Positions 1-33,140 of a stretch of 33,140 bases of DNA are shown here, one piece after another. Every line of letters starts with the position of its first letter. The first letter of the stretch is position 1. The DNA is taken from the NCBI RefSeq assembly GCF_028686475.1, contig NZ_JAQUCA010000029.1, positions 1 to 33,140 on the forward strand. The letters run 5' to 3'. The notes under the pieces are model-generated. The model worked only from the letters and a program-made list of their open reading frames with translations, did no database searches and had not been told where the DNA came from. The position numbers and the translations under genes are program-made. Origin of the DNA: Giesbergeria sp. (GTDB taxonomy: Bacteria > Pseudomonadota > Gammaproteobacteria > Burkholderiales > Burkholderiaceae_C).

Positions 1-157
1 TTTCCACTCATGGAGTGACCATTTTTTACAAGATTGTCACTTTTGCATGAACGACAGAGATAAACAATTTTTTCTTCAATCATTAAATTTCTTAAAATAA
101 TTAATCATTGGTAATTTTACCACTACCGAAAAACTAAGCAAACAAAAAGCCAAACAA

Positions 158-676
158 TTGTTTGAAAGCGGCGACATCGCCCAAGTAGAAGTGGGCACTT
201 TTGCTGGCTTGGCCTACATCCATGCCTATTTGTTTGGCGCGGTGTATGAATTTGCTGGCAAAGTGCGGGATGTCAACTTGGCCAAGGGAAACTTTCGCTT
301 TGCCCCGGTGATGTATTTGCAGCAATCATTAGCGCATATTAGCGCCATGCCACAACAAAATTTTGACCAAATTATTGAAAAATACGTAGAAATGAACGTC
401 GCCCACCCATTTCGCGAAGGCAATGGGCGTGCCACCCGCATTTGGCTAGACTTGATATTGAAAAAAGAAATTCAGCAGGTGATTGACTGGAATGCAGTGG
501 ACAAAGCCGAGTATTTATCCGCAATGGAGCGCAGCGTGGTCAAAGATTTAGAAATTAAACACCTGCTCAAACATGCCCTGACCGACCAAATCAACGACCG
601 CGCACTGTATATGAAAGGCATCGACGTAAGCTATTACTACGAAGGTTATAGTGAATACCGCGTTGAGGATTTATAA
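158..676 (+). CDS. fic: Class III Fic protein (AMP-transferase)
   Basis: Fic enzymes transfer AMP from ATP to hydroxyl side chains of target proteins. The signature HPFREGNGRATR is complete (residues 83-94 from the TTG at 158), including catalytic His83 and the GNGR loop. The C-terminus carries SYYYEG (158-163), which fits the C-terminal (S/T)xxxE(G/N) inhibitory helix of class III Fic proteins such as Neisseria meningitidis Fic, so the enzyme is probably self-inhibited. The start is uncertain. The frame is open back to a stop at 98-100, and the extra residues (TTTEKLSKQKAKQ before LFESGD) look like true family sequence, but no ATG or GTG occurs there; ATT at 107 or TTG at 158 are the only options. 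The 5' end may therefore have been damaged. It ends 1 nt before hsdM. GC is near 40% in the catalytic region, lower than downstream genes, suggesting transfer. The Fic identity is firm; the target is unknown. Confidence 0.9.
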   Translation: MFESGDIAQVEVGTFAGLAYIHAYLFGAVYEFAGKVRDVNLAKGNFRFAPVMYLQQSLAHISAMPQQNFDQIIEKYVEMNVAHPFREGNGRATRIWLDLILKKEIQQVIDWNAVDKAEYLSAMERSVVKDLEIKHLLKHALTDQINDRALYMKGIDVSYYYEGYSEYRVEDL

Positions 677-677
677 C

Positions 678-2291
678 ATGACCGACCAAAACCAAAAACA
701 ACTGGGCAACACCCTTTGGGCGATTGCCGACCAACTGCGCGGCGCAATGGATGCGGACGATTTCCGCGATTACATGTTGTCCTTCCTGTTTCTGCGCTAC
801 CTGTCAGACAACTACGAAACCGCCGCCAAGAAACAATTGGTGCGCGATTATCCCGTTGTGGATGCCGACAGCCGCGAAGTGCCGCTGGCGCAGTGGTACG
901 CCCAGAACGTCGATGATATTCCAGCGTTTGAGAAGCAAATGCGGCGCAAAGTGCATTATGTGATTCAGCCCGCGCACCTGTGGCCCAGCATTGCCAATTT
1001 GGCCCGCACGCAAAGCCTAGATTTGCTGTTCACCTTGCAAACCGGCTTCAAATATATTGAGACCGAATCTTTTGCCAGCACCTTTGCCGGGCTATTTTCT
1101 GAGATTGACCTGAGTTCGCCCAAGCTGGGCAAAACCTACACCGACCGCAACGCCAAACTTTGCACCATTATCCAGAAAATAGCCGAAGGGCTGGCCGATT
1201 TTTCTACCGATATAGATGCACTGGGCGATGCTTATGAATACCTGATTGGCCAGTTTGCCGCTGGCTCGGGCAAAAAGGCAGGCGAGTTTTACACCCCGCA
1301 GCAAATGTCGGACATTCTCTCGGCCATTGTGACGCTGGACAGCCAAGAACCCAAAACTGGGGCCAAGCAGCGGCTAGGGAATGTGCTGGATTTTGCCTGC
1401 GGCTCTGGCTCGCTGCTGCTGAACGTTCGCAAAAAGGTAAACCAAGCGGGTGGCAGCATCGGCAAAATTTTTGGCCAAGAAAAAAACATTACCACCTACA
1501 ACCTCGCGCGCATGAACATGCTGCTGCACGGGGTGAAAGATACCGAGTTTGACATCTTTCACGGCGATACCCTGCTGAACGAATGGGATATGCTGCGCGA
1601 GCAAAATCCGGCCAAGAAGCCCAGCTTTGATGCGATTGTGGCCAATCCGCCCTTCAGTTACCGCTGGGAGCCTACCGATGCGCTGGCCGATGATGTGCGC
1701 TTTAAAAGCCACGGCCTAGCGCCCAAATCGGCCGCTGATTTTGCTTTTCTGCTGCACGGTTTTCACTTCCTGAAAGATGAAGGCGTGATGGCGATTATTT
1801 TGCCGCACGGTGTGCTGTTCCGGGGCGGTGCTGAGGAGCGCATCCGCACCAAGCTGCTCAAAGACGGCCACATCGACACGGTGATTGGGCTGCCTGCCAA
1901 TCTTTTTTACTCGACTGGCATCCCGGTGTGCATTTTGGTGCTAAAAAAGTGCAAAAAGCCCGACGATGTGCTGTTTATCAACGCAGCAGAACACTTCAAC
2001 AAAGGCAAACGCCAAAACCAACTAAGCGAGGCGCACATTGCCAAAATCATTGCTGCCTACCAACACCGTACCGAAGAGCCGCGCTACTCGCGCCGGGTGG
2101 AGATGGCCGAGATTGAGAAAAATGACTTTAACCTGAATATCTCGCGCTACATCAGCACAGCAGTGGGCGAACCTGAGATTGATTTGCAGGCCACCCATGC
2201 CCAACTGCTGGCACTAGCGCAGAACATTCAGCAGGCGCGGGAGCAACACAATGCCTTCCTGCACCAATTGGGCCTGCCCGCCTTGCCATGA
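678..2291 (+). CDS. hsdM: Type I restriction-modification methylase subunit HsdM
   Basis: N6-adenine DNA methyltransferase subunit, normally working as M2S or R2M2S with HsdS providing sequence recognition. The 537-residue protein starts at the ATG right after the fic stop. It shows the HsdM N-terminal helical domain (about 10-150), the conserved GEFYTP (202-207), the AdoMet-binding motif I DFACGSGS (238-245) and the catalytic motif IV NPPF (323-326). Length and motifs are normal, so it looks functional. The oddity is context: fic lies 1 nt upstream and an XRE regulator follows, with no hsdS or hsdR in the window. Either the partners lie left of position 1, or this is an orphan methylase. It cannot choose a target site alone, so an HsdS elsewhere would be needed for activity. 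Confidence 0.95.
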   Translation: MTDQNQKQLGNTLWAIADQLRGAMDADDFRDYMLSFLFLRYLSDNYETAAKKQLVRDYPVVDADSREVPLAQWYAQNVDDIPAFEKQMRRKVHYVIQPAHLWPSIANLARTQSLDLLFTLQTGFKYIETESFASTFAGLFSEIDLSSPKLGKTYTDRNAKLCTIIQKIAEGLADFSTDIDALGDAYEYLIGQFAAGSGKKAGEFYTPQQMSDILSAIVTLDSQEPKTGAKQRLGNVLDFACGSGSLLLNVRKKVNQAGGSIGKIFGQEKNITTYNLARMNMLLHGVKDTEFDIFHGDTLLNEWDMLREQNPAKKPSFDAIVANPPFSYRWEPTDALADDVRFKSHGLAPKSAADFAFLLHGFHFLKDEGVMAIILPHGVLFRGGAEERIRTKLLKDGHIDTVIGLPANLFYSTGIPVCILVLKKCKKPDDVLFINAAEHFNKGKRQNQLSEAHIAKIIAAYQHRTEEPRYSRRVEMAEIEKNDFNLNISRYISTAVGEPEIDLQATHAQLLALAQNIQQAREQHNAFLHQLGLPALP

Positions 2292-2305
2292 AGCCTTGCC
2301 ATGAG
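2280..2305 (+). repeat. 13-nt tandem duplication spanning hsdM stop and XRE start
   Basis: Two adjacent 13-nt units (2280-2292 and 2293-2305) are identical at 12 of 13 positions. Each contains CCATGA. In the first unit the TGA is the hsdM stop; in the second the ATG is the start of the next gene. This suggests an ancestral ATGA stop/start overlap that was split by a tandem duplication. Confidence 0.75.
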
Positions 2306-3044
2306 CACCACCGCTGACCTGGTTGCCGCCCTCAAGCACGAACTCAAAGCCGCTGGCCTGACCTATGCCGATGTAGCGCAAGCGCTAGGCATGGCCGAAT
2401 CCAGCGTCAAGCGCATGTTGGCCAAGGGCGAGATGCCCTTGGCGCGGCTCGATGTCATCTGCCGGATACTCAAAATAGATTTTGCCGACTTGGCCCAACG
2501 CATGTTAGAGGCCCAGCCGCTGCTAAGCCAACTCAGCCAAGCGCAAGAACAGGCCGTGGTGGCCGACCGCATTTTGTTGCTGGTGGCCATTTGCGTGCTA
2601 AGCCAATGGACGTTGGAACACATCGTCAGCCATTACCGCGTGACCGAGGCCCAAACCATTGCCGCACTGGCCCAGTTAGACCGTATCGGCATTATTGAAC
2701 TGCGCCCGCTGAACCGCTACCGCCTGAAATTGGCCAAAACCTTCCGCTGGCGGCCCCACGGCCCGGTGATGCAATACTTTCGAGAACATGCGCTGCTGGA
2801 GTATTTTGGCGGTGCTTTTGACGGCCCCGGCGAGGGGCTGCTGCTGGTGCATGGCAGCGTCAGTCGGGCGCAGGCTCCGGCGTTTATGGAGCGCTTACAG
2901 CGCGTAGCACACGATTTTGCCCAGCAGCATCTGGCCGACCAAAAGTTGCCCGAGGCCGAGCGCGAAGGCTACACCCTGCTGCTGGCAGCGCGGCGCTGGG
3001 AGTTTGCTGCCTTTGCGGCCATGCGCCGTATAAACCCTAGCTAG
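2301..3044 (+). CDS. XRE-family helix-turn-helix transcriptional regulator
   Basis: A 247-residue putative DNA-binding regulator. Residues about 17-60 form a Cro/CI-type helix-turn-helix (LTYADVAQALGMAESSVKRML). The remainder has a hydrophobic helix (about 90-110), a possible second winged-helix-like stretch (TEAQTIAALAQLDRIGIIELRP) and a C-terminal domain rich in Leu, Arg and aromatic residues that probably senses a signal or mediates dimerisation. It starts 9 nt after hsdM but its composition resembles the core genes, and it uses CTG/TTG before Glu more often than neighbours, so it may be an ancestral chromosomal gene that marks the right edge of the fic-hsdM insertion rather than a controller of hsdM. 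Its operator and ligand are not apparent. Confidence 0.8.
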   Translation: MSTTADLVAALKHELKAAGLTYADVAQALGMAESSVKRMLAKGEMPLARLDVICRILKIDFADLAQRMLEAQPLLSQLSQAQEQAVVADRILLLVAICVLSQWTLEHIVSHYRVTEAQTIAALAQLDRIGIIELRPLNRYRLKLAKTFRWRPHGPVMQYFREHALLEYFGGAFDGPGEGLLLVHGSVSRAQAPAFMERLQRVAHDFAQQHLADQKLPEAEREGYTLLLAARRWEFAAFAAMRRINPS

Positions 3045-3157
3045 GCAAGCCTGCACTGCACTCGGGTTCTTCGGGTACGATGGCAAGCCTAGGTATAGTT
3101 ACAAACAGTGGCGTGTCGATGTCCGATGCCCCGCACTCCCCTTTATAAGGATTACCC

Positions 3158-3394
3158 ATGTTTCCTGAGTACCGCGAACTCATCACCCAACTCAAGCACG
3201 TTGACCACCACTTCACCCGCCTGTTTGACGAGCATAACGACCTCGATCACAAAATCAAGGCGATGGAAGCGCGCACCATTCCCGGCACCGACCTCGAAAT
3301 CGAAGTGCTGAAAAAAGAAAAGCTGCACCTCAAGGACCAGCTGTATGTGATTTTGCAAAAGAAAGCCGCTGAACGCGACACTGAACAAGCCTAA
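3158..3394 (+). CDS. YdcH/DUF465-family small coiled-coil protein
   Basis: A 78-residue, highly charged helical protein. It contains the DUF465 pattern: an N-terminal HVDHHFTRLFDEHNDLDHKI stretch, then an acidic linker and a C-terminal LKKEKLHLKDQLYVIL helix that should form an antiparallel coiled coil. The ATG at 3158 is preceded by a good ribosome-binding site (AAGGAT, 3146-3151). Function is unknown in the family. It stands alone, with hairpins immediately downstream and a possible -10 (TATAGT, 3094-3099) upstream, so it is probably its own transcript. Confidence 0.85.
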   Translation: MFPEYRELITQLKHVDHHFTRLFDEHNDLDHKIKAMEARTIPGTDLEIEVLKKEKLHLKDQLYVILQKKAAERDTEQA

Positions 3395-3404
3395 GCCGCC
3401 CCAG

Positions 3405-3433
3405 CCAGCACCCTGACCACCAGCAGGTGCTGG
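3405..3433 (+). terminator. Hairpin downstream of the DUF465 gene
   Basis: An 8-bp perfect stem (3405-3412 with 3426-3433) and 13-nt loop, followed by TTTT. It is either a first terminator or an RNA-stabilising hairpin ahead of the stronger one at 3454. Confidence 0.5.
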
Positions 3434-3453
3434 TTTTATGGCCGCAAGCTAAC

Positions 3454-3481
3454 AAGCGCAACAAGCTGTTGCGCTTTTTTT
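3454..3481 (+). terminator. Rho-independent terminator
   Basis: A 10-bp stem (3454-3463 pairing with 3467-3476), a 3-nt loop and a run of Ts through 3481. It closes the DUF465 transcript. Because the left arm starts AA, the reverse strand has no long T run, so it mainly serves the plus strand. Confidence 0.85.
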
Positions 3482-3516
3482 GTGCCTGTTTGCTGCTGGG
3501 TTAATCTGCTGCTGGG

Positions 3517-4809
3517 TCAATCGGTGGCTTCATCATTAGTTTTTGGTGCCAGCAACACCGCCAGCACAGCGCTGTAACCATACAGCTGTTGGCCTGCAAT
3601 TTCGCCACCGGCAAAAAAGCCGACCAAAGGCACATCGCCCAAGGCATGGCGCAGCCATTGCAGTTCAGCCCCCGGCGCGCCAAAATGGTTGCTACCACGC
3701 CCCGAGCAGCTGATATAGATGGCCGCCACCATTTGCTGGGGCAGCAAAGCCGCATCGTCCCGCTCTACCACCGGCAGCAACTCTAGCGCATCGGGGGCCA
3801 GCTCTTCGCGCAGTTCGGCACAAATACGCACCAAATCGGCGCGTGCGGCAGCGTGGTGGCGCTGGCAAAAATGCAGGCCCATGCCCACGGCCACTTCATC
3901 GGCCAAGGCCACGCCCCGACGGCTACCATCTAAACCAATAATATGGCGCACGCGCACATCAGCGCCCAAAGTGCCGGGGTGCTGCACCAACGGTGCTGTG
4001 TGGTAAGCCTCGGGAATATCAATCAGCCCGGCCAGCACGCCACGCACGCGCTCTACCGCTTGGTGGGGGTCAGCCTGCAAGGAGACTCCTAGCGTATGCA
4101 GCAACACGTCCAAAGCGGGTTGGCCGTCCAGCTCTAGCACGACGTTGTCTTGGGCAGCGGTGATGCAGTAGCGCAGCCCCACCGGCTGGCAACCTTGCGT
4201 TAGGCGCGAGACCCAATGTAAGCCCGCACCCCAAGCCACCCCCGACAAGCCGCCCGAAAAAACACCACTGACCCCGCCCTGCCCAGCAACGGTGCCGGTG
4301 CTGCTCACGGCCAATTGCACGCTGGCCCCTCGGCTGGCGGCCAGACCACCAAACACGGCTCCGCTGCTGGTGCGTTGGGCGACTTCGGCAATCAAACTGG
4401 GTAAATCTGGGGTGCGACCTTCGGCGTGTAGCAGCGCAGTGTGGGCCGTAAAACCGGGCTGGCCGGTGCGCGGCAAAGGGGTAACACCCGAAAAAATACG
4501 GTATTGGTCGGTGGGCAGCTCCAGCAACATCACGGCCAAGGCTGGCTCGTCAAAATACTCTGCGCCGCTGGCACACACGCCAATGCCCACGGTGCCGCTC
4601 CAATCGGTGACGGTGGGCAATTCGGCGGCAAAAAAATCCAAGATGGCTTGCGCCTCTGTGGCGTAGTGGTCAGTGAGGTAGAGCAGGCCCAAATTGGGCG
4701 TATCGGCATAAGCGGGCAAGGCCATGTAGCCGCGCAATTGCGCCAAGGCCAAGGCCGCTGCCATGCGCCATTGGGGGTGCGTGGCATGGCCAGTGGGACA
4801 GCGCTTCAT
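3517..4809 (-). CDS. FIST-domain signal-sensing protein
   Basis: A 430-residue protein with a FIST_N domain (roughly 20-215, including ILDFFAAELPTVTDWSGTVG and a Gly/Ser-rich SSGAVFGGLAASRG core) and a FIST_C domain (roughly 225-410, ending in SGRGSNHFGAPGAELQWL and VPLVGFFAGGEIAG). FIST domains are cytoplasmic sensors thought to bind small ligands, often found fused or next to chemotaxis and c-di-GMP proteins. Here it stands alone with no output domain. Its start lies 5 nt from the phaM stop on the same strand, so the two probably share a transcript. The ligand is unknown; a role linked to PHB storage or nutrient status is only suggested by position. Confidence 0.85.
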   Translation of the reverse strand: MKRCPTGHATHPQWRMAAALALAQLRGYMALPAYADTPNLGLLYLTDHYATEAQAILDFFAAELPTVTDWSGTVGIGVCASGAEYFDEPALAVMLLELPTDQYRIFSGVTPLPRTGQPGFTAHTALLHAEGRTPDLPSLIAEVAQRTSSGAVFGGLAASRGASVQLAVSSTGTVAGQGGVSGVFSGGLSGVAWGAGLHWVSRLTQGCQPVGLRYCITAAQDNVVLELDGQPALDVLLHTLGVSLQADPHQAVERVRGVLAGLIDIPEAYHTAPLVQHPGTLGADVRVRHIIGLDGSRRGVALADEVAVGMGLHFCQRHHAAARADLVRICAELREELAPDALELLPVVERDDAALLPQQMVAAIYISCSGRGSNHFGAPGAELQWLRHALGDVPLVGFFAGGEIAGQQLYGYSAVLAVLLAPKTNDEATD

Positions 4810-4814
4810 GCGGC

Positions 4815-5621
4815 TTAACGGGCTGCTTTGGTGCGGCGCACCGGCGGTTTGCGCGACTCGGGGTCGGCTTCGGCATCAGCAGCGCCAGCAGCGGCTTCAT
4901 CAGTGGCCTCTGGGGCTGGACTGGGGGCTGCTTTGCGTGCGGTGGTGGTTTTTTTGGCCGGGGCAGTGGCTTGGCTGGCGGCCTGGCTGGCCACTTGCTG
5001 GGCGGCTACACCGGCAGCGGTGGCTGCCGTGGCAGCTTGCAAGGTGGCCTCTTGTACGGTTTGCACGCCTTTGGCGGCGATGTCGGTGGCGGTTTTGAAG
5101 GCTTCAGCGGCCAAATCGGTGGCTCCGGCTTTGCTGGCCTCGGTCATGGCGGTGGCAGCAATTTGTTGGAATTGCTGGGTTAAGGCCCCCCACCATTGCA
5201 TCGGGTCAATCACGCCGGGGGCTGGGCTGGCTTCTGCGGCAGCGGCTGGCGCTGGGGCTGGCGCAGCGGCTGGGGCAGATTTTTTGCTGCTGGCCGGGGC
5301 TTCGGGGGTTTTGATGGTGAAGGCATTGGCCATGTCGGTCATGCTGAAATTCATGCCCTTGAGCGTGGCCAGCGTCATTTTTTGCACTTCTAGCGCTTGG
5401 ATGGTGGCGCTCAGGGCGCGCGAATTTTGTTCTAGCCAAAATTGCACCGATTTGAGTTCGCTGATGCGCTTTTCTAGCTCCTCCACGCTCACGGTGGGGG
5501 TCACCCAGCTGGACATATTGGGCATTTGCGGCAGGCTGTTGGTAGCGCCTTGGGTCAGGTTTTGCAAAAAATCAAAGCCGGGCAAAAAATTGCCGAAACC
5601 GAAAGAATGGTTATCGCTCAT
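4815..5621 (-). CDS. phaM: PhaM-like PHB granule / nucleoid-associated protein
   Basis: A 268-residue relative of Ralstonia PhaM, which activates PHB synthase PhaC and tethers PHB granules to the nucleoid. The N-terminus has the conserved granule-associated region (FLPGFDFLQNL, then VEELEKRISELKSVQFWLEQN, residues about 45-65). An Ala/Pro linker follows, then a phasin-like helix with DPMQWWGALTQQFQQIA, and finally a Lys/Ala/Pro-rich, histone-like tail ending RRTKAAR that fits DNA binding. I chose ATG 5621 because GGAG sits 5 nt upstream; the GTG at 5627 overlaps that site. It is the first gene of a probable phaM-FIST operon. A second PHA-related gene lies at 11581. The identification is by family pattern, not by close identity. 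Confidence 0.8.
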   Translation of the reverse strand: MSDNHSFGFGNFLPGFDFLQNLTQGATNSLPQMPNMSSWVTPTVSVEELEKRISELKSVQFWLEQNSRALSATIQALEVQKMTLATLKGMNFSMTDMANAFTIKTPEAPASSKKSAPAAAPAPAPAAAAEASPAPGVIDPMQWWGALTQQFQQIAATAMTEASKAGATDLAAEAFKTATDIAAKGVQTVQEATLQAATAATAAGVAAQQVASQAASQATAPAKKTTTARKAAPSPAPEATDEAAAGAADAEADPESRKPPVRRTKAAR

Positions 5622-5685
5622 GGACACTCCGCTGGGTGGTGGATTTAGGAAACAAGTTGCAGCTTAACCCAAGGCATGGGCATTT

Positions 5686-6198
5686 TTAGTGGCGCATGGC
5701 ACCGTGGCCAGCGCCATGCCCGGCCATAGCACCGGGCATCTTGGCACTGACGGGCACTTGCAACGCCAACTGCGACTGCGCGCCTTGGGCATCTTGGAAC
5801 ACCAAGGTCAGGGGCACTTGCGTGCCTTGGGCCAGCGGTGCTTTCAAGTCCATCAGCATGACATGGTAGCCGCCGGGTTGGAGTTCTACCGCTTGGCCAG
5901 CGGGTAAATCGAGTCCGGCAATGGCACGCATTTTCATGACATCGCCTTCCATTTTCATTTCATGGATTTCGGTCACACCGGCGGCGGCAGACTCGGCGCG
6001 CACCAAACGGCTGGCGCTGCTGGCGGTCAGGCGCATAAAAGCACCGGTGGCTTTTTGGCCCACGACTGTGGCGCGCACCCAAGCATTGTCCGCCTGCACT
6101 GGGGCGGCTACGGTTTGGGCCGATACAGCACCCGCCCATAGGGCAGCGCTGAACAACAAGGGGCAAGCAAGGCGTGATAACAACATGGCTCTATCCAT
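5686..6198 (-). CDS. Periplasmic copper chaperone PCu(A)C
   Basis: Periplasmic Cu(I) carrier that helps load copper into cytochrome c oxidase. It has an N-terminal signal peptide (LLSRLACPLLFSAALWAGAVSA, probable cleavage before Q) and the complete copper-binding signature H-X10-M-X21-H-X-M, visible from the His of EIHEM to GGYHVM. The C-terminal tail (MAGHGAGHGAMRH) is rich in His and Met and could hold extra copper. Length 170 is normal for the family. ATG 6198 follows a near GAGG; ATG 6186 is an alternative that leaves a cleaner signal peptide. No Sco or oxidase assembly gene is adjacent. Confidence 0.92.
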   Translation of the reverse strand: MDRAMLLSRLACPLLFSAALWAGAVSAQTVAAPVQADNAWVRATVVGQKATGAFMRLTASSASRLVRAESAAAGVTEIHEMKMEGDVMKMRAIAGLDLPAGQAVELQPGGYHVMLMDLKAPLAQGTQVPLTLVFQDAQGAQSQLALQVPVSAKMPGAMAGHGAGHGAMRH

Positions 6199-6369
6199 CC
6201 TCTACCGCAGGGCGGCAAATACGTAAGCCGCCATTTTGGCGCAGAAAAAAGTACCGTCCCACGATACCCCCACGCCCACCAGACAACACTGGCTGCAAAA
6301 AGTCCAGACAAGCGCGCCGGTTTGTCGCACCATAGCTGCCATGTTCAAGCTGTTTGGCGGAGAATTTAC

Positions 6370-6837
6370 ATGGCCCCCACCCCTTCCCCCCTCCCTTCGG
6401 TACAACGCGATTCGCGCGCTTGGCAATGGCAGGTTTGGATTTCCTTTGGCATTGCGGTTTTTTTATGCACCGTCGGTTTGGCCTATTTGCCCGGCGAGCC
6501 ATTAGAGCAAGCCTTTATGGTGATGGGCTATATCTTTTGCCTGAGTGCGGTGTTTGGCCTGTCCAAATTTATCCGCGACAACCAAAACCCACGCCGGGGT
6601 GGCGCTGCCGATACGCCGCTGTGGCGTTTTGTCGTCTGGGGCGGTTTTGCCGTGGCCATGCTACTGACGGGCTGGGGCCTGCTGGGTATGGATATTCATC
6701 CCAATTACAAGGCGTTTTTGGGCGTGAGCTGGCTCTATCTGATTACCACGGCCTTTACCTTGGCCAAGATGCTGCGCGACGATTACGAAGCCCAACGGCG
6801 CGAAGGCTTCCATGTGGACAGCGGATTGGAAGATTGA
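6370..6837 (+). CDS. YiaA/YiaB-family inner membrane protein
   Basis: A 155-residue protein with four hydrophobic helices arranged as two similar pairs: WISFGIAVFLCTVGLAYL and FMVMGYIFCLSAVFGLSKFIRD, then FVVWGGFAVAMLLTGWGLLG and FLGVSWLYLITTAFTLAKMLRD. Each pair ends with K(F/M)(I/L)RD, the hallmark of the YiaAB two-helix domain. Function in the cell membrane is unknown. ATG 6370 is chosen because GGAG lies 8 nt upstream. It is divergent from the copper chaperone gene with about 170 bp between, enough for two promoters. Confidence 0.85.
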   Translation: MAPTPSPLPSVQRDSRAWQWQVWISFGIAVFLCTVGLAYLPGEPLEQAFMVMGYIFCLSAVFGLSKFIRDNQNPRRGGAADTPLWRFVVWGGFAVAMLLTGWGLLGMDIHPNYKAFLGVSWLYLITTAFTLAKMLRDDYEAQRREGFHVDSGLED

Positions 6838-6856
6838 TTTTTTTCAGGAACGCACC

Positions 6857-7336
6857 ATGCTGCACACTTTTTTGTTTTCTGCTGCCTCCCTCGGGGCCAC
6901 GCGCACACTTTGGGCCGGTACGCTGGCGGCCTTGCTGCTGACCTGCACCCCAGCGCAGGCGCAAAGCGATGCCTCGGTGGCCTTATCGCTGCTGCCGCTG
7001 GCATCGGTGGTGGGTACGGCCTCGGCTGGGGCCGCTTTGGCGCAAGCCTCGGTAGCCTTGCCAGCGGCTTTGTCGGTGGCGGGGGCGGTGTTGACCATCC
7101 AAGCGGTGCAGGTATCGGCCATCGGTACGGTGTATGTGTTGGAGCGGGCCTCGGATGGCGCCCGTGTCAGTATTGAGGTGAGCGCGCGCGTTGGCGCGGC
7201 CTCGGCGCGCGTGGTGGGCGAAGTGGTGGCTTGCAGCATCATTGGCAGCGGGGTGATTTTGTCGGTGGCGGGCGAGGTGCTGGCTTTTGTACCCAATGCC
7301 TTGGGCCAGGCGCTGCTCTACAACGAAGCCTTATAA
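6857..7336 (+). CDS. Secreted Ala/Val/Ser-rich protein of unknown function
   Basis: A 159-residue protein starting at ATG 6857, with AGGAA 6 nt upstream. Residues 1-36 look like a signal peptide (TLWAGTLAALLLTCTPAQAQ). The mature part is almost entirely small residues (Ala, Val, Ser, Gly) in amphipathic runs, and contains one cysteine (VVACSIIG). I recognise no domain. It heads a cluster with DUF2145 and the zinc-ribbon protein (next start 4 nt after its stop), so it probably acts with them in the envelope. Low sequence complexity makes homology searches unreliable. Confidence 0.75.
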   Translation: MLHTFLFSAASLGATRTLWAGTLAALLLTCTPAQAQSDASVALSLLPLASVVGTASAGAALAQASVALPAALSVAGAVLTIQAVQVSAIGTVYVLERASDGARVSIEVSARVGAASARVVGEVVACSIIGSGVILSVAGEVLAFVPNALGQALLYNEAL

Positions 7337-7340
7337 ATGG

Positions 7341-8216
7341 ATGGCTACCACCATGCCGCTTAACCGCCGCTTCTGGCACAGAGACACTGGCACTGGCATT
7401 CGCTTGGGTTGGCTGTGCTTGACCCTTACGACCCTTATGGCCTTGACAACCTTGACGGCCCACGCGGGCCATCCCTGCAAACCCGCAAAGCCGCCCACAG
7501 CGCAAGCCCTTGGCCGCAGTATGGCCTTGGCACAACGCACGGCACAGGCATTAGAAACCGAACACCAGCGCTACGGCACCCAAGTGGTGTTGCTGGGGCG
7601 GGCCGGACAAGATTTAACTGCCTACGGCCTGCATTACTCGCACTTGGGTTGGGCTTACCGCACCCCTGCTGGGCCGTGGCGCGTGGTGCATAAACTCAAC
7701 CAATGCGGCAGCGCGGTGGGCCAGCTGTACCGCCAAGGCTTGGGCGAGTTTTTTTTGGATGATTTGTGGCGCTACGAGGCCGTTTGGGCCGTACCCACGC
7801 CAGCGGTGCAGCAGCAACTGTGGCCACTGCTCCAAGACAAGCGCCGCGTTACCTTGCTCCAGCACCGGCCTTATAGCTTGGTCAGTTATGTCTGGGGGCA
7901 ACGTTATCAGCAATCCAATCAATGGGCCATCGAGACCCTGGCCGCCGCGATGGTGCCAGACGGCATCCGCAACCGCGACCAAGCGCAGGCGTGGTTACAG
8001 TTTCAAGGCTACCGCCCCGGTACTTTGCAGATTAGCGCTTGGCGGCGTTTGGGCGCACGCGCCGCATCAGCCCATATTGCCTTTGACGACCACCCGCAGC
8101 GCCAGCGCCTGACCGGACGCATCGAGACCGTCACCGCCGATTCGGTGCTGGCGTGGCTGCCACGCGCCCAACTGGCCAGCGCGCCCGTCACTTTGAGCGA
8201 AGGAGACCCTCCATGA
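7341..8216 (+). CDS. DUF2145 family exported protein
   Basis: A 291-residue exported protein. A signal peptide (IRLGWLCLTLTTLMALTTLTAHA) is followed by GHPCKPAKPP, typical of DUF2145 members, then a domain with conserved YGLHYSHLGWAYRT, a KLNQCGS motif, and SNQWAIETLAAAM. The layout (His of HYSHLGW, later Asn/Gln-rich helix) recalls papain-like NlpC/P60-type folds, but I see no clear catalytic Cys-His pair, so enzyme activity is doubtful. Start may be ATG 7341 or 7353; neither has a strong ribosome-binding site, fitting coupling to the upstream gene 4 nt away. Its stop overlaps the next start as ATGA. Confidence 0.85.
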   Translation: MATTMPLNRRFWHRDTGTGIRLGWLCLTLTTLMALTTLTAHAGHPCKPAKPPTAQALGRSMALAQRTAQALETEHQRYGTQVVLLGRAGQDLTAYGLHYSHLGWAYRTPAGPWRVVHKLNQCGSAVGQLYRQGLGEFFLDDLWRYEAVWAVPTPAVQQQLWPLLQDKRRVTLLQHRPYSLVSYVWGQRYQQSNQWAIETLAAAMVPDGIRNRDQAQAWLQFQGYRPGTLQISAWRRLGARAASAHIAFDDHPQRQRLTGRIETVTADSVLAWLPRAQLASAPVTLSEGDPP

Positions 8217-9262
8217 GCAAAGCTTTGCGCCTGTCAGAAAAATGGTTTCACCGGGGTTTGTGGTTGGTGGCTTTGGTATTTGCCAGCTTTTTAATTGGCT
8301 TGGGCGGCACGCTGGTGGGTGATTTGCCCAAGGTAGAAGCGCGCTTGCAGTTGGATGATTTTTTAGACCGCGCCGCCGCCCAACAGTTGCGCGAGCAGCT
8401 CAAAGCCGCGCGCAACGCCGAACAAGAAGCCCAATCCGCCTTAGAACAAGCCCAGTTGCAACGCCACAAAGCGCGCGGCGAAGTCCAAGCCACGCGCGAG
8501 AGCCTGCAAAGCTGGCTGGCTACGCGCAGCGTCACCCAGCGCGCCGAGCATGACCCGGAAGTGCTGATTCGCACCCAAGCCTTGGATTTGCTCAAACAAG
8601 CCGAACGCCAAGCCCAGCGCGACGAGGAGGCGCAACAACAAGCTGCTTTGGATGCGCGCCAACAAGCCAGTGCTACCCAGCAACGCCTGAGCCAGCTAGA
8701 AGCCCAAGGCTACGAGCAACTGCGCGCCGAGCAGCGCAAAGTCGAGTTGCGCGTGTTCCTCTACCGTTTGGCCCTGACGCTGCCGCTGTTGGTGTTGGCC
8801 GGTTGGCTGTTTGTGCGTCAACGCCAAAGCACCTACTGGCCGTTTGTCTGGGGCTTTATCTTGTTTGCCCTGTTTGCGTTTTTTGTCGAGCTGGTGCCCT
8901 ACTTGCCCAGCTATGGCGGTTATGTGCGCTATGTGGTGGGCATCGCCATGACTGTGTTGGTGGGGCGTTATGCCATTTTGGCGCTCAACCGCTACTTAGA
9001 ACGGCAAAAACAGGCCGAAGCCCTGCCCGATGCCCAACGGCGCGAAGAACTGAGCTACGACGTGGCCCTGACCCGGCTGGCCAAGGGCGTATGCCCCGGC
9101 TGCGAGCGCGCAGTGGACTTGAAAGACGAGCAAATTGACTTTTGCCCGCACTGCGGCATTGGCTTGTTTGACCACTGCGGGCCGTGCCAAACGCGCAAAA
9201 GCGCCTTTGCACGTTTTTGCCACCACTGTGGCACGGCGGCCCGCAACGGGAGCGCGGCTTAG
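8213..9262 (+). CDS. Membrane protein with coiled coil and C-terminal zinc ribbons
   Basis: A 349-residue protein, start overlapping the DUF2145 stop by 4 nt (ATGA) with AGGAGA upstream. Order: one N-terminal membrane helix ([20 protein letters not shown]), a long Gln/Ala-rich coiled coil (about 50-185, probably periplasmic), three membrane helices (about 190-275), and a cytoplasmic tail with two cysteine-rich knuckles: CPGC...CPHC (about 303-324) and CGPC...CHHC (about 330-345), likely zinc ribbons. Family function is unknown. The tight operon suggests it forms a membrane assembly with the two exported proteins. Its end overlaps the MCP gene end by 4 nt on the opposite strand. Confidence 0.85.
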
Positions 9263-11022
9263 AAATGCTCCCAATCGTCGTCGTTTTGCTTGCTGTGGTG
9301 GGCCAAAGCTTGGGGCGGGGCCGCCACTCGGGGCGCTGCACGCGCTGCTACTTTGGGGGCGGAAGACGCTGCCGAACGCTGGGGCAGCGCAGGCGCACGG
9401 CGCGGCGCGGGCGCAGGGCTAGAAGCGGACCGTTGAGAGGCGGCGCGCTGCTCATGTTGGCCCAGCTTGAATACCGCCACCGCTTGCACCAATTGCTGCG
9501 CTTGGGCGTTCAAACTGTCGGCGGCAGCAGCAGACTCTTCGACCAAAGCGGCATTTTGCTGCGTTACTTGGTCTAGTTGGGCCACTGCTGCACTGATTTG
9601 GCCAATACCCGAAGTTTGCTCGACCGTGGAAGCGCTGATTTCGGAAATCAAATCGGTGACGCGCTGCACCTCGCGCACAATGTCTTGCATGGTTTGGCCT
9701 GCGGCATCGACCAGCTTGCCACCGGCTTCTACCTTATCGACACTGTTGCCAATCAGCACTTTAATTTCTTTGGCCGCTTCGGCACTGCGCCCAGCTAGGC
9801 TACGCACTTCGGAAGCCACCACGGCAAAACCCCGGCCTTGCTCGCCTGCACGCGCGGCCTCGACCGCTGCGTTCAGCGCCAAAATGTTGGTTTGGAAGGC
9901 GATACCGTCAATCACGGCGATGATGTCGGCAATTTTGCGCGAAGCCTCGTTAATCTCGCCCATCGTCGTGACCACTTCAGTCATCACTTGACCGCCCCGG
10001 TGCGCGGTTTGGCTGGCGCTGCTGGACAGCTGTGTGGCTTGGCGTGCGGTGTCGGCATTGGTTTGCACGGTGCTGGCAATTTCCTCCATCGAGGCCGCTG
10101 TTTGCTCTAGGTTGCTGGCTTGCTGTTCGGTGCGCTGCGACAGGTCTGCCGTGCCGCTAGAGATTTGTCCGGCGCCGGTGGCAATGCTGTCGCTGCTGGC
10201 GCGCACTGTGCCCACAATGTGGCGCAAAGACTCTTGCATTTCGTGCATGGCCCGCACCACGCTGCCGGGGGCGGCGCGGCTGTCGTCAATGCTGGTGCTT
10301 AAATCACCAGCGGCAATGGCACGGGCTGTCTCGGCCACGGCATCAGGCTCGCCACCGAGTTGGAACGTCAAGCTGCGCGTAATCAGGCTGCCAATCGTTA
10401 CGCCCGCCAGCAGGCCCATCACGGTCAGGGCTATCAGCAAGTTGCGGATGTTGGCGTAAATAGCATCGGTTTCCTCGTTCAGGGTTTTGGCGTTGTTGCT
10501 TTTACGTTTGACCAGTTGCGTCATCAAGTTGCTCAACTTGTCGGCTGCTGGTGTGCCCAGCGTAAAAAGCTGTTGCGTGGAACCCGTCAGCACGGGCAAT
10601 GGCTCGGCACGCAAGGTGGCGGCCATTTGTTGGGCAATCACTTCGTAGGCTTGCAGCGCGTTGCGCGTTTCGTTCAGCTCGGCCAAGCCCTGTGTTGTGT
10701 AAAAATTTTTGTCGGCCTGTGCTAATTCAGCCTGGGACTCATCCAGGCGCGTTTGCATTCTTTGTAGGTGGCTGCTTCTGTCTTGCTCGGTGCTGGAGAG
10801 CATGGCGCTACGCAGGGAGCGCGTGGCCTCAACCATTGCCAAGTTGGCGCGCGCGATGCGCTCGGCACCCAGCATTTCGGCCTCGTACATCTGCGTCGCC
10901 ATATTGCTCAGCTGGCCTGTTTTGAGAATACCCAGCACACCAATCGCCGTGCCAATCAGCGCGACGGTCAAGAAGCCAAGCAAGAGTTTGGAACCTACCT
11001 TCATCCGTTTAAACCAGTCCAT
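9259..11022 (-). CDS. Methyl-accepting chemotaxis protein
   Basis: Transmembrane chemoreceptor of 587 residues controlling CheA. TM1 (about 11-33) and TM2 (about 188-212) flank a helical periplasmic sensor domain of four-helix-bundle type. A HAMP domain follows ([20 protein letters not shown]), then the cytoplasmic methylation helices and the highly conserved hairpin tip [20 protein letters not shown]. After an Ala/Pro/Ser-rich flexible linker, the protein ends DWEHF, matching the x-aromatic-x-x-aromatic tether that recruits CheR and CheB. The ligand cannot be told from sequence. No other che genes are in the window. Confidence 0.96.
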
Positions 11023-11121
11023 ATTTTTCTTTCGTTGGTTTGCAGAGCGCGCAATCAGTGATCAGGCAAACACTCCATTTATTGGCTTATTTTTTTAGCC
11101 TAGTATGGCCAATCGGTTAAA

Positions 11122-11460
11122 TCATCGCCCCCAAATGACTTCATGCTCTTCGGCCAGCGAGCGGCGCAGCATTTCTAATAGCGGTGTAGCCCGCTGGTGC
11201 AGGTGTACGGTGTTGCGCTCTAGCAATTCGGCTTCGGCTTCGTCTAAGCCTGTGGCGTGGTGGTGGACGCGTGCATGGGCGCATTGCTGCTCATCCAAAC
11301 TCACGGCCGCTTGCAAGGCTTCAATGGCAGCGGGCAGCTGCTCTAGGGTAATAATGCCTTGAGGCTCAGGGTCTTTACCAATGATGTGCAAGATGCGGTG
11401 TGCGTGCGGCTCTAGCAAAATCAAATCAGCAGCAGCGCGGGTTTTAAACTTGTACAGCAT
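11122..11460 (-). CDS. DUF1840 family protein
   Basis: A 112-residue cytoplasmic protein. MLYKFKTRAAADLILLEPHA at the N-terminus, the GIITLEQLPAAIEALQ block and the C-terminal LLEMLRRSLAEEHEVIWG match DUF1840, a small family typical of Betaproteobacteria with unknown role. ATG 11460 has AAGGA 5 nt upstream; the longer reading from 11481 lacks one. It is divergent from the PHA-system gene with about 120 bp between them. Confidence 0.85.
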   Translation of the reverse strand: MLYKFKTRAAADLILLEPHAHRILHIIGKDPEPQGIITLEQLPAAIEALQAAVSLDEQQCAHARVHHHATGLDEAEAELLERNTVHLHQRATPLLEMLRRSLAEEHEVIWGR

Positions 11461-11580
11461 AAAAATCCTTGTTAAAAGCAATAGCCAGGCAGCACCTAGG
11501 CACTCCTACTGGGGTGTAGCATAGACTCGATTGTGCAGTGCCTGCGAATAACACCATAGTTCCGTACACTCTGGGCGCTT

Positions 11581-11889
11581 ATGTCTGCCATTCATATCCA
11601 CCGCCCCCACCAATTGGGCCTCATTCAGGCCCGTGATATTGCCCGCCAATGGGCCAGCAAAGCCGAACGCAAGTTCGATTTGCGCTGCCATTACCTCAGC
11701 GGCGAGAGCCAAGACACAGTGCGTTTTGAACGCGCAGGCATCCAAGGCACTTTGCAGGTACGCGCCGACCAGTTTGAACTGGCGGCACAGCTGGGCTTTT
11801 TGTTCAGCGCCTTTGCACCGCGCATCGAGGCCGAGATTGCCGCCCAATTTGACAGTCTGTTGCACGCCCACAGCACACAAGCGGCCTGA
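11581..11889 (+). CDS. Polyhydroxyalkanoic acid system family protein
   Basis: A 102-residue protein resembling the PHA granule/regulation family (TIGR02610-like): N-terminal IHIHRPHQLGLIQARDIARQ, a central FDLRCHYLSGESQDTVRFER strand region, and a C-terminal helix FLFSAFAPRIEAEIAAQFDSLL. These proteins accompany polyhydroxyalkanoate genes but their activity is not established. Together with the phaM-like gene at 4815 it indicates PHB storage. No strong ribosome-binding site is seen before ATG 11581. Confidence 0.8.
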   Translation: MSAIHIHRPHQLGLIQARDIARQWASKAERKFDLRCHYLSGESQDTVRFERAGIQGTLQVRADQFELAAQLGFLFSAFAPRIEAEIAAQFDSLLHAHSTQAA

Positions 11890-11912
11890 ACCGCCTTGGC
11901 CCCAAGCGCCCC

Positions 11913-13115
11913 TTAGCGTGGCTGGGCCAACCACTGTTGGGCCAGCTGCACCCAGTAGGTGGCCCCCAAGGGAATTACGGCATCGTTAAAGTCGTAACTC
12001 GGGTTGTGCAAAGTGCAAGGGCCGCCGCCGTGGTCGATGTCGCGGTGCTGGCCGCTGCCATTGGCAATAAAGCAATAGGCCCCCGGTTTGGCTTGCAGCA
12101 TAAAAGCGAAGTCCTCGGCCCCCATCGTTGGCTCTTGCGGCAGCACTTTGTCTGCGCCCAAAATATCGACCATGACGCTGCGGGCAAAGGCGGCCTCGGC
12201 TGCTGCATTGATGGTGGGCGGGTAGTTGCGCTCAAACTCAAAAGTGCAAGTGGCTTCGTGGGCGGCGCAAGTGTGTTCGGCCACTTGGCGCATCCGGCGC
12301 TCTATCAGGTCCAGCACCTCCAGGCTAAAGGTTCGCACCGTGCCTTGTAGCTCGCACACATCGGGTACCACGTTGGTGGCCTCGCCGGTGTGAATCATGG
12401 TGACCGAAATCACCCCCGCATCCACCGGCTTTTTATTGCGCGTGATGATGGTTTGAAACCCCTGCACCATCTGGCAAGCTATTGGCACGGGGTCGATGCT
12501 GGTGTGCGGCATGGCGGCATGGCCGCCTTTACCACGAATGGTAATTTTGAACTCGTTGGAGGAGGCCATCACCGGCCCAGCACTGACGGCCATCGTGCCC
12601 TCTGGCATCCCTGGCCAGTTGTGCATACCAAACACCGCCTCCATCGGGAACTGGCTAAACAAGCCCTCGCGCACCATTTCGCGCGCACCACCACCGCCTT
12701 CTTCGGCGGGCTGAAAAATCAGATAAACCGTGCCAGCAAAATCGCGTTGCTCAGCCAAGCAACGTGCGGCGGCCAACAACATGGCCGTGTGACCATCGTG
12801 GCCGCAGGCGTGCATTTTGCCGGGGTGGCGGCTGGTGTGGGCGAACTGGTTGTGCTCTTGCATCGGCAAGGCATCCATATCGGCGCGCAAACCCACTGCC
12901 CGGCCACAGGCCCCACCATCGCGCCCGTGGACTACCCCTATCACGCCGGTCTTGCCCAAGCCACGATGTACCGTAATCCCCCAAGCGCTGAGTTGTTGCG
13001 CCACCAAATCGGCAGTGCGCCACTCCTCAAAGCACAGTTCGGGGTGGGCGTGGATGTCGCGGCGCAAAGCGGCTATCTCTGGGGCTTGGGCCACGATGGA
13101 ATCAATCAGCTGCAT
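11913..13115 (-). CDS. M20-family amidohydrolase (hippurate/aminoacylase type)
   Basis: A 400-residue zinc-dependent hydrolase of the M20D group, which cleaves N-acyl amino acids such as hippurate or related amides in the cytosol. Metal and catalytic residues are in place: ACGHDGH (Cys104, His106, His109), the EE pair of PAEEGGGG (138-139), His165 in MHNWPG, and a C-terminal HNPSYDFND. The lid domain contains GKGGHAAMPH. ATG 13115 is preceded by GAGGAG; a longer form from 13139 is less likely. It lies 47 bp downstream of yqhD on the same strand, so co-transcription is possible. The exact substrate is not decidable. Confidence 0.93.
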   Translation of the reverse strand: MQLIDSIVAQAPEIAALRRDIHAHPELCFEEWRTADLVAQQLSAWGITVHRGLGKTGVIGVVHGRDGGACGRAVGLRADMDALPMQEHNQFAHTSRHPGKMHACGHDGHTAMLLAAARCLAEQRDFAGTVYLIFQPAEEGGGGAREMVREGLFSQFPMEAVFGMHNWPGMPEGTMAVSAGPVMASSNEFKITIRGKGGHAAMPHTSIDPVPIACQMVQGFQTIITRNKKPVDAGVISVTMIHTGEATNVVPDVCELQGTVRTFSLEVLDLIERRMRQVAEHTCAAHEATCTFEFERNYPPTINAAAEAAFARSVMVDILGADKVLPQEPTMGAEDFAFMLQAKPGAYCFIANGSGQHRDIDHGGGPCTLHNPSYDFNDAVIPLGATYWVQLAQQWLAQPR

Positions 13116-13162
13116 AGAAAAAACTCCTCGGTTGGGCACAGTCTAGCGGGCTGGGCCAAACT

Positions 13163-14326
13163 TTACAGGGCAGCTTGCAAGATGCGGCGGCTGATGTCGG
13201 GGGTGATGTCGCGCCGCTCGCCCAGCTTGACCATGCCATGCGCTTGCAATTGGGCCACCAAGCCGTCGATAGATTCGGCCCCAACACCATAGGCCGACAA
13301 CTGCGTGGCAATGCCCATGCGCTCGAAAAAGTCGCGGGTGCGGGCAATCGCGGCATCGATGCGCTCGTCGTCGGTGCCAGTGCGAATCTCCCAAATGCGC
13401 TCGGCGTATTGCAGCAATTTTTCACGTTTGGCGGTGCGGCGCTCGTGCAGCAGTGCGGGCAAGACGATGGCCAAGGTGCGCGCATGGTCGATGTTGAAGG
13501 TGACGGTCAGTTCGTGGCCAATCATGTGTGTAGCCCAATCTTGCGGCACACCCGCACCCACGACCCCATTCAAGGCCATCGTGGCAGCCCACATCAGATT
13601 GGCCCGGTCTGCATACACCGGCTCGGGAGCAGACAACAAACGCGGCCCCACTTCAATCAGGGTATGCAAAATGCCTTCGGCCCAGCGGTCTTGCACCAAG
13701 GCTTGCACCGGGTAGGTCAGGTATTGCTCTACCGTATGCACAAAGGCATCCACCACCCCATTGGCCAATTGTTGTGGCGGCAGGGTGTAGGTTTTGGTCG
13801 GGTCTAACACTGAGAACTGCGGATAGCAATGCACGCTGCCAAACACCAGTTTGGCCGCCAAGGATTTGCGCGTAATGACGGCACCGCTGTTCATCTCGGA
13901 GCCGGTGGCGGGCAAGGTCAAGACCGTGCCAAAGGGCAGGGCCTGCAGGATGTTGCGCCCGCGTTGCTCCAAAATTGCCCAAGGGTCTGCCTCGGTAAAG
14001 GGCACAGCCGCCACAATGAATTTGACGGCATCAATCACCGAGCCGCCCCCTACGGCCAGCACAAAATCAAAACCGCCAGCGCGGATTTGCTCCACCGCTT
14101 GCATCGCGGTTTCGTAAGTAGGATTGGGTTCAATGCCACTAAAAGTGGCGTGCTGGCGCTGGCCTAAGGCGGCGCGCACTTCGGCCAACGTGCCGGTTTT
14201 TTCGGCACTGCTGCCGCCCACCACAATCAACACTTTGGCTTGGGCAGGAACCAAGTTGGCCAAGTCGGCAATGCGGCCCTGACCAAAGGCGATGCGCGTG
14301 GGGTTGTGAAAATCAAAATTCAGCAT
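13163..14326 (-). CDS. yqhD: NADPH-dependent aldehyde reductase / Fe-type alcohol dehydrogenase YqhD
   Basis: Reduces toxic short-chain aldehydes (lipid-peroxidation products, methylglyoxal, furfural) with NADPH. The 387 residues equal the length of E. coli YqhD and align along the whole protein as I recall it. Visible landmarks are GIEPNPTYET, the cofactor loop VGGGSVID (92-99), LPATGSEMNSGAVI, and metal ligands Asp193 and His197 (NGVVDAFVHT), His267 and His281. ATG 14326 has GGAG 5 nt upstream. In E. coli the gene answers to the AraC-type YqhC; no such regulator is adjacent here. M20 amidohydrolase follows 47 bp downstream. Confidence 0.95.
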   Translation of the reverse strand: MLNFDFHNPTRIAFGQGRIADLANLVPAQAKVLIVVGGSSAEKTGTLAEVRAALGQRQHATFSGIEPNPTYETAMQAVEQIRAGGFDFVLAVGGGSVIDAVKFIVAAVPFTEADPWAILEQRGRNILQALPFGTVLTLPATGSEMNSGAVITRKSLAAKLVFGSVHCYPQFSVLDPTKTYTLPPQQLANGVVDAFVHTVEQYLTYPVQALVQDRWAEGILHTLIEVGPRLLSAPEPVYADRANLMWAATMALNGVVGAGVPQDWATHMIGHELTVTFNIDHARTLAIVLPALLHERRTAKREKLLQYAERIWEIRTGTDDERIDAAIARTRDFFERMGIATQLSAYGVGAESIDGLVAQLQAHGMVKLGERRDITPDISRRILQAAL

Positions 14327-14434
14327 AAAAACTCCGGTGCAGGACAAAAAGCCAGATTACCGCGCGACTGCGGCAGCTGCACACCGCTGCCCAGACAGCC
14401 CTACAAGCCACACAAGCATCTGCTGGATGGCGCT

Positions 14435-15466
14435 TCAGGCAGCTTGGGCGGTTTCGGCGGTATCTTCTGGGGCCAAGAGGCTTAATGCGAGCGTACCAAA
14501 CAGGCTGTGGCCATCTCGGGCTTTCATCTCGGCACACAGGCTGTCATGGGCGCGCAAAAACGGGGTGCGTGCGCGCCCATGTTGCAAGGTTTCTATGGCC
14601 CGCTTATCGGCAATGCTGCATGCGCCTTGTGGCCACTCGGGTTCTCCTTGGGCATTAGGGCCACTGGCATGGCTGACCAAACCACTGCCCAACACCGCAC
14701 CCGCCTGCCAAGCATGGTGTTTGCAGCCTTGGGCCAACAATTGGCCAAAGTGAAAGTGCATAGACGGCCCGGTATCGCACAGACCCATTTTGCGGCCATT
14801 GCACAGCACTTGCAGCGTGAGATGCACGCGCCCCTCTTGCCAAGCGGGGCCTAATTCGTCGGGAGTCACGCTGACGGGGCTGCAAGCGATAGCTAACCCG
14901 CCGCTTTCGGCAGCTGCCGCAGCACCTGCACGTCCAGATGGCACCCGCACCACCGTGCCAGTGAGCATCAGCAAGCGCACCGCCGCCAAGGCCCGCGCCG
15001 GGCTGCTGCTACGCGGGATGTCGCCCGTTATCACCGCCAACCCGGTTTGCACATCGACACCTTGGGCATCGGCGGGCAACACCAAAGGCTGGGCGGGGCC
15101 TAAAAAAGCATCGCCGTAGCCAGCGCGCAAGCGCGGCACACTGGCGGCATCGGCGGGCAAGGCTTGCTGCTGCAACTGGCATTGGCGCTCTGTGGCGGCT
15201 AAATAAGCGCTGGCTTGCGTCCAGTGGTAGGCGCGAGGCAGCGGGGCCAGGCATTGGCGCGGGTCAAACGGAAACGGATGCGCGGCCTTGCCGGTATTGA
15301 GTTGCACATACAGCGCTTGCAACTGCGGGGCCAGAAAATCCCAATCGTCTAGTACCTGCTGCAAGCAGCTGGCAATACCCGTCGCATAATGGGCCAAGCC
15401 CAAATCGCGCGCGACCACCACCAACTGCCCATCGCGTGAACCATCTTGGTATGTGGCAAGCTTCAT
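14435..15466 (-). CDS. Fumarylacetoacetate hydrolase-fold protein, probably inactive
   Basis: A 343-residue protein of the FAH family (bacterial two-domain type). The N-terminus MKLATYQDGSRDGQLVVVARD and the later SPVSVTPDELGPAW, AGAVLGSGLVS and GHSLFGTLALSLL are clear family signatures. Active members bind Mg/Ca through two Glu of a DFExE motif and an Asp in NDVS. Here the first reads VDVQTGLAVITGD (137-149; Gln140 and Gly142 replace Glu) and the second reads TGTVV (169-173; Thr171 replaces Asp). The lysine normally before SPV is also missing. The frame is intact, so this looks like a pseudoenzyme rather than a decayed gene. Its start is only 17 bp from the divergent DUF3108 start. Confidence 0.85.
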   Translation of the reverse strand: MKLATYQDGSRDGQLVVVARDLGLAHYATGIASCLQQVLDDWDFLAPQLQALYVQLNTGKAAHPFPFDPRQCLAPLPRAYHWTQASAYLAATERQCQLQQQALPADAASVPRLRAGYGDAFLGPAQPLVLPADAQGVDVQTGLAVITGDIPRSSSPARALAAVRLLMLTGTVVRVPSGRAGAAAAAESGGLAIACSPVSVTPDELGPAWQEGRVHLTLQVLCNGRKMGLCDTGPSMHFHFGQLLAQGCKHHAWQAGAVLGSGLVSHASGPNAQGEPEWPQGACSIADKRAIETLQHGRARTPFLRAHDSLCAEMKARDGHSLFGTLALSLLAPEDTAETAQAA

Positions 15467-15483
15467 GGCAAACTGGTAATTCT

Positions 15484-16719
15484 ATGAGTTCTTCGCCCAC
15501 ACCCTCTGCTTTGGCCGTTCGCCCTCCCTTGCTCTGGATTAGCGCCGGTGTGCTGGTAGCCCATGCGCTGGCATTGCAAGCCATGCCCTTGGGCGCGCAC
15601 CACAGCAGTGCTGCGCTGCCGTTGGTGTTTCAAACCCGCACGATTAGCCCACCAGCGCCAGCAGCCGCACCAGTACCAGCGCCAGCCGATGTAGTGCCTG
15701 CCACCACAGCACCAACGGCAAGCCCCGCCATTAAACTGGGGCCAGCAAAACGTGCCATCCAGCAAGCCCACCCCAGCGCAGCCACCACAGGTGCCATAAC
15801 AGCCACAGCTGCCACACCCGAATCCTTCGTCCCGCCCCCTGACAACGCGCCCGTGTTCAGCACCAGCCTGAGCGCAGAACAGCCGACCCAGCCCACCACC
15901 GAACCTCCCCCCAGCGCAGCAACGCCGACCGACCTTGCAGCAGCAACACCAGCACCAGAAGCCGAGGCAGAAACCGTGGCGGCGCTCTCGGGCCAAGAAA
16001 TCCTGTTGGCCGCCGCAGACGCTAACCCCCGCCCACGCCAGCGCAACAACAAAGCCACCGGCCCGGCACCGGTCCACATCCCACCCCCACAGCGGCTAGA
16101 ATTTGATGTGGTGGGCCAAGCCAAAAAATTTCAATACCGGGCCAACGCCGAGCTACTTTGGCAGCACGATGGCCAACACTACCAAGCGCGCCAAGAGATT
16201 AAAGTGCTGTTGCTGGGTTCACGCACCCAAAGCAGCCAAGGCAACCTCACCGCGCAAGGGCTGCAACCACTGCAATTTACCGACCGCTCACGGCGCGAAC
16301 AAACCGCCCAGTTTGACCACGCCGCAGGCATGGTGCGCTTTACCCCCCCCGATACCCCCGCCGAGCCACTGCTGCCCGGTATGCAAGACCGCCTCAGCGT
16401 TTTCATCCAACTGGGCGCGCTACTGGCCGCCGCCCCGGAGCGCTACCCCCAAGGCAGCCAAATACAAATTGCCACCGTAGGCGGGCGCAACGCCAGCCGC
16501 TGGACCTTCCGCATCGAAGGCCCCGAAACCCTGACCTTGCCCGATGGCCCACTGGCTACGCTGAAACTACAACGCTTGCCGCGCGATGCCCAAGACGAAG
16601 AGCAACAAGCGCAACTCTGGCTGGCCCCCAGTTTGGCTTATCTGCCCGCGCGCATCCGCCTGACGCAAAACCAAGGCGATTTTGTCGATTTGCAGCTGCA
16701 CAGCCACAGCGCGCCCTAA
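15484..16719 (+). CDS. DUF3108 protein with membrane anchor and Pro/Ala-rich linker
   Basis: A 411-residue protein. One N-terminal hydrophobic helix (PLLWISAGVLVAHALALQAM, about 14-34) probably anchors it in the inner membrane. About 140 residues of Pro/Ala/Thr-rich low-complexity linker follow (50-190), of the type that spans periplasm in TonB-like proteins. The C-terminal 220 residues form the DUF3108 domain (RLEFDVVGQAKKFQYRANAELLW to VDLQLHSHSA). Role unknown; an envelope function is inferred. Starts at 15451 (ATG) or 15436 (GTG) are also possible and would overlap the divergent FAH-like gene. No good ribosome-binding site is seen at 15484. Confidence 0.85.
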   Translation: MSSSPTPSALAVRPPLLWISAGVLVAHALALQAMPLGAHHSSAALPLVFQTRTISPPAPAAAPVPAPADVVPATTAPTASPAIKLGPAKRAIQQAHPSAATTGAITATAATPESFVPPPDNAPVFSTSLSAEQPTQPTTEPPPSAATPTDLAAATPAPEAEAETVAALSGQEILLAAADANPRPRQRNNKATGPAPVHIPPPQRLEFDVVGQAKKFQYRANAELLWQHDGQHYQARQEIKVLLLGSRTQSSQGNLTAQGLQPLQFTDRSRREQTAQFDHAAGMVRFTPPDTPAEPLLPGMQDRLSVFIQLGALLAAAPERYPQGSQIQIATVGGRNASRWTFRIEGPETLTLPDGPLATLKLQRLPRDAQDEEQQAQLWLAPSLAYLPARIRLTQNQGDFVDLQLHSHSAP

Positions 16720-16808
16720 AAGCCCTTGAACTATGCAGCAATGTTGTTATCTAGGATGATAGTGACAAGACACAAACACCGCCCCGCCCTAGCCGATTGG
16801 AAAACGCC

Positions 16809-17108
16809 ATGCACATGCTCTACGACTCAGAATCCTTTGTGGTGGTTCATATGCTGGCCGACAGCCTAGACCCCACCGCTGCCCCCCCAACAGAGGGCCA
16901 AGCCCCTGCCGCACCCCGGCTGGCACGGCATGGCTTTGAAATTGTCGATAAACGCTCGGGCAAAGAGGTCTATCTGGATGGCTCGTGGGCCGAGATGTTC
17001 CAGCAGCAAATTTTGGCTTGGCAACGCAACACCCCCACGCAAGAAGAAGTCGAAGCAGCGCTAGACCGCTACACCGGCTTGGCGCAAAACCCCGTCATCG
17101 TGCATTGA
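16809..17108 (+). CDS. DUF3567 family protein
   Basis: A 99-residue cytoplasmic protein. MHMLYDSESFVVVHMLAD at the start, HGFEIVDKRSGKEVYLDGSW and AEMFQQQILAWQRNTPTQEEVEA are the conserved blocks of DUF3567, a short family confined largely to Betaproteobacteria. Function unknown. ATG 16809 is chosen because the family begins there; a TTG 12 nt upstream is in frame. A weak promoter-like pair (TTGAAC at 16726 with TATCTA 16 nt further) lies in the preceding gap. Confidence 0.85.
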   Translation: MHMLYDSESFVVVHMLADSLDPTAAPPTEGQAPAAPRLARHGFEIVDKRSGKEVYLDGSWAEMFQQQILAWQRNTPTQEEVEAALDRYTGLAQNPVIVH

Positions 17109-17152
17109 GCCACCCGCTGGGCAGCGGTGCTGCTGTGGGCAGAATGTAAGCC

Positions 17153-18445
17153 GTGGTCACCGAACAAGCCGCCGCCTTACAACGCGCCAAGCGCCAAGCG
17201 CTGGGCTTGCTGCTGCTGGTCACTGGGGTATTTATCATCAGTAGCCTGCTAGAGCGCAACCTGTGGACCGATGCGCTACAAGCCACCGCCGAGGCCGCGA
17301 TGGTAGGCGCACTGGCCGATTGGTTTGCCGTGCGCGCGCTGTTCCATCGGGTGCCGATTCCGTGGGTGGTGCGTCACACCGCCATCATCCCGCGCAACAA
17401 AGACCGCATCGGCCAAAATTTGGCAGTTTTTGTGCGCGACCGCTTTTTGGACCCCGCCTCCTTGGTGGGCCTATTGCGCCGCCATGATGTGGTTGAGCGC
17501 ATGGCGCAATGGCTGCTGCTGCCAGACAACGCGCGCTATCTGGGCCAACAAGTAGCGCGCATGTTGGCCGCTGCCCTCGATATGGTGCAAGACCGGCAAA
17601 TAGAGCATCTGCTCCGCAAAGCCTTGCGCGCCCTACTGGGCCGCATCGACCTGACGCAAACTTTAGCCCGTGTGCTAGAGGCCCTAACGCACCAAGGCCG
17701 CCACCAAGGGCTGCTCGACGATGCCTTGCAGCAGCTCATGGCCCTGTTGCAAACCCCGGATACGCGCAGCTTGATTGCACGCACCATCATCCACTGGCTC
17801 AAAAAAGAGCATCCACTCAAAGAAAAGATGCTGCCCTCCGATTGGCTCAGTGACCAAGGTGCCAGCTTGGTGGCCAAAGCCCTAGAAAGCTTGCTGGCCG
17901 AAGTAGCGCACAACCCGCAGCACCAACTGCGCCACAAATTTGATGAGGCGATAGCGCTGTTCATTGCCCGGCTACAAAACGACCCCTCTTGGGCGCAAAA
18001 GGGCGAACAAATCCGCCGCTACCTGCAAACCAACCCCACCTTGGGGCGCTATGTGCAAGAACTTTGGCAAAGCACGCGCAATAGCTTGCAGCGCGATTTG
18101 GCCGATGAGCAATCCGCCCTAGCGCGCCATGTGCGTAACATGGGCCTGTGGCTGGGCCAAGCCTTGGCACAAGATGCGGCCCTGCGCCAAGCCCTGAACG
18201 AGCGCCTACAACAATGGGCGCACAGCTTGGCCCCCGAGGTCTCGCAGTTTGTGGCACAACACATCCAAGACACCGTGCAGCGCTGGGATGCCCAAGACAT
18301 GGCCCAGCTGATAGAACTCAACATCGGCACCGACCTGCAATACATCCGCATCAACGGCACCGTGGTGGGCGGACTGATTGGCCTGCTGCTGTTTGGCCTA
18401 ACCCACGCGCCCGCGATTGGGCAAGCCCTGTTTAGCGGAAAATGA
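17153..18445 (+). CDS. DUF445 family membrane-anchored protein
   Basis: A 430-residue protein of the DUF445/YjiN type: an N-terminal membrane helix (ALGLLLLVTGVFIISSLL), the signature ATAEAAMVGALADWFAVRALFHR followed by PIPWVVRHTAIIPRNKDRIGQNLA, a long helical middle, and a C-terminal helix GTVVGGLIGLLLFGLTHA. Cellular role unknown. Start is GTG 17153, since no ATG lies nearby upstream of the conserved region. Its last 14 nt overlap the end of convergent purU. Confidence 0.88.
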   Translation: MVTEQAAALQRAKRQALGLLLLVTGVFIISSLLERNLWTDALQATAEAAMVGALADWFAVRALFHRVPIPWVVRHTAIIPRNKDRIGQNLAVFVRDRFLDPASLVGLLRRHDVVERMAQWLLLPDNARYLGQQVARMLAAALDMVQDRQIEHLLRKALRALLGRIDLTQTLARVLEALTHQGRHQGLLDDALQQLMALLQTPDTRSLIARTIIHWLKKEHPLKEKMLPSDWLSDQGASLVAKALESLLAEVAHNPQHQLRHKFDEAIALFIARLQNDPSWAQKGEQIRRYLQTNPTLGRYVQELWQSTRNSLQRDLADEQSALARHVRNMGLWLGQALAQDAALRQALNERLQQWAHSLAPEVSQFVAQHIQDTVQRWDAQDMAQLIELNIGTDLQYIRINGTVVGGLIGLLLFGLTHAPAIGQALFSGK

Positions 18446-19280
18446 CTGTTTTATGCCCATTGAGCAGCACCCGATGCTCGCTGTGCCACTTCACGGCGCG
18501 TGCCAGCACTTGGCTTTCGGTGTCGCGCCCGCGTGCGGTTAGTGTTTCTACCGTGTCCGTATGGTCAGCGCGTGTAACATCTTGTTCGATAATCGGGCCT
18601 TCGTCCAAATCAGCGGTTACATAATGGGCCGTCGCACCAATCAGCTTCACACCTCGGTCATGGGCTTGGTAGTAGGGTTTGGCCCCCTTAAAACTGGGCA
18701 AAAAGCTATGGTGGATGTTGATGGCACGGCCTGCCAACTTGGTACAAAAATCGTCCGACAGCACTTGCATGTAGCGTGCCAACACCACCAACTCGGCCCC
18801 CTCGGCTTGGATGATTTCGTACTGGCGCGCCTCGGCTTGGGCTTTGGTGGCCGCCGTGACAGGAATATGGTGAAAAGGAATGTTGTAACTGGCCGCAAGC
18901 TGGTAAAAATCGCGGTGGTTGCTGATGATGGCGCGAATGTCCACCGGCAGCAGCCCAGATTTCCACCGAAACAGCAAATCATTGAGACAATGGCCCTCGC
19001 GGCTGACCAAAAGCACCGTGGGCATGGGCTGCGCCAAGGCGTGCAAACTCCAGTGCATTTGGTAATTTTGGGCAAAGTGGGCCATCTGCTCCAACAAGGT
19101 AGCATGGTCATGCACCGTGCAAGCAAATTGCACGCGCATAAAAAACAAGCCGGTGGCAGCATCGTTGTACTGGGCGGCTTCTTCGATGTTGCCGCTGTGT
19201 TCCAGCAAAAAGCCCGACACAGCATGAACCAGCCCCAATTGGTCAGGGCAAGAAAGAGTAAGAACGTAAGCGTGGGTCAT
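18432..19280 (-). CDS. purU: Formyltetrahydrofolate deformylase PurU
   Basis: Hydrolyses 10-formyl-THF to THF and formate, balancing one-carbon pools and supplying formate for purine synthesis. The 282-residue length matches E. coli PurU (280). An ACT regulatory domain (about 4-80, beginning YVLTLSCPDQLGLVHAVSGF) precedes the formyltransferase-like domain. Catalytic landmarks are NIHHSFLPSFKGAKPY and ATAHYVTADLDEGPIIEQD, holding the conserved Asn, His and Asp. ATG 19280 begins the ACT domain; a longer reading to 19322 is unlikely. It borders the R-M operon on the left and is transcribed away from it. Confidence 0.96.
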   Translation of the reverse strand: MTHAYVLTLSCPDQLGLVHAVSGFLLEHSGNIEEAAQYNDAATGLFFMRVQFACTVHDHATLLEQMAHFAQNYQMHWSLHALAQPMPTVLLVSREGHCLNDLLFRWKSGLLPVDIRAIISNHRDFYQLAASYNIPFHHIPVTAATKAQAEARQYEIIQAEGAELVVLARYMQVLSDDFCTKLAGRAINIHHSFLPSFKGAKPYYQAHDRGVKLIGATAHYVTADLDEGPIIEQDVTRADHTDTVETLTARGRDTESQVLARAVKWHSEHRVLLNGHKTVIFR

Positions 19281-19295
19281 AACAACAAGATTGTC

Positions 19296-19352
19296 GCAGC
19301 ATGACACCCAACACTGCTGCACGGGTTAAAAACGATTTGTATAAAGAAGAGC
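19296..19352 (+). promoter_or_regulatory. Possible promoter/operator of the mod operon
   Basis: The 72-bp gap between purU and mod holds an inverted repeat (GCAGCA at 19296-19301, TGCTGC at 19315-19320) and a good -10 like hexamer TATAAA (19340-19345). No convincing -35 is seen, and the -10 is so close to ATG 19353 that the transcript would have almost no leader. Tentative. Confidence 0.25.
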
Positions 19353-22300
19353 ATGAGCACCCCTACCCCCCTGCCCGTTGAAAGCCGTTTTGTCGAGCTG
19401 ATGACCGAGTTGTTTCAGATGGACGAAGCCCAAGCCCTAGACTTTGGCATCTACCGCGTTATCCGCCGCCACAACCGCCAAGTGCAGGCTTTTTTAGGCC
19501 GAGTGCTCAGTAGCCAACACGGCAAGCGCCTAGAGGGTGGCAAACTCTCTGCCTTGCTAGAGCAAGCCTTTAGCGTCTCTGGCCACGAGGCACAGGCCGA
19601 AGACAAATTTCGGCTCAAACAGCTAGAAGCCCAATTGGGCCTCAAACCCGGCCTGACCTACGCGCAAAAAGAAGCCATCCTGGGCCAAGCGCAAAGCATT
19701 CCGGCCATCCAAGAACTGGTGGCCGAATACCAAAGCCGCGTAGCCGCACAAACCAGCCAGCAAACCGCACAGCAAGACCGTGCCGAGGTACTCAACCGCC
19801 TGTACCAATTTTTTGCCCGCCACTACCAAGACGGCGACTTCATCGTCGAGCGCCGCTATGGCAAAAATGGGGCGCGCTACGTTAAATCTACCGGCGAAGA
19901 TACCGAGTTCCATTGGGCCACCGAGGACATGTACTACATCAAGTCGGGCGACATTTTTACCGACTTTCCTGTCACGCTGGCCAGTGGCCAACGCATCGTT
20001 TTTAGCGTAGAACCCAGCAGCTTACAGGCCACACGCGCCGCCCTCAAACCCAACGACAAAGCCCACTACGCACTCGATAGCATCACCAGTGCAGAAGGCG
20101 ACGCACTCCAAGTGCGCCTGCTTTACCTGAAAGGGGCGCAAACCGAAAAGCAAAAAGAAGACATCGTCCGCGCGGTGCAACAAGCCAGCCACAGCACCAG
20201 CGCAGAAGCAGGTTTAGAGATTCGCCGCTGGTTGCAGCGCTTGCTGGCACGCAACCAAAGCGATTTTTTCATCCACAAGCGCCTCAAAGAAGCCCTGAGC
20301 GCAGACTTGGACATCTTCCTGAAAACCGAAGTGCTGGATGTGGACCAATTGCTGGCCAACCATGCTACTGCCACCGATTTACCCCAACGCGCCCTGAAAG
20401 TAGCACGCATCGTGCGCGACATTGGCATGCAAATCATTGACTTTTTGGCCACGCTAGAAGATTTTCAGAAAGCACTGTGGGAAAAGAAAAAACTGGTCTT
20501 TGCCACCCGCTACGTCATCACCCTCGACCGGCTAGAGCGCTATTGCCCCCACTGGTTGGCGCAAAACATTAACCACATCGTGCAGCGCCAACGCGCAGAG
20601 TGGCAAACGCTGGGTTTGGGCGACTACCCCCAAGCCAGCGCCTGCATACGCCAAACCGAGGGCGACTTGGCCACCCCGGCCAGCCAGCGTTACCTACCGC
20701 TGCCCCTAGACACACAAAACTTTGACAGTGCCTTCCAATGGGCCATGTTAGAGGCTATCACGGCAGCCGCGCCGCTAGATGATAATTTAGATGGCATAGT
20801 AATTCAGTCAGATAACTGGCAAGCACTTAATTCAATAGTTAACAGATATAAAAACGAAGTTAACTGCATATATACTGATCCTCCTTATAATAGTGATGCA
20901 GGCCCCATTTCTTATAAAAATGGTTATCGTCATGCATCTTGGCTTACACTAATACAAGACAGACTTAGACTTACAAAAAACTTTCTTATTGATTCAGGTA
21001 TACATTGCATAACTATTGATGATTACGAGGCTCATAGACTCAGGAATTTAGCAGAAACTACTATTTCTGAATACAATTTTTTGGGTGTTGCTTTAATAAA
21101 AAATAATCCAGCAGGCAGAACTGGCACTACAGGGTTTTCAGCTTGTCATGAATACGCATATTTTTATGGGATGTCAAACACTGCTCAGATTGATCGACTA
21201 GAACACAGCGAAGCCCAAAAATCACGCTACAAGGAAAAAGACGAAATTGGTTTTTTTGAATGGACAAACTTTCGAAAACATGGCGGCTTAAATACCTATA
21301 AAACAACACGACCAAGACAATTTTATCCAATCTATGTAAATGGAAAATCAATTAGAATTCCAGAAATGAATTGGGATAATTTGTCTAGGCAATATAAAAT
21401 TAATGAACCTCCACTTGAGAATGAGGAAGTTCTTCTTCCAATTGATGAAAAAGGCAATGAAAGGATTTGGGATTTTGTTGTTGATACAGCAAAAGAAAAT
21501 ATTTCTCATTTAAAAGTTAAAAAAGATTCACGCGGAGAGACGGCTATTTATAGAAAATGGCGTATTAATGAAGATGGGTTGCTACCCCAAACATGGTGGG
21601 AAAAAAAGCAATATTCAGCAGCAGAATATGGAACAAATCTACTAACGAAGCTATTTGGATCTAGTCATATTTTTATGTTTCCAAAATCAGTTTATGCGGT
21701 AGCTGATTGCTTGAAAGTAAGTGGACTACGGAGTGATCAAAGTGGACTAGTTTTGGATTTTTTTGCAGGGTCTGGAACTACAGGCCATGCTGTAATTAAA
21801 TTAAATAAACAAGATGCTGGAAATCGTAAATTTCTTCTTGTTGAAGCGAATCAATACATTGATCAAGTTACTATTCCTAGACTTAAAAAAGTCAGTGCCG
21901 CAAGTGATTGGCTAGGTGGAAAAACTGACAAATTAGATGGCATCGGCATTTTCATGCGCGTGCAGCAGCTAGAGCAATACGAAGACACCCTAGAAAACCT
22001 AGACAGCGACCTACCCCAAGGCGATAGCGCCGACTTGCTGTTTCAAGACCCCGCCTTTGCCCTGCGTTACCGCTTAGACAGCAGCGCCCACGCCCTCTAT
22101 TGCGCCGTAGAGCGCTTTGCCAGCCCCTTTGGCTACCAGTTAAAACGCGCCGTGGGCGGTGGCCAAGCACAACTGCACAACGTTGATTTACTCGAAAGCA
22201 TGCCCTACCTGCTGGGCTTGCAGGTCAGCCGCCTTTATCGCCAAGACCAAGGCGCAGTGCTACTGGGCCACAACCGGCAAGGCCAAAGCGTGGCCGTTTT

Positions 22301-22469
22301 CTTCCGAGACTGTGCCATGCCAGACACAGCCCAATGGCTACAAACCAAACTGGCCCAACACCCCGCCGACCGGGTTTATACCAACGACCCAGCCAGCCTT
22401 AGCTTTCAGGGCTGCGAACAATTCGAGGCCATCGAAGGCATTTTTGCACAACAGTTTGAGAAGCATTAA
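19353..22469 (+). CDS. Type III-like DNA methyltransferase (Mod), mosaic gene
   Basis: A 1038-residue adenine/cytosine-N4 methyltransferase of beta-class motif order. The N-terminal 470 residues (with ALDFGIYRVIRRHNRQVQAFL near 28-48) resemble the conserved, non-catalytic part of large type III-like Mod proteins. Catalytic motif IV is DPPY (509-512) in IYTDPPYNSDAG; the AdoMet motif I is DFFAGSGTTG (802-811). The roughly 290 residues between them should be the target-recognition domain. The C-terminal 175 residues probably contact Res. The striking feature is composition: about residues 475-865 are encoded by AT-rich DNA while both ends are GC-rich. The following gene starts 1 nt after the stop. 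Mod family is clear; the target site is unknown. Confidence 0.92.
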   Translation: MSTPTPLPVESRFVELMTELFQMDEAQALDFGIYRVIRRHNRQVQAFLGRVLSSQHGKRLEGGKLSALLEQAFSVSGHEAQAEDKFRLKQLEAQLGLKPGLTYAQKEAILGQAQSIPAIQELVAEYQSRVAAQTSQQTAQQDRAEVLNRLYQFFARHYQDGDFIVERRYGKNGARYVKSTGEDTEFHWATEDMYYIKSGDIFTDFPVTLASGQRIVFSVEPSSLQATRAALKPNDKAHYALDSITSAEGDALQVRLLYLKGAQTEKQKEDIVRAVQQASHSTSAEAGLEIRRWLQRLLARNQSDFFIHKRLKEALSADLDIFLKTEVLDVDQLLANHATATDLPQRALKVARIVRDIGMQIIDFLATLEDFQKALWEKKKLVFATRYVITLDRLERYCPHWLAQNINHIVQRQRAEWQTLGLGDYPQASACIRQTEGDLATPASQRYLPLPLDTQNFDSAFQWAMLEAITAAAPLDDNLDGIVIQSDNWQALNSIVNRYKNEVNCIYTDPPYNSDAGPISYKNGYRHASWLTLIQDRLRLTKNFLIDSGIHCITIDDYEAHRLRNLAETTISEYNFLGVALIKNNPAGRTGTTGFSACHEYAYFYGMSNTAQIDRLEHSEAQKSRYKEKDEIGFFEWTNFRKHGGLNTYKTTRPRQFYPIYVNGKSIRIPEMNWDNLSRQYKINEPPLENEEVLLPIDEKGNERIWDFVVDTAKENISHLKVKKDSRGETAIYRKWRINEDGLLPQTWWEKKQYSAAEYGTNLLTKLFGSSHIFMFPKSVYAVADCLKVSGLRSDQSGLVLDFFAGSGTTGHAVIKLNKQDAGNRKFLLVEANQYIDQVTIPRLKKVSAASDWLGGKTDKLDGIGIFMRVQQLEQYEDTLENLDSDLPQGDSADLLFQDPAFALRYRLDSSAHALYCAVERFASPFGYQLKRAVGGGQAQLHNVDLLESMPYLLGLQVSRLYRQDQGAVLLGHNRQGQSVAVFFRDCAMPDTAQWLQTKLAQHPADRVYTNDPASLSFQGCEQFEAIEGIFAQQFEKH
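20787..20797 (+). repeat. 11-nt direct repeat, left edge of AT-rich mod segment
   Basis: TTAGATGGCAT, reading Leu-Asp-Gly-Ile. The identical word occurs at 21933-21943, in the same codon phase, where the AT-rich segment ends. Confidence 0.7.
21933..21943 (+). repeat. 11-nt direct repeat, right edge of AT-rich mod segment
   Basis: Second copy of TTAGATGGCAT (first at 20787-20797). Recombination between the two would remove or exchange the segment without shifting the frame. Confidence 0.7.
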
Positions 22470-22470
22470 A

Positions 22471-22731
22471 ATGCCCATTATCAGCCGATTTTTTGGCATC
22501 ATTATTCGCATGTTTTTTAATGAACATGCACCGCCACATTTCCATGCCGAATATGGCGATTACCACGTTATCATCAATATCCGCACGCTAGAAGTAATGG
22601 AAGGAAAATTTCCACGTCGCGCCCTCGGATTGGTACTCGACTGGACCGAACTGCACCAAACCGCCTTGCTGCAAGACTGGGATTTGTGCCAACAACACCA
22701 ACAACCCTCTGAAATTGCCCCACTAGAATAA
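22471..22731 (+). CDS. DUF4160 domain protein
   Basis: An 86-residue protein. MPIISRFFGIIIRMFFNEHAPPHFHAEY contains the DUF4160 core: a short strand region and the PPHFHAEYG His-rich motif, then ISIP-like IINIRTLEVMEGKFPRRALGLVLDW and an acidic C-terminus. Members usually occur directly before DUF2442, as here, and the pair has been suspected of being a toxin-antitoxin-like unit; that is not proven. It starts 1 nt after the mod stop and lies inside the R-M operon. Its first half is near 40% GC, lower than flanking genes. A longer in-frame reading starting within mod is not supported, since the family begins at MPI. Confidence 0.85.
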   Translation: MPIISRFFGIIIRMFFNEHAPPHFHAEYGDYHVIINIRTLEVMEGKFPRRALGLVLDWTELHQTALLQDWDLCQQHQQPSEIAPLE

Positions 22732-22742
22732 GGAGCCACCCG

Positions 22743-22997
22743 ATGCAATGGCATGTCATTGAAGCACACGTTATTCAACCTGGTTGCTTTCAAGTTAAAT
22801 TTGCCGACGGCACGCAAGGCACCGTGCGTTTTGCCCCCAGTGCCTATCGCGGCGTATTTGCCAAATTGCGCGACCCAGCAGAGTTCAATCGCTTGTACGT
22901 GAATGGCTATTTTGTCACTTGGCCGGGCGAACTCGATTTGGCACCCGATGCCATGCACCACCACATCAAGGAATCAGGCGAATGGCTGTTGCAGTAA
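22743..22997 (+). CDS. DUF2442 domain protein
   Basis: An 84-residue protein with the DUF2442 pattern: an N-terminal strand pair ending FQVKFADGTQGTVRFAPS, then YRGVFAKLRDPAEFNRLYVNGYFVTWPGELDLAPDAM. The family is the usual partner of DUF4160, 11 nt upstream here; AGGAG precedes ATG 22743. DUF2442 proteins have no known catalytic residues. Its 3' end overlaps the helicase start by 16 nt, which ties the pair to the restriction genes. Confidence 0.85.
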   Translation: MQWHVIEAHVIQPGCFQVKFADGTQGTVRFAPSAYRGVFAKLRDPAEFNRLYVNGYFVTWPGELDLAPDAMHHHIKESGEWLLQ

Positions 22998-25447
22998 AGC
23001 GCTCAGGCCATGCCCGACTTAAAGCAGCATTGGTACTGCGCGATGCCTTGGCGGCAGAATTGGGCTTGCCCCTGCCTGCGGCAATGGCCCAATTGCGTAC
23101 CGTAGAAAACAATATCGGTGCCGCACAAGGCTTGGCCGATGGCAAATACCTAGAGGCCATAGGCTCAGTATGCAGCAACGATGCCCAGCAGCTTTTGGCG
23201 CTGGACCACGACATACGGCAAGCCTGCGCCCGCGTGCGCTTTGCGCCACGCTATGCCCAATATCTGGCCCTGCTGCTGTTTGCCCACTGGCTAGAGGCCC
23301 AAATGCAAGATGCTGCGGCCTTCTTGTTTCGCCTCAATGCCTACCTAGACGCACACCCCCCCAAGGGTGAGACCATCGCCCCCTTTACCCCCGCTGATTT
23401 GCAATTGGCCGCCTTCTGGATGGCCACCGCCGCCGGTAAAACGCATATTCTGCACGCCTGTTTAGCCCTGCTAGAAAAGCGCCGCCACTGGGATCGCTGC
23501 ATCGTCGTTACTCCCTCAGAATCACTCACCCGCCAACACGCCGACAAACTGCGCCAGTTGGCAGCATGGCCCGTTTTTGCCTACCCTATGGATGGAGATG
23601 CCTCGGCCTTGGGTTATCTATCGCCTGATACCGTTATCGTCCTAGACATCAACAAACTAGCCGCCGAAAAAAAAGGCGACGGCATCACCCTGCCCACATC
23701 GGTATTTACCGAAGGGCGCAATCTGGTATTTGTAGATGAAGGCCACAAAGGCCAAAAATCAGAAGCCAGCGTTTGGAAAGCCTTACAAGCCGATTTGGCC
23801 GGCATTGCAGCCCTCAACCCCCAGCATCGCGGCTTGCTAATAGAGTTCTCTGCCACCTTTGGCCAAGTGGCCGAAACCGAACATGCCTTTGACCGCTACG
23901 CCAAAGCGGTGCTGTTAGATTACGCCTACGACCGCTTCCACCAAGACCGCTATGGCAAAGACTTTTGGCATGTGCGCGTACAAGCCAAAGACGAAGCCAG
24001 CGCCAGTACACAACGCCAAACCCTGACGGCGGCATTGCTATCGTTTTGGCATCAAACCACCAGCTACCGCTCCACCCAAGCCCAACAAGCCGCCGCCCAG
24101 TTAGGGCTACAAATAGCCGCGCCCTTGTGGGTATTGTTGGGCTTGTCGGTCATTGGCAGCCAAAAAAACAAAAACGATGAGCAACAAACCTCCGACGTAG
24201 TGGAGGTGCTGGGCTACCTCAACACCATGCTGGCACAACCCGCACAATTGGCGCACAGCATCGCCCAACTTTTAGCCACCGCCATCGTAGGCGCAGACCT
24301 GCTGCCTGCCGCGGTGCGCCAAGCCAGCGTGGGCTGGGATAGCACCGCCTTGGCCCAGCGGGTACTGGCCGATTGCTTGGGCTGGCAACCCGGCGACAAG
24401 CCCGTGCTGCGCCTTATCAAGGCCGCCACCGGCGAGCTAGGCTTGGGCTTGTTGCGCGGTGACACTTCGCACTATTACGGCGTGGTCAACGTCGGTGATG
24501 CCGTGGGCCTGAAAAAATCCCTAGAAGCAGCCCACTTAACCGTAGAAGATGATGCCCTATCAGGCTCCTTGTTCGCGCAACTCGATGCCCCCCACAGTGG
24601 CCTGAATGTGTTGATTGGTTCGCGCCGCTTTGCTGAAGGCTGGGACAACTACCGTGCCTCTAGCCTCACTTTATTGCGTCTGGGCCAAGGCGAAGGGGCG
24701 CTCATCATCCAAATGTTTGGCCGTGTGGTGCGCTTTGCAGGTATTCATAACGACGGCAAACGGCTAGAACGCCCCCCGGCGGCACTGGCTCCACTGCAAA
24801 CCGCCTATGTGTTTGGCCTTAAATCCGCCTACCTTGACACCTTTTTACAAAGCCTGACCGACAACGGCGTGCTGGGCTTACAGCGCATCGAATGCCCAAT
24901 ACGCCAACATACCCCAGCGCTGCTCCAGTCGGTACGCACCTTGGCACCGCAGCCCCAAGACTTCCATGTTCAGGCCATCGGTAGCGACTGGCTCCGCAGC
25001 GTCAATGCCATCCACATTTCTTTAACTGCCGCCATCACCACCTTAAAACTCAAAGACAGCCAAACCCAAGCCCAACAAGGCACGTTGGGCCAAGACATGA
25101 CCGCCGAATTTCAACAATGCAGCGTATTACTTAGCCGCGATGCGCTGTACCGTGAACTGGTGCAATGGAAGCGCACCCAAGGCTGGTGGAATTTTGCTTT
25201 TAATCAGCACGCCATTGATTGCGCGCTCGCCAGCGATAAATATGCCATCTGGGGCCTTCCGGGTATGCTTAACGTGCAGCAAGCAGCCGATTTAGCACGC
25301 CTGCATCGCTTAGCTGCCACCGTGGTGCGCCGCCTGTTTGAAAGCGCCTACCGCAAACAAGCAAGTCGCCACAGCCGCTACACCCTCATAGCCTCTCAAG
25401 ACAGTGGCATTCCCGAGCAGTATTACAAGGACTTTCTGAATGCCTAG
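22982..25447 (+). CDS. Type III Res-like SF2 helicase subunit (no nuclease domain)
   Basis: An 821-residue ATP-dependent DNA translocase/helicase. Superfamily 2 motifs in order: Walker A TAAGKT (149-154), Walker B-like DEGH (252-255), motif III SAT (290-292), motif V in SRRFAEGWDNYRASS and motif VI QMFGRVVR (577-584). In type III restriction enzymes this motor domain follows ATP-driven search and is fused to a C-terminal endonuclease; here the protein stops after the helicase and accessory region, and the nuclease is the next gene. ATG 22982 is preferred to upstream in-frame codons because it is the first ATG, and MAVAVKRSGHARLKAALVLRD looks like the true N-terminus. It overlaps the nuclease start by 8 nt. 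Confidence 0.9.
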   Translation: MAVAVKRSGHARLKAALVLRDALAAELGLPLPAAMAQLRTVENNIGAAQGLADGKYLEAIGSVCSNDAQQLLALDHDIRQACARVRFAPRYAQYLALLLFAHWLEAQMQDAAAFLFRLNAYLDAHPPKGETIAPFTPADLQLAAFWMATAAGKTHILHACLALLEKRRHWDRCIVVTPSESLTRQHADKLRQLAAWPVFAYPMDGDASALGYLSPDTVIVLDINKLAAEKKGDGITLPTSVFTEGRNLVFVDEGHKGQKSEASVWKALQADLAGIAALNPQHRGLLIEFSATFGQVAETEHAFDRYAKAVLLDYAYDRFHQDRYGKDFWHVRVQAKDEASASTQRQTLTAALLSFWHQTTSYRSTQAQQAAAQLGLQIAAPLWVLLGLSVIGSQKNKNDEQQTSDVVEVLGYLNTMLAQPAQLAHSIAQLLATAIVGADLLPAAVRQASVGWDSTALAQRVLADCLGWQPGDKPVLRLIKAATGELGLGLLRGDTSHYYGVVNVGDAVGLKKSLEAAHLTVEDDALSGSLFAQLDAPHSGLNVLIGSRRFAEGWDNYRASSLTLLRLGQGEGALIIQMFGRVVRFAGIHNDGKRLERPPAALAPLQTAYVFGLKSAYLDTFLQSLTDNGVLGLQRIECPIRQHTPALLQSVRTLAPQPQDFHVQAIGSDWLRSVNAIHISLTAAITTLKLKDSQTQAQQGTLGQDMTAEFQQCSVLLSRDALYRELVQWKRTQGWWNFAFNQHAIDCALASDKYAIWGLPGMLNVQQAADLARLHRLAATVVRRLFESAYRKQASRHSRYTLIASQDSGIPEQYYKDFLNA

Positions 25448-26540
25448 CAAGAAGCCCGCGTCAAGCACACAAAACGGACTGTTCGGCACCACGTTGGCTT
25501 GTCCAGACATCGACAGTTTGCCCCTGATTGTCGATCCACAAGGTGCCATCGAAGTGCTGGCTCCGGGCAGCGTGTACCAGCCCCTGCTACTTACTGCGCC
25601 ACAGGGCGAAATTGATGTAGGCCCCGGCAAACTCGACGCACACGAAGAAGCCTTTGTGCGCGACTTGATTCGCCGCCTATACCCCGCTGGCAACCACCCT
25701 AAAAGCGACAAAACCCCACTGCAATGGGGCAACAAACAAATTTGGCTCAAGCGCAATATAGAAAAACGTGACGATTCATTTCGCTTGTGCTTCGATAATT
25801 CAGATTGGTTTTACCCTGACTTTATTGTCTGGATACTAGACTATGCTTCACGCACCCAAACCTTTGGCTTTGTCGATCCCAAAGGCTTGGTACAGGGCAC
25901 GCGCGAAGGCTGGGCCAACCACAAAATTATCTCCACCCTGTATATGCCGCATGTGGTAGAACGCCAACTAGCGGCCAGCGGACAAAAGGTGCAATTTGAG
26001 GGCGAGGAATGGACATTCCGCATCCGTGGCGTGCTGCTGTCCAACTCATCGCTGGCCAACTTAACGGCAGAGGCCAAATTTTTCATCAAAGATGAAAATG
26101 GCCAAGACCTTGCGCCGTCTGAAGCAGACTTCAAACGCGGGCGCATCGTGGTGCAAAAGCCCGGCACAGCCTACATTGACGATGTGTTAGAGCTGCTCAC
26201 GCAAGATTCTGCCATCGACCATTTATTGCATCTTGCAGCCCAACTGTCAGAGAGCAGCGCACATTTTGTCCCCACTGACGAAATGACGCACGACCTAGCC
26301 TTACGTCATGCAGAGCATAACCAAACCGAGTCAGAATTTATCGCTGCGCTACTGCGCGACTACTTAAAACCTGATGCCACTAACTTGTATGGCCAGTGGC
26401 CTCGCAAAAAGCGCCAGCGGCAATTGATGGACTATGCCACTAAAGGAAAATGGGGCTTTGGCGCCGAAAAAGTACCCGACATCCGAGATCATCCCACGCC
26501 AATTACCGAGCTGTGGAAGCGCAAACAGCAGGAAAAATGA
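25440..26540 (+). CDS. PD-(D/E)XK nuclease, separate Res endonuclease subunit
   Basis: A 366-residue protein. A PD-(D/E)XK nuclease core is visible: YPDF (125-128, Asp127), 18 residues, then VDPK (145-148, Asp146 and Lys148), followed by a helix with an aromatic/His-rich ANHKIISTLYM. This spacing resembles the endonuclease domain at the end of type III Res proteins, which cut DNA after two enzymes converge. Being a separate ORF, with ATG overlapping the helicase stop (ATGCCTAG), suggests a two-subunit Res rather than a frameshift, since both halves have proper ends. Residues after 210 show no recognised domain. Its stop overlaps the next start (ATGA). Confidence 0.8.
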   Translation: MPSKKPASSTQNGLFGTTLACPDIDSLPLIVDPQGAIEVLAPGSVYQPLLLTAPQGEIDVGPGKLDAHEEAFVRDLIRRLYPAGNHPKSDKTPLQWGNKQIWLKRNIEKRDDSFRLCFDNSDWFYPDFIVWILDYASRTQTFGFVDPKGLVQGTREGWANHKIISTLYMPHVVERQLAASGQKVQFEGEEWTFRIRGVLLSNSSLANLTAEAKFFIKDENGQDLAPSEADFKRGRIVVQKPGTAYIDDVLELLTQDSAIDHLLHLAAQLSESSAHFVPTDEMTHDLALRHAEHNQTESEFIAALLRDYLKPDATNLYGQWPRKKRQRQLMDYATKGKWGFGAEKVPDIRDHPTPITELWKRKQQEK

Positions 26541-29224
26541 ACAAAAGCCGTGAATCTGGAGGCAAACGGGCACTGCGTGGGCTGCTGCTCTACCTTGTCG
26601 TGGGCGCGGTATGGGTGCTGGGCATCAACCATTTTTTAGCCCGCATGACCACCGACGCGGCAGAAGGTGCCAACTACCACCTCTGGGCCGATGGCTTGTA
26701 TTTGCTGGTCACCGGTGGCGTGGCTTGGTGGTTGCTACAACGCAGCGATAAAGCGCGCGTGCGTGCCTTTAGGCGCACCGCCCTGCTGTTGCGCCACGCC
26801 CCAGCGGGCATTGTGCGCGCCGACAGCAACGGCCACATTCTGTGGGCCAACGAGCGCATGTGCGAACTCACGGGCATGTCGCTAGAACAATTGTGCCAGC
26901 ACCAATTTCGTGCGGTGGTGCAGCCGCCCGACAGCAATTGGAGCGAGCGCCAACGCGAGCGCCTGCTGGCAGGCGAGATTGACCACTACCGGGGCGAACG
27001 CCAATGCCGTCGTCCCGATGGCAGCATCGTGCCCGTGGTGTGTACCGTCACCTTGGTGCCGCGTGCCGCTGGCGAGCCAGCCCACCTGATTTGCGTGGTG
27101 CAAGACATCAGCGACAGCCACGCCGCCCGCGCCGCCCTAGAGCGCAGCCAAGCCGGTCTGGATTTGGCTTTAGAAGGCAGCGGCAGCGGCATGTGGGATT
27201 GGGACTTGCGTACCCGCCAAGGCAGCGTCTCGCCCAGCCTAGAGCGCTTATTACGGTACAGTGGGCAAAATTTTGTCGGCGATTTTTGCCTGCGCCACAA
27301 AATGCAGCGCTCAGAATGCAAACGGGTGCTGGCCGCCGCCCATTTGGCCATTGCCACCGGCGACCCGTTTCACCAAACCTTGCGCCTGCGCTGTTTTGAT
27401 GGCCAAGAGCGCTGGTTTATGGCCCGAGGCCAACGCCATTTAGATGCTACTGGCCAGCCCGATCGTTTCTCTGGCATCCTGACCGACCTCAGCCACAGCT
27501 ACGCCGCCCAAGAACGCCAACGCCTGGCCGCCACCGTGGTAGATAACACCCTAGAAGGCGTGGTAGTGACAGATGCCGCAAACCGTATTTTGTCGGTCAA
27601 TGCCGCTTTTACGCGCGTGCTGGGCTACACCGAAGACGAATTGCTAGGCAAAACACCCAGCCAATTCAAGTCAGGCCGGCACGATGAAACCTTTTACCAA
27701 GCCATGTGGGCCACCATGCACCGCACCGGCCATTGGCAGGGCGAAATCTGGAACCGGCGCAAAAACGGCGAAATCTTCCCCGAGCATATGTCGCTCAGTG
27801 CCGTGCGTGACCCCGCTGGCACCATCACCCACTATGTCTGCATTTTTTCTGACATCTCCGAAGCCAAAGCGCAACAAGAACGGCTCGAATACCTGGCCCA
27901 CCGCGACGCGCTCACGGGGCTATCCAACCGCGTCTGGTTTGGCCAACAACTTGAAGGGGCCGTCGCCCAAGCCAAAATCCGTGGTGAACATCTGGCCGTG
28001 CTGCTGATTAACCTCGACCGCTTCAAAGATGTCAATGACAGCTACGGCCATGCCGTGGGCGACGAGGTGCTACAACATCTGGCCAAGCAGGTAGGCGATG
28101 CCCTGCGTCCCGGCGATTTGCTGGGGCGGCTGGCGGGTGATGAATTGGCAGTGGTGGCACGCAATTTACACGATGCCCAAGCAGATGCCTCCAGCGTAGC
28201 CCGGCACCTACTGACTGCCGTATCGCAGCCTTGGTACTCGCCACAGGGGCTAGAGGTGGTGGTGGGGGCCAGTGTGGGTATTTGCCTGTTTCCTACCCAT
28301 GCCGACAACGCTAAACTGCTGCTGCAAGGGGCCCATGCAGCGGTATATGGTGCCAAAGCGCGTGGGCGGGGGGCTTTCTGCTTTTTTGCCGAAGAAATGA
28401 CCTTGGCCGCCCGCGAGCGCCTAGAGCTTGAATCGCGCTTGCGCCAAGCACTGGTGCAAGGGCAGCTGCAACTGCACTACCAAGCCCAAGCCGATATCAT
28501 GACAGGCCGCATCATCGGTGCCGAAGCCTTGCTGCGCTGGACAGACCCGCACGAAGGCCCGATTTCGCCCGCCCGTTTTATCCCAGTGGCCGAATCTTCC
28601 GGCCTGATTGGCCCACTGGGCGAATGGGTACTGCGCCAAGTGTGCCAGCAAGGCCAGCGCTGGTTAGAAGCCGGCCTGCCCGCCATCACTTTGGCCATCA
28701 ATGTCTCACCTCGGCAGTTCCAGCTCACCGATTTGGTTGCCAGCGCCCGCAGTGCGCTGGCGGAAACTGGCTTTCCGGCCAGCCATTTAGAGCTAGAAAT
28801 CACCGAAAGCGCCTTGGCCGAACGCTTTGAAGAAGTCCTCAAGGTCCTAGAAGATTTACAAGGCTTGGGGCTACATCTGGCGGTCGATGATTTTGGCACC
28901 GGCTACTCCTCTTTAGCCCACCTGAAGCGCTTTCCGATTGATGTGCTCAAAATTGACCAAAGCTTTATCCGTGACATCCCGCACCACAGCGATGACATGG
29001 CCATCAGCGCTGCCATCATCGCGATGGGGCATAGCATGGCCCTCAAAGTGCTGGCCGAAGGGGTAGAAACCGCCGAACAACTGGCCTTTTTAACCGAACG
29101 CGGCTGCGACAGCTACCAAGGCTATTTGCTCAGTCGCCCCTTGCCAGCGGCAGATTTTGCCCGGCTGCTGGCACAACAAGCACAGACCACTACGGCCAGT
29201 GCCGATATAGCGGCAGTGGGATAA
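26537..29224 (+). CDS. Membrane PAS-GGDEF-EAL c-di-GMP signalling protein
   Basis: An 895-residue inner-membrane protein. Two N-terminal membrane helices (about 13-33 and 50-68) are followed by three PAS-type sensor regions (about 80-200, 205-320 and 330-440, with the last containing VVTDAANRILSVNAAFTRVLGY), a GGDEF domain (445-610) and an EAL domain (625-880). The EAL domain keeps EALLRW (663-668), DDFGTG (784-789), KIDQSF and AEGVET, so c-di-GMP phosphodiesterase activity is expected. The GGDEF signature reads AGDEL (533-537), so cyclase activity is doubtful and it may bind GTP as regulator. ATG 26537 overlaps the nuclease stop by 4 nt, implying translational coupling; it may nevertheless be an older chromosomal gene. 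Confidence 0.93.
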   Translation: MNKSRESGGKRALRGLLLYLVVGAVWVLGINHFLARMTTDAAEGANYHLWADGLYLLVTGGVAWWLLQRSDKARVRAFRRTALLLRHAPAGIVRADSNGHILWANERMCELTGMSLEQLCQHQFRAVVQPPDSNWSERQRERLLAGEIDHYRGERQCRRPDGSIVPVVCTVTLVPRAAGEPAHLICVVQDISDSHAARAALERSQAGLDLALEGSGSGMWDWDLRTRQGSVSPSLERLLRYSGQNFVGDFCLRHKMQRSECKRVLAAAHLAIATGDPFHQTLRLRCFDGQERWFMARGQRHLDATGQPDRFSGILTDLSHSYAAQERQRLAATVVDNTLEGVVVTDAANRILSVNAAFTRVLGYTEDELLGKTPSQFKSGRHDETFYQAMWATMHRTGHWQGEIWNRRKNGEIFPEHMSLSAVRDPAGTITHYVCIFSDISEAKAQQERLEYLAHRDALTGLSNRVWFGQQLEGAVAQAKIRGEHLAVLLINLDRFKDVNDSYGHAVGDEVLQHLAKQVGDALRPGDLLGRLAGDELAVVARNLHDAQADASSVARHLLTAVSQPWYSPQGLEVVVGASVGICLFPTHADNAKLLLQGAHAAVYGAKARGRGAFCFFAEEMTLAARERLELESRLRQALVQGQLQLHYQAQADIMTGRIIGAEALLRWTDPHEGPISPARFIPVAESSGLIGPLGEWVLRQVCQQGQRWLEAGLPAITLAINVSPRQFQLTDLVASARSALAETGFPASHLELEITESALAERFEEVLKVLEDLQGLGLHLAVDDFGTGYSSLAHLKRFPIDVLKIDQSFIRDIPHHSDDMAISAAIIAMGHSMALKVLAEGVETAEQLAFLTERGCDSYQGYLLSRPLPAADFARLLAQQAQTTTASADIAAVG

Positions 29225-29234
29225 TCGCCGGCCT

Positions 29235-29271
29235 TGTCGGTGCCGAGCGTGCGTGCCACCCGCACCCGACA
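29235..29271 (+). other. Imperfect hairpin between the c-di-GMP gene and nrdJ
   Basis: TGTCGG (29235-29240) can pair with CCGACA (29266-29271), extended inward with one bulge. No T run follows, so it is not a classical terminator. The rest of the 120-bp gap is C/T-rich; I see no B12 riboswitch or NrdR box. Confidence 0.3.
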
Positions 29272-29345
29272 GACGGGGCTGCCATTGCACCGCCCCAACT
29301 CCCCAATTTCCCAATTCCCCCCATTTTTACCTTTTCAGGATTGCC

Positions 29346-32300
29346 ATGAAACGCGAAAACCTTGGCCGCGCGCAGGACGTGACGGCCACCCAGCCCATTA
29401 GCCTAGACGTACTTAAAGAAAAATACCTCAAGGCCGGGGAAACCAGCGCCGAAGACCTGTTTCGCCGCGTTGCCCGTTCTTTGGCCAGCGTAGAAAAGCC
29501 CGAACTGCGCGAAGAATACGAAGCCCTGTTCTTGGCCAACCTGCACGCCGGAGCCATTGGCGCTGGGCGCATCATGAGTGCCGCTGGCACCGACATCCAA
29601 GCCACCCTCATCAATTGCTTTGTGCAACCCGTGGGCGATTGCATCCAAGGCATGGACGACGAAGGCTTCCCTGGCATTTACGAAGCCCTGCGCGAAGCCG
29701 CCGAAACCATGCGCCGTGGCGGGGGTGTAGGTTACGATTTTTCGCGCATCCGCCCACGTGGTGCTGAAGTCAAAGGCACGCACTCGATGGCCTCTGGCCC
29801 CTGCAGTTACATCAACGTCTTTGACCAATCTTGCTCTACCGTAGAAAGCGCTGGCGCACGGCGTGGCGCACAAATGGGCGTGCTACGCATTGACCATCCA
29901 GACGTGCTGGACTTCATTACCGCCAAACGCACACCCGGACGTTGGAACAACTTTAACGTCTCCGTCGGTGTCAGCGATGCCTTTATCGACGCGGTGCAAA
30001 ACGAACAAGCCTGGGAGCTGGTTCACAAAGCCACCCCCGGTGCCGATGTGCTGGCCGAAGGTGCCTACCAACGTGAAGATGGCCTGTGGGTCTATCAAAC
30101 CGTGCAGGCGCGGGACTTGTGGGACACCATCATGAAGTCGGCCTACGATTTTGCCGAGCCGGGCATCCTGTTCCTCGACCACATCAACACCGACAACAAC
30201 CTGCACTACTGCGAAAAAATCGCTGCTACCAACCCGTGCGTCACTGGCGACACCCGCTTGGCCACGCAATACGGCTTGGTGCGTATCGACCAACTCTATG
30301 CCAGCGGCCAGCCCCTGAGTGTCACCGTCGATAAACGCGCACTGGGACAAGACGAACGCGGCATCGAGATACGCTCCGCCAAACCCGCCTTCATGACCGC
30401 CCGCGAAGCCGATGTTTATCGCGTCGTCACTGCCGACGGCTATGAAATCAAAGCCACCGCTTGGCACGACTTTTACACCGAGCGCGGCAAAATCAAGCTG
30501 TCTGAAATGCAGGTCGGGGATGAACTCTGGATACAAACCGGCAAAGGCCAGTTTGGCCAGCAAGGCAGCGCCGAATTAGGGCAACTGCTGGGCTTAATTA
30601 CCGGTGATGGCCACTTCACCAACCAAGGCAAAGGGCAAGAGGCCGTTTGTATCAACCTCTGGAACCAAGACCGGGTACTGGCCGAGCAAGTAGCGCACAC
30701 CGTCAATGCCCTGATTGCCAGTTCTGCACGGGCCGTGCGGGCTTACCAAGTCCACCCTGTCGCCGTGGCGGAACGCAATCAAGTCTTTATCCGTTCCGTG
30801 CTGCTGGCGCGCGTGCTGGCCGAAATGGGCTTTACCCGCGACACCAAACTGCGCGTGCCCGAAGTGATTTGGCAAGGCAGCGAAGACTGTGTGCGTGCCT
30901 ACCTGCGCGCACTGTTCCAAGCCGATGGCACCGTCAACGTCTCTAGCGCCAATCAAAGTTGTTCGGTGCGTTTAAGCTCCAGTTATCCGCTATTGCTGAA
31001 AGATGTGCAAATGTTGCTGGCCAATTTTGGAATTTTTAGCCGTGTACGCCAGCGCCGGGCAGCAAGCGTCAAAGAGATGCCCAATGGCAAGGGAGGCCAA
31101 TCCCCCTACCCATGCCAAACACAATACGAATTGCTGATTGATGGGCAATCGCGTGAGATTTTCATGCAAGACATTGGCTTCTTGCTAGAGGGCAAAACTC
31201 AGCGCTATACTAACTGGGTGCAAGATAAAGTTTTGCGTAAAACACAGCGTTTTACCAGCAAAGTGATTGAAATTGCGCACGCTGGCCGCGAAGCAGTGTA
31301 CGATACCACCCAGCCAGACCACAATACCGTCATCTTTAACGGCCTAGTCAGTGGGCAGTGCGGTGAGCAGCCGTTGCCCTCCTACGGCTGCTGCGACCTC
31401 GGCCCCATCATCCTAACCCACTTTGTGCGTAGCCCCTTCGGCTTTGATGGCAGCCCCCGCTTTGATTTTGAAGCCTTCGAGAAATCCGTCGCTTTGCAAG
31501 TGCGCGCACTTGACAACGTGCTGGATGTCACCTTCTGGCCGCTGCCCCAGCAACGCGACGAAGCCCACGCCAAACGCCGCATTGGGGTCGGTTTTACCGG
31601 CATGGGCAACACCTTGGCCATGCTGTGCCTGCGCTACGATGCCCCCGAAGGCCGAGCGATGGCCGCCCAAATTGCCGAACGCATGCGTAACGCGGCCTAC
31701 AAAGCCTCGGTTGAACTGGCGCGCGAAAAAGGCCCTTTCCCACGCTTTGATGCCGAAGGCTACCTAGCACCCGGCACCTTTGCCAGCCGCCTGCCCGCAG
31801 CGCTGCAAAAAGAAATTCGCAAACACGGCATCCGTAACAGCCATTTGCTCTCGATTGCCCCCACCGGCACCGTCAGCTTGGCCTTTGCCGACAACGCCTC
31901 CAATGGTATCGAGCCGCCATTTTCGTGGATGTACAAGCGCAAAAAGCGCGAAGCCGACGGCAGCACCTCCGAATATGCCGTAGAAGACCACGCTTGGCGT
32001 CTGTTCCGTGAGCTGGGCGGCGATGTCAACAAGCTGCCCGAATATTTTGTTTCAGCGCTAGAAATGTCGGCAGCCGACCACATCGCCATGATGGAAGCCG
32101 TGCAGCCCTTTGTCGATACCGCCATTTCCAAAACCGTCAACATCCCCGCAGATTATCCTTACGATGATTTCAAGGGCTTGTATCTGCAAGCATGGCGCGC
32201 GCGCCTGAAGGGGCTGGCCACCTACCGTCCGAACAATATCTTAGGCTCGGTGCTAGAAGTCCACAGCGCATCAGCAGCAACGGCCAGCAACAACACCGCC

Positions 32301-32924
32301 ACCCCAGAATCGAACGCTGCACCGATTGACCCGATGCGTACCGTGATTGAAAGCCGCCCCAAAGGTGCGCTCTCCGCCGTGGCCGAGAAAGTGGAATACT
32401 GGACACAAGAAGGCAAAAAGCGCCTCTATCTGGTAGTCTCATTCTTGCCCGTACCCAACGCCGACGGTACTGGCATGGTGGATCGTGCGATTGAATTCTT
32501 TATGCCGGTAGGCCAAAGCAGCGAATCCCAGCAGTGGATGACTTCCAGTATGCGCCTGCTATCGCTGGCAGCGCGCGGTGGCTTTTTAGAACGCGCCCTG
32601 AGCGATATGCGTAAAGTCGTTTGGGATCGCGGCCCGGTGCGTTTGGGTACCCATCAAAAAACCGATGGCACCCAAGTACCGATGTGGCACGATTCTGAAG
32701 TCGCCGCTGTGGCCTACGCTATCCAAAACATTTTAGCGCGCCGCGCTAAATTGCGCCCCGCCCATCACAACAGCTTAGCCAGCAGCGAAACAGCCGCTTT
32801 AGCCCCGGCAGCCCCGCCCGTCATGGCAGGCAAAAAATGCCGTGAATGCGGTGCCCATGCCGTAATTCGCAAAGATGGCTGTGATTACTGCACCCAATGC
32901 GGCCATTTGGGCACCTGTGGTTAA
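29346..32924 (+). CDS. nrdJ: Class II (B12-dependent) ribonucleotide reductase with intein
   Basis: Makes deoxyribonucleotides using adenosylcobalamin as radical source. The precursor is 1192 residues; removal of the 374-residue intein leaves 818. Landmarks: NCFVQPVGD (Cys91, redox cysteine), RRGGGVGYDFSRIRPRGAEV, VLRIDHPDVLDFI, the catalytic NPCGEQPLP (interrupted; Asn296, Cys672 after the intein), APTGTVSLAF near the centre of the second half, and a C-terminal zinc-ribbon (CREC...CTQCGHLGTC) typical of NrdJ-type proteins. No nrdB follows, which supports class II. ATG 29346 follows an AGGA; longer readings are not supported. A terminator lies just downstream. Class assignment is by pattern, not alignment. 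Confidence 0.93.
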   Translation: MKRENLGRAQDVTATQPISLDVLKEKYLKAGETSAEDLFRRVARSLASVEKPELREEYEALFLANLHAGAIGAGRIMSAAGTDIQATLINCFVQPVGDCIQGMDDEGFPGIYEALREAAETMRRGGGVGYDFSRIRPRGAEVKGTHSMASGPCSYINVFDQSCSTVESAGARRGAQMGVLRIDHPDVLDFITAKRTPGRWNNFNVSVGVSDAFIDAVQNEQAWELVHKATPGADVLAEGAYQREDGLWVYQTVQARDLWDTIMKSAYDFAEPGILFLDHINTDNNLHYCEKIAATNPCVTGDTRLATQYGLVRIDQLYASGQPLSVTVDKRALGQDERGIEIRSAKPAFMTAREADVYRVVTADGYEIKATAWHDFYTERGKIKLSEMQVGDELWIQTGKGQFGQQGSAELGQLLGLITGDGHFTNQGKGQEAVCINLWNQDRVLAEQVAHTVNALIASSARAVRAYQVHPVAVAERNQVFIRSVLLARVLAEMGFTRDTKLRVPEVIWQGSEDCVRAYLRALFQADGTVNVSSANQSCSVRLSSSYPLLLKDVQMLLANFGIFSRVRQRRAASVKEMPNGKGGQSPYPCQTQYELLIDGQSREIFMQDIGFLLEGKTQRYTNWVQDKVLRKTQRFTSKVIEIAHAGREAVYDTTQPDHNTVIFNGLVSGQCGEQPLPSYGCCDLGPIILTHFVRSPFGFDGSPRFDFEAFEKSVALQVRALDNVLDVTFWPLPQQRDEAHAKRRIGVGFTGMGNTLAMLCLRYDAPEGRAMAAQIAERMRNAAYKASVELAREKGPFPRFDAEGYLAPGTFASRLPAALQKEIRKHGIRNSHLLSIAPTGTVSLAFADNASNGIEPPFSWMYKRKKREADGSTSEYAVEDHAWRLFRELGGDVNKLPEYFVSALEMSAADHIAMMEAVQPFVDTAISKTVNIPADYPYDDFKGLYLQAWRARLKGLATYRPNNILGSVLEVHSASAATASNNTATPESNAAPIDPMRTVIESRPKGALSAVAEKVEYWTQEGKKRLYLVVSFLPVPNADGTGMVDRAIEFFMPVGQSSESQQWMTSSMRLLSLAARGGFLERALSDMRKVVWDRGPVRLGTHQKTDGTQVPMWHDSEVAAVAYAIQNILARRAKLRPAHHNSLASSETAALAPAAPPVMAGKKCRECGAHAVIRKDGCDYCTQCGHLGTCG
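30237..31358 (+). mobile_element. LAGLIDADG intein in nrdJ (374 residues)
   Basis: In-frame self-splicing element, residues 298-671 of the precursor. The N-terminal splice residue is Cys298 (CVTGDT), with block B TAWH (371-374). The homing-endonuclease domain keeps two LAGLIDADG-like motifs, LLGLITGDGHF (about 413-423) and YLRALFQADGTV (about 519-530), so the element may still be mobile. The C-terminal region VYDTTQPDHNTVIFNGLVSG ends in Gly-Gln, with Cys672 as the +1 residue. Joining gives the uninterrupted ATNP-CGEQ active site. Base composition matches the host gene, suggesting long residence. Confidence 0.93.
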
Positions 32925-32955
32925 TCAAATTTAGCGCTCCCAGCGCTTTATACCC

Positions 32956-32980
32956 AGCCCGCGCACAGCGGGCTTTTTTA
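32956..32980 (+). terminator. Rho-independent terminator of nrdJ
   Basis: A 7-bp perfect GC-rich stem (32956-32962 with 32968-32974), 5-nt loop and six Ts, 31 nt after the nrdJ stop. Confidence 0.9.
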
Positions 32981-33011
32981 TGCCTGTGCAATAACAGCAT
33001 CAAAATGGAGC

Positions 33012-33053
33012 GCAAAAAGCAAAACCCCTCTAACCGATAAAAGTTAGAGGGGT
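33012..33053 (-). terminator. Terminator of the rRNA operon (minus strand)
   Basis: An 11-bp perfect stem (33024-33034 with 33043-33053) and 8-nt loop. Read on the minus strand it is followed by a T-rich run (complement of 33012-33023) and lies about 16 nt beyond the 5S 3' end. Confidence 0.88.
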
Positions 33054-33069
33054 GCGCTTGGTGTAATGA

Positions 33070-33140
33070 GCCTGACGATGACCTACTTTCACACGGGAAC
33101 CCGCACTATCATCGGCGCAAAGTCGTTTCACTGTCCTGTT
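33070..33140 (-). rRNA. rrf: 5S ribosomal RNA, 3' part (continues past the window)
   Basis: On the minus strand the sequence has the conserved 5S 3' half: AACGACTTTGCGCCGATGAT, then AGTGCGGG, CCCGTGTGAAAGTAGGTCAT and the closing CAGGCT. About 71 nt are present; the 5' part and the 23S and 16S genes should lie to the right. It is convergent with nrdJ. Confidence 0.93.

What the first reader, a model, noticed from the sequence alone, without database searches (positions are those of the whole stretch)
20775..21945. Mosaic mod gene: specificity/catalytic core replaced by AT-rich DNA
GC falls from 60-67% to 32-37% exactly over the part of mod from motif IV (DPPY) to motif I (FFAGSGTTG), and returns sharply. 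The frame is intact, and the N- and C-terminal parts, which should bind the Res subunits, remain host-like. The simplest reading is exchange of the target-recognition core by recombination, giving a new methylation specificity while keeping the partner interfaces.
Basis: partly seen in the sequence, partly recalled or inferred. Interest (0 to 1): 0.75.

Follow-up and report, generated by a model that had tools for sequence, protein, structure and literature searches.

The report
Swappable recognition core in methyltransferase gene
A bacterial restriction-modification gene carries an AT-rich, apparently foreign middle piece that chooses which DNA is marked; relatives show similar outer parts joined to unrelated middles, so this kind of immune system seems to change its target by swapping one cassette.

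Summary
The composition break is real and sharp: codons 475-862 of the 1038-codon mod gene (window 20775-21938) have GC3 0.20, against 0.65-0.67 on either side; none of 2597 overlapping windows sampled from the same genome is as AT-rich. Immediate flanks are 53-59% GC, not 60-67%.

Exchange is supported mainly by relatives. Over the window and 16 relatives, core identity is uncorrelated with that of the N-part, C-part or Res (Spearman -0.17 to 0.06), while those track one another (0.85-0.91). L011 and L012 have Res helicases 98% alike and cores 30% alike. The window's core is sister to L013's; its flanks reject that pairing.

Two corrections. The 7.2-kb operon is itself an island: no room for it at this site in 7 of 9 congeners fetched. 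And a lower-GC core is not diagnostic of a recent swap: 27 of 27 other full-length homologues show it, as do 80 of 82 usable type III Mods by a motif-based test, but not Dam (11 of 30). The window is an extreme case.

Specificity swapping is known (modA, H. pylori); taking the whole catalytic domain is a variant. The class-wide AT-rich recognition domain is the most interesting by-product.

The parts
19353..22469 (+). mod: type III DNA methyltransferase, 1038 aa
   Evidence: PADLOC MTase_III PDLC03646 E 8e-116; Pfam N6_N4_Mtase E 2e-21; PDB relatives EcoP15I Mod, Mbo45V Mod
19353..20774 (+). host-like N-part of mod (residues 1-474), inferred partner arm
   Evidence: GC3 0.667; 53-73% identical to the window in 16 relatives (L012 left out); tracks C-part and Res
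20775..21938 (+). AT-rich exchanged core (codons 475-862): motif IV, target recognition domain, motif I
   Evidence: ML breakpoints on GC3, GC3 0.20; core identity to 17 relatives 25-76%, unrelated to flank identity
20877..20888 (+). catalytic motif IV DPPY (residues 509-512)
20943..21743 (+). target recognition domain as used here (residues 531-797)
   Evidence: residues 641-760 are 8-15% identical in 11 relatives with the other core type; lowest GC3 of the mod and available res parts in 28 of 28 full-length mods
21759..21785 (+). AdoMet motif I FFAGSGTTG (residues 803-811)
21939..22469 (+). host-like C-part of mod (residues 863-1038)
   Evidence: GC3 0.65; identity tracks ResH identity, Spearman 0.91
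22471..22731 (+). DUF4160 / DhiT-like toxin gene
   Evidence: Pfam PF13711 E 4e-23; NCBIfam NF048015 79.7 bits, under its cut-off of 100
22743..22997 (+). DUF2442 gene, likely the antitoxin partner
   Evidence: Pfam PF10387 E 4e-9; antitoxin role and the name DhiA recalled, from no call
22982..25447 (+). res helicase half (likely ATG start; mechanical ORF begins 22919)
   Evidence: Pfam ResIII E 1e-8; PADLOC REase_III 2e-53
25440..26540 (+). res nuclease half as a separate overlapping gene, PD-(x)18-DxK by eye
   Evidence: PADLOC REase_III profile 998-1052, E 6.5e-6; no Pfam family; sequence
19304..26536 (.). whole operon as an island between purU and a GGDEF/EAL gene
   Evidence: in L054 the matches to window 19303 and 26537 lie about 33 bp apart; no room for the operon in 7 of 9 congeners fetched, undecided in 2

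Best explanation
This is the Mod subunit of a type III restriction-modification system in which the methyltransferase core (motif IV, target recognition domain, motif I) has been replaced as one cassette by recombination inside mod, leaving the N-part, C-part and Res unchanged. Because Mod dictates the site for both methylation and Res cleavage in type III systems (established knowledge), one exchange would re-target protection and restriction together without a mismatch. Shown: sharp compositional cassette, intact frame, decoupled histories of core versus flanks and Res, near-identical backgrounds with unrelated cores, island status of the operon. Inferred: homologous recombination as the route, a new recognition site, flanks as Res/dimer interfaces, and an AT-rich donor. 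Whether the swap came before or after the operon entered this genome is not known.
For: Breakpoints and composition. Core identity uncorrelated with N, C, ResH, ResN (Spearman 0.06, -0.01, 0.01, -0.17) while N-C is 0.88 and C-ResH 0.91, 17 rows. Same backgrounds with different cores: L011-L012 ResH 98 / ResN 98 / C 86 / core 30; L013-L017 N 89 / C 80 / ResH 90 / core 32; L011-L025 N 87 / C 84 / ResH 93 / core 30. Reverse: L018-L019 core 72 / N 51 / C 44. AU tests. In a two-breakpoint DNA fit on 7 near pairs that I chose, the dissimilar block ends past motif I in 7 of 7 and begins before DPPY in 5 of 7.
Against: No donor: the closest core is 76% identical (L013), a viral-contig scan with core patterns found nothing, and phages and plasmids gave only distant matches among those listed. 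The low-GC core is a family and class trait, so composition does not date the event. One genome per species is held, so no sister-strain allele was seen. Two of the three strongest pairs involve a disrupted mod: L012 is frame-shifted in its N-part and L017 has an in-frame stop at the core's left edge; L011 and L025 are open over the part held. AU clades were named after identities were seen. The DNA fit always returns a block, and edges vary by method (L013/L017 left edge: residue 528 by blastn; 495 by fit). One near pair, L021-L024, has a 67% core in a 90% background and may simply have diverged.
Confidence: 0.9

Rival explanations
1. The dip is an inherent property of the recognition core (long-term selection for A/T-ending codons, or mutation bias) and no recent replacement occurred in this lineage.
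For: Core GC3 is below the flanks in 27 of 27 other full-length homologues; 80 of 82 usable type III Mods show it after adjusting for amino acids.
Against: The window's drop (0.464) exceeds that of all 27 others (mean 0.166, sd 0.082, max 0.328) and by the motif-based definition ranks 3rd of 83. Histories conflict between core and flanks. In the window the motif IV and motif I segments are as AT-rich as the TRD.
Confidence: 0.07
2. The core is fast-evolving, not exchanged: flanks are conserved and the core diverges quickly under diversifying selection.
For: In 72 of 91 pairs there is an inner block at least 15 points less alike, as fast divergence would also give.
Against: Pairs with the opposite pattern exist: cores 61-76% alike in mods whose N- and C-parts are less alike than the cores (window-L013, L014-L011, L018-L019, L019-L020). 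L011 and L012, with Res 98% alike and cores 30% alike, would need an implausible rate; in the window composition changes at the same edge.
Confidence: 0.02
3. Assembly chimera of two mod genes in the draft genome.
For: The window's genome is a 65-contig draft.
Against: Frame intact over both junctions, conserved junction residues, single copy, and a complete relative (L013) with the same core type in the same architecture.
Confidence: 0.01

Closest known systems
[quoted passage not shown]
   Same: Conserved 5' and 3' parts around a variable recognition domain; en bloc exchange by recombination and horizontal transfer; lower GC reported for the modA12 recognition domain than for its flanks.
   Different: There DPPY and FxGxG are described as lying in the conserved regions; here the AT-rich block takes in both, and the FxGxG segment lies in the dissimilar block in 7 of 7 near pairs. 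No phase-variable tract was found in or 100 nt upstream of the window's mod. Mod is about 1040 aa and Res is in two genes.
Type III TRD movement in Helicobacter pylori (Furuta and Kobayashi 2012: not held; known only as quoted in passages of PMC3983042)
   Different: I could not read how far its exchanged block reaches; here the block includes motif I and, in the window, motif IV, in a long Mod with split Res.
EcoP1I / EcoP15I
   Same: PMC8259958 (parts 1-3 of 4 read) states nearly identical Res with divergent Mod recognition domains; EcoP15I Mod is among the closest solved structures.
   Different: EcoP15I Mod is 644 aa; Res as one gene is recalled.
m4C type III systems (PMC8259958, parts 1-3 of 4 read)
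   Same: Beta-class Mods with DPPY/F and FGG motifs; the long-Mod plasmid relatives L181-L183 have an ATPase or helicase gene upstream of mod, as the paper describes for some.
   Different: The window has purU there and no such ATPase; which base it methylates cannot be told from sequence.

Membership tests
Type III restriction-modification system | Beta-class Mod: motif IV (DPPY) before motif I (FxGxG) | tested here: met
   DPPY at 509-512, FFAGSGTTG at 803-811; PADLOC MTase_III E 8e-116
Type III restriction-modification system | Adjacent Res with SF2 helicase domain | tested here: met
   Pfam ResIII E 1e-8, above its cut-off; PADLOC REase_III 2e-53
Type III restriction-modification system | PD-(D/E)XK nuclease domain on Res | tested here: inconclusive
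   On a separate overlapping gene; PADLOC REase_III C-terminal stretch E 6.5e-6, PD-(x)18-DxK by eye; no Pfam or NCBIfam family
Type III restriction-modification system | Asymmetric one-strand methylation and cleavage 25-27 bp away | not testable with these tools
   needs a methylome and a cleavage assay
modA-type recognition-domain exchange | Variable centre, conserved arms, incongruent histories | tested here: met
modA-type recognition-domain exchange | Catalytic and AdoMet motifs stay in the conserved arms | tested here: not met
   GC3 block 475-862 spans both motifs; DNA-level blocks end past motif I in 7 of 7 pairs, begin before DPPY in 5 of 7
Phasevarion mod | Phase-variable simple repeat tract in or just before mod | tested here: not met
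   Tandem Repeats Finder on 19200-22600: one weak 12-bp array, 2.6 copies; no homopolymer of 8 A/T or 7 G/C and no 2-6-base unit in 5 or more copies in mod plus 100 nt upstream

The most novel reading that the evidence does not exclude
Type III Mod recognition domains as a class are kept markedly AT-rich relative to the rest of their own gene, in hosts of nearly any GC content, because they circulate continually through a shared AT-rich pool and are always the youngest part of the gene; the depth of the dip would then act as a clock for the last exchange, and complete-core swaps like this one could even change the chemistry (m6A versus m4C) along with the site.
Probability: 0.3. Interest if true: 0.65.

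Novelty: new variant of a known kind. Interest (0 to 1): 0.5.

Why it matters
It shows a type III system, found in records labelled as several proteobacterial classes and other phyla, evolving by cassette exchange of the methyltransferase core while its Res and outer Mod parts stay put. It also shows that a GC dip over a recognition domain, which can be read as a sign of recent acquisition, was present in 80 of 82 usable type III mods, and so needs phylogenetic support before it is dated.

Tried and rejected
Donor search: the core was sought in viral contigs by six 8-residue patterns (nothing), in phages (119 records; of those listed, matches over 80% or more of the core are about 24-31% identical; two records are in the 60-80% band, one of which was shown, a 40-residue match to the motif I region, the other was not listed), in plasmids (best 44.8%, Hymenobacter) and in 369 genomes of the class (best other 40%). 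No donor named. The genome scan also works by six short patterns, so more distant relatives were missed.

Second silent copy or cassette in the same genome: none; other matches are 28-46% identical and partial.

Direct repeat at the edges as an exchange signal: the window has an 11-bp repeat (TTAGATGGCAT) at both edges, but the other 16 family members have at most 9 bp (own mean 6.8 over 17, cross-pair mean 6.3; 3 of 272 cross pairs reach 11), so I treat it as incidental.

Structure: the AlphaFold model from 14 sequences is weak (pLDDT 64.9, pTM 0.46); Foldseek only confirms Mod kinship, so no interface conclusion is drawn.

Coreless mods in Methylococcaceae bins (L032, L034, L036): broken or cut genes whose gaps do not match the cassette edges; not used as evidence.

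My own errors: the L017 core and L012 N-part were mis-framed; L017 was corrected and L012's N-part left out, whose correlations are the ones quoted. An earlier count said 6 of 9 congeners lack the operon at this site; one search shows 7 of 9.

Fixed AT-rich donor pool versus constraint: TRD GC3 = -0.03 + 0.72 x expected; the drop shrinks in AT-rich hosts (Spearman -0.54), which fits a pool but also a floor effect. Not resolved.

Full report
What is there. Window 19353-22469 encodes one open frame of 1038 aa, a type III Mod: PADLOC MTase_III E 8e-116, Pfam N6_N4_Mtase, with EcoP15I Mod (4zcf), Mbo45V Mod (7dsu) and 6k0w as solved relatives by sequence and fold. It is followed by a DUF4160 gene (NCBIfam DhiT toxin model, 79.7 bits, under its cut-off of 100), a DUF2442 gene, a Res helicase and a separate overlapping nuclease-like gene.

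Composition. GC is 0.53-0.57 before, 0.33-0.37 inside and 0.58-0.59 just after the block, then 0.46-0.52 over 22250-22999. The two-breakpoint fit puts the edges at codons 475 and 862, with 2dLL 224 against at most 13.8 in 20 shuffles; GC3 is 0.667, 0.202 and 0.647 for the three parts. In 275 kb of the same genome (14 of 18 stretches fetched; 4 short ones left out) GC3 of 128 long ORFs averages 0.66 (sd 0.062), and 0 of 2597 overlapping windows of the same length are as AT-rich.

The operon is an island. In L054, the congener whose PurU is nearest to the window's, window positions 19303 and 26537 match about 33 bp apart, so mod through res nuclease is absent there. Of 9 congeners fetched (out of 23 others with PurU), 7 have purU and the GGDEF gene too close for the operon (gaps 33 to about 470 bp); in the other 2 only purU matched. 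Mod itself was sought in only 3 congeners, without a match at E 1e-30. So 'host-like' flanks means host-like in composition, not ancestral to the host.

Relatives. One pattern-based scan of the species-genome collection with the full protein gave 26 loci, a viral-contig scan 3, and 299 family genomes 7 besides the window, at 34-40% identity. Against the window, in 17 close relatives, the N-part is 53-73% (L012 not counted), the C-part 45-69% (L023 not counted) and the core 25-76% identical. L013 has the closest core (76%), L010 and L015 the closest N-part (73%) and C-part (69%).

Decoupling. Over 136 pairs of 17 rows (window and 16 relatives; L023 left out), core identity has Spearman 0.06 with N (120 pairs; L012's N left out), -0.01 with C, 0.01 with ResH and -0.17 with ResN (91 pairs); N-C is 0.88, C-ResH 0.91, ResH-ResN 0.90. 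Alike backgrounds with unlike cores: L011-L012 (ResH 98, ResN 98, C 86, core 30), L013-L017 (N 89, C 80, ResH 90, core 32), L011-L025 (N 87, C 84, ResH 93, core 30). The reverse also occurs: L018-L019 (core 72, N 51, C 44). Against this: L012's mod is frame-shifted in the N-part and L017's has an in-frame stop, so of these three pairs only L011-L025 joins two alleles open over the part held; and L021-L024 (N 90, C 88, core 67) may be ordinary divergence.

Trees. With 16 of 18 rows (L012 and L023 left out), window+L013 is 100/100 in the core and rejected for N (AU p 0.0044) and C (0.013). L013+L017 is 100/100 for N, not rejected for C (0.447) and rejected for the core (1e-57). L011+L025 is 100/99 for N, 98/100 for C and rejected for the core (1e-173). 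The clades were chosen after seeing identities, so the p-values are indicative. Many inner branches are weak: 5 of 13 are open in the N tree and 9 of 13 in the C tree.

Exchange unit. For 7 near pairs that I chose, a two-breakpoint fit on DNA identity puts the right edge past motif I in 7 and the left edge before DPPY in 5 and after it in 2 (inner identity 0.47-0.60, outer 0.74-0.91). The fit always returns a block, and blastn places the L013/L017 left edge later, at about residue 528. In modA the two motifs are described as lying in the conserved regions (PMC3311624, passages). So this family seems often to exchange most of the methyltransferase domain. Protein identity alone tells another edge: 72 of 91 pairs have a less alike inner block, with its left end at 530-539 in 50 of 72 and its right end at 798-801 in 27 and 858-866 in 16 of 72, as expected if the motifs are alike in all such enzymes. 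Across the family GC3 of the motif IV and motif I segments is below both flanks in 21 and 19 of 28 mods, against 28 of 28 for the TRD, so the edges of the exchanged unit vary.

The dip is general. Core GC3 is below the flanks in 27 of 27 other full-length mods (9 of 36 loci dropped for coverage under 75%); mean drop 0.166, sd 0.082, maximum 0.328; window 0.464. After adjusting for amino acids the core is below expectation in 28 of 28; the TRD is the lowest-GC3 part, against N, C and whatever res parts were at hand, in 28 of 28, the core as a whole in 27 of 28; a sham block in the N-part is negative in 5 of 28. With a motif-based definition, 96 loci were asked and 82 usable: long mods 27 of 27 (36 asked), classical type III mods of a phylum sample 20 of 21, one lower-GC family (f170) 28 of 28 (29 asked), plasmid picks 5 of 6 (10 asked); in all 80 of 82 negative. 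Controls: Dam mean +0.023, 11 of 30 negative (30 loci kept from 38 genomes with a match). YhdJ-like orphan enzymes mean +0.01, 2 of 5 negative, 3 of 8 unusable, among these the only one over the family's cut-off, so this control is weak. Sham C-part against N-part: -0.008 in long mods (16 of 27 negative), -0.045 in classical mods (36 of 49), -0.055 in plasmid picks (5 of 6), so a weaker signal spills past the TRD. Rows share ancestry (L015 and L016 are near copies), so no strict p-value is claimed. The window ranks 3rd deepest of 83 by this definition.

Mechanism. Most likely a donor mod entered by horizontal transfer and recombined at the short conserved stretches flanking the core (LDxxLDGxxIxSDNWQALN on the left, GxGxFxRVQxLEQY on the right, read). 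Since Mod chooses the site for both methylation and cleavage, one event re-targets both. The recombination route, the new specificity and the Res-binding role of the arms are inferred, not shown. No phase-variable tract was found.

Literature. Seen: PMC3311624 (outline, passages, section 13), PMC3983042 (passages), PMC8259958 (parts 1-3 of 4). Furuta and Kobayashi 2012 is not held and is known only as quoted in PMC3983042. The searches showed no title or abstract start on a class-wide AT-rich TRD; most lists were capped and one search found nothing, so this is weak evidence of absence. PMC3311624 reports lower GC for one allele, modA12.

Noticed in passing
82 usable type III mods, loci: Amino-acid-adjusted GC3 of the recognition domain lies below that of the rest of the same gene in 80 of 82, in hosts of low and high GC; not in Dam controls (11 of 30).
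   Followed up: partly
window 22471-22997; L013, L014, L015, L016, L017, L020, L036: A DhiT-like gene (DUF4160) sits after mod, 79-80% identical in L013 and L014 but only 38-41% in the other five; no match in L010-L012, L018, L019, L025, L026 and L031, where mod and res lie close. The gap between mod and res looks like a slot for optional genes.
   Followed up: partly
window 30241-31357: An intein-like insert in the ribonucleotide reductase gene; this DNA is absent from congeners L054, L055 and L057.
   Followed up: no
L174 (Ligilactobacillus salivarius plasmid pHN3, record 29911-35866): Six tandem genes, alternately about 0.54 and 1.4-1.5 kb, all annotated site-specific DNA-methyltransferase, resembling an array of split mod alleles.
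   Followed up: no
L181, L182, L183: Plasmid-borne long mods have an ATPase or helicase gene upstream of mod (with a 1.3-kb hypothetical gene between in L183), as PMC8259958 describes for some m4C type III systems.
   Followed up: no
L017 9396-9460; L012 N-part: The Accumulibacter mod has an in-frame stop just inside the core's left edge and the L012 mod is frame-shifted in its N-part; broken alleles or assembly errors.
   Followed up: no
L015 and L016: Near-identical mods in metagenome bins labelled Acidiphilium and Acidobacteria; one label may be wrong, or the operon moved recently.
   Followed up: no
L032, L034, L036: Methylococcaceae bins with broken or cut mods that lack the core; the gaps do not match the cassette edges.
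   Followed up: partly
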